A stretch of DNA of 63,710 bases, taken from NCBI GenBank assembly GCA_022566355.1, contig JADFJB010000007.1, forward strand, positions 1-63,710, written 5' to 3'. Of this stretch, positions 1 through 63,710 are shown in pieces. The DNA is from a candidate division KSB1 bacterium (GTDB lineage Bacteria > Zhuqueibacterota > JdFR-76 > DREG01). The notes beneath the pieces are model-generated. The model saw only the letters and a program-made list of their open reading frames with translations, was not told where the DNA came from and ran no database searches. A program made the translations under genes and the position numbers. The stretch's first letter is position 1. Each line of letters opens with the position of its first letter.

Positions 1-252
1 TCCGTTGCTAAATTATTGAGTTGCGGTCCAAGGCGCTATGTTAATCAGTTGCCTAATTTTTCTCTAAAGATGTTTAGCTACACGTAAACAAAGATTTTCT
101 AAAAGATGTGATTACAATTGAACGGTTCATGACATGAATATCAAAATGATATTGGAAATTACCACGGATATAATTTGATTAATTTATAGATTATCCGTAT
201 AAATACTTAATTCCTTTACTGATAAAATTAATAGTTTTTGAGTTCATATTGA
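1..252. other. AT-rich leader region without a recognisable gene
   Basis: I find no open frame with a recognisable product, no tRNA and no strong hairpin here. It leads into the glyoxalase-like gene that follows. Confidence 0.4.
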
Positions 253-1057
253 ATGAATAAAATGAGCCATCTTAATTTCGCCATATATTTAATTACAATT
301 TATTTTGGTTTTGGGAATCAAGAAATAAAAAATAATCCCCAAAGTAGATTTCGACTCGACCATATCAACATCGCCGTTAAGGATTTGGAGAAAGCAAAGC
401 AGCGCTATCAAGACTTGGGTTTTTCCATCAAACCGGGAAAAAGATCTCCTTTCGAAATGGTATTCCAATTTCATCATCGAGAACCCCCGAGGTGCCGGCG
501 CTTTTTGCGCTTTGAAAGTGGAGCAGCCTGCTGATCTGGATACTTTGAGAAAAGGTTTCGGAAAGAATAAAATTGAGTATAAATACCAGGAATTTGGATA
601 TGCTAATATCCTGTCTTTTCCGGAGAACGATCCAATGCATCCGTTCTTTTTTATCCATTATTCCAGTCCTGCCAAAGATCATGTGATTCATTTGAATCAT
701 CCGAATACCGCCCAGAAATTGTATGCTGTTTGGATCCCGGAACACATTTACCGCGAAAACCTCGAGAAATTCCAAAGTTTTGCCGCCGGCAATCCTTCTC
801 ATGTTGAACTCTCTTACACAAACACACCTGTAAAAGTCATTGAATTGGACAGTGGAAAAATTTATCTTGTGAGTGATAATTATTCCGGCCGCATAGTTGG
901 CGCCACCGTTCTGGTGAAAAAAATCAGCCAGACAAAGTTATTGCTTGAGAATTCGTTTAAGCAGAAGTTTGATTTTTATTCCACGCCGAGAGGACGGAGC
1001 ATATTAATTCCTCCTCAGTTTACGTTCGGTATTTGGTTGGAATTTTTAGAACAATAG
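253..1057 (+). pseudogene. VOC (glyoxalase/bleomycin-resistance fold) protein, frameshifted
   Basis: Two overlapping frames together encode one VOC-family protein of about 267 residues. The first frame holds the N-terminal strand RLDHINIAVKDLEKA, with the usual His metal ligand. The second continues with NPRGAGAFCALKV and ends in FGIWLEFLEQ, a typical VOC last strand with Glu. Reading jumps to the other frame near position 452, where the intact protein would run ...SKWYSNFIIENPRG. The 33 residues before the VOC domain are hydrophobic and may not be translated, so the true start is uncertain. The substrate is unknown; the fold covers metal-dependent isomerases, dioxygenases and resistance proteins. 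The break may be a sequence error or real inactivation. Confidence 0.7.
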
Positions 1058-1128
1058 CAAAAACCGTTGTTTGCGATTCATTCTTTTACCTATAAAACTA
1101 AATCGTCATTTTTAAAAGTGAGGCAGGT

Positions 1129-1683
1129 ATGATAAACAGAACTAAATGGATCGAAAGAAAATTTGAATTTCATGATCCGGTCGGAGTCTTTCCCTGTATT
1201 TTGGCACGCCTGCGTGGAACCCCGGTTCGAATAGGCGAAATCACCCGAGATTTACCGCCGGGCATTCTTGTCATTAGAGCGGCTGACAGTTGGTCTATTC
1301 AGGAAAATGTCGGTCACTTGCTGGATCTGGAAGAACTGGGTGAAAAAAGACTGGCCGATTTTTTGTCAAATGCAGATGTTCTCACTCCGGCGGATATGAC
1401 AAATACAAAAACCCACGGTGGGAATCATAACTCCGGTTCTATGAAGGATCTCCTGCAAAAATTCAGAGATGCCCGGCAAGACCTGGTTTCCAAACTGGCA
1501 GACCTTAGCGGAGAACAAGTGGCTATCTCTATTTTGCATCCCCGCATCAATAAACCCATGCGTATCATCGATTGGGCGTTTTTTATGGCAGAGCACGACG
1601 ATAACCATGTGGCGAGAATTATCGAATTAGCGAAGATTTTGCAAAGGGGTAATAATGCTTCTTTATGCGAGCATCCTGAGTAG
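1129..1683 (+). CDS. DinB/YfiT-like four-helix putative metal-dependent protein
   Basis: This 184-residue protein has the DinB-superfamily layout: a His in the helix WSIQENVGHLLDLEE (about residue 63) and two late His residues in FMAEHDDNHVARI (about residues 151-156), which together form the usual three-His metal site. The family includes bacillithiol transferases and maleylpyruvate-isomerase-like enzymes, so a thiol-transfer role is possible but not shown. ATG 1129 is preceded by a GAGGCAGG-like ribosome site. It follows the VOC gene on the same strand after 71 bases; VOC and DinB proteins are often neighbours in stress or detoxification contexts. Confidence is good for the family and low for the reaction. 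Confidence 0.75.
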   Translation: MINRTKWIERKFEFHDPVGVFPCILARLRGTPVRIGEITRDLPPGILVIRAADSWSIQENVGHLLDLEELGEKRLADFLSNADVLTPADMTNTKTHGGNHNSGSMKDLLQKFRDARQDLVSKLADLSGEQVAISILHPRINKPMRIIDWAFFMAEHDDNHVARIIELAKILQRGNNASLCEHPE

Positions 1684-1692
1684 CCGACAGTT

Positions 1693-2059
1693 TCATCGTC
1701 GTATTTTTCTTACTCTGAATTTATCTTTTTGAGAGATACAGAAGTGATTTTTTATTTTGTCTCGATATTTTGATATAATCATTTTCATTACCTCAAGTTT
1801 TTCTGATCCTGTCGCATCTTCTAGTCTTAGTAGTATGATTCCTTTATGATCCATTAGAAGAATGATATACTAATTCTCCGAAATCTTTGTCCATAGTAAT
1901 AATCATCCTTTCTTCACTAGCTGCTATTTTTAGAATATCAATATCAGACAATTTGGGATCGATAGATCTTACTGTTTTTGTATCATGACCAACATTTATG
2001 AGAAATTCTTCAATCTTTATGCCAACCCCAACATCCACTAAAAACTTCAATTCAATCAA
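1693..2059 (-). pseudogene. DUF5615 PIN-like toxin, frameshifted
   Basis: The intact frame gives 71 residues with PIN-like/Mut7-C features: an early Asp in FLVDVGVG, then DIDILKIA and the motif ITMDKDFGELV. It stops early, but the next frame continues with KGIILLRLEDATGSEKLEV and a basic tail ending at 1693, exactly the C-terminal half expected for this family (about 110-120 residues). One extra T near 1853-1858 would explain the shift. The gene starts two bases after the DUF433 stop, the usual order of this antitoxin-toxin-like pair. The family is predicted to be an RNase-type toxin. As sequenced, the second half of the fold would be missing. Confidence 0.8.
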
Positions 2060-2061
2060 GC

Positions 2062-2301
2062 TTATGTTGAAGATTCTACAGGAAATACCTGTTCTTCATC
2101 AACCAAGTCTGCAACATACGAATAAACAGCTTGAAAGTCTTCTTTTTCTAATTCCGGATATTCTTCTAATAATTCCTTTTCAGAAATACCGCCAGCTAAA
2201 GCGCGTAATATTTGTTCAACAGTGATTCTCATTCCTCTTATAGTTGGTTTTCCAACCATTATATCCGGATTAATGGTTATTCGCGCTATTGATTTCACCA
2301 T
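2062..2301 (-). CDS. DUF433 protein, putative antitoxin of the DUF5615 partner
   Basis: This 79-residue protein matches the DUF433 pattern: RITINPDIMVGKPTIRGMRI, then a helix-turn-helix-like segment (VEQILRALAGGISEKELLEEYP) and an acidic tail. DUF433 proteins have a winged-helix fold like the VapB45 antitoxin and usually sit directly upstream of a PIN-like DUF5615 protein, as here with a two-base gap. The likely role is DNA-binding autoregulation plus neutralising the toxin. It looks intact although its partner is frameshifted. Confidence 0.85.
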   Translation of the reverse strand: MVKSIARITINPDIMVGKPTIRGMRITVEQILRALAGGISEKELLEEYPELEKEDFQAVYSYVADLVDEEQVFPVESST

Positions 2302-2517
2302 TTTAACACTCCTAATGTTGAATCGAAAAATATGAAAATCTATTACTAAATAAGAAAAATTAAAATGTCAACCCTAAAACAAATATAAAAACCACTGAAG
2401 TTGCTATTATTGGAAATAAATTCGTTCAACTAAAAAAATCAACTCCTCATCAATTTCCCCATGAACTTGCTGTCTTAATTTCTTACATTCAGTAAACGGT
2501 TTCAATTTCTCGAATAA
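2302..2517. other. Intergenic region between divergent DUF433 and lhr genes
   Basis: The 216 AT-rich bases must hold promoters for both divergent genes. I cannot point to a convincing promoter motif or hairpin. Confidence 0.3.
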
Positions 2518-5500
2518 ATGCTCTCAGACAATATGAAAGATCTATTCCACCCAACGGTTGCCAATTGGTTTCAAAATACGTTTGCAGCGCCTACTGAAAT
2601 TCAGACCCGGGCCTGGCCGGAGATCAAGAAGCGCCGCAACACACTCATCGCCGCGCCAACCGGCTCCGGTAAAACACTGGCGGCATTTTATTCGGCTATC
2701 GATGACCTGGTTAAGCAAGGACTGGCAGGCGACCTGACCGACCAGCTGCAGGTTGTTTACGTTTCGCCCCTTAAAGCCTTAAGCAACGATATCGAACGTA
2801 ACCTGCAATTTCCCTTAATTGGCATCAAAAAGGAGCTGGCAAAAGCCGGGCTGCCGGAGGTTAAGATTAAAGTCTCGGTTCGCACCGGCGACACGCCATC
2901 CTCACAGCGCACGGCTATGGTCAAGAAACCTCCGCATATTTTGGTGACCACGCCGGAATCCCTGTATCTATTGCTTACCAGCGAGAATGGTCGACGCATG
3001 CTGGGGACTGTCCACACCGTGATCGTCGATGAAATACATGCGCTGGTTGGCAATAAACGCGGCTCACATTTGTCCCTGTCCCTGGAACGATTGGATGCAC
3101 TCACCGAACAAAAATTGATCCGCATTGGCTTGTCGGCAACCCAGAAGCCGATTAAAAAGGTGGCGCGTTTTTTAACCGGCAGTAACGGCCACGATTCTAA
3201 AGTTTCCTCTTGCACCATTATTGACGTTGGCCACACCCGCAAAATGGATCTGGCCCTGGAAGTACCGCGCTCGCCGTTAACCGCAATTATGCCCACCGAA
3301 GTTTGGGGCGAGATTTATGAGCGCTTGGAAGAGTTGATCAAAGCCCATAAAACCACCTTGATTTTTGTCAATACCCGGCGGTTGGCCGAACGCGTCGCTC
3401 ACAATTTAACCGAACGCCTGGGTGAAGAAGTCATAACTGCGCACCATGGCAGCATGTCCAAAGATAATCGATTGGATGCCGAACAGCGGCTCAAAGCCGG
3501 TTCATTAAAAGCCTTGGTCGCCACTGCATCTTTGGAGTTGGGCATCGATATTGGTTCGGTGGACCTGGTTTGCCAGATTGGTTCTTCCAAATCGATTGCC
3601 GCATTTCTACAGCGCGTGGGGCGCTCCGGGCATACGGTCCATGGTACTCCCAAAGGCAGGTTGTTTCCCCTCAGCCGCGATGAACTGGTCGAATGCTGTG
3701 CCATTCTGGATGCGGTCAGGCGCGGGGAACTGGATCAAATCATCATGCCGGAAAAGCCGGTGGATATTTTAGCCCAGCAAATCGTGGCCGAGATTTCCTG
3801 CAAGGAATATAAAGAAGAGGAATTATACCAATTAGTTACTAAAGCTTATCCTTATCGAAATTTAACCCGCAAGGAGTTTGATGAAGTCATCACGATGTTA
3901 TCCGATGGCTATGCAACCCGAAGAGGCCGGCGGAGTGCATATTTGCATCATGATATGGTGAATGAACGACTGCGTGCACGAAAAAACGCCCGGCTCACAG
4001 CTTTACTTTGCGGCGGCGCTATTCCTGATAATTTCGATTATGATGTGGTTATGGAACCTGAGAACACTTTCATCGGGACGATTAACGAAGATTTTGCTAT
4101 CGAAAGTTTGCCGGGTGATATTTTCCAATTGGGCAACAGTTCGTGGAGAATCCTGCGCATCGAAAATGGTAAAATGCGGGTGGAAGATGCCAAGGGGCTG
4201 CCGCCCAACATTCCCTTCTGGTTTGGCGAAGTGCCGGGAAGAACTACGGAGTTGTCTGCTGCAGTATCCCGGCTGCGAGAAGAAATATCCAATCGTCTTG
4301 ATGATTTGGAAAGCATCATTGCAGACGAAAATAACGGCGAGCTTGCTTCAGAGAATGATGCCTGGAAACAAAATCCAATGGACTGGCTGATCAACGAAGT
4401 GGGAGTGGCGCCGGAAGCCGCTGACCAGGTGGTTACTTACCTGGCCACCGTGAAACTGGCTCTTGGGGTAATGCCGTCTCAAAACACACTGGTTCTGGAA
4501 CGGTTTTTCGATGAAGCCGGCGACATGCACCTGGTGATCCATTCGCCATTTGGCAGTCGTTTGAACCGGGCATGGGGATTGTCTCTGCGAAAACGCTTTT
4601 GCCGCAAATTTAATTTTGAATTACAGGCGGCTGCAACCGAAGATTCCATTATCTTATCGCTGGGTGCAACCCACAGCTTTCCATTGGAAGAAGTGTTTGA
4701 TTACCTTAATCCTCAAACGGTGCGGGAGATATTGATCCAGGCGCTCCTGGATGCACCCATGTTTGAAGTGCGCTGGCGCTGGAATGCTTCCCGCGCTTTA
4801 GCCGTGCTGCGGCGTTCGGGCGGTAAAAGGGTACCTCCGCAGATCCAGCGTATGAATTCGGAGGATTTAATCGCATTGATTTTTCCAGACCAGCTTGCCT
4901 GCCCGGAGAACATCGTCGGGGAACGCGATATCCCGGATCATCCCCTGGTGAACCAAACCATCCATGATTGCCTGACCGAAGCCATGGATATCGATGAGCT
5001 GGAGAATCTTCTAACTGCAATCCAGGCTAAGGAAAAAACCCTGGTCGTGCGGGATTTGAAAGAGCCTTCGCCATTATCCCAGGAAATTTTAAATGCTCGG
5101 CCTTTTGCATTCCTGGACAATGCTCCTTTGGAAGAAAGACGTACAAATGCAGTGATGAATCGAAGATGGCTCGATCCCAAAGAAGCAGCAGACCTGGGAA
5201 AATTAGATGCTGCGGCCATCGAAGCCGTAAAGGAAGAAGCCTGGCCGCAAGTAAGAAATGCAGATGAATTACATGATGCATTGGTGTTGCTGGGTTTTCT
5301 GATCGAAGAGGAAGGTGTAGCCGGCGCTTGGCAGGATTATTTTGAACAGTTGGTTGCTGACAATCGTGCCACAGTTTTAATCACCCGGGAAACAGGCCCA
5401 AAACTGTGGGTAGCGGTTGAACGTGTTTTGGAAATGCAGGAAATTTACCCGGATGGAATTTTAACCCCGGAGATCCGGGTACCGGAACGATTGCGAAAAA

Positions 5501-6987
5501 AGATCGGTGAAAAAGGAAAAGATGCCTCAGAAGGAAAAGTTTCTTTGGTTGAGATCGTGCGGGGAAGATTGGAAGCGCTTGGCCCGGTCCTTGCAGAAAC
5601 TTTGGCAGCGCATATGGGTATCTCAATAGCCAAAATTGAGCAGACTTTACTGGCTCTCGAAAATGATGGTTTTGTATTTCGCGGCCAATTCCATCCTGGC
5701 ACCACCGAAACGGAATGGTGTGAACGACGGCTTTTGGCTCGTATCCATCGTTATACTTTGGAACGATTGCGCAAAGAGATCGAACCGGTATCATCAGCGG
5801 ATTTCATGCGATTTCTGTTTGCGTGGCATCGTTTAGATTCGGAAAATAAGCCAGAAGGTCCTGAATCTTTGCAAGATGTGCTGACTCGACTGGAAGGGTT
5901 CGAAGCGGCCGCTGCTTCCTGGGAAAGTGATCTATTACCAGCGCGGATTAAAGATTACGACCATCACTGGCTCGATGATTTATGCCTTTCCGGTCGAGTG
6001 GTTTGGGGCCGGTTCCAGCACAATGGTCATTCGATGATTTCGCAAGAGAACGGATCTAATGGCAAAAAACGTGGCGGACCGATTAAGACCACTCCTATTG
6101 CCCTGGTCAATCGATCGAACCTTTCGGTATGGAAAAAGTTGGCCGTTCCGCCAAATGGGAATGGTGATTTGTTGTCTAACAATTCCAATAAAGTATTGGA
6201 ATTACTAACCGATTTTGGCGCGTCTTTTTTTGATGAGATCGTAGAACGGAGTCAACTATTACAAACCCAGGTAGAAGAGGCGGTGAGTGAATTGGTTTCT
6301 TTGGGATTGATAACATCCGATAGTTACACGGGTCTCAGGGCGTTGTTGGTGCCGGCAAAAAATCGATCCAGCACCGGTATGCGCAGACGCAGGCTGGCTT
6401 TCAAAATGGAGCAGGCCGGCAGGTGGTCGTTGTTGCGCTATGAACAAAAAGGGTACAATGAAACCAAACTCGATTTTGAGTCCATAGCAATGCTGGCCTG
6501 GACATTATTACGGAGATATGGCGTTGTGTTTCGCAAGATCATCGAACGGGAAAGTTTTGCACCGCCCTGGCGCGAATTGGTGCGGGTTTTCCGTACTCTC
6601 GAAGCCAGAGGTGAAATTCGGGGAGGTCGTTTTGTCGATGGTGTTTGGGGTGAGCAGTTTGCCTTACCGGAAGCGGTAGCAAAGATGCGTAAAACCAGGA
6701 AAGCACATTTATCCAATAAAAAAAAGGGCAATGGCAATCTCATCTCGATCAGTGCAGCCGATCCATTGAATTTAACCGGTATAATTACGGTCGGCAAACG
6801 GGTGTCTACTATTTTCAGTAACCGGATCCTTTACAGAGATGGAGTCCCCATTGCGGTCAAAGAAGGCAAAGAAATCAAATTTTTTATCGAGGTTGATGAA
6901 TCAGAACAATGGCAATTGAAAAATGCTTTAATACAAAGGAATGTCTCGCCGAAGTTGAGGGCTTATTTGGGGAAGGGAGTGCATTGA
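2518..6987 (+). CDS. lhr: Lhr-type large superfamily 2 ATP-dependent helicase
   Basis: The 1489-residue protein is close to the length of full Lhr helicases (about 1500). Visible motifs are Walker A APTGSGKT (K52), motif II as DEIH (residues 171-174), a SATQ motif III, and motif [10 protein letters not shown] (365-372). The helicase core is followed by the long winged-helix/beta-barrel and C-terminal extension typical of bacterial Lhr. Lhr is a 3'-5' translocase on DNA and DNA:RNA hybrids, linked to DNA repair. ATG 2518 fits the family N-terminus (a second in-frame ATG lies five codons in). The gene is GC-richer than its surroundings. Its last 30 or so codons plus stop recur at 8571-8674 as a diverged copy. 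Confidence 0.95.
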
Positions 6988-6991
6988 GAAT
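6888..6991 (+). repeat. Direct repeat, copy 1: lhr 3' end (in the gene)
   Basis: These 104 bases cover the last codons of lhr, the stop codon and four further bases. They match 8571-8674 with about six mismatches and no gap by hand alignment. This copy is part of the complete lhr gene. Confidence 0.9.
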
Positions 6992-6998
6992 TTTTGAT

Positions 6999-7299
6999 TT
7001 ACATGTTATCTCTTCTTTGTTTTAGAACGGTAGGATTTCTTCTATGATGAAGGACAGCTATTACTACGATCCTATTTTTGTCAAGCAAATAGACTATCTT
7101 GTAAGGAAATCTTTTAATGATATGTTTTCTGACACCTTCATAATCTTTTTGAAATACTTCAGGATTGATCTCCAGGAAACGAAAAGCCGCTTCAATCTGC
7201 AATAACAAATCGTGTCCTATCATGTTTGCTCTCGTACCATGAAAATGCTTCTTTTATATCATTTTCTGCCTCGGGTTGGATGACCACTTTATATTTCAT
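6999..7299 (-). pseudogene. ParE/RelE-family toxin, frameshifted
   Basis: The ATG at 7299 overlaps the antitoxin stop (ATGA) and opens a frame beginning MKYKVVIQPEAENDIKEAF and continuing to WYESK, a typical ParE N-terminus. It then hits a stop. The neighbouring frame continues with GHDLLLQIEAAFRFLEINP, RFPYKIVYLL and AVLHHRRNP, the rest of the ParE fold including the conserved FPY and H-RR regions. One surplus base near 7225 would explain the break. ParE toxins act on DNA gyrase and RelE relatives cleave mRNA; the FPY/HxRRxP pattern favours the ParE side. As sequenced it should be inactive. Confidence 0.85.
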
Positions 7300-7517
7300 T
7301 TTTTGTCTACAATTCGGTTATAGACATCCTTCCATGGAGATCCACTGTTAGGATTCTGGTGATAAGCTTCCAATCTTTGGTTAATAACTTCCTTTTCTTC
7401 TTCGGCTAACTCTACAGATTCTACCTCAGCAGCTATGCTGTCCCAGATATCTTCGACTAACTGAATTCGTTCTGGTATTGACAAGTGAAGTGCATCTGTT
7501 GCAGTAATTCTTCTCAT
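7296..7517 (-). CDS. Addiction-module antitoxin (Unstab_antitox family)
   Basis: This 73-residue protein has the family hallmarks: LSIPERIQLVEDIWDSIAAE at the N-terminus and an acidic C-terminal half ending near WKDV. Such proteins pair with ParE/RelE toxins encoded directly downstream, as here with a four-base ATGA overlap, which implies translational coupling. It appears complete. Its role is to bind and neutralise the toxin and probably to repress the operon. Confidence 0.85.
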   Translation of the reverse strand: MRRITATDALHLSIPERIQLVEDIWDSIAAEVESVELAEEEKEVINQRLEAYHQNPNSGSPWKDVYNRIVDKK

Positions 7518-7718
7518 AATCTAAGTTCCTTAAATCATTTTCACATTAGTATTATGTTTTGTAAATAATAAACCGCATAATTTATCACACCCAGGAATCT
7601 GATTCAAGTAATTCCAAAAACCAATCTCAATTTTCAAATAAATCCCAAAATACAATTGAAAACGACCAAAATTAAGAGCCCAAGATATTTACTATAAATG
7701 GATCAGATTCCAGTAGTT

Positions 7719-8519
7719 TTATTGAAGATGCATCGAAGCACAAGCAGCGCTCTTTAGCTCCCATTTTGATAAATACCTACAAGCCATTTCTCTTGTCCGA
7801 GCTATTTGTTTCTCAGTTAATTTAGCCTTTTTTGCACTAGGTGAAATCATTAAGTTTCCCGAAACTTTATCGGAAATACTCAAAAGTTCTATCCCGCATG
7901 TTTGATAAAAGTATGACTCATCCGGGTGTTGAAGACCAAGAAAGTGTCCAATTTCATGGGCTAACGTAATACCATTTTCATTCGGTGTATCCCAAGCAAG
8001 CGCAATGGCGTGATCCCTGTTTGTGTTATTTGTGCAACCAGGCCCTCTTGTCAATCCACTAATTATAGTATTATTAAAGCCAAATCGATTTGTATTTCTG
8101 CCTACATAAATATGGATTCCATTTTCCATTTTGTAATTTGTATGCAAACTCAAAGGTAGAAACTCTAATGGATTCGCTGACAAAACTTGATTTTCAAGAC
8201 TGTCATGAGTCATGATGTCATATGTTTCCAGTTTAAATTGAATTTTTGCTTGATTCCAAACAACGCCAATCGATGTATATATTTGATTGACTTTTACATC
8301 CTCTAGTAATAATGAGTTTAATTGTTTACCAATTCTAATTCGGGTTCCCGTTCCTTCTATCCAATTTCTTACATTTGTTTCGTTTAACAGGTAATCTATT
8401 TGTTCATTTGTCTTTTTAAAGACGTGAACATGAACTGGCAGATTGATCACATCATCTACTGGTAAAGAATAAATTCCCGCTATGAATATTGAAAGAACTA
8501 GATGGTTTAGCCAATTCAT
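7719..8519 (-). CDS. Exported metzincin-type zinc metalloprotease
   Basis: This 266-residue protein starts with a short hydrophobic signal peptide (residues 1-19). It carries the metzincin zinc site HEIGHFLGLQHP (H188, E189, H192, H198) and a Met-turn-like NLMISP (M224) about 26 residues later. The domain before the zinc site is short, as in small matrixin- or pappalysin-like secreted proteases. Cys residues at 162 and 208 may form a disulfide outside the cytoplasm. The substrate is unknown. The gene lies alone between the ParDE-type module and the second copy of the lhr 3' end, so it is likely part of an inserted segment. Confidence 0.8.
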   Translation of the reverse strand: MNWLNHLVLSIFIAGIYSLPVDDVINLPVHVHVFKKTNEQIDYLLNETNVRNWIEGTGTRIRIGKQLNSLLLEDVKVNQIYTSIGVVWNQAKIQFKLETYDIMTHDSLENQVLSANPLEFLPLSLHTNYKMENGIHIYVGRNTNRFGFNNTIISGLTRGPGCTNNTNRDHAIALAWDTPNENGITLAHEIGHFLGLQHPDESYFYQTCGIELLSISDKVSGNLMISPSAKKAKLTEKQIARTREMACRYLSKWELKSAACASMHLQ

Positions 8520-8570
8520 CTGTTGGAAATTCCTGACCGGATTAAGTTTTCCAATTCGTCAATTTCTTAG

Positions 8571-8674
8571 CGAGGTTGATGAATCAAAACAATGGCAAAT
8601 GAAAAATGCTTTAATACAAAGAAAGGTCTCGCCGAAGTTGAGGGCTTATTTGGGGAAGAAAGTGCATTGAGAAT
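8571..8674 (+). repeat. Direct repeat, copy 2: displaced lhr 3' end
   Basis: This is a second, slightly different copy of 6888-6991, about 94% identical by eye, encoding a variant of the last residues of Lhr (ending LGKKVH rather than LGKGVH). Nothing upstream of 8571 resembles lhr, so it is a detached tail. The two copies bracket about 1.6 kb with a ParDE-type module and a protease, the layout left when DNA inserts at a gene's 3' end and restores the reading frame. Confidence 0.85.
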
Positions 8675-8768
8675 TGATAATTTAGATTGTTCTAAAAACA
8701 TGTTTAAACACACGATTTATTTTGTCATCATGGTTCAGATGTTTTTTTTCGAGTATGTTTTAATAAAT

Positions 8769-8910
8769 TGTCTGAACCCTGATTTTCTTGATTTCAGGAT
8801 TACTAGGATTTTTTTATTGGTCATTTGAATATTATTTTGATTTTATGCGATATTACGATTTTATGATTCTTTAATTATGCTAATCAATCCAATTAATCAT
8901 GGTTCAGACA
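8769..8910. repeat. 142-bp element A with inverted ends, 3' side of the GxxExxY gene
   Basis: It starts with TGTCTGAACCCTGATT and ends with the inverse AATCATGGTTCAGACA; the inner part is AT-rich with GATT-type short motifs. Length and ends match element B at 9294-9435. The inner sequences are only loosely alike and align best in opposite orientation. The stop codon of the GxxExxY gene lies inside its end. A further partial copy of the terminal motif is at 8728-8739. Confidence 0.8.
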
Positions 8911-9305
8911 AGTTTTTATCGCGGTTAAGATTATGATGCACCCGTTTAAATTGCAGACTTTGTGTGCCGAAATTTATCAATAAACCAATTTCCATGTTGT
9001 AGGCTTCCAGATAATTCATAGCTTGTGCTAAATGTACATTTTCCAGTGCTACGATTGCCTTCAATTCAACCATAATTTTCTCTTCTACAAAAAAAATCTA
9101 CCCTCCTGCTGCCAATATTTTGTTCACGATAGAAAATGGGCATTTCCTTTTCACGCTCAAAATTTTGATCTTTAACATTCATCTCGATAGCCAAAGCCCG
9201 CTGGTATATCACCTCTTGAAAACAATTATCCAAAGTACTATTAACCGTCATCGCGCAACCTATAATCTTTCGGGTAATGTCTTCATACTTCATTGTCTGA
9301 ACCAT
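8897..9305 (-). pseudogene. GxxExxY protein (PD-(D/E)XK-like family), frameshifted in an 8-T run
   Basis: The N-terminal frame reads MKYEDITRKIIGCAM, then FQEVIYQRALAIEM (the family GxxExxY region, here DNCFQEVIY), FEREKEMPIFY and RRVDFF. After the homopolymer of eight T in the coding strand near 9088 the frame breaks. With one T fewer it continues VEEKIMVELKAI, LENVHLAQAMNYL, GLLINFG and FKRVHHN, the complete C-terminus. Conserved Asp, Glu and Lys (VDFF, VELKA) fit a nuclease-like core. The better start is ATG 9293; 9305 lies in the flanking repeat. Both gene ends sit in copies of the same terminal motif. The homopolymer makes a sequence error plausible. Function is unproven. Confidence 0.85.
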
Positions 9306-9435
9306 GATTATTAGGATTTATAGATGTAAAGGATTAAAAATGTATAATCGTGACATCAAGCAAAGAATATAAAAGACATATTTTACAAATAGAAATCAAG
9401 AAAATCCCCACATCAAGATAATCATGGTTCAGACA
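9294..9435. repeat. 142-bp element B with inverted ends, 5' side of the GxxExxY gene
   Basis: It begins TGTCTGAACCATGATTAT and ends with the exact inverse, an 18-base perfect terminal inverted repeat. It has the same length as element A. The GxxExxY frame can start at an ATG inside its end (9305), and the downstream end lies 12 bases from the epimerase gene stop. Confidence 0.85.
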
Positions 9436-9447
9436 TTTTAATAATCC

Positions 9448-9843
9448 TTATTCACTAAGCTCCATTAATACACCAAAAGTCGATTTCGGATGCAGAAATG
9501 CAACCTGGTTTCCACCGGCTCCTGTTTTAACTGTTTTGTCAATAAGCTCGACGCCCATTTCTTCCATCCTGATCAACTCGCCAGCAAGGTTCTCTACACG
9601 AAATGCAATATGGTGCATGCCTTCGCCTTTTTTTTCGAGAAATTTCGCAATGGGGCTATCTTCAGTTGTGGGTTCCAGCAATTCGATATGGGTGTCGCCA
9701 ATCGGAAGCATGGCCAGCCGTACTTTTTGATCTGCGATTTCTTCAATTCCGGCATTTTGTAGTCCGAGAACATCTGTGTAAAATTTCAGGCTGGAATCCA
9801 AATCGTGAACGGCTATTGCTATGTGGTCAATTTTTTTAATCAT
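9448..9843 (-). CDS. mce: Methylmalonyl-CoA epimerase
   Basis: At 131 residues it has the standard length. It has the paired VOC motifs of this enzyme: KIDHIAIAVHDL with H7, GDTHIELLEP, MHHIAFRV with H78 and a C-terminal VLMELSE with E128, the expected metal ligands, plus the characteristic LHPKSTFGVL segment. It interconverts R- and S-methylmalonyl-CoA and works with the B12-dependent mutase in propionate/succinate metabolism; the mutase is not in this window. It stands alone, with its stop close to repeat element B. Confidence 0.93.
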   Translation of the reverse strand: MIKKIDHIAIAVHDLDSSLKFYTDVLGLQNAGIEEIADQKVRLAMLPIGDTHIELLEPTTEDSPIAKFLEKKGEGMHHIAFRVENLAGELIRMEEMGVELIDKTVKTGAGGNQVAFLHPKSTFGVLMELSE

Positions 9844-10163
9844 TATTAACTCTGGTTAAATTTGAGTTGTTTATCATTTTGAGCTGTCTTGAAAATCAGT
9901 CACTGTGTCGCAGAGGACACAGCACGGTAACGCCGCAACCAATTCATAAAAGCCACGGATTTTCACGGATAAAATCCGTCTAGAAACAAATTAACAGCCA
10001 TTACATGCAATTTTAAATTTGTAGAAATTTATTATAAGTGAAAAGTGAATTAAAGCTCCATTTATTAAAACTTGTGCGCCTACTGGCGTATCCGTGTTTT
10101 ATCCGCGTAAATCAGTGGCAATATTATTGTTTGGTTTTTTAATCGCAGGGTGCACGTAAAAAA
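9844..10163. other. Intergenic region holding a palindromic repeat
   Basis: About 320 bases without a gene. Most of it is the inverted repeat at 9952-10119. Just before it is a short hairpin-like stretch (GTGTCGCAGAGGACAC) near 9904. Confidence 0.5.
9952..10119. repeat. Inverted repeat ending in GCCACGGATT-type sequence
   Basis: The left end GCCACGGATTTTCACGGATA pairs with the inverse of the right end (TATCCGCGTAAATCAGTGGC) with about three mismatches over 22 bases. A related element lies at 11590-11671, so this is a dispersed intergenic palindrome family. It carries no gene. Confidence 0.75.
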
Positions 10164-10580
10164 TCATCCACTAATCCGTTTCCTCTTCTGTAATGCCATC
10201 TCCCTTTCTCCTTTCAGATGATCCAATAACTGCAGTAACATTGGCAGGCAAATCATCACATAGAAGAATCCGGAATAACTGCCGGGTATATTTTCTTCTC
10301 GATAAACAAGGGCGATTGTAATTAATAGCCCATAGGATAAAAATAGAATAGAAACCCATTTTACCCTGCCATAAGCGTGGTGGCCGTTTTGGAAAAGATC
10401 ATAGCCTACGAGTAAAACAATAAACAAAAACAATAATTGCAGGAAAAGAGTAAAGGTCAACGAAAATGCGGCGAGTGAGAATTCCTGCTTAAAGCCATTT
10501 GTGTTTAACTCATAAATATGAAAAAAATGGTTTATGACCAAAAAGGAATAAAAAACAAGGATTTTGCTCGAGCGGCTCAT
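10164..10580 (-). CDS. Small membrane protein of unknown function
   Basis: Starting at ATG 10580 (MSRSSKILVF) gives 138 residues with about four hydrophobic helices and a basic C-terminal tail (LQKRKRISG). A longer upstream start would run into the aldo/keto reductase gene, so the internal ATG 16 bases after that gene's stop is preferred. I recognise no family motif. It is probably co-transcribed with the reductase. Confidence 0.6.
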   Translation of the reverse strand: MSRSSKILVFYSFLVINHFFHIYELNTNGFKQEFSLAAFSLTFTLFLQLLFLFIVLLVGYDLFQNGHHAYGRVKWVSILFLSYGLLITIALVYREENIPGSYSGFFYVMICLPMLLQLLDHLKGEREMALQKRKRISG

Positions 10581-10596
10581 ATGAATAGTTCGAATA

Positions 10597-11568
10597 TTAA
10601 TCCAGATAAAAATTTCGCTGCCAGGCATGCTCGGCCAGTCGTTTGATCGTTTCGGAAGACAATTTATTCTTTTCTGAAATTGAGCAATTTGACTGGGCAT
10701 GGCTTACGGTTCGCATGCCCGGGATGATTGTCGAAACGGCGTCAAATCCCAGGCAGAATTTCAACGCCAGTTCTGGCAAAGTTTCTGTTTCCGGGCCAAG
10801 AAAGTTCTCCAGCTTTTTAGTGCGTTCTTCAACCTGAAGTTTACGATCACCGGCAAAATAGGAATTGCGGAAATCACCCGAAGGGAATGTCGTATTGCGA
10901 TCGATTTTGCCGGTCAGTCCGCCTTCATCCAGGGAAACACGAACGATGACACCGATATTATGCTCCACACAAGCCGGAAACAACCTGGCCGCTGGTGATT
11001 GATCGAAAATATTGAAAATAACCTGTACGCTGTCTACCAATCCTGATTCAATTAAGCGGACGGCATTTTCCGGCTGGTGATCGTTGATGGAAATGCCAAA
11101 GTATTGAATCTTTCCATCTTGCTTCAATTGATCGATTGGGGCAACCCAATCAGGTTCAGATAACCACTCATCATTCCACACGTGCAATTGCAGCAAATCA
11201 ATGCAATCGACATCCAGGTTCTTCAGTGATTTTTCAGCACAAATCGTCACATGATCCGGTGGGAATACCTGGTCTATAGAAATACCGGGTTGGGCCGGCC
11301 ATTTGAAATTTTTTGGTGGAACTTTGCTTGCCACATAAATGCGCTCGGATCTTTCTTTTAAAATTTTGGAAATCAATTGTTCGCTGTGGCCGTTACCATA
11401 AACCAGGGCCGTGTCAATAAAATTCAAACCAAGATCGATGGCCGTGTGTAAAGCCCGCAGGGATTCGGGGTCTTCGGCGCCCTTCCATAATGTCTTGCCA
11501 ATTCCCCAGGCGCCGAAACCGATTTCCGATATTTGAAGTTTAGTTCTTCCTAAGGATCGATAATTCAC
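10597..11568 (-). CDS. Aldo/keto reductase
   Basis: The 323-residue protein has the AKR barrel signature and catalytic tetrad: D52 in FIDTALVYG, Y57, K82 in VASKV and H129 in LLQLHVWND. It begins MNYRSLGRTKLQISEIGFGAW, typical of the Tas/YghZ-like bacterial branch. Later motifs are GISINDHQPENA and the NADPH-site region near STIIPGMRT. It should reduce an aldehyde or ketone with NADPH in the cytoplasm; the substrate cannot be told from sequence. Confidence 0.9.
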   Translation of the reverse strand: MNYRSLGRTKLQISEIGFGAWGIGKTLWKGAEDPESLRALHTAIDLGLNFIDTALVYGNGHSEQLISKILKERSERIYVASKVPPKNFKWPAQPGISIDQVFPPDHVTICAEKSLKNLDVDCIDLLQLHVWNDEWLSEPDWVAPIDQLKQDGKIQYFGISINDHQPENAVRLIESGLVDSVQVIFNIFDQSPAARLFPACVEHNIGVIVRVSLDEGGLTGKIDRNTTFPSGDFRNSYFAGDRKLQVEERTKKLENFLGPETETLPELALKFCLGFDAVSTIIPGMRTVSHAQSNCSISEKNKLSSETIKRLAEHAWQRNFYLD

Positions 11569-11589
11569 AATGCCTCCAATAAATTATTA

Positions 11590-11671
11590 GCCACTGATTT
11601 ACACAGATGAACACTGATTCTATCAAAAAATAAAATATTTTATCCGTGTTTAATCAGTGTTAATCCGTGGC
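11590..11671. repeat. Inverted repeat ending in GCCACTGATT-type sequence
   Basis: The left arm GCCACTGATTTACACAGATG is followed by AACACTGATT; the right arm reads AATCAGTGTTAATCCGTGGC. Together they form an 82-base imperfect palindrome related to 9952-10119. It lies between the aldo/keto reductase gene and the GNAT gene. Confidence 0.75.
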
Positions 11672-11798
11672 TCCATTTGTTTTCTCTGAGATTCTAAGCC
11701 ACTCAAAACAACATAGAGCCAATTTTTTTAATTCTTCCTCATTACATGGAATATATTCCTTCATTAGTTTTATTCTTTGAGTCTTAGAGACTTCGAGG

Positions 11799-12220
11799 CT
11801 AAATATTTACTCGAGAATAAATATCCGGATCGCTGATTTCCATCAGGTAGTCCGGAACCTTTAATTGCACAAAGCCAAATTTTTCATAAAACAATTGGGC
11901 ATCTTCGGTCGCCAACATCCATCTGCGCAATCCCGACAATTCGGGATAAGCCATTTTGCCAAACCCAACCCCTGAAAAGGCTCAAGAATGAAAACATCAC
12001 CCAGGTAGGCAAATGTTGCGTAATCCGTAACCACCCGGGCAAACCCGACTTGCTCGGCCGCGTTGTAGACGCCAAAACAAACAGAATTTTCGATGGACTT
12101 TTCAACAATGTCAATTGGAATATTTTTGGACCAATATGCATCTTGTAAAAAATGATGAATTAGCTCAAGGTCGAGTAATGATTTGTCGGTGCTGATATGG
12201 AATTCTTCTTGTAGTTTCAT
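11799..12220 (-). pseudogene. GNAT family N-acetyltransferase, disrupted
   Basis: The first frame gives a GNAT N-terminal half: FLQDAYWSKNIP, CFGVY, QVGFARVVTDYATFAYLGD and the acetyl-CoA site region EPFQGLGLAKWL. It then leaves frame. The other frame continues PELSGLRRWMLATEDAQLFY and EKFGFVQLK to the stop at 11799. Compared with the family about six residues are missing at the break, so a deletion of roughly 19 bases is more likely than a single-base error. The break coincides with the hairpin ATCCCGACAATTCGGGAT (11930-11947). ATG 12220 is preferred over an upstream GTG. Confidence 0.75.
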
Positions 12221-12667
12221 AGAGTTCACGGGGTAAATTATTAAAGTTAATTTAATGAATCAGGATTTATGTTTCAATAGGTTTGTTGGGGAACGTGGGG
12301 ATTGAGAATGGTTAATGGTAGATGCATATAACGGCAAATGTTAAACTGACTTAAACTGCGGTAGTGAAAGTGATAGAAAGTACAAAATTTGACCAAAATC
12401 GCTCTGAAATTCCCCAAAAGCAACGGCTGTTTAAATCTAGCTTGAACAAAAGTTTATGTGTTTTTTCCAAAAACTTGTCTGTCTTTTACAGGTAGAGCTA
12501 GGACGGTTGAAAGCTCAAGTATTATCATAGCCCTATACCGTAAAACGTACTATATTTAATACCTACATCAAAACACGAACCAAACCGCACTGAAAGTCAA
12601 CTACCACCGCCTGAGGCAGTGGTTTGATATATTTCGCCCTGAAAGGTGCGTTGTTTTCATGTTCGGT
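12221..12667. other. Gene-free region with one strong hairpin
   Basis: About 450 bases without a credible gene. The clearest structure is the hairpin at 12603-12623 (arms ACCAC..GCC and GGC..GTGGT around TGA). Such hairpins are common in dispersed elements and at IS200/IS605-type ends, but I see no transposase. Confidence 0.4.
12603..12623. repeat. Hairpin (possible dispersed REP-like or IS-end element)
   Basis: Arms ACCAC-C-GCC and GGC-A-GTGGT enclose the loop TGA; only one internal position fails to pair. There is no T-run right after it, so it is not a standard terminator. Confidence 0.5.
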
Positions 12668-12850
12668 TTACTTAAAAAGGCTTAGTTGCTGCCTTTCTAC
12701 GTGATGGCATTCCATCTTGCCAACAGAAAGAATCCCGGCGGTAATACCTGCTTCTCGGAGCCTGGGACGCTCCTCGGCTAAGGATCTAGAAAACAACAAG
12801 AGCAAGATGCCAAATAATAAACTTCTAAATAGTATCGTTGAATTTCTCAT
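12668..12850 (-). pseudogene. N-terminal remnant resembling an exported P1-family (DmpA) peptidase
   Basis: From ATG 12850 the frame encodes a signal peptide (RSLLFGILLLLFSRSLAEE) followed by RPRLREAGITAGILSVGK, like the first residues of P1-family aminopeptidases, where RPRxRxxGIxxGxLPxG is conserved. The next residues do not match and the frame stops after 61 codons, against about 350 in the family. It is most likely the head of a truncated gene; a short lead peptide cannot be excluded. Confidence 0.45.
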
Positions 12851-12865
12851 GGATCCTCCAACCAT

Positions 12866-13202
12866 TAATAGTGATAATAATGTTCAGACGAGGAAAACTA
12901 CCAGTAATGTATGTAAATATATAATAGTAAAGCTGACTTGACAGTCATCCAAAAAGATGGCAAGTCTATGGACAAAAAAACTTGAATTTTTCACCAAACT
13001 TGCTTATAATGGTTGCCACATAATTCAGACGAAAAGCTTCGAATACTGCCATCTTCTACAAGGATTTGATTTTGCCAATTTTGTGGAAGATTCGTCCTAA
13101 CATTATCGCGAGTTTTAATTTTAACGACGGGGCTTCTCTATGACGCGTGAATTTTCATCATTTCACAGCACATAAATAAGCAATAATGAGAGGAAAATCG
13201 CA
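12866..13202. other. Upstream region of the TldD-like operon
   Basis: About 340 bases without a gene. It must contain the promoter of the TldD-like genes. A GAGG ribosome site lies just before ATG 13203. I see no clear operator. Confidence 0.35.
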
Positions 13203-14927
13203 ATGCGCTTCTCTTATAAATGGCCAGGACGCTATCTTATTTTTGTAGCCCTTATTATCCTATCAGGCACGCCAGCTCTTTTAAATGCACAGAACCCCCT
13301 TCTTGATTTGCTGGTGGAAGAGCTGGATCGTGAAAAGACGGAACTGCAAAAGCAGGAAGTCCCACCCTATTTCATTAGTTACTCGGTGAGCGATGTACAT
13401 AGGACTTCGGTGACCGCATCATTCGGATCGCTAACGCGTTCGAATAGCTCCGATAGACGGCTGCTTTCCGTAAATGTGCGGATTGGCGATTATCAGTTAG
13501 ACAATACCCACGAGATTCGGGGCGACCCTTTTAGTCAGATTATGTTTCGCATCGGCGGCTTGAAGCGCATTGCCCAAGAGGACAACCCGGATGCGATTCG
13601 GTCAGCTTTATGGCAGGAGACCAACAAGCAATACCGAGAGGCGGTTGAGCGCTATACAAAAGTAAAAGCAAATGTGGCGGTTAAGGTCGCTGAAGAAGAT
13701 ACATCCGCTGATTTTTCTATGGAGCCTGAGCCAACAGTTTATTACGAACCACCTGTTAATGTAGCTGAGATGCTTGGCAGCCGCACAAAGTGGGAATCGA
13801 AGGTCAAAAAATACACGGAGCCGTTCCTGGAGAACGCGGCGATCTATGGTGGAACAGCGACATTTAGCTTCACCATAGAGCGCAAAAATTTGGTTACGAC
13901 CGAAGGGACAAGGCTTTCGCAGAACTTGATCTATTCCAGGCTTTTTGTCACGGGCTTTATTAAATCCGAAGATGGCATGGAACTACCGCTTTACCGCAGT
14001 TATTTTGCCTTCGAGCCAAGTGACCTGCCCAGCGACGAGGAGATTCTCGCCGACGTCAAAGTGATGATCGAAAAACTGGAAGAATTGCGTGATGCGCCGG
14101 TAGTCGATCCGTACACCGGGCCTGCAATTTTGCTGGGGCGCCCCGCCGGGGTCTTTTTCCACGAAATCTTCGGACATCGGATTGAAGGCCACCGCCAAAA
14201 GAGTGAAAAAGAGGGCCAAACCTTTAAAAAGAAAATCGGCGAACAGATCCTTCCCGAACATTTGCAGATCGTGTTCGACCCGACCCGCAAAGAATTCAAG
14301 GGACACCAAATGGTTGGTTTTTACAAATATGATGATGAAGGCGTCAAGGCTCGTCCCGTCAAGGTCGTTGATTCGGGTGTGTTTGAGAGCTTTCTCATGT
14401 CCCGCTCTCCAATCGAAAATTTTACTCGCTCCAACGGTCACGGCCGCGCCCAGGCTGGATTTCGGCCGGTCGCCCGTCAATCCAACCTGCTGGTCGAGTC
14501 CAAGTCACCAGTCTCCGAACAGAAGCTCCGCCAAAAGCTAATCGAAGAATGCAAGAAGCAGGGCAAGACGTTCGGCTTGTTGTTTAAAGACATCCAGGGC
14601 GGATTCACAATTACCGGCCGGACCATTCCAAATGCGTTTAACGTCTTGCCCACCGAAGTTTATCGCATCTATGCCGATGGCAGGCCAGATGAGCTGGTCC
14701 GCGGTGTCGATCTGGTTGGAACGCCCTTGGTGATCCTTTCTATGGTTTCTGAGATCGGCGATCAATATGATATCTTCAACGGTATGTGTAGGGCCGAGTC
14801 CGGCAGTGTGCCGGTTTCGGCAGTCTCCCCGGCATTGCTGTTAACGCAGATCGAAGTACAGAAGAAAAGCAAGTCGCAAGAGCGTCAGCCGATTCTACCG
14901 AGGCCGGATGCCGACCGCTCGATGTAG
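13203..14927 (+). CDS. Exported TldD-like metallopeptidase (active-site subunit)
   Basis: The 574-residue protein starts with a signal peptide ending near LLNAQ (about residue 30). Its second half carries the TldD zinc motif HEIFGH (H320, E321, H325) in the context GRPAGVFFHEIFGH, the region SPIENFTRSNGHGRAQ, and a late C529 in FNGMCRAESGSVPVS, matching the third zinc ligand of TldD. Family proteins degrade unfolded peptides and mature microcins as TldD/TldE heterodimers. Cytoplasmic TldD has no signal peptide, so this is an exported variant. It is followed after 71 bases by a paralogue without metal ligands. The gene is GC-rich compared with its surroundings. Confidence 0.88.
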   Translation: MRFSYKWPGRYLIFVALIILSGTPALLNAQNPLLDLLVEELDREKTELQKQEVPPYFISYSVSDVHRTSVTASFGSLTRSNSSDRRLLSVNVRIGDYQLDNTHEIRGDPFSQIMFRIGGLKRIAQEDNPDAIRSALWQETNKQYREAVERYTKVKANVAVKVAEEDTSADFSMEPEPTVYYEPPVNVAEMLGSRTKWESKVKKYTEPFLENAAIYGGTATFSFTIERKNLVTTEGTRLSQNLIYSRLFVTGFIKSEDGMELPLYRSYFAFEPSDLPSDEEILADVKVMIEKLEELRDAPVVDPYTGPAILLGRPAGVFFHEIFGHRIEGHRQKSEKEGQTFKKKIGEQILPEHLQIVFDPTRKEFKGHQMVGFYKYDDEGVKARPVKVVDSGVFESFLMSRSPIENFTRSNGHGRAQAGFRPVARQSNLLVESKSPVSEQKLRQKLIEECKKQGKTFGLLFKDIQGGFTITGRTIPNAFNVLPTEVYRIYADGRPDELVRGVDLVGTPLVILSMVSEIGDQYDIFNGMCRAESGSVPVSAVSPALLLTQIEVQKKSKSQERQPILPRPDADRSM

Positions 14928-14998
14928 AGTAAAATGCCTGGTTGGTCGGTGTAAACAGCAATCTTCTACATGAAAGCCTATAACCATTGGGTGATGTT

Positions 14999-16858
14999 AT
15001 GAGAATGAAAATGCAAGGATTCATCCTTTCTTTGATTTCACTGTTTATCGCTATTGGCGCTTTGGTGCCGGTTCATGGACAAACAACGCGCGAAATCATC
15101 ATGCGCGCCATGAAGGATGAACTGGCCCGCAATATGGAAAGACTTAAACTTGAAAATTTGGAACGGCCATTTTTTATTTCTTACACCATCAGCGATGCCA
15201 GGACTATGGAAGTGACCGCTACCCTTGGTGCCGTCGTGCAGTCCAGTGAAAACCACATTCGCAATCACAACGTGCGCGTTATGGTAGGCGACTATTCGCG
15301 CAACGACGAGAACTTTCGCGACATCAGCGGCGGGTTTCGATCAACCATGTTGGGAGCCTCCGCGCGAATCCCTTTGGAGGACGACTACGACGGCATTCGG
15401 CGAGCCTTATGGATCGCTACTGATAATGTTTACAAAAGGGCCTCCGAACAGTATGAACGAAAAATTGCCGCGCTGGAGCAGCAATCGCTTTCCGCGGAGG
15501 AAGCGGAACTGGAAGATTTCAGCAGGGCGCCAGTCGTCGAATACACGGCTCCACCTCGCACTTTCAAAATGAATCAAAACGAATGGGAGGAGATCGCCAA
15601 GGAACTATCCGGGTCATTCCTTGACTATCCGGATATTCATTCCTCCCAGGTGCGGATCTATTTCTTTCAGGGCGATCTATTCTTCATGAATAGCGAAGGG
15701 AGCAAGGTCGTTCAACCCCTCACCCTGGCAGCGGTGCAGGTTAATGCTGCAACGCAGGCAGTCGACGGCAAGCCGGTGACGAATCACCAACTCTATTATG
15801 CTGCGCAGCCTGATGAATTGCCTCCTTTGAATTCCGTCAAGCGTGGCGTGCGCCACATGGCAGAGGAACTGGCCGCCTTACGAACCGCACCGGTCTTCGA
15901 GGATTCCTACACCGGGCCTATTATGTTCGAGGGCCAGGCGGTAATGGAGTTTTTTGCTCAGCGCTTTTTCAGTGGCTCAGGCGGGCTTCTCGCCTTTCGC
16001 CGGCCGACATTCAGCGATCCACGGATAAGCGCTTTTATGGGCAGGAGTCAGGGTCAACCTTTAGACGACAATATCGGCAGGCGAATCGTGTCACGCGATC
16101 TGACGATTAAAGCCACACCAAGGCTAAAAAATTATTCAGGCCAAAAGTTGATTGGCAGTTTTCACGTTGACACTGAGGGCGTCCAGCCTCCCGACGAAAT
16201 CGTTTTGGTGGAAAACGGTTTATTGAAGACACTGCTAAACAACCGGACTCCAACGCCAAAAGTGAAAGAATCCAACGGGCATCAGCGGCCGGTAATGGGC
16301 AGCTCCGCCATAACCACGCGACTTGGTCCCGGCGTCATTTCCGTGAGTACTTCAAAAGGAATGTCCGAATCGGAAATGAAGGATGAACTCCTGCAGCTAG
16401 CAAAGGACGAGGGATTGGAATATGGGATTGTGGTGCGCAAACTGACTGCTTCCGTGTCAGGCGCAGAAGCGCGCCTCGATCCATTTGCATTCCTGTCAAT
16501 GGGCCAAGGCGGACAGCAGGGGGCTTCACTCACCAAACCAGTTCTCGTCTACAAGGTCTACGTTGAAGATGGACGCGAGGAGTTAGTACGCTCCGTAAAG
16601 CTTGGCAGCTTATCGATAAGCTCCCTGCGGAGGATGGCGGGCGCGTCGGAGAAACGGGTGGTCTATAATACCCTGGTGTCGGGAGGAGCCAGCAGTTCGG
16701 GTTTCCTCGCCTTTATGGCACCAACATCCCGCAGGGGAGTCCCGGCTTCGTTTATTGTGCCGCAGGCCTTGATTCTGAAAGAGCTGGAAGTCAAAAAGGA
16801 TAAACAAGGCTACACCCCAAAGCTCCCTGTGGTTGCAAGCCCTTTAGTTCGAAACTGA
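14999..16858 (+). CDS. Exported TldD/TldE-like protein lacking metal ligands
   Basis: About 619 residues with a signal peptide (FILSLISLFIAIGALVPVHGQ). It aligns throughout with the preceding protein: FFISYTISDARTMEVTATLG, SYTGPIMFEG, SNGHQRPVMGSS and REELVRSVKLGSLS. Where the partner has HEIFGH this one has FFAQRF, and the late Cys is also lost (LVSGGASSSG). It therefore should not bind zinc and may play the TldE role in an exported heterodimer. ATG 14999 is chosen; a TTG twelve bases upstream is possible. Gene order, spacing and shared GC richness suggest one operon. Confidence 0.82.
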   Translation: MRMKMQGFILSLISLFIAIGALVPVHGQTTREIIMRAMKDELARNMERLKLENLERPFFISYTISDARTMEVTATLGAVVQSSENHIRNHNVRVMVGDYSRNDENFRDISGGFRSTMLGASARIPLEDDYDGIRRALWIATDNVYKRASEQYERKIAALEQQSLSAEEAELEDFSRAPVVEYTAPPRTFKMNQNEWEEIAKELSGSFLDYPDIHSSQVRIYFFQGDLFFMNSEGSKVVQPLTLAAVQVNAATQAVDGKPVTNHQLYYAAQPDELPPLNSVKRGVRHMAEELAALRTAPVFEDSYTGPIMFEGQAVMEFFAQRFFSGSGGLLAFRRPTFSDPRISAFMGRSQGQPLDDNIGRRIVSRDLTIKATPRLKNYSGQKLIGSFHVDTEGVQPPDEIVLVENGLLKTLLNNRTPTPKVKESNGHQRPVMGSSAITTRLGPGVISVSTSKGMSESEMKDELLQLAKDEGLEYGIVVRKLTASVSGAEARLDPFAFLSMGQGGQQGASLTKPVLVYKVYVEDGREELVRSVKLGSLSISSLRRMAGASEKRVVYNTLVSGGASSSGFLAFMAPTSRRGVPASFIVPQALILKELEVKKDKQGYTPKLPVVASPLVRN

Positions 16859-17110
16859 CTCAGACATCAACGCTCACCTTCTTTCAATAATACAGCCTGA
16901 AATGTCATCCCATCGGAATCTATTTTGCTAATTTTTACTTACGATTTTACTATTCCCTTTTTATGGAGTAGATCCCATCGTGCGATGGGATAACATAAAT
17001 TGGGAAATTTTAAGCTTGAGCCGACTCTAAAAAAAGATGGATCAATGAGCAATGACAATGATCAATGACCAAATGAGCAATGAATATATATGTGAGCAAT
17101 AAGCAGGATT
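16859..17110. other. Intergenic region with a perfect hairpin
   Basis: It holds the hairpin at 16972-16991 and a run of short CAATGA/CAATGAC direct repeats at about 17040-17100. No gene is seen. Confidence 0.4.
16972..16991. repeat. Perfect hairpin downstream of the TldE-like gene
   Basis: ATCCCATCG and CGATGGGAT pair perfectly around TG. No T-run follows on either side, so it is a palindromic repeat rather than a standard terminator. A half-site (CATCCCATCGG) lies 70 bases upstream. Confidence 0.6.
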
Positions 17111-17148
17111 TTATTTACTTGGGCTCGTGGCTTTAATTCGGTAGTTAA
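17106..17148. repeat. Direct repeat, copy 1: antitoxin gene 3' end
   Basis: The first 21 bases (GGATTTTATTTACTTGGGCTC plus neighbours) are identical to 19854-19874, and similarity continues more weakly to about 17148. This copy includes the last codons of the HTH antitoxin gene. Confidence 0.7.
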
Positions 17149-17446
17149 GAATTGATGGTTGTAAACGAAGTAGTTCCAATAATACCTTTGTTGAGCCAGA
17201 TGGCTTTCTTTTCCCCTGCTCCCATTGCCGTACAGAAGACGGACTTACATTGAGTAATTTTGCAAACACACTTTGACTTAATTTCGTTGTCCCTCTTATC
17301 TTTTGAATATCCATGGCATTGATTTCTACTTCAGGAATAATGATTCCTAATTTCTTCAATTCTTTCTCAGAAAATGATGTCTTTGCCCCACTTAGTATGA
17401 GATCTTGAATCGTTTCCCCGATTGCTTCTCTTACGCTTTCTCTCAT
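17111..17446 (-). CDS. HTH antitoxin (HigA/NadS-like)
   Basis: The 111-residue protein has a C-terminal Xre-type helix-turn-helix: IRGTTKLSQSVFAKLLNVS, then PSSVRQWEQGKRKPSG. The N-terminal part (MRESVREAIGETIQDL) is typical of antitoxins encoded after RelE-like toxins. It begins five bases after the toxin stop, so the two are one operon in HigB-HigA order. It should neutralise the toxin and repress its own promoter. Confidence 0.85.
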   Translation of the reverse strand: MRESVREAIGETIQDLILSGAKTSFSEKELKKLGIIIPEVEINAMDIQKIRGTTKLSQSVFAKLLNVSPSSVRQWEQGKRKPSGSTKVLLELLRLQPSILNYRIKATSPSK

Positions 17447-17451
17447 CGTTT

Positions 17452-17817
17452 TTACTCCAAAATAATAAAATTACCTAATTCTATTTGCCTTGAATATTCA
17501 TTAACACTTATCTGCAATAAGTCTTTAGCTAATTTTTTGAAATGCCTCAATTCCTCTTTATCTAAATTATCTTTTTCAGCTTTGGAAAATCCATATACGA
17601 AAATTGCTTTTTCCTTTTCTTTATACACGACAATTGTTCTATACCCACCGCTTTTTCCTTTTCCAATTCCAGGAGTGCGGATCTTATGTAGTCCTGCTCC
17701 TAAATTAATGACATTAAGATTTTTAGATAATGATTCAATAGTTCTAAGCAAAATATCATTGGATATGGAATTCTTTTTTGCCCATTTGTTAAACCATCTT
17801 GTTTTAAGTAATAACAT
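17452..17817 (-). CDS. RelE/HigB-type mRNA interferase toxin
   Basis: This 121-residue protein fits the PF06296-like RelE branch: FKTRWF-like start (LLLKTRWFNKWAKKN), then GLHKIRTPGIGKGKSGGYR, TIVVYKEKEKAIFVYGFSKAE and a final ELRHFKKLAKDLL. The GxGKSGGYR and FVYGF segments are diagnostic. Such toxins cleave ribosome-associated mRNA. Of the toxin-like genes in this window it is the only one with an unbroken frame. Confidence 0.85.
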   Translation of the reverse strand: MLLLKTRWFNKWAKKNSISNDILLRTIESLSKNLNVINLGAGLHKIRTPGIGKGKSGGYRTIVVYKEKEKAIFVYGFSKAEKDNLDKEELRHFKKLAKDLLQISVNEYSRQIELGNFIILE

Positions 17818-18219
17818 ATGAAATATATCACATTGTGATAGGATAATTCAAGTTATCTTTTCTTTTAGCAACGTTTCAATTATTTGGATACTTCGGGAGA
17901 AATGCATACATAGAGCCCCCAATGGTTTATTCTATTTTGAACAAATAAAAGTACCAAGCAGGATGTTAAAAGTCAAGGGAAAAACAATGAGCAATGAGAG
18001 AAGCTACTAACCTGAAAATTACACCGGCACCCCGCCGTCAAGAGAAACCCGATGTTATGTGAAAACAGTCCTTTAAACAGATTCCTTTGTCTATGGTCAT
18101 CAGCCTTCGGAACGACCGAAACTACCCACAAAAAACAGTTAGAACCGCCGCCGTGTCCACACAAAACTAACTCACGCATCTCAAGCCCTCAGCTGAGCGC
18201 CGTAGCCATTAGCACACGA
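17818..18219. other. Gene-free region downstream of the selenoprotein candidate
   Basis: About 400 bases with no credible gene, tRNA or strong terminator. I looked for a tRNA-Sec-like cloverleaf and did not find one. Confidence 0.4.
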
Positions 18220-19590
18220 CTAACGATTGGTAAAGTTAACCTCAATGGATAGATCTTGTCGGCGATACAAGCAGGTTCCATCTACACCCTCACAGACATA
18301 ATAGAGTGCATAAGCAGGGACAGTGAGCTTGCCGCCCTCAGGTAATTCCTTACTCCGGATTTCAAACTCGATGTTACGAATCTCCAGGCTCACCGCCTTT
18401 TTAGGATTCGGGACTGTAAAGAACCGTGAACTAGTCTCCCACCCGTTCGAGGCGGACACCCAGAGTTCAAGTTGCCCAACCTCATTATTCCAGTGCGCCT
18501 TGTTGAACTGATTAGGCGCGAATCGCACATGAATTCTTGCAACCCCGCCGTCAGTCGCGGTTGACTTTACAACGACGTAGTCCACCTTAATGTACTGCCC
18601 CTGGTCTCTTACGATTCGGCCCTCCGGGTCAGGCTCGGCTTTTGTCTGCCCGCTGTTAGAGAAACTCCCCGGCTTCGCGATTTCAGCGCCACTGGGCTCG
18701 ACTGTCAGTTCAACGGGTGTTTCACCACGCGCACTTATTTGCCGGCGTGCTTCAGAAACCCAATCATAAAACGGATAAGGTTTATCCAGGCGAGGTCCAT
18801 ACTGTTGAATTCGACGCCGCCAAATGTATTGATTTGGGTTGATGTCAAGTGCCGACGCCCAGTTCTCAACCGCTAATCGAAAATCCGACGCCTGCCGATG
18901 CGCGGAATCATGGCGCATTCGGTGAGCCACGCCAAGACGAAAGCGCGCTGGGCCATTCTCCGGCTCGGATTCAACCACACCATCATAGAGGCGGATAGCC
19001 TCGCCGATATCAGCGGCGTCTCCCCACAGCAACAGGCGATTAGCTCGCTCTGCCTTTTGGCTACCGCCATTTCGAGCGACAATTTCGCTGCTGTCGGATG
19101 CTTTATATTCAGTGTTCAAAAACGCTTCGAGGCCTTCGACATCGGAGCGCTGCGGGTTTATCGCACGAATGATGCCGAATTCATCAATAAAGAGCGTAAT
19201 GGGAACCACTTCGACGCCCAGCAGATTTAAACCGTCGACCATGATCGGCCATCCCATCTGCTTCCATTGCATAAACAAACGAGCACGATCCGGATGCTGC
19301 TCCTGAATGATACCAACCATTTGCACTTTACCGTCGCTCTGCAGAGATTTTGTCGCCTCGTGCCACCCGGGCACGTGAATTCTACAGCCCGCTCACCATG
19401 AGGCAAAGATGTGCAAGATCAGCTTCTGACCGCTATAGTTTCCGATTGAATCTGCAACACCCGCATGTAGAGATGGTAACGGGAGATTCGGAAATGCATC
19501 GCCGACTTTAAACTTTGGTTGGGCCTTTGCGTTTTGTGGGACGACAAGGATTAGGATAGCAACAAATAAAAAGGTCAAGTTCTGCCTCAT
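18220..19590 (-). CDS. Exported thioredoxin-like selenoprotein candidate with TPR and DsbD_N-like domains
   Basis: From ATG 19590 (ribosome site AGGATCG) the frame encodes a signal peptide (residues 1-23), then a TlpA/redoxin domain (24-180). At residue 66 it meets UGA (19393-19395) and continues in the same frame for 390 more residues. The context HIFASW-UGA-AGCR places the UGA exactly at the first Cys of a CxxC redox site, giving U66-x-x-C69. After it come the rest of the thioredoxin fold (VVPITLFIDEFGIIR), a TPR-like region (RLGVAHRMR, WASALDINPNQ) and a C-terminal beta domain with YYVCEGVDGTCLYRRQ, like the two-Cys DsbD N-terminal domain. A hairpin fitting bacterial SECIS rules follows the UGA. 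Expected role: extracytoplasmic thiol/peroxide redox chemistry. Confidence 0.78.
19359..19375 (-). promoter_or_regulatory. Candidate bacterial SECIS element
   Basis: In mRNA sense, CGUGCC and GGCACG form a six-pair stem with the loop CGGGU. The loop starts 23 nucleotides after the UGA, inside the 16-37 range used for bacterial SECIS prediction, and has G in its first two positions and a GU. It lies in the coding sequence, as bacterial SECIS elements do. Confidence 0.65.
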
Positions 19591-19940
19591 GATCGATCCT
19601 CGCTTTGGAAATAAGGACACAGAGTACACAGAAGAGTCAGCAGTCATGGAGTCGTTTCGTAGAAAACGACAAATCGCGGAATCTCTATGGCTACAGTCAA
19701 CTTTCTGCCTGTGGAGCTACCAAATAAACTCCCAATGTCCAATTAATGCTCATTGACAATTTTCATAAGAGGTATAAACATAGTATTTAACTGCCAATAG
19801 ATCAATGAACAATTAACAGTGATCAATTAGCAATAAACAATGACCAATGATCTGGATTTTATTTACTTGGGCTCCTCGTTTTAATTCAATAGTAAAAAGT
19901 TTCTCAAATTTTAAGAGGGCAAAGCGATCAATTTAAGATT
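19591..19940. other. Intergenic region with CAATGA-type short repeats
   Basis: About 350 bases without a gene. The part near 19740-19850 is made of degenerate repeats such as CAATTA/CAATGACCAATGA, and 19854-19896 repeats the 3' end of the HTH antitoxin gene. The promoter of the selenoprotein candidate should lie at its left end. Confidence 0.4.
19854..19896. repeat. Direct repeat, copy 2: detached antitoxin 3' end
   Basis: It matches 17106-17126 over 21 bases exactly and then more loosely. No antitoxin coding sequence is attached here. The two copies bracket the HigBA-type module and the selenoprotein candidate. Confidence 0.65.
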
Positions 19941-21104
19941 CTATGGATTTTGAGCCACGGACTTATATCCAACTTGCCGGTTCTGGAGGCCATTGATCTT
20001 ATTGAATTGATACGATAGTTGCATGCCGTATTCATCCGGTTTTAGAAATGCTTTTGGATCAAGTAACCCTCGCCTTCGAAACATCAGAGGCGGATTGACG
20101 ATATCATATTTTAGTAACAGGGTACCAAACGCGCCCTCCTGGGCCAGCAAATTGCGTTTATTCGTGTGCGCCACAGTCAAGGCGGCTCTGGTTAATAAGC
20201 TGGTTTCCCCCACCTGAGCCCCGACGATGATAGGTAGTGCAAGTTCTCCAGCCATCCTGGCAATTTCCAACGAGCGTAGCAAGCCCCCCATTTTGGAAAT
20301 TCGAATGTTAATAATGAAAGATGGTGCAATTTTTTGGATAGAATCGAAATGCGATTTATTTAGAAAACTCTCATCTAAAATGATTTTTGTCTGCGTGCCC
20401 TCGGCTACTTTACTCAGTTGCTCAAACTGCATCGCAGCTAAGGGCTCCTCGATGCCAAGTAACCGGATTCCAAATTGCTTGAAATAATCAATGGCTGTGC
20501 CGCTGTCCTGCCAGATGTTATTGGCATCGACCCTGAGTTTTAGATTTCCTTTTCCCAATTCCTGAAGGAGTGCAATTTTTTTGACGTCATCAGATAGATC
20601 TCCGGAGATTTTCAGCTTAAATTCCTGGAAACCCATAGCCAGATATTGTTTTACCTGCAATACGAACTTGTCCCAGGAGGCATTTCCCAGCACGGCAGTA
20701 TAGCGAAAGTCTCCATTTAGTTGTGGCAAACCTAGTATTTTTTCTAAGGATTGTTTGTTTTCTTTGGCCAACAGATCTAACAGGGCAAGTTCAATAGCAC
20801 ACCAGGCGGCAGGGTTATTGTCGATGAGAGCTTCATTATCCCGCACAAAGTCTTGTAAAGATTCAAGAGAATGGATCTTGCCAATTAATATCTCCCGGTG
20901 GGTTTCAAAAAAGGCAGTGGCGGATTCGACGGTTTCATGAGTGACATACTCCCTTGGACACCCTTCCCCTAATCCGATATTGCCGCTTGCTGATTTGGCC
21001 ACTACCAGGATGGATTGGGTCATTTCCCGTTCAGCACTGCTGTGCTTAAAACTTACTTTAAAGGGGATGTTGAGCTTAATTAAGGAAAGTTCGGTAAGTG
21101 TCAT
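19941..21104 (-). CDS. Enolase-superfamily enzyme, dipeptide epimerase-like
   Basis: The 387-residue protein has the muconate-lactonising/dipeptide-epimerase layout: capping domain with GLGEGCPREYVTHET, then K163-L-K165 (FKLKIS), D193 (LRVDANNIW), E219 (GIEEPL), D244 (ILDESF) and K271 (ISKMGG). The paired Lys (KxK and KMGG) on both faces suit 1,1-proton transfer as in L-Ala-D/L-Glu epimerases; o-succinylbenzoate synthase-like chemistry is the main alternative. It is the last gene of a tight minus-strand operon (five bases from the hydroxylase-GH3 gene), so its substrate may be an amino-acid or peptide conjugate made there rather than a cell-wall peptide. Confidence 0.82.
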   Translation of the reverse strand: MTLTELSLIKLNIPFKVSFKHSSAEREMTQSILVVAKSASGNIGLGEGCPREYVTHETVESATAFFETHREILIGKIHSLESLQDFVRDNEALIDNNPAAWCAIELALLDLLAKENKQSLEKILGLPQLNGDFRYTAVLGNASWDKFVLQVKQYLAMGFQEFKLKISGDLSDDVKKIALLQELGKGNLKLRVDANNIWQDSGTAIDYFKQFGIRLLGIEEPLAAMQFEQLSKVAEGTQTKIILDESFLNKSHFDSIQKIAPSFIINIRISKMGGLLRSLEIARMAGELALPIIVGAQVGETSLLTRAALTVAHTNKRNLLAQEGAFGTLLLKYDIVNPPLMFRRRGLLDPKAFLKPDEYGMQLSYQFNKINGLQNRQVGYKSVAQNP

Positions 21105-21109
21105 GTACC

Positions 21110-23680
21110 TTATTCCATTATATGCGCATGGAAATCAAAAAGGATGTCTTTCTTATATTGTAGTACGATTGTTTTGAACTGGCCTTCCCGCTGGCCTCCC
21201 TGCAAGCATGCTGTCTTAAATCGCTCAAAGGTTCCCTGGCGCAAGGAAAAAACATTTATCGGTTTTAGCCGGTTACTCTCGCGCTTGACCTGGTACTCTA
21301 AGTTTAACAGGCCAAGCTGCTCATCTAAATATGCAGAGATTTTGTTATCATCGATTGCCGTTTTGTCGCCTAATTCGAAATATAGTTCATAACCTGAAGA
21401 CACTTGGTTAGCCAGCATTTGATAAAACCGAAAATGGCAACCGAATGTTTGTTCCGCTTTTTGCATTGCCAGAATCACCTGGCTTTCGTACAACTTTTCT
21501 CCGGTAATATTGGTGACCCCCTTCCCCTTCTGCACAAACTTTAAAGTGGGTGTATTCTGGAATTTGCCGGTCACCGTGACGATATCATTCATGTCATATC
21601 GATACAGGCCGGCTTTCGTGGTCACGACCAGGTAATATTCCTGGTCGTGTTCAAGTTGTTCGATGGTTAAGAACACTTTATCATTTTGTTCCCATTTTTC
21701 CTTTTCTACAAATTCAAAAAAGTTTTCCCGGATGGTCGGCAGACCGGCATTTGTTGCCAGATCGATAGTGATGGTCCCCCGGAATTCGCTGGACATATAT
21801 CCCAGTTCAACCACTTCGGCATCCCGGGGAAACTTTGGCAAAAGACTACTCAGGGCAATGCCACAGCTGCCACCTGTCCAGGTCGTAACGATCTTTAAGT
21901 AAGGCCACACCTGTGAAAAACCAACAGACTCAATAGAGCTAAATATCTCCGCCAGCTCAGCAGCTCGCTTTGGATTTGGCTTGACACTTTGTTTGAGCTT
22001 CGACGCTATGGCCGGTGCCATTTTGTCTAAAAAGGCAATGGTCCCGCTTTTGATATCCTGCAGCAGCAAGTCCTGCTGTTCGTTCATCACTTCCAGCAGA
22101 CGGTGAAAGGTGGAAGGATTGGCGCTTGCCAGATAGGTGATGTCCTTCTGTGCCAGGGCGAGTCGCATGATGGTGTAGTATTTGGTGTCGTAATCTTTGA
22201 TCTCAAAAACCTCCGCAGGCAAAACATACTTGCCGCGGATGATTTTGGGCATGGTTTTGTAAATCAGTCCCGACGCCGAACCGAAGGGAATTCCGCTTTC
22301 CCGGGTACCCTCATTGGCCGGACTTACAATGCCCAGTAATTTGCCATAGAATGCCTCGGGCTTAATTCTATATTGCACATAAGAAAAAATCCGTTGACTT
22401 TTTCGCAAGTTCGATATGGTTTCCTCCATCACAGGTATGTATTTTGGCTTTCCTGTGGTCCCGCTGGTCTCGTTATACATAATAGGCATGTCGGCGTGGA
22501 TAACGGATTCCCCGGTCTTCTCCTGTTCCTCGAAGTAAGGTCTCAACTGCTCATAATCATGTACCGGGACAAACTCTTTGAACTGCGCGTAATTCTTAAT
22601 CTTTTCAAAAGAATGCTCTTTTCCGAAACGGGTATTCCTGTTCTGTTGCAGAATTTTGTGAAGCAGATTTTCCTGAACCTTCCAGGGTTCGCGTGCGCTG
22701 CGCACATACGGTGCATAATACCGAAAGCGAATATGAATCATCCGCAGCTTTAATAACCCATTCATCGCGATATCCCTGTACTTGAGAAGGGGGAGGGCTT
22801 GACTATCAATGTTGCCGGCAAACGGGGTCCTAAGTTGGGATTTAAAATCCAAGGGGTAGTCTTTATTAAACAAACCTAGTTCACCGACCAAACGGTCCCT
22901 CGGGAAGAAATATGTCCCGAAAAGGATATCCCAAATGATGATATTATTGCCATAATTGGCATTTGATTCTTCAATCAAGCGCGAATGGTGCCAGCGGTGC
23001 AGCTCTGCGCTGCTGATGATGTAATTCAGAAATCCAAATCGCAGCTCGATATTACAGTGTTGAAAGAAGCCATTTACAGCGTAAAAAACGAAATAGAGTG
23101 CCACTACCTCTTCCCGCACACCCAAAACAATGAAGGGCAGGGCGTCGGCCAGGAATTGTAAGCTTTTTTCGATCGGATGGAATCGACCAACATTTAACCA
23201 GTAAAGTTTCTTGGGCGAATGGTGAACCGCGTGAAGTCTCCATAAGGTATTATTTTCATGCGAAAACTTGTGCAGCCAATAGCGAAAAAAATCAGCAATT
23301 AATACCATGAGAACTGCTTGTACGCCAATTGGCCAGGCATGGGGCCAGAATCCAGTCAATCCTAAACTATAGTAAGCTATTATTTTTATGATAGAAATGG
23401 CAACCAGAAAAGCCAGTAACTTCGGCAGAATCATCTGCACGGTTACCATAAATAACATATCGTTGCCAACATCGTTCTTATTGGCTATCCAACTTTTGAT
23501 ATGCGGGTTATAAAGTTCCAGGAAAGTAATCGATGCTGCACCAACGATAACCGGTATGTAAGTATAGGCAAGTAAAGCAAATCCCAGGCCTCTGAAGGTC
23601 ATAAACAGGCCGATACAAACAAGCATGACCACCGGATAAGCGGTCCATGTCAAGGCATTTTTGATTGTTAAAGTAGGCAT
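21110..23680 (-). CDS. Fatty acid/sterol hydroxylase fused to GH3-type acyl-amide synthetase
   Basis: This 856-residue fusion has an N-terminal membrane di-iron hydroxylase (about residues 1-290, several transmembrane helices) with the His boxes H137-x3-H141, H150-xx-HH (153-154) and HRWHH (228-232). From about residue 310 follows a GH3-family domain of the adenylate-forming kind: the phosphate-binding loop ETSGTTGKPK (404-413), then SANPSTFHRLLEV, TWTGGSCGIAL, YMSSEFRG and YYLVVTTKAGLYRYDMNDIV. GH3 enzymes adenylate a carboxylic acid and join it to an amino acid. The fusion suggests a lipid carboxylate hydroxylated and conjugated at the membrane. Substrates are unknown. It sits four bases after the small membrane protein gene. 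Confidence 0.88.
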   Translation of the reverse strand: MPTLTIKNALTWTAYPVVMLVCIGLFMTFRGLGFALLAYTYIPVIVGAASITFLELYNPHIKSWIANKNDVGNDMLFMVTVQMILPKLLAFLVAISIIKIIAYYSLGLTGFWPHAWPIGVQAVLMVLIADFFRYWLHKFSHENNTLWRLHAVHHSPKKLYWLNVGRFHPIEKSLQFLADALPFIVLGVREEVVALYFVFYAVNGFFQHCNIELRFGFLNYIISSAELHRWHHSRLIEESNANYGNNIIIWDILFGTYFFPRDRLVGELGLFNKDYPLDFKSQLRTPFAGNIDSQALPLLKYRDIAMNGLLKLRMIHIRFRYYAPYVRSAREPWKVQENLLHKILQQNRNTRFGKEHSFEKIKNYAQFKEFVPVHDYEQLRPYFEEQEKTGESVIHADMPIMYNETSGTTGKPKYIPVMEETISNLRKSQRIFSYVQYRIKPEAFYGKLLGIVSPANEGTRESGIPFGSASGLIYKTMPKIIRGKYVLPAEVFEIKDYDTKYYTIMRLALAQKDITYLASANPSTFHRLLEVMNEQQDLLLQDIKSGTIAFLDKMAPAIASKLKQSVKPNPKRAAELAEIFSSIESVGFSQVWPYLKIVTTWTGGSCGIALSSLLPKFPRDAEVVELGYMSSEFRGTITIDLATNAGLPTIRENFFEFVEKEKWEQNDKVFLTIEQLEHDQEYYLVVTTKAGLYRYDMNDIVTVTGKFQNTPTLKFVQKGKGVTNITGEKLYESQVILAMQKAEQTFGCHFRFYQMLANQVSSGYELYFELGDKTAIDDNKISAYLDEQLGLLNLEYQVKRESNRLKPINVFSLRQGTFERFKTACLQGGQREGQFKTIVLQYKKDILFDFHAHIME

Positions 23681-23684
23681 GTCT

Positions 23685-24134
23685 TCAACAAAGCATTGAA
23701 TTGACTGATTTTAGTTTAGCTATTTTATGATGGTACCAACCAACAAGAAGTAAGAATATGGCCAAAAGGTAATGAAACGCGGTTGATAGATAATTGCTAA
23801 ACCAGCGGGATTCTGTATACACCGTTAGTCCAAGCGTCATACGCAATACCATCGAAAAAAAGTAAATACTCCCGATAATTAAGATGAAAACACCAGTTCT
23901 TTTTGACGGCCGCACTTGTTTCCGGGAGAATCTCAACGCGGTTTTCGCCATGAAGAACAGAATCACTATCTGAAAAAAAGCCAGCAGGCCATACGGCATA
24001 GTGGCACTGTGCCAATCTTCAAAAGCCGGGAGAAAAGTAGTGTCGACTACCGACGCAGTCAGTTGGGCGAGAACTCGCAGGCAAAAGAGCGCAGATAGAA
24101 ACCATAAGATAGCACTAATTTTTTGTGAGTCCAT
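23685..24134 (-). CDS. Four-helix membrane protein of the hydroxylase-GH3 operon
   Basis: 149 residues with about four transmembrane helices and a basic loop (RKQVRPSKRTG). I recognise no named family. It is tightly packed between the two hydroxylase genes (12 and 4 bases), so it is probably a partner or carrier in the same pathway. A diverged copy of its second half is at 25373-25657, which shows that the residues from KRTGVFILIIGSIYFF to LVGWYHHK are under constraint or recently duplicated. Confidence 0.65.
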   Translation of the reverse strand: MDSQKISAILWFLSALFCLRVLAQLTASVVDTTFLPAFEDWHSATMPYGLLAFFQIVILFFMAKTALRFSRKQVRPSKRTGVFILIIGSIYFFSMVLRMTLGLTVYTESRWFSNYLSTAFHYLLAIFLLLVGWYHHKIAKLKSVNSMLC

Positions 24135-24146
24135 AGTTTTCGGGAT

Positions 24147-24962
24147 TCAATCACTACTTATATTCTTATCAAAGGGCATCTTCAATAGGAAGAGAATATT
24201 TTCATCTGGCGTACCGTCAAGAAAATCTAAGCCATACCTTACTTTTTTGGGGTCATCGTAGACCATTGTTCCAAAAATACGATCCCAAATTGAGAACATA
24301 TTGCCAAAGTTGGCATCAGTCCATGGCAGCTTAAAGTGATGATGAAATTTGTGCATATTGGGCGTTATAAAAATCCAACTTAGGGATTTATCCAACCAGT
24401 TTGGCATCGATATATTTGCATGGGTGACATACGTGAAGAAGATGGTGCATATTCTAAAAAAGAAGTAGAATGCGATGGGAGCACCAATAAGAATTATGGC
24501 GACCAAGGCAAATAATTCACGCAGAATATAGTCACCTGGATGATGACGAGTGCCGGTGGTAGCATCCACTTTCGTGTCACTATGATGAACCATATGAAGC
24601 TTCCACAGCCATTTTATCCTGTGCATAAGATAATGGACGAAATACTGTGCTACCAGCTCCAATAGTAAAACGGCGATGAGCAATTCAGCCCAGATAGGCA
24701 GATCAATAATAAACAATAATCCAATTTCATTCTGCTGGACCCACTCAAATACGCCCACGGTAGCAATTCCGAAAATAAGGTTGATGATTCCTATGCCCAA
24801 AAAAAATACTAAATTAACCCCACCATGTTTCCATTTTTGATAATCAAATTGAAATAGTGGATAGTTACCCTCGAGTAACCAACAAAAGATTAAACAACCT
24901 AAAACCCAGACAAACTTCTGCCATACCGGCATCTGCTCGAAGAAAATTAAGAAGGAGTCCAT
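24147..24962 (-). CDS. Sterol desaturase/fatty acid hydroxylase family membrane enzyme
   Basis: 271 residues with several transmembrane helices and the three His clusters of the family: H110-x3-H114 (VHYLMH), H123-xx-HH (HMVHHSD) and NMHKFHHHF (204-209), followed by NFGNMFSIWDRIFGTM, which is highly typical. These enzymes use a di-iron centre and oxygen to hydroxylate or desaturate lipid chains or sterol-like rings. It is the first complete gene of the operon, so the cluster encodes two distinct hydroxylases (one free, one fused). Confidence 0.9.
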   Translation of the reverse strand: MDSFLIFFEQMPVWQKFVWVLGCLIFCWLLEGNYPLFQFDYQKWKHGGVNLVFFLGIGIINLIFGIATVGVFEWVQQNEIGLLFIIDLPIWAELLIAVLLLELVAQYFVHYLMHRIKWLWKLHMVHHSDTKVDATTGTRHHPGDYILRELFALVAIILIGAPIAFYFFFRICTIFFTYVTHANISMPNWLDKSLSWIFITPNMHKFHHHFKLPWTDANFGNMFSIWDRIFGTMVYDDPKKVRYGLDFLDGTPDENILFLLKMPFDKNISSD

Positions 24963-25200
24963 GATTCAAACTTATTTAGGTGAACAACGTTTCACCCAAT
25001 GAATTTACTCCATTGTTAGAAGTATCAAAGATATTCAACTGTTTTCAAATTAAATGATTAGAATGTAGAATACAACTTTTTGCTATGCAACCAACGTGTC
25101 CTATTCATACCGGCAAGCCAATTTTCTTCAAGAACTTAGTATACTTGGCGTCTTTAACCATTTGTTCGGGAGATGGCCAGATATTCTTGTAAACTACCCA

Positions 25201-25392
25201 TTAGGCTCGCTCTTCAAAAATTTTATCAAAATACTGAAATGCAGCATCCGAATTATTCAAGTTAACCTGCGCCCAACCAAAATACGTTATCTGAATATAA
25301 AACGATATGAACCTCACCCGGCCTGTACAAACAAGCATGATCACCGGATAAGCGGCCAAAATCAAGGCATTGTTAATTATTAAAGTACACAT
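25201..25392 (-). pseudogene. Remnant of a duplicated hydroxylase-GH3 gene start
   Basis: The first 24 or so residues (TLIINNALILAAYPVIMLVC) clearly match the N-terminus of the 856-residue fusion (TLTIKNALTWTAYPVVMLVC). After that the sequence is unrelated and the frame stops at 63 codons. It follows the copy of the four-helix gene in the same order as in the intact operon. Confidence 0.75.
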
Positions 25393-25657
25393 ATCTTGAA
25401 GAAAGAATATAATTGTTTGATTTTGGTTTACTCATTTTATGATGATACCAGCCAACAAGAATTAAGTATAGCACCAAAACGTAATGAAATGCAGTTGATA
25501 AATAATTGCTAAACCAGAAGGCTTCTGCATACAACGTTAGCCCAAGAACCATACGAAATACCATCGCGAAAAAGTAAATACTCCCAATAATTAAGATAAA
25601 AACACCCGTTCTTTTTGAGGCCACCACTTGTTTCCGGAATAACAGCTTTTGTTCCAT
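25373..25657 (-). pseudogene. Remnant of a duplicated four-helix membrane protein gene
   Basis: 94 codons match the second half of the protein at 23685-24134 (KRTGVFILIIGSIYFF, FSNYLSTAFHY, LVGWYHHK all recur). The N-terminal half is missing. Together with the fragment at 25201-25392 it is what remains of a partial duplication of the neighbouring operon, in the same orientation. Confidence 0.75.
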
Positions 25658-25990
25658 TCGATAACTTCATTCACCATAATATATTTAAAGTTTTCTACTT
25701 TTCCAAACAAAATTTAGATTGATATTTTGAGTTCTCATACCTAGCAGTTTAAGAAAGGTCAGAAAAGTTAATTGAACAACAGGCAATGACCAATAAACAA
25801 TAATAAACAACAATGATCCCGAACCTTTGTTGTGTAAATTGATGAAAGCGTAAACGGTAGAAACCTACAGTACATAAGCTAACCAGGGTGGCGGCTGGCG
25901 ATGTCCATTTAACGCTCAACCGCCGCTCCAGTTTAGTCATTTGTTATACGGGATTTATGGAATCATTTAACCTTCATTGTGAAGTACCAT
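25658..25990. other. Intergenic region with an attC-like palindrome
   Basis: About 330 bases without a gene. It contains AATGACCAATAAACAATAA-type short repeats near 25785-25815 and the imperfect palindrome at 25877-25949. Confidence 0.4.
25877..25949 (-). other. Imperfect palindrome resembling an integron attC site
   Basis: On the minus strand it starts GTATAACAAATGACTAAAC and ends CACCCTGGTTAGCT, 73 bases. Inner arms CTGGAGCGGCGGTTG and CAGCCGCCACCCTGG pair with wobble and a bulge. The outer boxes are one base from RYYYAAC and GTTRRRY. It lies 42 bases after the stop of the ankyrin gene, where a cassette attC would be. No integron integrase is present in the window. Confidence 0.3.
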
Positions 25991-26521
25991 CTATCGCAGC
26001 ATCTCAGCAATCTTTGGGCGAGTCGCCATAATCTGCTCGTAGTTCAGTTCCAATCCCAGGGGCTTAAGGGCAGCTCCGAGGCCATCGTAGATACCTTTGA
26101 CAGCATCGAAAGGACTTGCAACGGATTCCAACGCAGTGCTTCCAGCATTATTTCTTGCATTTTTGTCAGCGCTATTCTCCAGCAGAATCTTTACGATTTC
26201 GGTGCGGCAGAAAAAAGCGGCGGTGATAAGTGCAGTTGATCCTTCGTTGTTTTTGTAGTTCACATCGGCCCCGGCTTCGATCAACGCTCTAGCCACTTCA
26301 GTCTTACCAATACCACCGCCGTGATCAGGGGACTGGACCCTCGTGTCGGTTCTTTTTCATTCAGGTTTGAACCGGCCTTAATGTGCTGCCGAATGGCTTC
26401 AAGATTTCCCTGAATGGCTGCCACGTGGAGGCCTACGATTCGGAGCTGAGTTGTCCTGGTTTCCGCAACCGGCACCGGTAAGGAGTGTGACTACCAGCAT
26501 TGCTGTCGTTACTGTTTTCAT
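25991..26521 (-). pseudogene. Ankyrin-repeat lipoprotein, two frameshifts
   Basis: Three frames join into one protein. ATG 26521 opens a lipoprotein signal peptide with lipobox LLTGAGC. A second frame carries LHVAAIQGNLEAIRQHIKAG and SPLITAV. A third carries EVARALIEAGADVNYKNNEG, GSTALITAAFFCRTEIVKILL and a tail ending in RPKIAEML. The breaks are near 26455 and 26305. Ankyrin repeats mediate protein binding; the lipobox places it in the envelope. Two breaks in one small gene favour real decay, but sequence errors remain possible. Confidence 0.75.
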
Positions 26522-26645
26522 TGCTATTTCCTTTCTTTTAATTGATATTTTTGATTTGATGACTTTTCTATAAAAAGTAATGATCAAATTACTTGCTGCA
26601 TAGGTTGAAACTGTCAAAATAAGAAACTTTAATAGTGAAGGAATT

Positions 26646-26843
26646 TCAGGTGTTAAGCATCGTTAATGCTATACAACCCAGAACTATCGTGTGAATAATA
26701 TAAACATTAAAAGAATTATTGTTGAGTTCTTTGCTGATTCTTCCTTGTTTATTCAGATAAACTCTGAAAGTATTTATCATCACATATAACAAACAGACCA
26801 CCTTCATAATGCCAACCTTTGTTTGCGGCAAAAAGCTAATCAT
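26646..26843 (-). pseudogene. C-terminal remnant of an acyltransferase 3-family membrane protein
   Basis: The 65 codons contain YLNKQGRISKELNNNSFNVY and IIHTIVLGCIAL, like the last two helices of acyltransferase_3 proteins, where a Gln-Gly...NSFxVYxxH pattern is usual. The family has about 350 residues, so this is only the tail. The first helix here is not clearly homologous. Confidence 0.5.
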
Positions 26844-27012
26844 CTTATATCCTTATATATAATTTGATGAACTCTTCGGAATTGTTTACATTACGTCAAA
26901 GGCAAAATAAAAAGGATATTTAGTGCAAAATATGCGTTTTTATGACAGCCTAATTGTAATTCCCGGATGAACTTCGACCAAAAGCATGCATCATTATGAA
27001 AAGAGCCGATTT

Positions 27013-28956
27013 ATGAAATACAAAAAATTGCTATTTTTGGTTTTCATCCTATCCTTTACTGCCGCATCGTATGCAGATATAATCCCCAAAGACTTGCTTA
27101 ACAGAAAGTTTGAACCCATCGTTGTAAAAGCTAATTCCATGCAGGCCTTGTGGGGGCTTTCCATTTCTCAACTTTTCCTTTATGCCTACGATGCGGACTT
27201 GGCTGCCTGGCGGATTGTTCCATTTCAAATCGATGAACGCAACAATACCACCGGCTCCTATCATGAAGTGGATGATGGGATATTGGATTCAAATGAAGAA
27301 ATAGTTTTTATGTTGAAGTCATTGGGAGACAAAGTTCCGGTTGATTTATGGCGGCAAGATACCGATCTGACCCGAATTTGCATCGAAGTAGTTGACACGC
27401 TGCGCAACCAGAAGGGATGGGTTTACCTTTACCATTCTGCATCTATAGATGATTTTGTTTTTGAAGATTACATGGCTTATGATGCGGAGAATGACAAAGT
27501 CTTATCCAAATATTATGAAGTCGGTTTTGATCCGGGTTTTGGATTACCCACAAATTATACGATTACGGAAATGGGCGGGGGTACGAATGTAGATATCCTC
27601 GATCGCTTCAAAGTTCGGATATTGGTTGATAGTGACATTGGTAAGATTCCTATTAATGAAGATAATATTAAGATGCAGGAAATTCTGCCATTTTTTAATT
27701 CGAAAGTCCGGTTCCGTCGCAACATGGTTGTTAAAATTGAACTAAAGGTGACATTTGGATTCATTACTATTCCCATCGAACTGGGCCCTTATGAATTCCC
27801 AATTGATTTTTACCCGTATTGCATGCGAGGCGTTTTTGAAATTCCGCTAAAATTTGATGATGCTCCAATCGATGTTAATCCTAAGATTAAATCAATGCGG
27901 ACATCAAACGATTACGGTATCAATTCAATTGGCATGTATTTTTATAATTTCTTCAATTCAAGCCAGCAAACAGCAAATCTTATCGATGGGATTGGCACCA
28001 ACACTGGCATAGACAGGACACTTGTTGTGCCTGGTTATAATTGGATGATGGTAACCGGGGCGCCAGGGACAGTGCTAAATATAAACTTTGTATCTGATAT
28101 CGGCGATAGCCAGGAACTCTATTTTTGGGATAGCTTTACCGGTGGAAGAATGGATGGTGTGGTAGGAATCGGCGATACAAGAACCCAGGGCGATTCCGGG
28201 ATATTAATTAGCGGAAACAACATTACCGGGTCGTTTATTCTTGGGTTAACGACTTACTTTTTGCCCCCTATTGAAAATATTGTTTTGTCTAAAAGCTCGG
28301 GCTCATTTTTAGCTACACCCATGGAACTTGGCGAAACTTTACAAGCCAATGTTGCGAGTCCACCGGTAGTGAATAGTATAACCGAACAAATACCCCTGGC
28401 GGTTGAGCTTGCCGATTTTTACGCTATTGCATCCAAACGAGATATCCAACTCCATTGGCGCACGGTGAGCGAAACCAATAACATTGGGTTTGAATTGCAA
28501 AGGAAATCCGAAAGTGTTTCTTATATTGACATCGCTTTTATTCCAGGGCAAGGAACCATTACCCAGCCACATGATTATTCTTTTACGGATTTTGAAGTTT
28601 CGGGAGGGAAATACTTTTACCGACTCAAACAAATTGACAACAATGGCTCCTTCATGTATTCCGATGAGATAGAAGTGATCCTTGCAATACCAACAGATTT
28701 TGCTCTTTTGCAAAATTACCCCAATCCTTTTAATCCCACGACTACCCTGGAATTCGAGTTAGCTACTGATGGACCCGTTAAATTAAATATTTATAATCTC
28801 GCCGGCCAATTCATGACAACCGCGTTCAATCAACAAAAGCCGGCTGGCCGTTATCGTGTCCAAATAAATGCTGAAAATTGGCCATCCGGAATCTATTTCG
28901 CCAGATTGCGTGCAGGCGGCAAGGTACTAACCCGTAAAATGCTACTATTGGAATGA
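27013..28956 (+). CDS. Exported protein with type IX-style C-terminal sorting domain
   Basis: Starting at ATG 27013 gives 647 residues with a clear signal peptide (KKLLFLVFILSFTAASYA). The middle is a beta-rich region of unknown function. Near the C-terminus a fibronectin-like stretch (IQLHWRTVSETNNIGFELQR, FYRLKQIDNNG) leads into the sorting domain: LLQNYPNPFNPTTTLEFEL, LNIYNLAGQ and a final GIYFARLRAGGKVLTRKML. This tail directs export through the outer membrane and anchoring in type IX systems of FCB bacteria. The upstream ATG 26986 would put nine extra residues before the signal peptide. Confidence 0.88.
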   Translation: MKYKKLLFLVFILSFTAASYADIIPKDLLNRKFEPIVVKANSMQALWGLSISQLFLYAYDADLAAWRIVPFQIDERNNTTGSYHEVDDGILDSNEEIVFMLKSLGDKVPVDLWRQDTDLTRICIEVVDTLRNQKGWVYLYHSASIDDFVFEDYMAYDAENDKVLSKYYEVGFDPGFGLPTNYTITEMGGGTNVDILDRFKVRILVDSDIGKIPINEDNIKMQEILPFFNSKVRFRRNMVVKIELKVTFGFITIPIELGPYEFPIDFYPYCMRGVFEIPLKFDDAPIDVNPKIKSMRTSNDYGINSIGMYFYNFFNSSQQTANLIDGIGTNTGIDRTLVVPGYNWMMVTGAPGTVLNINFVSDIGDSQELYFWDSFTGGRMDGVVGIGDTRTQGDSGILISGNNITGSFILGLTTYFLPPIENIVLSKSSGSFLATPMELGETLQANVASPPVVNSITEQIPLAVELADFYAIASKRDIQLHWRTVSETNNIGFELQRKSESVSYIDIAFIPGQGTITQPHDYSFTDFEVSGGKYFYRLKQIDNNGSFMYSDEIEVILAIPTDFALLQNYPNPFNPTTTLEFELATDGPVKLNIYNLAGQFMTTAFNQQKPAGRYRVQINAENWPSGIYFARLRAGGKVLTRKMLLLE

Positions 28957-28999
28957 AATATCGGGAATTAGTGTTGAGTATTTGGAGTTAAAATCGCTA

Positions 29000-29914
29000 A
29001 TGCGTGTAATCATCACAGGTGCAACAGGTTTCATTGGTCGTGCTCTCACAGAACGTCTTCTCCTTCATTCTCATGAAGTGATTGCTCTCACAAGAAATCT
29101 CAAAAGTGCCAAAAAGATTTTCGATCCGCAAGTAATCACTGTTGAGTGGGATGGCAAGTCCACAACCGGTTGGCAAACTTATGTAGATAAAACAGATGCA
29201 ATCGTCAATCTTTCCGGACGGAATATCGGTAAAAGTTTATGGACCAAATCGGTAAAAGAAGAATTGCTGCAAAGCCGGTTAAATGCAGGTCTGGCTGTTA
29301 GCAATGCAATAAGAGATGCAAAACAAAAGCCAAAGGTTTTGGTGCAGGCTTCTGCGATTGGATATTATGGTTCAAGAGAAGATGAGGAACTTACCGAAAA
29401 TTCTTCAACGGGCGAAGGTTTTTTGGCGGCGCTCACACAGGAATGGGAAAATTCAACAAAAGATGTCGAAGAGCTTGGGGTTCGCCGAGTTTGTATTCGT
29501 ACAGGGCTTGTTCTGGGTTCCGGGGGTGGAGTACTGCCAAAGTTAATGCTGCCTTTTCGATTTTTTGTCGGCGGGCCTTCTGGCAGTGGCAGGCAATGGC
29601 TTTCCTGGATCCACCTCGAAGATGAGGTCAATATTATTCTCCGGATTTTAGAAGAAGATCAGTTTTCTGGGATTTACAATCTAACCGCACCAAACCCGGA
29701 AACCATGCGGAATTTCTGTAAGCATCTTGGTAAAGCCATGAGACGTCCATCATGGTTGCCGGTTCCGGCTTTTTTGCTGAAAGGAATAATGGGAGAAATG
29801 GCAGATGAAACCATCCTGACTAACCAAAAAGTAATTCCTAAAAGGCTTTTGGATGCCGGTTTTTCTTTTCAATTCGGGGAAGTTGGCAAGGCGTTGAATT
29901 CGATACTACACTAA
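29000..29914 (+). CDS. TIGR01777-family SDR epimerase-like oxidoreductase (YfcH-like)
   Basis: From ATG 29000 the protein has 304 residues. MRVIITGATGFIGRAL is the NAD(P)-binding glycine loop; further family motifs are AIVNLSGRNIG, ASAIGYYG, EWEN, VRTGLVLG-like IRTGLVLGSGGG, and WLSWIHLEDEV. The C-terminal DUF1731-like part (RRPSWLPVPAFLLK, QKVIPKRLLDAGF) confirms the subfamily. The reaction is not established. A TTG 18 bases upstream is a weaker start. Confidence 0.9.
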   Translation: MRVIITGATGFIGRALTERLLLHSHEVIALTRNLKSAKKIFDPQVITVEWDGKSTTGWQTYVDKTDAIVNLSGRNIGKSLWTKSVKEELLQSRLNAGLAVSNAIRDAKQKPKVLVQASAIGYYGSREDEELTENSSTGEGFLAALTQEWENSTKDVEELGVRRVCIRTGLVLGSGGGVLPKLMLPFRFFVGGPSGSGRQWLSWIHLEDEVNIILRILEEDQFSGIYNLTAPNPETMRNFCKHLGKAMRRPSWLPVPAFLLKGIMGEMADETILTNQKVIPKRLLDAGFSFQFGEVGKALNSILH

Positions 29915-30410
29915 TTAATCAGCCATTTTATTTCAGCAGACCTGTAATTGATATATTTATTTTGTCAATGGTTTTTCTATTTTGTCCCGAGGGGATTTTT
30001 ATTTTTTTTTGAGGTAAAGTCATTCGCTATTAATATTTTGTCCCTATCGGGACATTCACTGTTATAGTCTAAGTAAGTACACTTGAGCAAACCTGAATTT
30101 AACCATCAATCTACAATGATAATTTGCAATAAATAATTTGTTGTACAAACTAAAAAACTTTCCTAAATTAGATCGTTGCGGAAATTAACGAAGTGGTTTC
30201 CACAATATTTCCTTCGTGTCTGAGACCTCCATGTTTAATCAATCTTGGCTTGTGAAAAGGTTATAATTTTCTAACTAAATCTATTGGATTTCTCATTAAT
30301 TATTTTCTAACTTTGTCGAATAAAATAACCAACTTTCTCTTAAATCATAGAAAGTCGGTTTTTCTGTTACTCTTATTATGTTCACAAAATTTTTATGAGG
30401 AACTCAATAA
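29915..30410. other. Gene-free region with a hairpin and a terminator-like structure
   Basis: Almost 500 bases without a gene. A small hairpin TGTCCC-TATC-GGGACA lies at 30039-30054 and a T-run follows a CCCGAGGGG stretch near 29985-30010. The stronger structure is the terminator-like hairpin at 30327-30360. Confidence 0.45.
30327..30360 (+). terminator. Hairpin with T-run upstream of the dehydrogenase gene
   Basis: AACCAACTTTCT pairs with AGAAAGTCGGTT (one mismatch in 12) around a ten-base loop, and TTTTC follows at once. It lies 50 bases before the dehydrogenase ATG, so it either ends upstream transcription or acts as an attenuator. Confidence 0.55.
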
Positions 30411-31410
30411 ATGGCAACAACGATAACCCTGATTCTCGGTGACGGAATTGGAAGGGAAGTCAGTGAAGCTGCGCAACAAGTAATCGAAGCCGTTGGGGTG
30501 GATATTAATTGGGAAATTCAAGAGGCAGGTGCAGATATCATGAATCGATATAATAAGGCATTGCCTCGGGAAACTGTGGAATCTATTGTTAAAAATAAAA
30601 TTGCACTTAAAGGGCCGACCGCGACGCCAATCGGTTCCGGGTTTAAATCAGTGAATGTGGGACTCCGTAAAACATTGGATTTGTATGCAAATTTTCGCCG
30701 CGCCAAAACAGTAAATGGCATTCCATCTCGCTATCAAAGATGTAGATCTAATTGTAGTTCGTGAAAATACGGAAGGCTTGTACAGCGGGCTTGAGCACAT
30801 TGTTATTCCCGGCGTCGTCGAAAGTCTTCGTATCATTACGGAAGCCGGATCCGATCGGATTGTTCGATTTGCTTTTGAAACAGCTCAAAAATACAAGAGG
30901 AAAAAAGTAACGGCTGTTCATAAAGCAAATATTTTAAAATTGAGTGATGGCTTATTTCTTGAGGTCGCCCGAAAGGTTGCCAGGGAATTTCCGGATATTG
31001 AATATGATGAAACAATTGTCGATGCGACTGCAATGGGATTAGTGCTGGATCCCAGCAAATTTGATGTGCTGGTTATGGAAAATTTATTCGGCGATATTAT
31101 TTCGGATTTAACCAGCGGATTAATCGGTGGTATGGGAATGGCGCCCAGCGCTAACATTGGTGAAAAATATGCAGTTTTTGAAGCTGTACATGGCTCCGCG
31201 CCCGATATCGCCGGAAAGAATTTAGCCAATCCGACGGCCTTAATTCTAAGCGGGGCTTTAATGTTAAATTACCTCGGTGAAGAAGATGCTGCGAATAGAA
31301 TAGAAAAAGCCGTTAATCAAGTGATCAATAAGGGGATTTCATTAACTCCTGACCTGGGTGGCTCCGGAACGACTACAGAGTTTACACAAGCTTTGATCGA
31401 ACATCTATAA
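30411..31410 (+). CDS. NAD-dependent isocitrate/isopropylmalate dehydrogenase family protein (frameshifted)
   Basis: Two frames form one enzyme of about 332 residues. Frame one: LILGDGIGREVSEAAQQVI, KGPTATPIGSGFKSVNVGLR, LDLYANFR and AKTVNGIPSRYQ. Frame two: DVDLIVVRENTEGLYSGLEH, RIVRFAFETAQ, TAVHKANILKLSDGLF, DATAMGLVLDPSKFDVLVME, NLFGDIISDLTSGLIGG and EAVHGSAPDIAGKN. All substrate, metal and NAD motifs are present. The shift is one surplus base in CAAAG near 30737. NAD-type isocitrate dehydrogenase is the best guess; homoisocitrate or isopropylmalate dehydrogenase are alternatives. A break in such a core gene most likely reflects a sequence error. Confidence 0.88.
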
Positions 31411-31759
31411 AAACCATCTTTTAAAAAGGGTCATCATAAAGATGGAAAGGATGGTCTTAAAGCTAGGCCTATTTTTGAAGAATAATTACGATACATAAAC
31501 TATCCATGATCCTTAATTAATTATTAATCCTCTACGAGGATTTGAAAACCTTGATCAACCCCATATCTACAAAAATAAAACCTCTACGAGGTTATTTATG
31601 ATCTGTTTATAACTTAACTTATAAGAAATGCGCTATCCACAGATTTGAGTTAATTAACTTCGTTTAGGATAGATTTATAAGATCTCGCATAACTAAAAAG
31701 CTTAGGAAGCAGCCATTTGAATTGATCTGATTATCCTATAGTTAAATTTTAGGTGGAAA
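31411..31759. other. Intergenic region with two CCTCTACGAGG palindromes
   Basis: About 350 bases between convergent genes. AATCCTCTACGAGGATT (31526-31542) and AACCTCTACGAGGTT (31579-31593) are two near-identical small palindromes 50 bases apart. A weak hairpin (CCATCTTT/AAAGATGG, 31414-31445) follows the dehydrogenase stop but has no T-run. Confidence 0.5.
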
Positions 31760-32329
31760 TTAGTTGGTTTGGCCGGAAGAAACGTCGTCGTCGCTAAATA
31801 TTTCTGCAGAGAATCGATAGATATTCGTTCCCGATTCTTTCCATGCGCCAACAGGAAGGTCAGCTTTGATGCAAGTTTGGTCGAGAAAAGTTTCTGCATT
31901 CCAATGAAATCGGGGCGCCACTTGTGGTAAAAGCAAGCCTTGCTGTAGTTTGGTTTTGAGGTAAATCCCATGTTTCCCAATCTCAATGTCCTTCGAACCT
32001 TCGACTAGCTCCAAGGGAGATAAAACGGAGATTTCAATCTTCAGAGTCGGTAAATCTTTTTTTCGAATATTACGAAAACGCGGATCTTTAAAGGCGGCAG
32101 ATTCTGCCGCTTGTACTATAGAATTATATAAATAATTTTCTGACTCTATAAATCCGATACACCCTGCAAGCTGATCTTGGTTGTATAACGAGACAAACAC
32201 CCCAGCTTTTTGATGAAAAGTTTCGGATTCTGGTACCTCGAAAACAAATTCTGTGTTTTCACATTTAGCTGCGATTGAGCCATGTGCAAGATCTAAAAGT
32301 TCTATCATCTCTTCAAGGGTCAGGCGCAT
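31760..32329 (-). CDS. amrA: AMMECR1-domain protein (AmmeMemoRadiSam system protein A)
   Basis: The 189-residue protein has the AMMECR1 pattern: AGVFVSLYNQDQLAGCIGFI, then AAFKDPRFRNIRKKDLPTLK, EISVLSPLELV, IGKHGIYLKTKLQQGLLLPQ and the ending AETFLDQTCIKADLPVGAW. It lies downstream of a MEMO-like gene, the known AmrA-AmrB association; the radical SAM member (AmrS) is not in the window. The system's role is still unclear. It is 102 bases from the MEMO gene on the same strand. Confidence 0.92.
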   Translation of the reverse strand: MRLTLEEMIELLDLAHGSIAAKCENTEFVFEVPESETFHQKAGVFVSLYNQDQLAGCIGFIESENYLYNSIVQAAESAAFKDPRFRNIRKKDLPTLKIEISVLSPLELVEGSKDIEIGKHGIYLKTKLQQGLLLPQVAPRFHWNAETFLDQTCIKADLPVGAWKESGTNIYRFSAEIFSDDDVSSGQTN

Positions 32330-32431
32330 GAATATAGAACCCTTTTAAGGCAAGTTACTACATGATTTTTTTTCTTAAAATTCAACAATTTCTTTACCAT
32401 TACTGCAAGGAAACAAAAAATGGTATTTAGG

Positions 32432-33268
32432 TTATCCTTTATGAATCGCCGCAGAAAGATAACCTACCACAGCGGAATGGTCTCCAGTGATATTTCCGGA
32501 ATGTTGATAAAGAAGAACTTCAGATTTATTAGCGCCCCTTTTTTTTGCTGTATACATAGCCGCCACTATAGGCCCTGCTCCACAAGCTTCACTGGATTGA
32601 GATTCAATATCATCCCAGAGACCTTCGTAATCAAAAGCATTTATACGCGTGACTACTTTTTTGTCTTTGATTTCAGCATCAAGTGCAGGATAATAATGGG
32701 AAAGATCAGAGCTGGCAACGATTAATGTTTTTTGATGCCGAAAGACTTTCACCAGCGCTTCACCGAGAAGAATACAATTATCAAAAGTTTGATCGCCCAT
32801 AATAATTGGAATTAGCTCAAAATCACCCAAAACTCTCTGGATGAACGGAAGTTGAACTTCCAGGGCATGTTCTTCATTGTGGCCTTCCCACGAAGCTATT
32901 ATATTATCATTTTGTTCGATTAGTCGTTCGCAGTAGCTTGTAGCAATTTTTACATCTCTTAAAGGCGTTGAATAACCGAGAGCTGGTAAAACGGAAATAC
33001 CTTTAAAATATTCCCTGTGGCTTGGGGCGATTATAACGACGTAATCAAATTCTTGATCCAATAGATGAATATATGCCGCTGCAGCAACCTGGCCTGAATA
33101 CATATACCCGGCATGAGGTACAACAATCGCCATTAATTCTCCAATTATAGGTTTTTTCTCCAGGTTGTTTAAATAAAAATCAATTTGTTGCTTTAGCTCG
33201 GTAGGATCGTCGGGATAAAACATACCGGCAACGGCAGGGGGTCGAGTTTTGTTGAAATCAGTTAGCAT
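32432..33268 (-). CDS. amrB: MEMO1-like protein (AmmeMemoRadiSam system protein B)
   Basis: 278 residues with all MEMO landmarks: RPPAVAGMFYPDDPTEL, VPHAGYMYSGQVAAAAY with the metal-site His, IIAPSHREYF, EEHALEVQLPFIQ, VASSDLSHYY, SEACGAGPI and ITGDHSAVVGYLS. MEMO proteins resemble extradiol dioxygenases, and human MEMO1 binds copper or iron; the bacterial role is not settled. It precedes the AMMECR1 gene. Confidence 0.93.
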   Translation of the reverse strand: MLTDFNKTRPPAVAGMFYPDDPTELKQQIDFYLNNLEKKPIIGELMAIVVPHAGYMYSGQVAAAAYIHLLDQEFDYVVIIAPSHREYFKGISVLPALGYSTPLRDVKIATSYCERLIEQNDNIIASWEGHNEEHALEVQLPFIQRVLGDFELIPIIMGDQTFDNCILLGEALVKVFRHQKTLIVASSDLSHYYPALDAEIKDKKVVTRINAFDYEGLWDDIESQSSEACGAGPIVAAMYTAKKRGANKSEVLLYQHSGNITGDHSAVVGYLSAAIHKG

Positions 33269-33362
33269 TCTTTTTATTAGTAAAACAATTAAAATTTGCT
33301 TTTAATATTACTGTTAAACAGTACTCAATAATTCTTCCTTCTGCAAAAGAAATTATAAATTT

Positions 33363-34106
33363 TTATTCCTGATTTTGTAGTCTTCGACGCGCTTCGTAAA
33401 AAAGCAATCCCGCAGCTACAGAGGCATTCAGAGACGAGGTTTTGCCAAACATCGGAATTTTAACCAGGAAATCGCAGCTTTCTTTTACCAGCCGGCGTAT
33501 GCCTTTCCCTTCACTTCCAATTACAATTGCCATTGGATAATTTGAGTCCAATTCCCAAATGGTTTTGGATACTTTTTCATCGCTGCCAATAATCCAAAAG
33601 CCATGTTTTTTTAAACTCTTTATTGACTGCGTTAGGTTAGTCACTCGTGCTATCGGCAGGTGATGAATCGCTCCTGCGGAAGTGCTGCTGACCACAGGAG
33701 ACAATGGTGCAGATCGCCTTTGTGGCAAGACTAATCCGGAAAGCCCCGCCGCCTCTGCAGAACGAATTATGGCCCCCACATTGTGTGGATCTTCAATGCC
33801 ATCCAATAAAGCAATGATCGGGGTGGATTTTTGAAGTTTTATTTTTGTCAAAAGCTCATCCAGGGTTAATAATGATACCGGGCTAATGTAAGCCAAAATG
33901 CCCTGGTGCTTTACAGTTTTTGCTTTTTTCGCAATTGCTTCAAAAGGAACAAACTGAACGACAATTTTTTGTTGTTTTGCGATAGCGATTATTTCGGAAA
34001 TTTTACTTTTTTGTACCGTAATGGAAATTAAAATTTTTTCCAGGGTTTGGTTAGAATCAAGGGCGGACTTAATAGAATGTACCCCATAGATAATATGTTC
34101 ACTCAC
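33363..34106 (-). CDS. rlmB: 23S rRNA (guanosine-2'-O-)-methyltransferase RlmB (SpoU/TrmH family)
   Basis: 247 residues: an N-terminal rRNA-binding domain (IIYGVHSIKSALDSN) and the knotted methyltransferase domain with motif 1 (ALLDGIEDPHNVGAIIRSAE), motif 2 (VIGSEGKGIRRLVKESCD) and motif 3 (IPMFGKTSSLNASVAAGLL). RlmB methylates G2251 of the 23S rRNA peptidyl-transferase loop using SAM. Length and motif spacing fit RlmB rather than TrmH proper. Confidence 0.92.
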   Translation of the reverse strand: MSEHIIYGVHSIKSALDSNQTLEKILISITVQKSKISEIIAIAKQQKIVVQFVPFEAIAKKAKTVKHQGILAYISPVSLLTLDELLTKIKLQKSTPIIALLDGIEDPHNVGAIIRSAEAAGLSGLVLPQRRSAPLSPVVSSTSAGAIHHLPIARVTNLTQSIKSLKKHGFWIIGSDEKVSKTIWELDSNYPMAIVIGSEGKGIRRLVKESCDFLVKIPMFGKTSSLNASVAAGLLFYEARRRLQNQE

Positions 34107-34187
34107 TCAGGAAATATCTCTTTCATCCGTAATCCATCGAATCGGTTGAATAGCTGTTAATTCAATAGTTAAAAAATTAAAATTCAT

Positions 34188-35090
34188 TTAAATATGAATT
34201 TCTTCAACGGTGTTACGCAAAACACCAATCTTTTCGATTGAAGCTTCTATCAGATCACCATCCTTCAACGGACTAATCCCTTCCGCTGTACCTGTAGAAA
34301 TTACATCTCCGGGATAGAGTGTGAGGTACTGGGTAATAGATTGGATCAATTGAGGTATTTTGACGATCATTTGACCGGTATTCGATTTTTGTTTGATTTC
34401 ACCGTTTATTGTAAGCTCTAAATCCAGATCAAAAGGAAAACTTAATTCTTTGGGTGTAACCATGCATGGTCCCATAGGGGCAAAAGTATCCATGTTTTTA
34501 GACAGGAACCATGGCTGCCCGGCTTTCTTAAAGTCTCTTTGTTTTTCCCTTGCCGTGATATCATTGAAAACCGTATAACCCGCAATATAATTTTCAAAAT
34601 CATCCTGCTTCACCCGGTAAGCTTTTTTACTAATAATAACAGCCAATTCCAATTCATGATCAACTCGCCCAACACCCGGCGGAATATGAATTACTTCTTC
34701 CGGACCAATAACAATCGATCCGACTTTTCCAAAGAATAATGGTTCATCGGGTACTGCATGCCCGCCTTCGGCTGCATGGGCCAGGTAATTTAAGCCAACA
34801 CATATTATTTTCCCGGGATTAGATAAGGGAGCCCTAATTGAAAATTCATCTTTAATAACAAACTGATCCCACAAATTATGAGTTTCAAGGTAATCAAAAA
34901 CTCGAAGAATAAGCTCATCCGAAAAATCCGGCAAAGAAATTAAGTCTTGAATGGAACTCAACTTCACCATCATACGTTTCTTTTTAATGAAATTATACAC
35001 TTGGAATGCATCGGTAAAATTGATTAGCCCTCGATCAATTTCAACGGCGATAATAAACTGGTCTGATGAGGATAATTGATAAAGCTTCAT
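34188..35090 (-). CDS. Fumarylacetoacetate hydrolase (FAH) family protein
   Basis: The 300-residue protein has the FAH C-terminal domain: KIICVGLNYLAHAAEGG, EPLFFGKVGSIVIGPEE, VDHELELAVIISKKAYRV with the acidic metal ligands, AGYTVFNDITAREKQ, and GDVISTGTAEGISPLKDGD. Members cleave or decarboxylate C-C bonds in 2-oxo acids (acylpyruvases, oxaloacetate decarboxylases). The AEGG and FFGK segments are usual for the general bacterial branch. Substrate is not predictable. It heads a same-strand series with rlmB and amrBA. Confidence 0.9.
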   Translation of the reverse strand: MKLYQLSSSDQFIIAVEIDRGLINFTDAFQVYNFIKKKRMMVKLSSIQDLISLPDFSDELILRVFDYLETHNLWDQFVIKDEFSIRAPLSNPGKIICVGLNYLAHAAEGGHAVPDEPLFFGKVGSIVIGPEEVIHIPPGVGRVDHELELAVIISKKAYRVKQDDFENYIAGYTVFNDITAREKQRDFKKAGQPWFLSKNMDTFAPMGPCMVTPKELSFPFDLDLELTINGEIKQKSNTGQMIVKIPQLIQSITQYLTLYPGDVISTGTAEGISPLKDGDLIEASIEKIGVLRNTVEEIHI

Positions 35091-35311
35091 AAGCTATCTT
35101 CTAATTTAATAAATATTGATGAGTAGATGAATTTGGATTTACTCAGTCGGGAATGTGTTAAAACTAAAGAAACATTGTAAATTATTCAAGACTTATTTTG
35201 ATCATCCTTTTAGTATATTAGGCTAATTTCATTATTAAATTTGCCTTTACTAAACAGCTTCTATAAATTTGTAAATAAATAAAATGCTAATCAACACTCA
35301 AGGTATTCAAA

Positions 35312-37489
35312 GTGGACTCTATTAATCGAATTAAACATTCGTTCCTCCTGTTTTTATCTTTAGTAACATTTTTTCCCTTGCAAGTATATTCATTTGACAT
35401 TCCTCTAACAAGAATCCAGAAAGATTCCATCCGGCAACTTATTCGAGATTATAAATTAAAAACCATTAATAACCTAGGCGATCAACAGATCCTGAATCAA
35501 ATAAGCAGCCTATATTTCCAGTTGGAAGATATGGATTCGGCTGGATTCTGGATCAATCTTTCTGATAAAATCGATAAGAATAACCCGGAAACAAAGTTCT
35601 GGAAAGGGCGAATCCATTTGTATAAAGGCGAGAGTTCGCTTATCCCGTTTGAAAGATTAAAAGAACTTTTTAAGCAAGACAACCATTCCAAAGCGATCCG
35701 AGAGTTTGAACAGGCAGTAAAACAAAAGGAGGACTATTGGGAAGCCCGTTATTTTCTTGGCAGAGCATATGTTGCAAAAGGCGGTGATTCAAATTATAAC
35801 AAAGCCATAGAAACCTATAATACCTTGTTGACTTTAAAACCCGATTATTATGAGACACATTATGAGTTGGCAATTGCTTTGTACAAACTGAAGAAGTTTC
35901 AGGAAGCAATTCGGAATTTAAATTTTTATTCCGGTCAACATCCGGAAGATGCAAGGCCATTTATAAGAATGTCGGATATTCATAATGAAATGGGAAAAAC
36001 CGAGAGCGCCAGCCGTTTGTTCATGCAGGGGATTGTAAGATTGAAAGATAAAGAAATGTTACAGTCTCTCTTTCTGGAAATCGAAGATCTTTCAAACAAG
36101 GCTGAAAAAGAAGAATTTGAAAGCCTTCCTAACAAAAAGAGAGGATTGTTTTTTCAGAAATTCTGGAAAAGAAGAGACCCCACACCGTTCACCGAGGAGA
36201 ATGAGCGATATTCCGAACATTTTCGCCGGGTGCAACATGCACGTCTTGTCTTTTCGTATACCGTGCCGCCCTATTATGATGACCGTGGAAGGATTTATGT
36301 GAAGTATGGTAAACCGGATGTCCGATATACTTCAAGCATGTCAACCGCAGATGTAAAAGATAACGAATCCTGGTCTTACCAAAAAAGCATACGCAGGGGC
36401 TTAGTCTTCGATTTTGTTCAATTTGGCGCCCATTATCAATTGGTTCAAGATTTGACAGTAGCTTCAAAAGCGGGAGTTCCTTATAGTTTTAAACAATTGT
36501 TAGCGACCCAATTATACAGCGAACGAGCTCCTGATTTAGGTGGGGTTTATAACAAATTTAGCGCGAGCACCCGTTCAACAGATTTGATGGATTTTACTAT
36601 CGAAAAAACAAATGCGGCTGATAAAGCTCCGTCAGAAGTTTTTAATTATGATTATAAAGCAGAGCCGCTGCCATTTACTGTCCGATATGCTCAATTTCGT
36701 GGCGATGAAGGTAAAACCAAGCTTGAAGTTTATCACACGATCATGGGTGAAAACCTGGGCATCAAACAAAGCAAAGAAAATGAATATTTGGCGACTATTC
36801 ATAGTAATGTCGGGATATTCGATGAATTTTATTCAAGAGTGGATCAACAAAAAAATGAAATAAAATTACTCGGTACCTCCCTGGATCAAATTAAAGATGT
36901 AGCCAGCATCGATGAGGCAATATTTAACCTGGCTCCAAATAAATCCTATAGGGTTGTTATAGAATTAAAAAATCCCGAAGGAAATATGCTTGGGATTGGT
37001 AATTTGAATGTGCCCATAAAAAACTTTAATCTAGATTCCCTGCTCATTAGTGATATTGAATTGGCTGCAAAGGTAGAAAAAGCACAAAAAAAAGGCAGGT
37101 TTTATAAAGACAATTTATGGGTTTTGCCATACACCTTTTCAAAACTTGACAGGACAAAACCAATAATTATTTATTATGAAATCTATAATTTGAGAAAAAA
37201 TGCTGATGGTGAAACTCAATATACAATTGATTATACAGTTAAATCCTTAACGAGAAAAGAGGGTGGAGTTAAAAAGTTTTTCAGATCAATTGGAAAAATA
37301 TTTGGCGGAGACAAAAAACCAAGCGTAACTTCAACATATGAGCGGCAAGGGAATTCATCTGTTGAAAAGGAATATATTTCATTGGATGTTGGTAAAATGC
37401 CCCTGGGGGTTATTGAACTTTCCGTTACAGTATTCGATAAAATATCTAATCAGACCCGAAAGTCTACAACGAGTTTAGAAATTATTTAA
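35312..37489 (+). CDS. Exported TPR protein with GWxTD domain
   Basis: This 725-residue protein starts at GTG 35312 and has a signal peptide (HSFLLFLSLVTFFPLQVYS). Residues 90-260 hold TPR units (WEARYFLGRAYVAKGGDSNY, KPDYYETHYELAIALYKLKK). A GWxTD domain follows: FFQKFWKRRDPTPFTEENERY, VQHARLVFSY, DDRGRIYVKYGKPDVRY and ESWSYQ. The name-giving GWxTD is here PYYDD. The remaining C-terminal part is beta-rich. The family is common in Calditrichota, Acidobacteriota and relatives, and its function is unknown. It is 14 bases upstream of a second GWxTD gene. Confidence 0.85.
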   Translation: MDSINRIKHSFLLFLSLVTFFPLQVYSFDIPLTRIQKDSIRQLIRDYKLKTINNLGDQQILNQISSLYFQLEDMDSAGFWINLSDKIDKNNPETKFWKGRIHLYKGESSLIPFERLKELFKQDNHSKAIREFEQAVKQKEDYWEARYFLGRAYVAKGGDSNYNKAIETYNTLLTLKPDYYETHYELAIALYKLKKFQEAIRNLNFYSGQHPEDARPFIRMSDIHNEMGKTESASRLFMQGIVRLKDKEMLQSLFLEIEDLSNKAEKEEFESLPNKKRGLFFQKFWKRRDPTPFTEENERYSEHFRRVQHARLVFSYTVPPYYDDRGRIYVKYGKPDVRYTSSMSTADVKDNESWSYQKSIRRGLVFDFVQFGAHYQLVQDLTVASKAGVPYSFKQLLATQLYSERAPDLGGVYNKFSASTRSTDLMDFTIEKTNAADKAPSEVFNYDYKAEPLPFTVRYAQFRGDEGKTKLEVYHTIMGENLGIKQSKENEYLATIHSNVGIFDEFYSRVDQQKNEIKLLGTSLDQIKDVASIDEAIFNLAPNKSYRVVIELKNPEGNMLGIGNLNVPIKNFNLDSLLISDIELAAKVEKAQKKGRFYKDNLWVLPYTFSKLDRTKPIIIYYEIYNLRKNADGETQYTIDYTVKSLTRKEGGVKKFFRSIGKIFGGDKKPSVTSTYERQGNSSVEKEYISLDVGKMPLGVIELSVTVFDKISNQTRKSTTSLEII

Positions 37490-37503
37490 TTGGAGCTCTT
37501 AAT

Positions 37504-38868
37504 ATGGGTAATATTATGCGCATTTTGTTCTCATTCCTTATTCTTTGCAGTTTGATTCAAATCACCAACGCACAGAATTTAAAAGATGTAGAAAATCAAT
37601 TACGGCAATTCCAGGTAAATCGAAGTTTGTATTTCAACTATGACCTTTACCAATTTGCCGCAACGCAAGGTGATTCTTCACACTTATCAATCATCGTATC
37701 AATTGTGAATGATCTCCTTCAATTTGTTAAGGAATCGGATTCATTGTACGTGGCAAACTTTGAAATAACATTCACGATAACCGAATCTAAAAACCAGTTA
37801 ATATCCGACAAAACTTTTCGGAAAAGTATTTCTGTCGATAATTTCAAAGAGACAAATTCACGTACCAATGTTCATCTATACTATTATGCCATTGATTTAC
37901 TACCGGGAGAATATCAATTACTGTTAGAACTGACAGATTTAGATATCAGAAAATCGTTAACCCGGAAAAAGGAATTTGAGATTCTAGACTTATTTGAAAA
38001 TCCATTAGAAATCAGCGATCCATTAGTGACATCCGATTTAACGGAGGATCGCCTCTTTCAAATTGAACCGTTAACTGAAGTTCATCCGAAATCTAATATT
38101 GCTCAACTCATTCTAAATTCCCGACTTTTATCACCGGTTCTAATCGGAGATAAAGTCCACTACCGGGCAAAATCTCCTTTCAAAGTGTTTAACGAATTTT
38201 ATCAGCAAGCAGGACTAGATTCTTTGAATGTTCGATATCAACTGAAAAATACAAAGCAGGAGATTGTTTGGAAGAGCAATAAATCTTTTTTTTCAACACA
38301 ACAGGACCAATTTCACAACACGATTCAATTTGATCCGTCTGAACAACAACCTGGTCTTTACATATTAAATATTTTAGTTTCAAGGGGAATAGAGGAGAAA
38401 AGTAAAGAAATTCGAATTTATTTTAGAAAAAAAATAAGTGAAAACGTTGAGGACACCAGTGACATTAATATTGCCGCTCCTTTGCAGCATATTTTAAGTA
38501 AAAATGAATTTGAGTACATTAATTCATTTGAAGAAAGCCAAAGAGATTCATTGATCGTAGAATTTTGGAATGAACGAGATCCTTCACCTTTAACTGAAAA
38601 AAATGAATTAAAAGAAGAATTTATTCATAGGGTAAGATTTGCAAATCAAAATTTTCACAGCCTTCTTAGTGGAAAACAGGGTTGGCAAACCGACCAGGGA
38701 AGAATTTACATTTTGAATGGACCACCCACGGAGATTTTTCATCCTTCCATCGAAAATGAGGACTACCAACATGAAATTTGGGTATATGAAAACCCAAGTC
38801 TAAAAATGAGATTTGTCTTTGTTTTTAAACCTGAAAAAGGGGAATATGAATTATTATCAAGAGGGTAG
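37504..38868 (+). CDS. Exported GWxTD-domain protein
   Basis: 454 residues with a signal peptide (RILFSFLILCSLIQITNAQ), a beta-rich middle and a C-terminal GWxTD domain: VEFWNERDPSPLTEKNELKE, VRFANQNFHSL, KQGWQTDQGRIYILNGPPTE and HEIWVYENPS. Here the canonical GWxTD is kept, unlike in the preceding protein, so the two may be a working pair. GGAG lies seven bases before ATG 37504. Its stop is four bases from the stop of the convergent TonB-like gene. Confidence 0.88.
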   Translation: MGNIMRILFSFLILCSLIQITNAQNLKDVENQLRQFQVNRSLYFNYDLYQFAATQGDSSHLSIIVSIVNDLLQFVKESDSLYVANFEITFTITESKNQLISDKTFRKSISVDNFKETNSRTNVHLYYYAIDLLPGEYQLLLELTDLDIRKSLTRKKEFEILDLFENPLEISDPLVTSDLTEDRLFQIEPLTEVHPKSNIAQLILNSRLLSPVLIGDKVHYRAKSPFKVFNEFYQQAGLDSLNVRYQLKNTKQEIVWKSNKSFFSTQQDQFHNTIQFDPSEQQPGLYILNILVSRGIEEKSKEIRIYFRKKISENVEDTSDINIAAPLQHILSKNEFEYINSFEESQRDSLIVEFWNERDPSPLTEKNELKEEFIHRVRFANQNFHSLLSGKQGWQTDQGRIYILNGPPTEIFHPSIENEDYQHEIWVYENPSLKMRFVFVFKPEKGEYELLSRG

Positions 38869-38872
38869 CTTA

Positions 38873-40216
38873 TTAGGTGCCTTGTCTGAAAAACACAAAA
38901 GGATTTTGAAAGGTTACATCACCTTCGGCAACGGGTTTAAATTGAAAATCTTTTATCAATGCCACAAGCTCATTTTCAAGTTCGGAATTACCAAGTGTAG
39001 ACGAAATAACTTTACAAAGAGTTACTAGGCCTTCGGCATTGACTGTAATCTCCAGGATAACCTTGCCTCTTAATCTCGGAAATTGTTTTAAGTATTTGTT
39101 ATAAGTAAATGTGATCCTTCCCTTGTAGGAATTTAGAACATCCAACAGTGATTTTTCATCCCGATATCCAAGACCGGATTCACCTACCTGAATTTCATCC
39201 AAACTTTGAAGCTCTACTTCTCCCTTATCTTTCAACACAATTTTTTCATCTACCTGCATTTCGGAAATTAGATTATCCACTTCCAATTCGGATTCTGGGA
39301 TTAGTTGACCCAAATCGCCAAGATCATCTAAAGATGGCAGCTCAATCACAAGGTTCTGTCCGCTATTCAAAATATCGTTGATTTCTTGAATCAATCCTTT
39401 GCCCATTAAAGATTCGATAACCACCCCGGGATTGTCGCTCGTTCCTTTTCCCCCGATTAAACCCAACAGTCCCCTTTTGGTAACTGCCGGTTTTACAGGT
39501 GATGTTGATTTGGCCGCGGGAGGTGACGATTCGGTTTCGTTATCTGTTTCTTTCTTTGTGGAGGAAGTTTCGTTAGAAGGTTGATTGAAGTCCTGCCGCG
39601 ATTGGGATAGTTTAACTTCCTCTTTTTGTGGCTGCCGAATAATTACCTTTGCTACATACCTGGTGTAGGATTCAAGATTAATCGTGTTGCTTTCTACATA
39701 GGGTAGCCCATACACATAATAACTAAAAGAAAATCCAAAAAACAGTGAGGTTACCAGAATCGATTTATAAAGCCAGTCTGAAGTAAACCTCTGAATGATT
39801 CTTCTTCTAAACTTCCAATATTCTACAACTTCGTTCCCAACTTCAGCTTTGCCATCAAAACCGAATTGAAAACTATGATCATAAATCGTTAGTGAAGCTT
39901 TTTTCTCATCGGTAAGTTCGAGTAAATAACCATCTTTAACCTGTTTGAGAAAATTGTGTTTGATTAAATCCCGGATAGACAATGAAGAATCCCCAATAAC
40001 GATTTCTCCTACTGTATTTTCCTGAACTTTAAGGTAATAAATATTCTCTTTCCCTGAAATGAGATCAAATCTTTTTGGGACTCCAGAACCAAATATTTGA
40101 ATGGAATTCTTTGGATCATAACCTAATGTGAAACGTTTCTTTTTCTCCAGGGTATAAATCCGAACGCTCCCTAAGTTTTCCACTTTTATTCTAAGAATTT
40201 TCGATTGTTTCGACAT
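38873..40216 (-). CDS. FHA-like/AgmX-type TonB energy transducer
   Basis: 447 residues. The N-terminus (1-130) looks like a cytoplasmic FHA-type beta domain (KRFTLGYDPKNSIQIFGSG). A transmembrane helix follows at about 150-170, then a Ser/Pro/Lys-rich periplasmic linker (180-250), and an AgmX/TonB-type C-terminal domain: SYKGRITFTYNKYLKQFPRL, GKVILEITVNAEGLVTLCKV and NELVALIKDFQFKP. TonB-like transducers carry proton-motive energy from ExbB/ExbD to the outer membrane. It is the last gene of the ExbB-ExbD operon, 16 bases after the second ExbD. An FHA-like head suggests control by phosphorylation, which is inference. Confidence 0.85.
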   Translation of the reverse strand: MSKQSKILRIKVENLGSVRIYTLEKKKRFTLGYDPKNSIQIFGSGVPKRFDLISGKENIYYLKVQENTVGEIVIGDSSLSIRDLIKHNFLKQVKDGYLLELTDEKKASLTIYDHSFQFGFDGKAEVGNEVVEYWKFRRRIIQRFTSDWLYKSILVTSLFFGFSFSYYVYGLPYVESNTINLESYTRYVAKVIIRQPQKEEVKLSQSRQDFNQPSNETSSTKKETDNETESSPPAAKSTSPVKPAVTKRGLLGLIGGKGTSDNPGVVIESLMGKGLIQEINDILNSGQNLVIELPSLDDLGDLGQLIPESELEVDNLISEMQVDEKIVLKDKGEVELQSLDEIQVGESGLGYRDEKSLLDVLNSYKGRITFTYNKYLKQFPRLRGKVILEITVNAEGLVTLCKVISSTLGNSELENELVALIKDFQFKPVAEGDVTFQNPFVFFRQGT

Positions 40217-40232
40217 AGTTATCAGGTTGATG

Positions 40233-40757
40233 TTATTCAGTACTTGATGTGACTGCCAATAAAATATTATTGTAACCCACCTGTCCGCAGGTATACATTA
40301 CTCGTTTAAGGATTAGAAAAGGAATATTTTCATCACCCTGCACCGTTATTTCACCCCGGAAAGCCATGCGATCATCCAAATTCGCCACGCTTTCAGTCAG
40401 GATACGCTTGGCTTTTAAATCCTCATAAAGGTTATTCAACAAAAGTGTCTTATCGTTTGTAATTTTATTTATTGATTCCAAAGGCCTGCCATCTACCATA
40501 ATCCATTCGGAACTGATCAAGATAATCGAAGAGGCTGAGGGAACTTTCGTAGCGGTCGACACAGGGAGGATAATATCATTTGAAGTTGACATAATCTGGC
40601 CGTCGGTTGAAAAGTTCTTCAAAAGAAATATTAGAAGAATCGTAAAAACATCGATCATGGATGTCAGACGAAGCGTAAAAGTGTAGTGTTTTCTTCGCGG
40701 TTTCAGGGTGAACGAATGATGATGCAGAGAATCGTCAGATTGAACCAGGTTATACAT
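40233..40757 (-). CDS. ExbD/TolR-type protein with the proton-site Asp (ExbD-2)
   Basis: 174 residues. A cytoplasmic basic start (RRKHYTFTLRLTSMIDVFTI) leads into one transmembrane helix with D36 at the place of the proton-carrying Asp of ExbD/TolR, then a periplasmic domain. Unlike ExbD-1, whose Asp is replaced, this copy keeps it. It starts two bases after ExbD-1 and would form the stator channel with ExbB. Confidence 0.88.
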   Translation of the reverse strand: MYNLVQSDDSLHHHSFTLKPRRKHYTFTLRLTSMIDVFTILLIFLLKNFSTDGQIMSTSNDIILPVSTATKVPSASSIILISSEWIMVDGRPLESINKITNDKTLLLNNLYEDLKAKRILTESVANLDDRMAFRGEITVQGDENIPFLILKRVMYTCGQVGYNNILLAVTSSTE

Positions 40758-40759
40758 AT

Positions 40760-41218
40760 TTATCCTGTGATTGCAAAATTAGGGAATCCAACATCACGGC
40801 AACTATCCAATACTTTGATAATTACCTGGTATTGAATATCATCAGCTGGTGAAATCAATACATCCTCCAATTTCGGATATTGTAGTTTGATATCTTCGAG
40901 CTGTTCGGCAAGTTTTTTAAAATCAAATCCATCAGATGTATTCAGAACTTTAGGAAAATTGTTTTCCGAAGTTTTGATTTCGAATCCTTCAGGATTAATG
41001 GTAACCATCAAAAGAGTTAAATCCTTAAGGTCTTCCGGATTGGTATCTTCTATAATTTCCAGTGTGGGTAATGTCAATTCAATTATGGCAATTTTTACAA
41101 ATGTTGCCGTGAGGAGCAGAAAAGGGATAAGGATTACAAATATATTCATCACCGGTGTGACGTTTAACTCAACGTCACGACTTTTTCTATTTTTCCCAAG
41201 TACTTTCTTTAGGTTCAT
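40760..41218 (-). CDS. ExbD/TolR-type protein lacking the proton-site Asp (ExbD-1)
   Basis: 152 residues. The start DVELNVTPVMNIFVILIPFL matches the ExbD helix, but the canonical TPxxD is TPVMN (N25). The periplasmic domain has the usual ExbD end (YPKLEDVLISPADDIQYQVI, FPNFAI). It overlaps the ExbB gene by 32 bases. Having one Asp-bearing and one Asp-less ExbD in the same operon suggests a hetero-dimer inside one ExbB ring. Confidence 0.87.
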   Translation of the reverse strand: MNLKKVLGKNRKSRDVELNVTPVMNIFVILIPFLLLTATFVKIAIIELTLPTLEIIEDTNPEDLKDLTLLMVTINPEGFEIKTSENNFPKVLNTSDGFDFKKLAEQLEDIKLQYPKLEDVLISPADDIQYQVIIKVLDSCRDVGFPNFAITG

Positions 41219-41852
41219 TTATATTCTTTGATTTGAATGTTCTGGCTAAAAATTGGTAAACTCTGGCAGTATTTTCATTGATATCGTCTATCAATTCATT
41301 GGTTCTCTCATAAAGAAATGTGAAAACAAGCATACAAGGAATTGCTACAATTAACCCAAAAGCAGTTGTATTCAAGGCCAATGAGATTCCACTTGAAAGT
41401 AGCGTGGCTTTTTGCGCCGCATCCGCATGTGCCACAGCTTGAAAGGAAGTGATCAATCCCCAGATGGTTCCGAGCAAACCGACCAAAGTGGCCACATTTG
41501 CAATCATGGACAAATAGCCTGTCCTTTTTTCTAACCGTGGGATTACAGACATTGCTTTTAATTCGATTGCATCTTGGACTTCCACCAAGCCTTCCGTACT
41601 TTGAGCCAGGCCTGCACTAATGATTTGTGGAAGGGCTGCTTTTGATTGGTCGCATAACATCTTTGCCGAATCAATATTTCCTTCTTTAATATGATTCACC
41701 ACCTGGTTTACCAAAGATAATGAATCTACTTTATTCTTAATCATGATGACTATTATTCGTTCGATGGTAATTGTTAAACCAAACAATCCCATCGCTAAAA
41801 TCAGGTACATAAATATTCCACCCTGTTGAAAAAATGAGACGATTGTGTCCAA
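41187..41852 (-). CDS. MotA/TolQ/ExbB proton channel family protein
   Basis: 221 residues with an N-terminal helix (FFQQGGIFMYLILAMGLFGL), a cytoplasmic stretch and two further helices: LSMIANVATLVGLLGTIWGL and a second with GISLALNTTAFGLIVAIPCM. This is the ExbB/TolQ signature, including the polar Thr face (TAFGL). It forms the proton-driven stator with the two ExbD proteins downstream and powers the TonB-like protein. Confidence 0.92.
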   Translation of the reverse strand: MDTIVSFFQQGGIFMYLILAMGLFGLTITIERIIVIMIKNKVDSLSLVNQVVNHIKEGNIDSAKMLCDQSKAALPQIISAGLAQSTEGLVEVQDAIELKAMSVIPRLEKRTGYLSMIANVATLVGLLGTIWGLITSFQAVAHADAAQKATLLSSGISLALNTTAFGLIVAIPCMLVFTFLYERTNELIDDINENTARVYQFLARTFKSKNINEPKESTWEK

Positions 41853-41878
41853 ATTAATTCTCCTAAATTATTTCAAAT

Positions 41879-42214
41879 TCACCACGGGATTACTGTTCTT
41901 TTTCTTCTTGAGACTTTTTGTTTTTCAAATCTATCTTTTCGTAAAGGACGTAAAATTTCAATAAGAAACGATCTATCTAAAATGATGTCATCAATTTCAG
42001 GATTTAAGCCGGGAATAACATATACCATTTGCGGTTTCTCCACCCAGCCTTGTATTTCAATTTGTTCCAAAAGCATCTTTAATGACCGTTTTTTTGTTGT
42101 TGAGTCCTGAACAGTCTTTGTCTTTACAGAGTCAGGAACAGTTTGAGCGTTTACAGATGTTGTCATAAAAACAGTAAATAAAAGAACACATCCAAAAGTT
42201 AAAATTAATTTCAT
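41879..42214 (-). CDS. Small exported protein of the ExbB operon
   Basis: 111 residues: signal peptide (LILTFGCVLLFTVFMTTSVNA), a Thr/Lys-rich linker, then LLEQIEIQGWVEKPQMVYVI and a basic end (RRKRTVIPW). I do not recognise a named family. It lies 7 bases after the large TPR gene and 26 before ExbB, so it is surely co-transcribed. It may be a small periplasmic connector; that is a guess from position only. Confidence 0.65.
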   Translation of the reverse strand: MKLILTFGCVLLFTVFMTTSVNAQTVPDSVKTKTVQDSTTKKRSLKMLLEQIEIQGWVEKPQMVYVIPGLNPEIDDIILDRSFLIEILRPLRKDRFEKQKVSRRKRTVIPW

Positions 42215-42221
42215 AGTGCCT

Positions 42222-45050
42222 CTATGGATTATTCACTTTATTGTTGTTTAAAGTATTATTTATTAAAACAATTTGTTCCTTGCTTAACTCGGTCCAGGAG
42301 TTTTCCAGGTTATTGGTTTTTGCCTGTTTAACATTCGATTGATGTGCTTCCAATGCTTTTTTCTGAAAAGGGCGAGCCAGTTTCTGCAACTGAGATTCAT
42401 ATGTGATGATTTCCTGATCAGCAAGGTTTTCAGGAAGCGTTGAAACCAGTATGGCATTTGCAAATTCTTCAAAAACTTTCCCGATTTTAAAAGAAGATGC
42501 TGTCGTCCATTCGAAAATTCTAAATTTAGCTGCATCAGAATATGCTTTTAGCACCGATTTTAGGGAAATGGATTTATTATTTAAACTTTTTTTAAATGGC
42601 GGTGTGAGATCGATTCTTGAAAATTCAATCAAACTTAATTCTGCCAGCATAAATTGTGCATTGGCAGGAAAATACGCATTTAATTTGGATTGGTCTTTAA
42701 TTGATTTATACTTGTTGACAGTCAATTCAAATGCAGATTTGGCATTCTTTAATTGTTCCAATTCAAACCATGCTAGTCCAACCCGGCATTGAGCTTCAAG
42801 CACTCGATTTTGATCTTCTCCAATTTGTACATATTCTTCAAAAATATTTATCGAAAAGTTCCAATTTCTTGCTTTTGTATAACAAATACCGGCAGAAAAA
42901 AGAGAAGCGGATGCCGGCAACCCGGATGTTGAATGTTTGGCGATTAGATAATCTTCAGCTGCATTGATCCAATCGCCAATTTTTTCACGATACTTAGCAG
43001 CATACAAAGCGCAAAGGGTCGTTATTTCCGAATTAGGATTCTCTTTAATAAAAATCTCAAATAACTCCGCTGATTTGACAGTTTCACCGCTAGTTTCAAA
43101 CATTTGTCCGGCTGCGATTAAAGCATTCTTGGTTATTTGTGTTGCCGGATATTTTAGAGCAATGTTTCGAAACTTCTCTGCTGCTAAAGCGAACTCACCA
43201 TTCTTTTTGTAATTTTCAGCGATTTTGAAAACTGAAGTGGACATCATAGTTCTTGCCCTGTCAACAAGTTTAAGAGAATCTGAAAAACCTGATGCAACGG
43301 CGCCATACCACTTTTCAGCTTTTTTATAGTTTTCTTCTTGGAAAAATGATTGTGCAACCAAAATCATTGCCATTGATTTCTGTGGATGATTCGGATGCCC
43401 TACAATAATTTTTTGGTAAATAAGGCGAGCGAAGTGAGGGTATTGAATTTTGCTTAGTACTTCAGCTTCTTTCATTAGTACTTCCACGACTCTATCTCCC
43501 TGTGGATATCGTTCAGCATACTCATGACAACCCAATAGAAATTCTTTGGTTGGACTATTTCCAACTTGTATTGTAACAAGCGAGTCGCTGTCTAAAAATC
43601 GATTTAGGGTAACCGGTATAAGCTCAGAATCCCTTTTACTTTCAAGCGCTTTATTATAGCTCATAATACAATTGAAAGCTGCTTTCTCGCTAAATTCATT
43701 TTCCGGATAAGTCTTGTAACAATTTTTGTATTCGTTACCAGCTTCTTCGAAATTCCCTGTGGAATAGTATGCATCAGCCAGGTAATAATTTATTTTGTAG
43801 GCTAACGAATCCTGTGGAAATAGGGCTAAAAAATATTTGTGTTGATCAATGGCAAGCCGGTAATTTAATGCTTTGTCTACTTTTTCTCTCGCTTGCTGTT
43901 GATGGTAAACACCTTTGGAATAAAGAGCGTTTCTAATAAGAGACAATGCTTCTTTTTTAATTACCGAATCCTCTTGAGCAGTAAACCATGCACTACCCGG
44001 CTTGTAATAATCTATCAGTTCCCCCCGCATACTATTTGCCAGGGGGAAATCCAATTTCCTTTCATATATTTCAATTATTTTCTGTGAGAAGACTGGAGTA
44101 TTTGGATTTTTGGGAAATTCAGCATTTAAGTGATTATAGGTTTTAATTGCCTCATCCAGCAAGCTAAACTGTAAATAAACACTGGCTAATTTTTCTAATA
44201 TTTGATATTTATAGGAACTATCTGAAAATGAATTCAGAAATTCGAAAGCATCTTCAGGTTCCGCATATTCAGTAAAACTAACGGCTATATAAGTAATCGC
44301 TTCATTTTTTAAATCAGAGGTAGCAAGATCCAGTTTTTGTGTTTGAATGCGCTCTAATGTTCTTAGATCTTTCAACAAAAGCATAAAAGAACTAATTGCT
44401 TCCGGATACTGGTTGATTCGGTAATAGGACCAGCCAAGCTTGTAAAGAGACATGTCATAAAACGGATTACGCCACATATCAGCATTAACCAACCGCTTAT
44501 AATAAGAAATTGCTTTTTCATTATTGTTTTTGGCAAAATAATGCTCCCCCAATCGAAAATAAGCTTCAGGATAGAGATTGCTTAATGGATAATTCTTAAT
44601 TAACGCTTCAAAATACTCCCGGCTTTTCTCTTCATCGCCTCTCTCCTGATAGAAGAAAGCTAATCGGTATGTGGTTTTATCATTAAAACCGGAGGTCGGA
44701 TATTTTGTTAGAAGTTTTTCTAATATCGTAATTGCATGTATATTATTGATTACCGGAAGGATCGGCTTGTCGATTGTTTTATCATTTTTATACTCTTCTA
44801 AATGAGACTCATACGAAATCATAGCTACTTCAAAATTCAATCTTGCCTTACGAATGAAAAGATCGGAAAGTTGAAAATATAACCGGGGAGAATATTCACT
44901 ATTGGGATATTTCAAAATCAATTCTTCATGATTTCGAATTTCTTCCATTAATTCTTCCAGGGATTGAGTCCTACTCTCTTGGGCAAAACTTAATGGGATA
45001 AATAAGGCTGAAAAAACAAAAATGAAAATTAGAATACGAGCTTTGATCAT
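42222..45050 (-). CDS. Large exported TPR protein
   Basis: 942 residues, signal peptide (ILIFIFVFSALFIPLSFAQ) followed almost throughout by TPR-type helical pairs, for example PRLYFQLSDLFIRKARLNFE, YPEAYFRLGEHYFAKNNNEK and AYKINYYLADAYYSTGNFEE. TPR solenoids of this size in ExbB/ExbD operons, such as gliding and Tol-like loci, act as periplasmic scaffolds. It overlaps the upstream TPR gene by four bases (ATGA). The frame is intact over 2.8 kb. Confidence 0.88.
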   Translation of the reverse strand: MIKARILIFIFVFSALFIPLSFAQESRTQSLEELMEEIRNHEELILKYPNSEYSPRLYFQLSDLFIRKARLNFEVAMISYESHLEEYKNDKTIDKPILPVINNIHAITILEKLLTKYPTSGFNDKTTYRLAFFYQERGDEEKSREYFEALIKNYPLSNLYPEAYFRLGEHYFAKNNNEKAISYYKRLVNADMWRNPFYDMSLYKLGWSYYRINQYPEAISSFMLLLKDLRTLERIQTQKLDLATSDLKNEAITYIAVSFTEYAEPEDAFEFLNSFSDSSYKYQILEKLASVYLQFSLLDEAIKTYNHLNAEFPKNPNTPVFSQKIIEIYERKLDFPLANSMRGELIDYYKPGSAWFTAQEDSVIKKEALSLIRNALYSKGVYHQQQAREKVDKALNYRLAIDQHKYFLALFPQDSLAYKINYYLADAYYSTGNFEEAGNEYKNCYKTYPENEFSEKAAFNCIMSYNKALESKRDSELIPVTLNRFLDSDSLVTIQVGNSPTKEFLLGCHEYAERYPQGDRVVEVLMKEAEVLSKIQYPHFARLIYQKIIVGHPNHPQKSMAMILVAQSFFQEENYKKAEKWYGAVASGFSDSLKLVDRARTMMSTSVFKIAENYKKNGEFALAAEKFRNIALKYPATQITKNALIAAGQMFETSGETVKSAELFEIFIKENPNSEITTLCALYAAKYREKIGDWINAAEDYLIAKHSTSGLPASASLFSAGICYTKARNWNFSINIFEEYVQIGEDQNRVLEAQCRVGLAWFELEQLKNAKSAFELTVNKYKSIKDQSKLNAYFPANAQFMLAELSLIEFSRIDLTPPFKKSLNNKSISLKSVLKAYSDAAKFRIFEWTTASSFKIGKVFEEFANAILVSTLPENLADQEIITYESQLQKLARPFQKKALEAHQSNVKQAKTNNLENSWTELSKEQIVLINNTLNNNKVNNP

Positions 45051-46389
45051 CGGTTCTGCCCCTTTAAAAATAAAGCCCTTGAAATGCCATATTCAGCGTA
45101 GGTTCGCCAATCCTTGGTACGGACTTCAAGTTTGAGCCTTAGTTGTTCAATGAGTTGCAGCATATCATCGATTTTGGCTTTCTCACTGTTGATCTGGTCT
45201 ATCAATTTTGAACTATGGTTTTTTACTGCTTCGATTTCTTCAAGCATAAATTTCGGTATCCACTTCTTAGAAACAATTTGAAAAGCATCCAAAAGATCGA
45301 TCTCTACTAGTAATAGATCTAGCTGTTGCTTCTCGAGCCTCTCCTTAAATGGTTTGAGTGAATTTTCTATCTCTTTATTTATATTGACATTATCGTAAGA
45401 TTTCGGAAACATATTTAACAAATTATTGAAATAATCGACTGCTTTCTCATATAGTCGAATTTTCAAATGAGCCTGGCCAAGCAATAAGAAAACTTCAGGG
45501 ATTAGATGATGAGCCGGGAATTTTTTCACAAATTTTTCAAGAGGAGAAATGACATATTGAAATTGCTGCTTCTTTATATAGCACCATCCCAACCCCATCA
45601 AAGCCTGGGGATAATTTTCATTATCCGTATTAACACTCTTTAAATAGTTTATTGAAACATCGTAATCGCCTAATTCAAAATACGTAAGTCCTATTACTAA
45701 ATTACTTCTTTGAGTCAGCAACTCCCATTTTGTGTAGAGCTTTGGCAGCCGGAGAATATCTTTTAAATCATCAAGAGCCTGTTGAACATTTTTTTTTTAA
45801 GCTTAGCCATTGCTTTTGAGTAAAGACCATATGCTTGAAATTCACTGTTCATTTCTATTTTCTCAAAAGCTATTATTGCTTTATCTGGTTTATCTAATGC
45901 TAGAAAACTTTGCCCGGCATAGTAATATTTCCCGCTACCAACATCAGCGCTAGGAAATGATTCTTCCAGACGGTTATAAAATTCCAGAGAACGGTCGTAC
46001 TTATCTTGTAAGAAATTAATCCTTTCGAGTCCATAGAGTGCATTGGGAACTAAGCTGCTTTTGCCATAATTGTTCATGACATGCCTAAAGATACGGCTGG
46101 CAGCAGAAGACAATTCCATATCAGTTAAAACATTGCCTAGCTCCACAAAAACAACATCGATTTGACTAAAAGCTGAATAATAATCTGTGATGATAATTAA
46201 TTCCTTGGCGGCTTTGTTGAGCTCACCCTTATCCCTGAAACTAATCGCCTGGTCAAGCAATCTTTTTGCAGCTCTTTCCTGCAAAAGTCTGTCTTGATTA
46301 GAAATATCCTGGGCTAGTAATAAAAAACTAAAAAGAACTGTAAATAAACAACTTAGTGTAACAATTAGTTTTGCACGGTTATTGGCCAT
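45047..46389 (-). CDS. Exported TPR protein (frameshifted in a 10-A run)
   Basis: Two frames make one protein of about 447 residues. The first has a signal peptide (LIVTLSCLFTVLFSFLLLAQ) and TPR units (LVPNALYGLERINFLQDKYD, KYYYAGQSFLALDKPDKAII). It breaks in ten consecutive A of the coding strand near 45790. One base fewer or more restores VQQALDDLKDILRLPKLYTK and leads into the second frame, with further TPRs (GLTYFELGDYDVSINYLKS) and a coiled-coil end. The long homopolymer makes a sequence error, or slippage, the simplest explanation. It belongs to the ExbB operon, overlapping the barrel gene by 11 bases. Confidence 0.85.
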
Positions 46390-47422
46390 TATTCTTTTTG
46401 TCTTTATTCTTTTTCTTTTTTTTCAATTCTTCCTGCATTTTCTTTAATTCTTCATCGGCTTCCGTGCGTTTTTGTTTAATCATTTGTTGTTTCTTCAACT
46501 CTTCTTTTAATTCATTTTCCCGACGTTTACGATCGGAAATTTCATTAAACATTTTTTTCAAAGGAATATACTTAGTAATACCGATCCAAATTTTCCAATC
46601 TGCTAATTTTTTATCAACAAAAAAAGTTCTTTCCGTTGGTTTTGCAAGACTAATATCAAATGCCGTAGTCAATATTAAATTGTAAGGGCCTAGAAATGAG
46701 AATCCCAGCGTCGAAACCTGGTAGTTTTCCTTGAACTCAATTTTTTCCTTACGATTGGAGAATTGTTCCGTGTAATATTCCCAAAAGAATATTGTATTTC
46801 TAACCAAGACTTTTAATCCGACACCCAAATAAATTTGGTCATCCCTGGCGCTGAAAATGCTATTCCCGAGATCTCTGTCTATATATCCGCCATTTAAGTA
46901 AAGTTTTAACGGGACAAAAAAATTATCTTCCAAATTTAGGGAAAACGTTGCTCCCGGACTCCAACCAAATTTACCAGAAGTATATGGTTCGTATTCAAGA
47001 TTATGGTTTACACCTGTCGGTAAAATAAAATAGTTTCTCAGACTCAAGCGTACATTTCGTTCACTACCAAATGGCACCCTTAACTTAAATCCCAACTCAG
47101 TATCACCGATTGGACCCCATATGTGACTTTGATCATCCTGGTATGGAACCAACCTTCCGTAAATCTCCAGAAAATGACTTAAGCCGTATGTAAAATTTAA
47201 AGTGAGATGGTAATTTTTGGCTAACGAACTGCTACCGGTAGGTTTTTCAAAAAATGTCGACCCAAATGCAGACAAGTAAAGATCGCCGGTTTCGGAAATT
47301 CCACCATCCTGAATCCGAAGTAGACCACGCCCACCCTGAAGTGACATTTGAGCATGTGAGACGGCTGCTAAAAGCAGTAGAAAAGCTACAGTTTTAAGTA
47401 ATAGAGATATCTGTTTGTTCAT
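46379..47422 (-). CDS. Outer-membrane beta-barrel protein with a charged coiled-coil tail
   Basis: 347 residues. A signal peptide (LLKTVAFLLLLAAVSHAQ) is followed by amphipathic beta strands typical of a porin-like barrel (YHLTLNFTYGLSHFLEIYGR, GDTELGFKLRVPF, LYLNGGYIDRDLG). The last 60 residues are strongly charged and coiled-coil-like (RKRRENELKEELKKQQM, KKKKKNKDKKNNG), so they likely reach into the periplasm. First gene of the operon with the TPR proteins, ExbB, ExbD and the TonB-like protein; it may be the outer-membrane end of the complex. Confidence 0.75.
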   Translation of the reverse strand: MNKQISLLLKTVAFLLLLAAVSHAQMSLQGGRGLLRIQDGGISETGDLYLSAFGSTFFEKPTGSSSLAKNYHLTLNFTYGLSHFLEIYGRLVPYQDDQSHIWGPIGDTELGFKLRVPFGSERNVRLSLRNYFILPTGVNHNLEYEPYTSGKFGWSPGATFSLNLEDNFFVPLKLYLNGGYIDRDLGNSIFSARDDQIYLGVGLKVLVRNTIFFWEYYTEQFSNRKEKIEFKENYQVSTLGFSFLGPYNLILTTAFDISLAKPTERTFFVDKKLADWKIWIGITKYIPLKKMFNEISDRKRRENELKEELKKQQMIKQKRTEADEELKKMQEELKKKKKNKDKKNNGQ

Positions 47423-47529
47423 ATGGTTACATCTTAATAGGGATCATTGTAATACAATTCAAGCAAAACAATTAAAACCTATCATTATAAATAGGTATTT
47501 TCAAGGTAAATAAAAGAAAAACAACAAAT

Positions 47530-48210
47530 TTAAGGGTGGATTTTTATATTAGAAGAAATAGAAATAGACTTTTCATATTCGTTGTTAACAACTGAAATGA
47601 TCTCTTTTCGCCATTGTAAATCTTGAACAAAATCCCGGCCGTCAGTTTCAATGGTTAATACTTTATGTTGCTTTTGCCAACCTCCAATCCATTTCTCATA
47701 GGCCAAATTCAATTGGAAAAGATATTCTTTATCGATATCCCGCTCAACATCTCTCCATCTCTTTCGAATTCTACTTAATAAAGTCCAGGGCGAAGCGCGG
47801 AGATATAAAGTTAAAGCCGGTGGTTTTAAAGCTTCGATCATTGAAGTATAAAGTTCCCTGTATGTTTCATACTCATCAATTGAAATCAGGTTACTTTTAA
47901 ACAGGTTATTTACAAATACTTCGCTATCTTCATAAATGCTCCTGTCCTGGATAATTGGAACATTCATTTTATCGATCTGTAAGTTGGATTTGAATCTTTG
48001 GGTCAGGAAGAATATTTGGGAGTGAAAACTCCATCTCGTCATATCTTTATAAAATTTCGCCAGATAAGGATTTTCCTTAACCGGCTCCTGATAGACTTTC
48101 CAGCCCAGTTTTTGGCCAATGAGTTCCGATAAAGTGGTTTTTCCAACACCAATATTACCGGCTATGACCAAAAAAAACACATGGGACCCTTTTTCGTTTT
48201 GAGCGTTCAT
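47530..48210 (-). CDS. Deoxynucleoside kinase
   Basis: 226 residues. Walker A GNIGVGKTTL (18-27), the DRS motif in QDRSIYEDSEVF, the lid-type Arg stretch SPWTLLSRIRKRWRDVERDI, and KYLFQLN-like KEYLFQLNLAYEKWI are characteristic of the deoxynucleoside kinase family (dGK/dAK/dCK). It phosphorylates deoxynucleosides for dNTP salvage; which base it prefers cannot be read off. The C-terminal tail after residue 205 is variable. Confidence 0.92.
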   Translation of the reverse strand: MNAQNEKGSHVFFLVIAGNIGVGKTTLSELIGQKLGWKVYQEPVKENPYLAKFYKDMTRWSFHSQIFFLTQRFKSNLQIDKMNVPIIQDRSIYEDSEVFVNNLFKSNLISIDEYETYRELYTSMIEALKPPALTLYLRASPWTLLSRIRKRWRDVERDIDKEYLFQLNLAYEKWIGGWQKQHKVLTIETDGRDFVQDLQWRKEIISVVNNEYEKSISISSNIKIHP

Positions 48211-48348
48211 CAGTTATTAATATGCAAGGATTCGATTTAACAATTTAAATTATGCCGTTCTCAAATTAAAAATCAGCAAATAATAAGTGTAGATCAACTG
48301 AGAGCTGTTGGATTTATTTTGCTAGGATGAATCTAATAAATTATGATT

Positions 48349-50064
48349 CTATCTAACAATTATCGTTTTCACAACACCCTCTTTTGTTGGGCTTTGGAAG
48401 TGTGCAAAATAGATACCACCAGAAACATTCTGCGGCCAATTCCAGAGCACCGATCTTTGTGTCCCTGCTTCAATTGATTGTTGTATGCTATCAACCTTCT
48501 GGCCCCTGATATTGTAAATCGTTATTGTTACTGGTTCTGTTTCTGTCATATCAACCAAAAATCTTGTATAGTTGGATGCAAAATTTGTTCGAGGAGGATG
48601 AAGCGAAAATCCATCCGGGATTACATTAGACCCACCAGTGGAAGCCGGTCCAAAATAATTTACAGCATCGAGAGCGTTAGCAATGCCATATCCCATGAAA
48701 TTATCGGGAGAGCTCGATTGCGATGCTGTTGAGGTGAGAGCGGTTAGCATATCGCTTGGGTTTAATTCAGGATGTCTTTCTAAAATGAGAGCACAAATCC
48801 CCGCTACTAAAGGAGCTGAAAAAGAAGTTCCCGTAACTGTACCAATTCTTTGATTGTGTCCTGGGTCAACTGCTGTAACTCTTGTGCCCTTAGCCATTAC
48901 ATCGGGTTTGATCCGGTTATCTGCCGTTGGCCCTATTGAGCTCCTGCTATAACGAGAACCATCTGAGTTCACTCCGCCAACAGTGACGACTCCAATACCA
49001 TCTGCAGGACTCCACACATATGGCCATTCAGAAACCAACCCTTCATTTCCGGCGGATACCACTATAATGATGCCTTTGGTTACAGCTGTGGAAGCGGTAA
49101 TTGAAGTAACCATGGTATGTCCATCTAAAGCGCTGTACGGATAGCTAAAGCCATCGTCAAAAACAAGATACCCCAAAGAGGTCGAAATAATATCCGTGCC
49201 CAGGCTATCGGCCCATTCGACTGCTGCAACCCAATTGTCCTCCTCTGTTCTTGTTTCCGTCGGGATATGCTCTGTTTTTGCCAATGCATAAGTTGCACCA
49301 TATGCGGGACCAATTAAACTCTGCGGTAAAAACCCACCAATGACAGACAACACCTGTGTTCCATGATTGTGTTGACTGCTAATGTCTTGTCCGTCTTCGT
49401 TGTGAGTGATGTCATCGTTGTTTATAAAATCTCGTTCAACCAAAATATCCAAATGTTGAAGTGATTCGTGCAAATCAAAAAAGAAACCACTATCCAATAA
49501 GGTGATTAAAACATCCTTACCTGTCAGCCCTTCCTCGTGCAGGGGGTCGATATTACAAATTTGGATTTGGTTGAGTGACGGCCCGTAATCTAACCCGAAG
49601 CTTTTTGCATTTGATTTTGGAATAGAGCTGTTTTTAAATTCAGAATCATTTGCTTCCCTTTTATAGATTCCAACCGGACTGGTCTTCTTAACGAAAGGCA
49701 GAGCCGATAGCTTTTCAATTTCCGATTTGCCTGTTATTACACTTATCGCGTTTAGCCATCGGGATCGTCTCACAATTTTGATTCCCTCATCCTTTATTTG
49801 TTGAATGTATTTATTGTAAACCGGTAAATCCGATTCATCAAAACTCTTCCCGGGAGTGCCCCTTTTAATCCGTCTCGAGATCGCGCGCTGCGAAAGATTC
49901 TGTCGTACGATTTTATTCAGTTGATCCGTAGCGATTGGACCCTTATCCACAAAATAGATCCAGTATTTTTTTTCTATATCATCCGCTTTGGAAAATCCGA
50001 TCATAGTAGTGGTTAATAATGCACCAATACAAACAATCCATAAAACAAATTTTTTTGAAATCAT
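48349..50064 (-). CDS. Subtilisin-like (S8) serine protease with type IX sorting domain
   Basis: 571 residues. Signal segment at 1-27, an inhibitor-like propeptide, then the catalytic triad: D191 (LITLLDSGFF), H234 (QHNHGTQVLSVIGG) and S414 (TGTSFSAPLVAG), with the oxyanion N340 (VVSAGNEG). The C-terminus has a FlgD-like/type IX sorting domain (ITIYNIRGQKVDSI, VSGGIYFAHFQSP, KTIIVR). It should be secreted through the outer membrane and act outside the cell. It is monocistronic. Confidence 0.92.
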   Translation of the reverse strand: MISKKFVLWIVCIGALLTTTMIGFSKADDIEKKYWIYFVDKGPIATDQLNKIVRQNLSQRAISRRIKRGTPGKSFDESDLPVYNKYIQQIKDEGIKIVRRSRWLNAISVITGKSEIEKLSALPFVKKTSPVGIYKREANDSEFKNSSIPKSNAKSFGLDYGPSLNQIQICNIDPLHEEGLTGKDVLITLLDSGFFFDLHESLQHLDILVERDFINNDDITHNEDGQDISSQHNHGTQVLSVIGGFLPQSLIGPAYGATYALAKTEHIPTETRTEEDNWVAAVEWADSLGTDIISTSLGYLVFDDGFSYPYSALDGHTMVTSITASTAVTKGIIIVVSAGNEGLVSEWPYVWSPADGIGVVTVGGVNSDGSRYSRSSIGPTADNRIKPDVMAKGTRVTAVDPGHNQRIGTVTGTSFSAPLVAGICALILERHPELNPSDMLTALTSTASQSSSPDNFMGYGIANALDAVNYFGPASTGGSNVIPDGFSLHPPRTNFASNYTRFLVDMTETEPVTITIYNIRGQKVDSIQQSIEAGTQRSVLWNWPQNVSGGIYFAHFQSPTKEGVVKTIIVR

Positions 50065-50299
50065 ACGCAGCTTTCCGTTTGCTAAAAATTAAAATAGTTG
50101 ACATTCTTATTTTAAAGAAAAGATATTGAATTCCACTAAAAACATCAAAGAAAGATTCATTTTTTTAGAAGAAAAAAAGGCCAATATGAATAATGCGGTC
50201 CTTATTCTTCAAAATAATAAGATAGGATCAATATGGGGACAGATTTTAGCATGGATTAACCGTATTAAAATAGATCCCTCCCATTAGCACGTTAATAGT

Positions 50300-50881
50300 T
50301 TAGTTTTTCTTCCGACTCCCTGGTTTGTCTATTGGCAAACCTTTTTCACAAAGCGGGCACTCTGTTGGCTGGTAAACGATTGCGGGCAATTCAAAAATGG
50401 CATATTTGGGAATTCCAAATTTTACACTATTATTACTACGATCGATAATGAAGCCAATACCTACAACTTCACTACCTTCTTTTTGAATTAGCTTTAAAAT
50501 TTCTCGAACGGATCTACCGGTCGTTAATACATCTTCAATAACCAAGGCCTTTTCACCTTCCTCAAAATCGAATCCTCGTCTTAGAACCATTTCATCTGTC
50601 TCTTTGGATCGTTCGGTAAAAACAAATCGAGTTTTCATAATTCTTGCAACTTCATGGCCGATAATTAACCCACCTATTGCAGGTGCAATAACCAAATCGA
50701 TGTTTTTATTTGTAAAATGACCCACAATGTCCTCTGCCAGTTCTTCAGCATACTGCGGATATTGCAAAACCCTTGCACATTGAAAATATTGTGAGCTATG
50801 CAGACCCGAAGAAAGTAAAAAGTGGCCTTCTAAAAAACCCTTGGTTTTTTGGAAAATCTCTACGATTTCATTATGTTCCAT
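50300..50881 (-). CDS. pyrE: Orotate phosphoribosyltransferase
   Basis: 193 residues. The PRPP-binding motif ALVIEDVLTTGRS (112-124) and orotate-site features HFLLSSGLHSSQYFQCARVL and VIAPAIGGLIIGHEVAR are clear. It makes OMP from orotate and PRPP in pyrimidine synthesis. Two Cys in the last segment (CPLCEKG) are an extension seen in thermophile-type PyrE. The start overlaps the pyrF stop by 11 bases, so the two genes are translationally coupled. Confidence 0.93.
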   Translation of the reverse strand: MEHNEIVEIFQKTKGFLEGHFLLSSGLHSSQYFQCARVLQYPQYAEELAEDIVGHFTNKNIDLVIAPAIGGLIIGHEVARIMKTRFVFTERSKETDEMVLRRGFDFEEGEKALVIEDVLTTGRSVREILKLIQKEGSEVVGIGFIIDRSNNSVKFGIPKYAIFELPAIVYQPTECPLCEKGLPIDKPGSRKKN

Positions 50882-51704
50882 GGTTTATCTTTGCCGATGA
50901 AAGGTGTGAGTTTATTTGATCTCGCAAATATAAAGCGGCTGCCCGCGATTTACTGGCGAAATCTGTTTCATCAGATTGATACAGAATATTTCTGCTGACA
51001 GTTATGATCATTCCTTCATTTTCTGAATTCTTTCCGGCAGAAATGGTTTCCTCCAAATTTCCTCCCTGGGCACCTACACCGGGAATCAAGAAAGGAAGAT
51101 TAGGTGCAATATTTCTAATTTTCTTCATGAATTGAGACTGTGTTGCCCCTACAACAAGCCCGACATTATCGTTTGTATTCCACTCGTTTGCCTTATTAGC
51201 CACTTCTTCAAATATATGCCTGCCATTCACCGAAAGGTGTTGAAAATCCTTTGCCCCGGGATTGGATGTTAAGCATAGTACAAATGCACCTTTCGATTCA
51301 TCTTCGAGAAATGGTGCGATACTATCACCACCCATGTATGGATTTACCGTAACGGCGTCAGCTTTCAATTCTTCAAAAACAGACTTCGCATATTTTCCGG
51401 AAGTGTTGGCAATATCGGCCCGCTTGCCGTCCAGAATGATTAAGGTATCTTCCTGGATAAGCTCAATTGTTTTTTTGAGACTGCGCCATCCTTTAATCCC
51501 AAATTGTTCATAAAAAGCCATGTTGAGTTTATAAGCGCAAACCAGGTCTGATGTGGCATTAATAATGGATTTGTTAAATTCTAGAATGGGTGACTCAAAT
51601 TTTTTAAGGAAAGAGGGGATCCTGTCAAAATCAGGATCTAGGCCTATGGTTAGGAAGCTTCCCTTTTTCCTACAGGTTGAACGGAGCCTCTCGTTGAATC
51701 TCAT
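50871..51704 (-). CDS. pyrF: Orotidine 5'-phosphate decarboxylase (type 2)
   Basis: 277 residues, the length of the type 2 subfamily. FLTIGLDPDFDRIP, YKLNMAFYEQFG, the catalytic LDGKRADIANT (K94 with D92 and D97), VNPYMGGDSIAPF and PFLIPGVGAQGG are all present. It converts OMP to UMP, the step after PyrE, encoded directly downstream. Confidence 0.95.
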   Translation of the reverse strand: MRFNERLRSTCRKKGSFLTIGLDPDFDRIPSFLKKFESPILEFNKSIINATSDLVCAYKLNMAFYEQFGIKGWRSLKKTIELIQEDTLIILDGKRADIANTSGKYAKSVFEELKADAVTVNPYMGGDSIAPFLEDESKGAFVLCLTSNPGAKDFQHLSVNGRHIFEEVANKANEWNTNDNVGLVVGATQSQFMKKIRNIAPNLPFLIPGVGAQGGNLEETISAGKNSENEGMIITVSRNILYQSDETDFASKSRAAALYLRDQINSHLSSAKINHGT

Positions 51705-52148
51705 TATGAAGGAATCTTTCTGTAATTATTTGGGCAGGATTATTTAACCTGATCTATTCATAAACCTTATCACTGTTAATCGAGGAAATGATCTTTTTAA
51801 TATAAATTAGTTGCAAAATAGATCCCTGCGGGATGACAGTGATGGCAATTCAAATTTCCGGAATAAAATTTAATCAAAAAAAACTAAAACAAATTGAGAG
51901 AATACGCAACTAAAAAAATTATTTTCTTTGATTTAACAAATGAATATTTTTCAAATAAAAAGGGTTGAAAGAAAACAGTGATTAATATTAAAGGAAATTT
52001 CAAAAAACAAGTCCCAATTATTAAATAAACCCCAATACTCAATCACGAATGACTAAAACTTTTATACCAGAAGTTGCGATTCAATAATTTGTATATTGGA
52101 ATTTATTTGATTTCTTGGTGCTTGTCATTTATAGTTTCAAATTCATTT
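51705..52148. other. Gene-free region with a small hairpin
   Basis: About 440 bases without a gene or tRNA. The hairpin ATCCC-TGC-GGGAT lies at 51822-51834 within AAAATAGATCCCTGCGGGAT; the start of this string (AAAATAGATCCCT) also occurs near 50269, so it may be a dispersed repeat. The region is mainly the promoter area of pyrF and the tail of trkH. Confidence 0.4.
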
Positions 52149-53594
52149 TCAGTGTTTCCAAAACTCACGCGTGAGAAGTAATAGAACCGTATAAAGCTCT
52201 AACCTGCCGGCAAGCATACAAAATGAAAGAATCCATTTTCCGATGATTGGGATTTGTGAATAATTATCCGCTGGTCCAACTGTGCCAAGCCCAGGGCCGA
52301 TATTTCCCAATGTGGCTGCAACTGAGGCAAATGCACTCACAAGATCCAAACCAAGTATTGTCATTAACCAGGTTACAAAAACCAGGATGCTGAAATAAAG
52401 AAAGATAAAACCAAAAATATTATTCACCACATTAGGTGAGATTACCTGGCCATTGACTCTAACAGGGATAACAGCGTGAGGATGAATAATTCTTTTAAGT
52501 TCTGCAAAACCATGCTTTAATACGATCATGATTCGCAGCACTTTTATACTACCCCCAGTGGATCCTGCACTACCGCCAATAAACATGAGGAATAGCATAA
52601 TGAACTGGCCGGTAGATGACCATTGCTCATAATCCGCAGTCGCATAACCAGTTGTAGTTGTGATCGAAACGACTTGGAATAGTGAGTAGCGGATAGAATC
52701 TGATATATTGGGATAAACCGAAGTCAGGTTATCAATCGTTACAATGACGCTGCATATTAGAATAATAGCCAAATAGAATTTAACTTCTTCATTCTTCCAA
52801 TACGTCAGCAAATTACCACGAATGCCATGGTAATGTAAGCTGAAATTCGTCCCTGCCAAAATCATAAAAAAAATGATTACATAGTCGATATAAGCACTGC
52901 CAAAGGCAGTGATACTTGTATTTTTCGTCGAAAATCCTCCGGTAGCCATAGTACCAAAAGTGTGGCAAAGAGAATCGAAAAGATTCATGCCTCCAAACAT
53001 GAGCAAAATTGCCTCCACAGCTGAGATAACTACATAAACTATCCAGAGTAATTTTGCCGTATTTTGAATTCTTGGGGTCAATTTGTCTGCTACCGGTCCA
53101 GGAATTTCTGCTCTGAAAAGTTGCATTCCACCAATACCAAGTAACGGAAGAATTGCGAGGGACAGAACAATGATACCCATTCCGCCCAGCCATTGAGTTA
53201 AACTTCTCCAAAAAAGCAAACCGTGTGGCAACTCTTCAATGTTATTCAGGATACTCGCACCGGTGGTCGTAAATCCTGACATTGTTTCGAAAAAAGCATC
53301 GGTAAAAGAAGGGATGTAACCGGAAATATAAAAAGGCAGCGAACCGGCTAAGGAGCAGACAATCCATCCTAGTGTAACAATTGCATAACTCTCGCGTATT
53401 CTTAATTCACCCTTGAAGCGCAGCGGGAAATAAAGCAGAAGGCCAATTCCGATACTTAGTCCGGCCGATATGAGTAAGGCTGCAATATCATCGTCTCCGT
53501 AATACCAGGAAAATGCTGCCGGGAATATCATGGAAATACCCACGAAAATCAGAAGAAGCCCCTGGATATAAAATATCGGTCGAAACTTCATCAA
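52149..53594 (-). CDS. trkH: TrkH-type potassium transporter membrane subunit
   Basis: 481 residues with eight to ten helices and the repeated selectivity-filter regions TTTGASIL, GTMATGGFSTKN, TTTTGYATADY and TLGNIGPGLGTVGP. These are the four P-loop motifs of TrkH/KtrB. It imports K+ under control of the NAD/ATP-binding TrkA, encoded six bases upstream in the same operon. Confidence 0.95.
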   Translation of the reverse strand: MMKFRPIFYIQGLLLIFVGISMIFPAAFSWYYGDDDIAALLISAGLSIGIGLLLYFPLRFKGELRIRESYAIVTLGWIVCSLAGSLPFYISGYIPSFTDAFFETMSGFTTTGASILNNIEELPHGLLFWRSLTQWLGGMGIIVLSLAILPLLGIGGMQLFRAEIPGPVADKLTPRIQNTAKLLWIVYVVISAVEAILLMFGGMNLFDSLCHTFGTMATGGFSTKNTSITAFGSAYIDYVIIFFMILAGTNFSLHYHGIRGNLLTYWKNEEVKFYLAIILICSVIVTIDNLTSVYPNISDSIRYSLFQVVSITTTTGYATADYEQWSSTGQFIMLFLMFIGGSAGSTGGSIKVLRIMIVLKHGFAELKRIIHPHAVIPVRVNGQVISPNVVNNIFGFIFLYFSILVFVTWLMTILGLDLVSAFASVAATLGNIGPGLGTVGPADNYSQIPIIGKWILSFCMLAGRLELYTVLLLLTREFWKH

Positions 53595-53600
53595 CCTACC

Positions 53601-55001
53601 TTAATGATGAAAGATTTTTTCAATATCGTGAATGGATTGTGGAAGTGTAAAGATGACAACCAGATCACCTGCCTGGAAAATTGTGCTTCCAACCGGAATC
53701 AGGACCTCCGAATCCCGCGTAATAGCACCGACAATGGTATTTTTGGGGAGATGAACCTGGCTAAGAGATTTATTTATTAATTTGCTGTTATCAGAAACTT
53801 TATATTCCATAATTTCTGCGTCGACGCCGGCTATTGTAACTAAAGAAACCAGGTTACCCCTTCTAATGAGCCTTAAAATGGTGTTGGATGTAACCACATT
53901 TGTATTCACTGCGGCATTGATGCCTATTGGTGCCATGATAGGCATGTATTCGTCGCGGTTGATTAAAGAAATTGTTTTAGTCACTTTCAAATGCTTTGCC
54001 AAAAGGCATGTGAGAATGTTGGTTTCTTCGTCACTGGTTACACTAATTAAGGCATCCGCATCCATAACGCCCTCTTGAGCCAGTAAATCGAAATCTCGCC
54101 CATCTCCCTGGATTACAAGTGTTTTTTTCAATTCTTCAGCCAGGCGATAGGATTTTTCTGGATTCGATTCGATCAACTTAATCTTAAGATCTTTCTCTTG
54201 TTCAAGTAAATGGGCTGTTGCCCGACCCACTTTGCCCCCGCCCAGAATAATAATTTGTTCCAATTTTTCATTTGACTTACCCATAAATTCCACAATTTTC
54301 GGAATGGCTGTGGTTTCGGCAATGATAAATATTTGATCCCTTGGCATAAATGTGTCAGATCCGGTTGGGATAATCGTACGGTTGTTTCGAACGATGGCGA
54401 CGACACGAAAAGTATGTTCCCGAAATTCCTGTGTGATAATTTCCATGGTTTTATAAAGTACAGGCGACCCCGGATCCAGGCGAATGCCAATCACTTGAAT
54501 TCTTTCGTCTGCAAACTGAATGACGTCTGTCGCAGCGCTTCGCTTGATCAGTAAAACAATTTCTTTTGCTGTTTCGAGTTCCGGTTGAATCGCAGTATCT
54601 ATCCCCCATTCCTTCAGCGTAAACGAATCCGGGTTTTCATAAAAATGAGGGTTACGAATTCGCGCGATTTTTTGTTTAACCCCATATCTTGCTGCAATTT
54701 GACATGCTACTATGTTTATTTCATCAAGAGATGTTAATGCAATAAGCATGTCGGCGTCTTTAATTCCAGCTCTCTCAAGTGTATGATAATCTACCCCGTA
54801 ACCATTTATGACTGTCATATCAAATGATTCTTGCGCATGTTTAACCTTTGTCTCGTTGATTTCAACCGCAACAACATTGTGAATATCACTCGAGAGTATT
54901 TTTGCCAGATGCATACCCACCCGGCCCAGGCCTACAATAATTATATTTAGACATTTCACGGTTCTATTAAAATTATTCGTAATCGAATAATCATTCTCCA
55001 T
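53601..55001 (-). CDS. trkA: TrkA potassium-uptake regulatory subunit
   Basis: 466 residues, two tandem RCK units. First NAD-binding loop IIVGLGRVGMHLAKIL with VAVEINE; second IILGGGKVGRATAHLL with LIESNPEK; each followed by a TrkA_C domain (IGIRLDPGSPVLYKTM and NSKLINKSLSQVHLP). It gates TrkH on the cytoplasmic side. Confidence 0.95.
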   Translation of the reverse strand: MENDYSITNNFNRTVKCLNIIIVGLGRVGMHLAKILSSDIHNVVAVEINETKVKHAQESFDMTVINGYGVDYHTLERAGIKDADMLIALTSLDEINIVACQIAARYGVKQKIARIRNPHFYENPDSFTLKEWGIDTAIQPELETAKEIVLLIKRSAATDVIQFADERIQVIGIRLDPGSPVLYKTMEIITQEFREHTFRVVAIVRNNRTIIPTGSDTFMPRDQIFIIAETTAIPKIVEFMGKSNEKLEQIIILGGGKVGRATAHLLEQEKDLKIKLIESNPEKSYRLAEELKKTLVIQGDGRDFDLLAQEGVMDADALISVTSDEETNILTCLLAKHLKVTKTISLINRDEYMPIMAPIGINAAVNTNVVTSNTILRLIRRGNLVSLVTIAGVDAEIMEYKVSDNSKLINKSLSQVHLPKNTIVGAITRDSEVLIPVGSTIFQAGDLVVIFTLPQSIHDIEKIFHH

Positions 55002-55351
55002 TTTTTAACCGTGAAGGCGCCAAGATCGCAAAGAAACACATATTTAAATATAATAAAGTTATGTTTCAAAAGATGACTTATAGATCATCCTAATGAATTA
55101 TTTTTACTTTGCGTCCTCCGCGTCTTTGCGGTTGGTAAATAATTAGGTTCAATAAAGTGAAAAGCGTAGTCTGACTTTATTTAAAAAAACAGCCTTTAGT
55201 ATAACAAGCAACGATCCATTTTTCAATTATTTTTGGTTTAATCATTATACAGAATTATTATTTCTACTTTAATTGAAAGTTTGACAAAAATATTGCTTGT
55301 TTGCTCTTTTTATCCATTTATTTATTTTTTAAAAATCAAGACCCTGATCAT
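55002..55351. other. Intergenic region with a palindromic repeat
   Basis: About 350 bases between divergent trkA and the PAP2-like gene, mostly the inverted repeat at 55007-55133. No gene is seen in the rest. Confidence 0.45.
55007..55133. repeat. Inverted repeat with AACCG...GCAAAG ends
   Basis: The left arm AACCGTGAAGGCGCCAAGAT continues CGCAAAG; the right arm is the imperfect inverse (ACTTTGCGTCCTCCGCG and TCTTTGCGGTT). This AACCGCAAAG-type palindrome is a common intergenic repeat in many bacteria. It carries no gene. Confidence 0.7.
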
Positions 55352-55954
55352 ATGCAAACTTCAAAAAAAATCAAATTAGCCCAATGGATTTCTGAAATAT
55401 GTATTCCGCCATTTTTTTTGATTTTTGTGGTAACTATTTTCCTGATCAACTCTACAGGCATAATTACGGATAAAGTCCTCTGGTGGTTTATCTTATTTAT
55501 TGTTCCGGCTTGTTTGCCCATAGCATACATCATTTATTTGTTTAGAAAAGGCAAAGTGAGTAACAAGCACCTACCAATAAAAAGTGAAAGAACCAGGCCG
55601 TATATCGTAGCGATTTTATGTATTCTGCTTGCAATTCTTCTGCTTAAGAGCACCAATGCGCCTGCAATTCTAATTGTTTTAATGACTGCTTACTTGGTCA
55701 ATGCGGTTTTTTTACTATTGATTAATTTTACCTGGAAAGTGAGCGCCCATGCAGTGGGAGTAGCCTGTCCTTTAATGGTACTTTCCTGGAGTTTCGGACA
55801 AATTATATCACCCTTTTTTTTAATTGTACCTTTGATTGCATGGGCACGCTGGCAGCTTGGCGCCCATACATTCGCTGAAGTTTTAATGGGGTCTTTGGCG
55901 GGATTAGGGCTTACATATCTTCAGCTTCATTATGGTACTATTTTGTTTGGGTGA
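55352..55954 (+). CDS. PAP2-like membrane phosphatase family protein
   Basis: From ATG 55352 the protein has 200 residues and about six helices. The PAP2 pattern is recognisable but loose: KSERTRPYIVAIL, then WKVSAHAVGVACPLM in place of the PSGH box, and AWARWQLGAHTFAEVLMGSLAG in place of the SRxxxxxHxxxD box. Similar degenerate PAP2 proteins handle lipid phosphates. The longer TTG/ATG starts upstream give an unlikely hydrophobic extension. Confidence 0.7.
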   Translation: MQTSKKIKLAQWISEICIPPFFLIFVVTIFLINSTGIITDKVLWWFILFIVPACLPIAYIIYLFRKGKVSNKHLPIKSERTRPYIVAILCILLAILLLKSTNAPAILIVLMTAYLVNAVFLLLINFTWKVSAHAVGVACPLMVLSWSFGQIISPFFLIVPLIAWARWQLGAHTFAEVLMGSLAGLGLTYLQLHYGTILFG

Positions 55955-56000
55955 TTGGAGTTTAAATCCCGAGTATTCCAGCCCGATCAAGTATCCTTGA

Positions 56001-56108
56001 GATAACGTATTCGATTGGGTAGAGGAAGCTCATTTACGGATTTATGATACTTTCGAAGCATGTATCACGGAAAAATTAAGAAAAGAATTTGAGCCGGAGA
56101 AATTATAA
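56001..56108 (+). pseudogene. C-terminal remnant of an unknown gene before the HEPN pair
   Basis: After a stop at 55998 the frame stays open for about 35 codons (DWVEEAHLRIYDTFEACI, then EKLRKEFEPEKL) and its TAA overlaps the next ATG (TAATG). No start codon is visible. The tight overlap suggests it was the first gene of an operon whose 5' part was lost. Confidence 0.45.
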
Positions 56109-56512
56109 TGCCAATAATAGCTGAATCGGAAATAGAAGACTTCACTGAATTCGACCAAGAAACTTCAACTGCTAACATTTCAGAAAAAGTGATTCCACCC
56201 TTAGAAGATATTTATATTTTTCGAATTAGGGATGATATACAGTGGTTTCTGGAGAAAAATTCGTTCTTAGTGTCTATTCTCTTTGAAGCTCATGTTTATA
56301 TCAACTATTTTTTCCCATTATATAGTCAAAAAATATTAAATGTAGTATCCGACCCTGAAATCCCCGAAAACATTCAATTGATTATTTCGATATCCGCAAA
56401 ATTGAACGCAAACGAGGCTTTTGATTGCCTGAAAGAATTAGATGAATACTGGTGGCTTAACGCAAAAAGGCAAACAAAGGGATTGATGAATATCACGGTC
56501 GAATTTGGATGA
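56108..56512 (+). CDS. Uncharacterised partner gene of a HEPN-domain protein
   Basis: 134 residues. A long acidic N-terminus precedes the region IRDDIQWFLEKNSFLVSILF, then LEVVSDPEI-like ILNVVSDPEIPENIQLIISI and a final LDEYWWLNAKRQTKG. I have seen no function for this family. The gene ends in an ATGA overlap with a HEPN-type gene, which is typical for toxin-antitoxin-like pairs; the role as antitoxin is inferred from position. Confidence 0.6.
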   Translation: MPIIAESEIEDFTEFDQETSTANISEKVIPPLEDIYIFRIRDDIQWFLEKNSFLVSILFEAHVYINYFFPLYSQKILNVVSDPEIPENIQLIISISAKLNANEAFDCLKELDEYWWLNAKRQTKGLMNITVEFG

Positions 56513-56897
56513 GCTTTGATTGGACACAGTACTTATTCTTGGCACGAGAACTCACCAAAGGTTTAACGTCTTCCTCCAATCATGAAGCAAAGTTGCGTTC
56601 TGCAATAAGTCGCGCGCGCTTATTATGGCAGCTTTTTGTAATGCACGAAATTTTTTAAGAGACGACAGAAAAGAAGTAATCCCTTCCACTGCTATAGCTC
56701 ACGGAATTGTCAAAGATATATTTGGCGGTTCTACCGACAAAATAGAATTAGAGATCGAGGCAGATTTGGACAGGCTTCGAATAGACCGAAATAAGGCAGA
56801 CTATGATGATGACGTACTTGGCTTGGCCTCAATATCCGAATATGCTTTAAAACTTTGTCAGAACATTTTTCTCAATATCAGGACGCTTCAGAAATAA
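56509..56897 (+). pseudogene. HEPN-domain protein, disrupted
   Basis: Two frames combine. The first reads MSFDWTQYLFLARELTKG and SSNHEAKLRSAISRA; the second CNARNFLRDDRKEVIPS, DLDRLRIDRNKADYDDDVLG and LKLCQNIFLNI. The expected join is SRAYYAAFCNARNF; the sequence has about four surplus bases in the CGCGCGCG tract (near 56608) and one surplus G near 56624. RNKADYDD and SRAYYA are the usual HEPN positions of the R-x4-6-H-like RNase site region. Possibly an RNase toxin; not functional as sequenced. Confidence 0.7.
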
Positions 56898-57047
56898 GGA
56901 ACAAAATTTATTGTTCCACTGAAGTCAGCCAAAATGTTAAGCGTGTCTTGGTTTTGTGTCTCCCACTGAACTGTTTGGAAATGCAACTAAACTTTAAAAG
57001 ACAAACTATTCTGGTTATTCCTACTACTTTACATTAGTTCTGAAAAT

Positions 57048-57165
57048 TTATCTATCGCTTCGTCTTACTTTTTTGTCAATCAATTTAGCATAGATTTGTG
57101 TAGTCTTAATATCTTTGTGTCCAAGAAGTCTGAGACAGAAAGATCAATATCATGTGTCAGCTGAA
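57048..57165 (-). pseudogene. C-terminal remnant of a tyrosine recombinase (integrase)
   Basis: On the minus strand LLGHKDIKTTQIYAKLIDKK ends at a TAA at 57048. This is the last catalytic box of tyrosine recombinases (LLGH, then TT-x-Y with the nucleophilic Tyr). Upstream, the next frame gives LTHDIDLSVS, the part expected before LLGH, so one more frameshift lies near 57128. The N-terminal 250 or so residues are absent. It marks a mobile element that once inserted beside the HEPN genes. Confidence 0.75.
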
Positions 57166-57248
57166 ATTAGTTAGATCCAGGCACGGATTAAGAGAAAAAA
57201 AGAAGTCCCACAAAAATTCCCCTTGCAAATAAAAATTAAACCCCTACA

Positions 57249-58103
57249 TTAAAGATACTTTTTATATTTATCTTCATGATCGGGGTCGATTTTAATCAAG
57301 GTTTCGAATACCCCACGATAATTTTCAGCATCTTTGAAAATATTTATGATTTCAATATAGTGTCCGTCAATAAATTGACCGGGTAGAGCATATTGGGGGC
57401 TAACCTCAATTTGTTTCTTCAATAAATCAATGGCTGCTTTGCAATATTTTCGAGTGAGGGAAAAATCTTCTTCTGCATAAGCCAAACCTAAAAAATAGGA
57501 GTCAACCGCTTCGCGGTAAATTTGATTTTTTTTATCCAAAATGTCGTCGATCACTATTTGACGCTCATCCCAGCCCAGGATGAACCGGGAAAATCGCGCC
57601 TGTTGGCTCAAGGTCTGCGCTTTCTTATAATAAGGAGAGCCTTCGAATTTTCCGTATTTATCGAATTCTCCGCCAAGAAGTATGTTTATATAAAAATGCA
57701 GGACCGTATTAAACGGATGGGTTGGATTCTCATCAAACTCCAGAGGTTCCAGAAAATTATATTTAAAATGCCAGCGTTTATCATAAAATTGCATATCGCT
57801 ATTGTTGGAGATCAACAAACTGCCGCGGTAGCGTTCCTCATAACTAACGCTTGCATCTTGCAGAGGTATTTGAATTTTGATCAAAAGTTCGGAGCCATAG
57901 ATGTCTTCGCACCAGGTATTGGAATTGATGTATTGGGAAATAACCTCTTGAAAATTCACTAATTTTTCACGTTTCTCCAGGGGTAAACGTCTAAGATCAA
58001 CGCTTACCTCAGCTTTAACCTTTTGGGCAAAACAAACGAAGGGGAGGTAAAATGAAAACAAAATCAAAACCATTAAACTACGTAAAAGGGAACGAAAAAA
58101 CAT
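57249..58103 (-). CDS. Exported DUF4835-like protein
   Basis: 284 residues with a signal peptide (LMVLILFSFYLPFVCFA). Features: LRRLPLEKREKLVNFQEVIS, WCEDIYGSELLIKIQI, YFLGLAYAEEDFS-like DSYFLGLAYAEEDFSLTRKY, and a C-terminal TPR-like part ending DPDHEDKYKKYL. This order (short beta domain, FYINILLGGEFDKYG, helical end) resembles DUF4835 proteins of FCB bacteria, whose function is unknown. It is divergent from, and overlaps by 52 bases, the following gene as annotated. Confidence 0.65.
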   Translation of the reverse strand: MFFRSLLRSLMVLILFSFYLPFVCFAQKVKAEVSVDLRRLPLEKREKLVNFQEVISQYINSNTWCEDIYGSELLIKIQIPLQDASVSYEERYRGSLLISNNSDMQFYDKRWHFKYNFLEPLEFDENPTHPFNTVLHFYINILLGGEFDKYGKFEGSPYYKKAQTLSQQARFSRFILGWDERQIVIDDILDKKNQIYREAVDSYFLGLAYAEEDFSLTRKYCKAAIDLLKKQIEVSPQYALPGQFIDGHYIEIINIFKDAENYRGVFETLIKIDPDHEDKYKKYL

Positions 58104-58999
58104 ATTTAAACTTCCTTTTTGTGTCCTGTATAAAATCTACCAATATTAAGGTATTTGTCAAGGTTTTCTTGTTAAAATGTTCTAACCTGATTTTCTTGAT
58201 TTTGTTCATAGCCGGGTTTATTTTTTTTCCGGTAGAAAGTGGTGTTGCTGATGTGAACCTGCCACTCAGTGTCCGGCAAATTGGCATGGGGTATACCATC
58301 TATGTAGATCAGCCGGATCCTTTATTATTTTTCTCTAACCCGGTTGCTCTTTCTTCTACACTTAACTGGAGTGTGGGAAGTTTTTATACGCGTTTGTTTA
58401 ATCTACAGGATTTAGGACTCATTGCTATTACAGGCGCTAAACGTTTTGGCAATTGGACAGCCGGGCTGGGCGCCAACTATTTTGGCTTCGACTACTATCA
58501 CGAACAAACCATTGCAGCTGGTTTATCCAATACCTTAAACGATCGCTTTGCCTGGGGTTTTTCCATTCGATTTCAACAAATCACAATTAAAAATTATGGG
58601 TCTTCAGGTTCACTGGTTTTCGATGCCGGCTGGAAATTTTCGGCAACTCAACAGGCCAGTATCCTGGGTTCCATTCAAAATATAAGCAGAGCTACTATTG
58701 GTCAAGGTAACGAAAAATTGCCGCAAACGATCCAGGTCGGCATTCAGTTTATCCCGGTGGCAGGTGTCATCGCTGCTACCGAGGTATTCAACGAACTTGG
58801 TTTTGAGCCGGAAGCCCGCTTCGGTGTGGAAGTGGATTTATATCAATCCATTAAAGTGCGAGGCGGCATTACCCGAAATCCATCGCGATTTACCGGTGGA
58901 TTTAGCCTGCAAATTCTGGCAGGAAGAATCGATTATGGCTTCAGTAATCATATTGAATTGGGCTACACCCATGCCTTGAGTGTGGTGTTGGCGAAATGA
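58052..58999 (+). CDS. PorV/UPF0164-like outer-membrane beta-barrel protein
   Basis: Up to 315 residues. A hydrophobic export segment (NLIFLILFIAGFIFFP) is followed by ADVNLPLSVRQIGMGYTIYV, FFSNPVALSS and repeated amphipathic strands (GLGANYFGFDYYHEQTIAAG, GGITRNPSRFTGGFSLQI, DYGFSNHIELGYTHALSV). The start xxR-x-xGMG...NPA/NPV and the closing strand resemble PorV-type FadL-like barrels. ATG 58052 has a GGGGAGG site but lies inside the 5' end of the opposite gene; a TTG near 58169 is an alternative start. A type IX role is possible but not shown. Confidence 0.65.
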   Translation: MKTKSKPLNYVKGNEKTYLNFLFVSCIKSTNIKVFVKVFLLKCSNLIFLILFIAGFIFFPVESGVADVNLPLSVRQIGMGYTIYVDQPDPLLFFSNPVALSSTLNWSVGSFYTRLFNLQDLGLIAITGAKRFGNWTAGLGANYFGFDYYHEQTIAAGLSNTLNDRFAWGFSIRFQQITIKNYGSSGSLVFDAGWKFSATQQASILGSIQNISRATIGQGNEKLPQTIQVGIQFIPVAGVIAATEVFNELGFEPEARFGVEVDLYQSIKVRGGITRNPSRFTGGFSLQILAGRIDYGFSNHIELGYTHALSVVLAK

Positions 59000-59126
59000 A
59001 AGAGAGGAATAAGATAACAGGTATAAGGTAGAGAGGTTAAATGCAAGGTAAAAGGTAAAAGGTATATGGAAAAAGGTATAAGGTTAGGGCTAGCAGAAAG
59101 AAAAGAAATAAAAAAAGGAGGTAGAA

Positions 59127-61130
59127 TTGGGGAAAATGATCAGATTTTGTTTTGTATTTTGTTTGATTCACTTATTTATTTTTTTGATAAAAATTAATAT
59201 TTCGTCAGCTCAAATAAATTCAATCGAATTAGAGCGATATCTTGAACTCATTACCGACGACGAAGACCAAACCGAGTTATTGGAACAATTGGAAGATTGG
59301 CTTGAAACTCCCCTCGATCTGAATAAAGCTACAAAAATGGAAATGCTTATGATTCCGGGATTTCCGCCAAAAAGTGTAAATCAAATCTTGGGCAAAAGAA
59401 AGAAACAACCCTTTTCATCACTGGGTCAAGTAAAAAATTTATTGAGAATGGAAGAAGATATCTGGAACTGGGTTTCACAGTTTTTGACTGTTAAAGCCAT
59501 CCAACCTCGAATATTGAAAGGAGATATGCGGATTCGTTTGAGCAGGCCATTGGAAGAATCTAAAGGATTCCTGGAAGATCGTTTTTCAGGCGGTCCGGTA
59601 AAATCATACCAGAGATACCGTTTGCGATACAACGAGATTCAAATTGGCGGGGTGCTGGAAAAAGATAGCGGCGAGTCCTCCTTGGTCGATCACAAAGTAA
59701 TTGGGCTTGAAAAAACCTGGGGCAAATCAGGGAGATTGGTTTTAGGCAATTACACATTGAATATTGGGTTGGGATTGGCCATTTGGTCGCCTTTTTCAAT
59801 TCGAAAAGGCTCGGCGCCTTTTTATACCACTCGCCGAAGTAACCGGACCATTCGGCTTCATTACTCTGCCTTCGAAGCTGATTACTTTCAAGGAATCGCA
59901 ATTAAAAAAAGTTTTGGAGGTTTACAGGCAGCCGGTTGGATGTCTGATATCAAAGTAGATGCCGGTTTGACGGATTCCGGTGAATTATCCGGTTTTGTCC
60001 AAACCGGACTTCATAGAACAGAAACGGAAAAAGGAAAGCTGAATAACGCCCGGATCCGGATGTTGGGCGGACTGTTAGGATATAGATGGAGTGATGGTTT
60101 TCAAATTCAACTTGTTGCGTTTAAAACAGACTTTGATCCCGAAATTGCCAAAGACTCAAATGAACCGAAAGAGTTCAACCTTGCCGGTAAAAATCTAACT
60201 GTGATGGGAATAAATCTTCGGGGTGATTTTGAAAATGGAGCTTATTTTGCCGAAGTTGCCTGGAATGAAAACAGAGATGGCGCCATTATCCTTGGCGGGA
60301 TGAAGGAATTATCCAACTTGAAGATTCTAGGGCTTTACAGAAATTATTCACCGCGTTATGACAATCCTTATGCCCATGGCTTCGGCGAGCGAGATGGTAC
60401 CAACAATGAGACCGGGTGGTATATCGCGATGAAATATCGTCCAATCAAAACGGCGACTTTTACAATCTGGTTTGACCAATTCAAAACCCCCTGGAAAACA
60501 TTTAATACAAGGTTACCACAGGTCGGATCGGATTCCTATTTTGAATGGCATCAGAAAATAAATCCGTTATTTCGATTTTACCTGCGCTATACTCACGAGA
60601 CCAAAACCTCTGATGAATCAATACCGGCAGAATCGCCTCTTTTCGGAAAAGCCCTGTTGCCATTCGCTAAAAAACGGTTGCGATTGCATCTGCAATATAA
60701 AATTCAAAAAGACCTGGAAATGGCGACCAGGATTGAGGCTGTTCGTTACAGCCTGTCTTCTTCAATTCATAATTTGATTAAAAGTAAAATAGATGAGGGC
60801 TGGATCATTTACTGGGAGATGAGAAAATCAGCACCAAAAAGTTTTCTGACCGGAGGCACCCGGTTCACCTTTTTCAACACACAATCATTCGATGCCCGTC
60901 TCTACCAATTTGAACAGAGTGTCCCCGGTGTTCTTGCCAATAAGCTGCTATTCGGCCGCGGCGTTCGCTGGTACGTTTTCACTAAATTGAGGTTATCAAA
61001 AAATTTCATTTTTTCTGCTAAATATGCCAGCACCCGATATGAAGACCGGCAAACAATCGGTAGTGGCTTGGACACAATCTTTTCGCCTGTCCGGCATGAT
61101 ATTTCGCTTCAATTGGATGTGAAGTTTTGA
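59127..61130 (+). CDS. Outer-membrane protein with N-terminal helix-hairpin-helix domain
   Basis: About 667 residues. After a signal segment (FCFVFCLIHLFIFLIKINI) comes a ComEA-like helix-hairpin-helix region: PLDLNKATKMEMLMIPGFPP and LGQVKNLLRMEEDIWNWVS. The rest is a long beta-barrel-like stretch ending RHDISLQLDVKF with the terminal aromatic residue usual for outer-membrane insertion. The combination is known from FCB genomes but its role (DNA uptake, sorting or other) is not established. AGGAGG lies five bases before TTG 59127; ATG 59136 is the alternative. Confidence 0.78.
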   Translation: MGKMIRFCFVFCLIHLFIFLIKINISSAQINSIELERYLELITDDEDQTELLEQLEDWLETPLDLNKATKMEMLMIPGFPPKSVNQILGKRKKQPFSSLGQVKNLLRMEEDIWNWVSQFLTVKAIQPRILKGDMRIRLSRPLEESKGFLEDRFSGGPVKSYQRYRLRYNEIQIGGVLEKDSGESSLVDHKVIGLEKTWGKSGRLVLGNYTLNIGLGLAIWSPFSIRKGSAPFYTTRRSNRTIRLHYSAFEADYFQGIAIKKSFGGLQAAGWMSDIKVDAGLTDSGELSGFVQTGLHRTETEKGKLNNARIRMLGGLLGYRWSDGFQIQLVAFKTDFDPEIAKDSNEPKEFNLAGKNLTVMGINLRGDFENGAYFAEVAWNENRDGAIILGGMKELSNLKILGLYRNYSPRYDNPYAHGFGERDGTNNETGWYIAMKYRPIKTATFTIWFDQFKTPWKTFNTRLPQVGSDSYFEWHQKINPLFRFYLRYTHETKTSDESIPAESPLFGKALLPFAKKRLRLHLQYKIQKDLEMATRIEAVRYSLSSSIHNLIKSKIDEGWIIYWEMRKSAPKSFLTGGTRFTFFNTQSFDARLYQFEQSVPGVLANKLLFGRGVRWYVFTKLRLSKNFIFSAKYASTRYEDRQTIGSGLDTIFSPVRHDISLQLDVKF

Positions 61131-61292
61131 AGTGGTTATCCGCTAAAAGGCGGATAAATAGATTTTACATATATTTATTAGATAAAATGTGGTTCGACTA
61201 ATTATTTTTAAGTAAGTTGAAAATTGTATAAAGAAGATGTAAATTATCCTATATTATTTACAACTCGTATTCAAATTATACCAATTATTCAG

Positions 61293-62513
61293 ATGACTTA
61301 CTATTACCGATTGCTGCACGACAAACTAGTTTCTTCCTTGAGTCATAACAAAGTACGAATCATTTTTGGAGCAAGACAGGTCGGCAAAACCGTTCTGATG
61401 AATAACATCATTCCCAAAGATCACTTTGTATTGTATAACTTACAGGATACCTCACTACGGCGTCGTCTTGAAAAAGATCCCTCCATCTTCACGCGCGAGT
61501 TAACAGCGTTGCCCCTACAGCACACTCATATTTTTGTTGATGAAATCCAGAAAGTTCCCGCTTTGTTGGAAGAAATACAGTTCCTATACGACCAGGACAA
61601 AACCCGATTTCAATTCTTTTTAACTGGCAGTTCAGCGCGCAAGCTACGCGAGCATTCTGCGAATCTTTTGCCAGGCCGGTCTCACGTTTATCGTCTTTTT
61701 CCTGTCGCTTTAAGTGAAGAAGAAAACCGCAATTCCCGGATTAAAAGCATGAAAATTGGTGATGGTAGACACTTCCCACAAAAATCCTTGCATACAAGAC
61801 TTATTTTAGGCAACCTTCCCGGTATTCGTGAAGAGCATCTTGAGAGTGCCCAGGAAACTCTCTCCGCTTATGTGGACAATTATATCGAAGAAGAAATCAG
61901 AATGGAAATGCTGGTACGCAATGCAGTCCCTTTTGATGTTTTTTTGCAACTTGCTGCACTCGAAAGTGGCAAACAAATCAACCTTACTAAAATGTCTCAA
62001 GCGAGTGGCATTTCGGTTTCGACGCTCAAGAACTACTATCAAGTTTTAATTGACACGTTTGTTGGGTACTGGATACACAGCTACAAAAAATCACCTCGAA
62101 AGCGCTTACTCACCACACCTGCATTTTACTTTTTTGATCTGGGAGTCCGAAACGCGGCTGCTGAGCTTTTGCTGAACGAAGCAATACTCGCCACAATTGG
62201 CGGACCCCTTCTACAACATCTCGTAGGTTTGGAATTGATTCAAAAAGCAGCTTACATGGGAAGAGGATACAATGTTTCTTTTTGGCGACTAGTTAGTGGA
62301 ACCGAGGTTGATTTTGTCTTTGAAACGCCAGATGAGGACATCCCGATAGAGGTCAAATGGACGGATTCACCAAGGGAAATAGATGCTCGCCATATTAGGA
62401 AGTTCATTGAATTGAACTCTGAACGAGCGAAAAGAGGTTATGTAGTATGCCGGGTTGCCAGGGCACAGCAATTGGGAGAAAATGTGCTGGCAATTCCTTT
62501 TGAAGAACTGTAG
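61293..62513 (+). CDS. AAA ATPase with DUF4143 domain
   Basis: From ATG 61293 (MTYYYRLLHDKL) about 406 residues. Walker A IIFGARQVGKTVLM, Walker B IFVDEIQKVPALL, sensor FFLTGSSARKL, and a C-terminal DUF4143 part with a PD-(D/E)XK-like segment: YFFDLGVRNAA, VGLELIQKA and SGTEVDFVFETPDEDIPIEV with EVKW. Such ATPases are often mobile and of unknown function. It stands alone. Confidence 0.88.
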   Translation: MTYYYRLLHDKLVSSLSHNKVRIIFGARQVGKTVLMNNIIPKDHFVLYNLQDTSLRRRLEKDPSIFTRELTALPLQHTHIFVDEIQKVPALLEEIQFLYDQDKTRFQFFLTGSSARKLREHSANLLPGRSHVYRLFPVALSEEENRNSRIKSMKIGDGRHFPQKSLHTRLILGNLPGIREEHLESAQETLSAYVDNYIEEEIRMEMLVRNAVPFDVFLQLAALESGKQINLTKMSQASGISVSTLKNYYQVLIDTFVGYWIHSYKKSPRKRLLTTPAFYFFDLGVRNAAAELLLNEAILATIGGPLLQHLVGLELIQKAAYMGRGYNVSFWRLVSGTEVDFVFETPDEDIPIEVKWTDSPREIDARHIRKFIELNSERAKRGYVVCRVARAQQLGENVLAIPFEEL

Positions 62514-62924
62514 CAAAAATTTGTTTGTTGTAAAAGCTGGTCAAACACGTTGTAGAATCATGATATAAGTCTCTGATTTGGACTCCGGAGGAGTGGAATA
62601 TTTGTATTTAACGTCATCATGCTTAATAAAAGATTCTCATATATTACTCCTAACTAAAGGATCTTTCATGTATTCTTAGAAATTTTTAGTATTAAACATT
62701 CCAGCCCGATGGGGATTGGTAATCCATTTTTGAAATTATCATGATAGTTTCATACTAGTTTTAATGTATCATAATCAGTCTAGTGAAAAAGATTTTCAGC
62801 ATTTTATAAATATAAATATGTATGCTATGTATTCATTTTTATGATGATCCGCATTTTCTTTAATGTTGTAACTATTCAGCCTGCCCTGTCAATCTGTAAG
62901 GAAACTTCAACGCATTCATCTTTT
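62514..62924. other. Gene-free region
   Basis: About 410 AT-rich bases between convergent genes. I see no gene, tRNA or clear terminator; the string CCAGCCCGATGGGGATTGG near 62700 is the only GC-rich patch. Confidence 0.4.
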
Positions 62925-63710
62925 CTACCATTCTCTAGCTAGTGATTCTTCTGAATGAGGTCGTTCATACCGAATAACTGAAGTAACACTTTCTATAACC
63001 TCAAACAATTCTTTTGCATTAATCGGTTTCGGCACATAACCATCCATACCTGCTTCCAGGAAGCGTTCCTTGTCGCCTTTCATGGCATGGGCGGTCAAAC
63101 CTATTATGGGGATATGAACGCCAGTTTCCTTTTCATTTTCACGTATTCTTGCTGTCGCTTCCAAACCGTCAAGCGTTGGCATCTGAATGTCCATCAGGAT
63201 CAAATCAAAATGGCCCTGCTCCAACAAAGTAAGTGCCTCTGCACCATCGTTGGCTACTTCCACTTTATGACCCCGTTTTTCTATCAGTCTAGCCGCAACC
63301 TTTTGGTTTATTTTATTGTCGTCTGTTAACAGGATGCAAAGGCGCTGCTTTTCCTCCCGTAATGAGTGGCGCGTGACCAGTTCTGTAGGCTGACCCTCCT
63401 CTTTCTTGCTATTTTGTTTATTGCCAACAGCTGACCTGGCCTGCACAGTTTTTATCGCATCCAGCAGTTCTGTCTGTAATATCGGCTTGGTTAAATAAGC
63501 GGATATACCAAGCTCTTTGCAGCGGGATGCATCGCCTCGATTACCCACTGTCGGCAGCATCATTATTATCGTATCAGCCAGTTTAGGATTTTGTTTGATT
63601 TGTTCTGCAAGTTCAAAACCATCCAACTCCGGCAAATTGGATTCAAGCAACACCAGGGCAAAGGGGTTGCCTGATTCGTTTGCCTGTTTCATTTCCCTTA
63701 GCGCTGCCAT
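62925..63710 (-). CDS. C-terminal part of a multi-receiver signalling protein (incomplete)
   Basis: The frame runs off the window, so only the last 261 residues are seen. A first receiver domain (FALVLLESNLPELDGFELAE) has Glu (residue 23) where the phospho-Asp should be, but keeps K75 (AYLTKP). A second complete receiver follows: LLTDDNKINQKVAARLIEKR, DLILMDIQMPTLDGLEATAR with D174, LTAHAM and YVPKPI. This order is typical for the end of hybrid histidine kinases; an HPt domain does not follow. The first receiver may be phosphorylation-independent. Confidence 0.85.
   Translation of the reverse strand: MAALREMKQANESGNPFALVLLESNLPELDGFELAEQIKQNPKLADTIIMMLPTVGNRGDASRCKELGISAYLTKPILQTELLDAIKTVQARSAVGNKQNSKKEEGQPTELVTRHSLREEKQRLCILLTDDNKINQKVAARLIEKRGHKVEVANDGAEALTLLEQGHFDLILMDIQMPTLDGLEATARIRENEKETGVHIPIIGLTAHAMKGDKERFLEAGMDGYVPKPINAKELFEVIESVTSVIRYERPHSEESLAREW

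Follow-up and report, generated by a model that had tools for sequence, protein, structure and literature searches.

A selenocysteine-x-x-cysteine (Sec-x-x-Cys) motif in a TlpA/ResA-type domain is a fast thiol-disulfide catalyst that works through a selenenylsulfide. ResA, TlpA and DsbE (CcmG) provide the best PDB folds for the thioredoxin domain of the protein described here (TM-score by target about 0.6–0.8) and share its cis-proline, whereas the protein and its homologues differ from them in having Sec (U) for the first Cys and in carrying two extra domains. NF041054 (NCBIfam, ResA-like WAxxUGC motif-containing protein), to which a UGC-containing TlpA family is comparable (PMC13188914), also has Sec as the first redox residue of a ResA-like domain. 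All 74 members of our family match NF041054 across the thioredoxin domain and the helices next to it (best E 1.1e-26). Our protein itself scores 51.3 bits against a cut-off of 300 and falls outside NF041054, though it is related to it in the thioredoxin–helix part, the match covering residues 33–263 of 456 and leaving the C-terminal Cys-pair domain outside. The motifs also differ: NF041054 has UGC, with one residue between U and C, whereas the protein here has UAGC.

A redoxin/thioredoxin-like domain with UxxC is shared by the ‘Redoxin family protein’ (PF08534; PMC13188914) and ‘Prx-like 3’ (pfam08534; PMC2398784), which we infer to be the same family. The Pfam Redoxin model gives our protein 25.7 bits against a cut-off of 26.6, and 71 of the 74 members match it at E < 0.01. 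Prx-like 3 has 2,608 Cys homologues in its source study (PMC2398784), whereas the present family shows none. The accessible text on Redoxin and Prx-like 3 describes neither a TPR nor a beta domain. Earlier metagenome surveys list UxxC ‘Prx-like 3’ or ‘Redoxin’ sequences alongside thousands of Cys homologues, and single members of our family may be counted among these sequences. The N-terminal domain of DsbD (DsbD alpha) is an Ig-like beta domain with a Cys pair, which the C-terminal domain of our family weakly resembles. We found no description of a three-domain, always-Sec family in the literature searched (most subscription journals lay outside its reach) and no NCBIfam or Pfam model for the whole protein. 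Apparently uncatalogued, the family belongs to a known kind of selenoprotein and is unusual in that it seems always to contain Sec.

One reading frame with a single internal UGA

The gene lies on the minus strand of the window, the whole stretch of 63,710 nucleotides that was analysed (contig JADFJB010000007.1 of the candidate division KSB1 assembly GCA_022566355.1). With TGA read as U, positions 18220–19590 encode one 456-residue protein with one internal TGA (19393–19395) in the context FASW-U-AGCR, which confirms the claim of a sequence-only reading that an in-frame UGA splits one protein at its first redox position. Without recoding, an ordinary ORF finder returns only a 384-residue ORF that starts at GTG 19374, so that conventional gene calling would drop the N-terminus, as that reading had anticipated. 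TGA is otherwise a normal stop in the window, where it ends 12 of the 44 major ORFs. Two other ORFs in the window seemed extendable past one upstream stop and were rejected, each extension being the next gene in the same frame. The features of the locus are as follows, with the basis of each assignment in brackets.

18220..19590, minus strand: predicted selenoprotein gene, 456 codons plus stop, UGA at codon 66 (reading frame and homologues)
19597..19601, minus strand: GAGGA, Shine-Dalgarno-like, just 5′ of the ATG at 19590 (direct reading)
19516..19590, minus strand: predicted N-terminal hydrophobic signal peptide, about residues 1–25, no lipobox (sequence)
19153..19509, minus strand: thioredoxin/AhpC-TSA domain, residues 28–146, nearest folds ResA/DsbE/TlpA (Pfam, fold search)
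19393..19395, minus strand: in-frame UGA, predicted Sec66, first redox residue of UAGC (TGA in homologous loci and in an independent profile search)
19384..19386, minus strand: Cys69, resolving residue of UxxC (invariant, 74/74)
19359..19375, minus strand: bacterial SECIS hairpin, stem CGUGCC/GGCACG, loop CGGGU, internal pair C-G, 19369 with 19366 (covariation, synonymous-site constraint, bSECIS model; PMC13188914)
18805..19059, minus strand: TPR-like helical region ending in a conserved NQYIWRRRIQQYGPRLDKPYPFYDW motif, the motif reaching to about 18760 (alignment, domain search, model)
18235..18603, minus strand: C-terminal Ig-like beta domain, weakly DsbD N-terminal-like (Pfam, fold)
18271..18294, minus strand: second redox pair Cys433...Cys440, CEGVDGTC (conserved in 74/74 and 73/74)

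The UGA is conserved in homologues from several phyla

Six peptide stretches from outside the active site served as queries against 84,980 species genomes, and we took the best 80 of 124 loci, 79 of which cover the UGA site. Homologues are 38–55% identical to the window protein (these 80 loci, 39–54% in the best segment), and the record titles of the loci name Acidobacteriota, Gemmatimonadetes (Gemmatimonadota), Planctomycetota, Verrucomicrobia (Verrucomicrobiota) and a few others. TGA stands at exactly the UGA codon in all 79 site-covering loci, and only one of them, L085, has another internal stop, a TAG. This TAG (L085:3199, from a member of the Gemmataceae) lies five codons 3′ of the UGA and may be a sequencing error, a pseudogene or recoding. 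As a second, independent check, we searched 396 genomes from the phylum of Acidobacteria bacterium Mor1 with a 74-row profile. It gave 19 matches at E ≤ 1e-40; all 17 that reach the site do so with one TGA, and the two without TGA are partial matches that begin after it. No Cys version at the UGA site was seen in the 79 loci (from the best 80 of 124) or in the 396-genome profile search. The residues after U form U-A-G-C or U-R-G-C in most members, with a different residue after U in two.

The alignment contains 43 invariant positions, which lie on both sides of the UGA and so exclude a pseudogene. Aligning homologues at the UGA, a check that the sequence-only reading had proposed, gave TGA throughout and no Cys. 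The same reading had held that homologues with a conserved stop would speak against Sec; the stop is indeed universal, but the frame is intact on both sides and a SECIS element follows, and this combination is what an always-Sec family predicts. Judged from these alignments, UGA apparently codes for Sec, never Cys, at every active site checked across several phyla, and the family appears to be always Sec.

A covarying hairpin follows the UGA

The published model of the bacterial SECIS has a stem of 4–16 bp and a loop of 3–9 nt with an early G followed by G or U, 16–37 nt after the UGA (PMC13188914). In the window gene, the hairpin begins 17 nt 3′ of the UGA and runs from 19375 to 19359. The isolated stem folds at −9.6 kcal/mol, a value that 24 of 200 shuffles also reached, and minimum-energy folding of the 41 nt from the UGA preferred a different fold over the SECIS. 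Fold energy alone proves nothing, and the case therefore rests on conservation and covariation.

We aligned the 46 nt from the UGA, free of gaps, in 67 members. The stem (21–26/32–37) and the loop pair 27–30 are paired in 98.1% of cells, compared with 91.0% for shuffled sequences and 21–57% for slid positions, and four pairs show changes on both sides. The loop pair is C-G in 51 sequences, G-C in 10 and A-U in 6, is unpaired in none of the 67, and switches type at least nine times on the protein tree. Positions 27 and 30 are the third, synonymous bases of a Pro codon and the codon that follows it. They are complementary in 78 of 78 genes, whereas Pro-[GVA] neighbours elsewhere in these genes are so in 186 of 667 cases (28%). 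Similarly, Val at U+7 is encoded by GTG in 75 of 76 cases, against 1,094 of 2,845 (38%) elsewhere. Both biases point to selection on the RNA and not only on the protein. The family element agrees with the published model (6 bp, loop N-G-(G/U)-N′-U, 23 nt spacing, covarying), and the six-pair hairpin originally proposed from the window alone is borne out by the covariation of its stem and loop. A Planctomycetota subfamily with mostly U-R-G-C (L071, L073–L075, L079, L080, L083, L097 and L099) has a SECIS that seems shifted toward the UGA, with stem CAGGCC/GGCCUG and loop GUGCC.

Protein architecture and redox residues

An AlphaFold2 model built with 74 sequences (pLDDT 91, pTM 0.90) comprises a thioredoxin domain, a helical linker and an Ig-like beta domain. 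Together with the conserved residues, it upholds the proposed order of thioredoxin domain, TPR-like helices and beta domain with a Cys pair. The window protein scores 30.9 bits against Pfam AhpC-TSA (cut-off 26); its thioredoxin fold has W-(C/U)xx-C and a conserved cis-Pro, and the best PDB folds are ResA, DsbE and related proteins. U66, C69 and C433 are present in all 74 members and C440 in 73, the sole exception being a truncated sequence, and the window protein has no Cys other than C69, C433 and C440. Export to the periplasm is predicted, in agreement with the sequence-only reading, from the hydrophobic N-terminus and the missing lipobox, a motif that occurs in 1 of 77 members.

The beta domain with its Cys pair is certain as a sequence feature, and the C-terminal domain folds alone (pLDDT 92). 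A fold search with this domain gave Ig-like domains, including the DsbD N-terminal domain at E of about 0.01–0.02 and TM of 0.3–0.4. The Pfam model DsbD_N (PF11412) matches 3 of 71 members, all below the gathering cut-off (best E 0.009, 16.4 against 25 bits), and the match of the best-scoring member covers the region that holds both Cys; a search of the window protein itself gave no DsbD_N match. The earlier assignment of this domain as DsbD_N-like is thus weak, as judged by Pfam, by comparison with PDB sequences and by fold: the Cys pair is conserved, but fold similarity is poor and mixed with other Ig-like folds. We treat homology to DsbD as a lead, not a finding.

Origin and gene neighbourhood

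The GC content of the gene is 0.52 against 0.39 for the genome, and no sampled stretch of equal length from the same genome reaches 0.52. We found no full-length homologue in 58 genomes of the same phylum, and the closest sequences in the protein phylogeny come mainly from Acidobacteriota. The gene was probably acquired by horizontal transfer. Misbinning of the contig was also considered; most of the window fits the tetranucleotide make-up of the genome, and only the 13–20 kb part is compositionally foreign.

Two adjacent TldD/PmbA-like metallopeptidase genes (PF19289; 13203–16858, plus strand) have apparent signal peptides and a GC content of 0.51 against 0.39; this pair was possibly transferred too, perhaps together with the selenoprotein gene. 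A RelE-like toxin and HTH antitoxin pair (17111–17817, minus strand) lies in or beside the foreign segment. On the other side, a fatty-acid-hydroxylase/sterol-desaturase-like domain is fused to a full GH3 (acyl-adenylating) protein (21110–23680, minus strand), followed by an enolase-superfamily epimerase-like gene (19941–21104), and a second hydroxylase is found at 24147–24962. Across the homologous loci, flanking sequence of at most about 3 kb contains no conserved gene neighbours beyond four-locus coincidences. The flanks therefore indicate no operon partner and give no pointer to a partner or substrate, which is compatible with a stand-alone enzyme.

Selenocysteine machinery in carriers, host and relatives

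SelA was detected over the cut-off in 49 of 50 genomes that carry the gene. The host assembly is a draft of 4.62 Mb in 213 contigs, 98.5% complete. Its selD has an in-frame TGA within CGUAAK, an intact frame and, after the TGA, a SECIS-like hairpin with loop GGUC. We detected no match to selA in this assembly and only other GTPases in the search for selB. No tRNA-Sec (selC) was detected either, including with a covariance model trained on twelve tRNA-Sec genes of the phylum. The best hits are ordinary tRNAs (for example, Ser, Leu and Tyr), and ARAGORN assigned a UCA anticodon to none of the top tRNA candidates. The search of the full genome, which the sequence-only reading had named as a test that could refute it, therefore divides: the nearly complete assembly contains selD but lacks selA, selB and selC.

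Among the genomes searched, selA exceeded the cut-off in 44 of 59, including both genomes of the same family. Where seen, selA and selB adjoin and selC lies elsewhere, which makes two separate places. With 59 candidates scored per genome, 11 of the 44 selA-positive genomes gave no tRNA-Sec match above 60 bits, and selA is absent from 3 of 36 genomes with tRNA-Sec. In 11 of 36 cases, compared with 5.7 expected (p = 0.005), no more than 1 kb separates the tRNA-Sec gene of a relative (for example, L176 and L213) from a contig end, and once the gene is beside an integrase. Missing selC has been reported for KSB1 MAGs (PMC9012183), and this absence may in part be a contig-end artefact. A search of the host genome for selA and selB of one same-family genome and their neighbours gave no sel genes and no clear neighbour orthologues. 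The sel flanks differ between the two same-family genomes, so that synteny could not decide between gap and loss. In a same-order genome (G004), a separate thioredoxin-like ORF (L102, about 1402–2301, plus strand) has an in-frame TGA (FFATW-U-GGC) and an apparent C-terminal secretion-sorting tail, and is another selenoprotein candidate in the lineage.

Alternative explanations

The missing machinery could mean that a genuine selenoprotein gene was transferred into a host that has lost Sec decoding, so that it is not expressed here at full length. The foreign composition of the gene and its absence from the 58 same-phylum genomes fit this account, and the disappearance of two sel loci from a bin this complete carries some weight against assembly gaps. 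The host, however, keeps a selD that itself has an in-frame UGA, a hairpin and an intact frame, and the frame, SECIS and redox residues of the selenoprotein gene are undamaged. Since the host thus retains two genes whose frames continue intact past a UGA, we think assembly gaps the more likely cause. SelA is also present in most of the genomes searched, in which detection gaps are common and tRNA-Sec tends to lie near contig ends. We consider a host without Sec decoding unlikely.

The remaining accounts concern the UGA itself. TGC or TGT becomes TGA by one base change and the source is a draft assembly, so the gene could be imagined as an ordinary Cys thioredoxin gene with a sequencing error or, as a pseudogene, with a nonsense mutation; the same TGA in unrelated assemblies in both searches, the covarying hairpin and frames that are intact on both sides apart from the one TAG in L085 have already refuted this for the family as a whole, and leave it a negligible chance for this gene. 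Translation of UGA as Cys or Trp, whether through a suppressor tRNA or an altered code, would accommodate the failure to find tRNA-Sec in the assembly. It is hard to credit when UGA is a normal stop in the window, none of the best candidate tRNAs has a UCA anticodon, the SECIS covaries and nearly all carriers have selA. A regulated stop, at which the truncated and the read-through product would each have a role, such as in sensing selenium, would give a reason for a UGA that never becomes Cys, which is unusual for a thiol oxidoreductase. However, the segment ahead of the UGA makes up an incomplete thioredoxin fold, and active-site and cis-Pro residues flank the UGA, which makes such a role very improbable. 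The UGA conservation, the SECIS covariation and selA in the carriers instead support the original proposal of Sec at the first redox position, and we conclude that both the family and this gene very probably encode selenoproteins.

Proposed mechanism and implications

As a selenoprotein, the product would be made when SelB carrying Sec-tRNA binds the SECIS downstream of the UGA and the ribosome reads the UGA as Sec. In the periplasm, the ResA/TlpA-like domain with Sec66-x-x-Cys69 would then act as a fast thiol-disulfide reductase via a selenenylsulfide, the direction being presumably reduction rather than oxidation. The Cys433/Cys440 dithiol of the beta domain would be the most likely on-board donor or acceptor of electrons for Sec66, and the TPR-like helices may hold the domains together or bind a partner. 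Conservation of all four redox residues makes an intramolecular relay between Sec66/Cys69 and Cys433/Cys440 plausible, and we give this putative relay slightly less than an even chance. That the locus represents both an undescribed, multi-phylum, never-Cys family and a self-contained periplasmic relay (Sec66/Cys69 with Cys433/Cys440 in the same chain) is a joint reading that we consider somewhat less likely than not.

Families without Cys homologues are possibly missed by deep-Sep, according to its authors (PMC12013277, PMC13188914). If the always-Sec nature of this family is true, pipelines that seek Sec/Cys pairs would tend to miss it. The gene calls of many genomes probably lack its catalytic half-domain. 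The family spans several phyla of mostly uncultured bacteria, with no Cys orthologue found in the searches described above, and would offer a natural setting in which to ask why certain redox sites fail to revert to cysteine.
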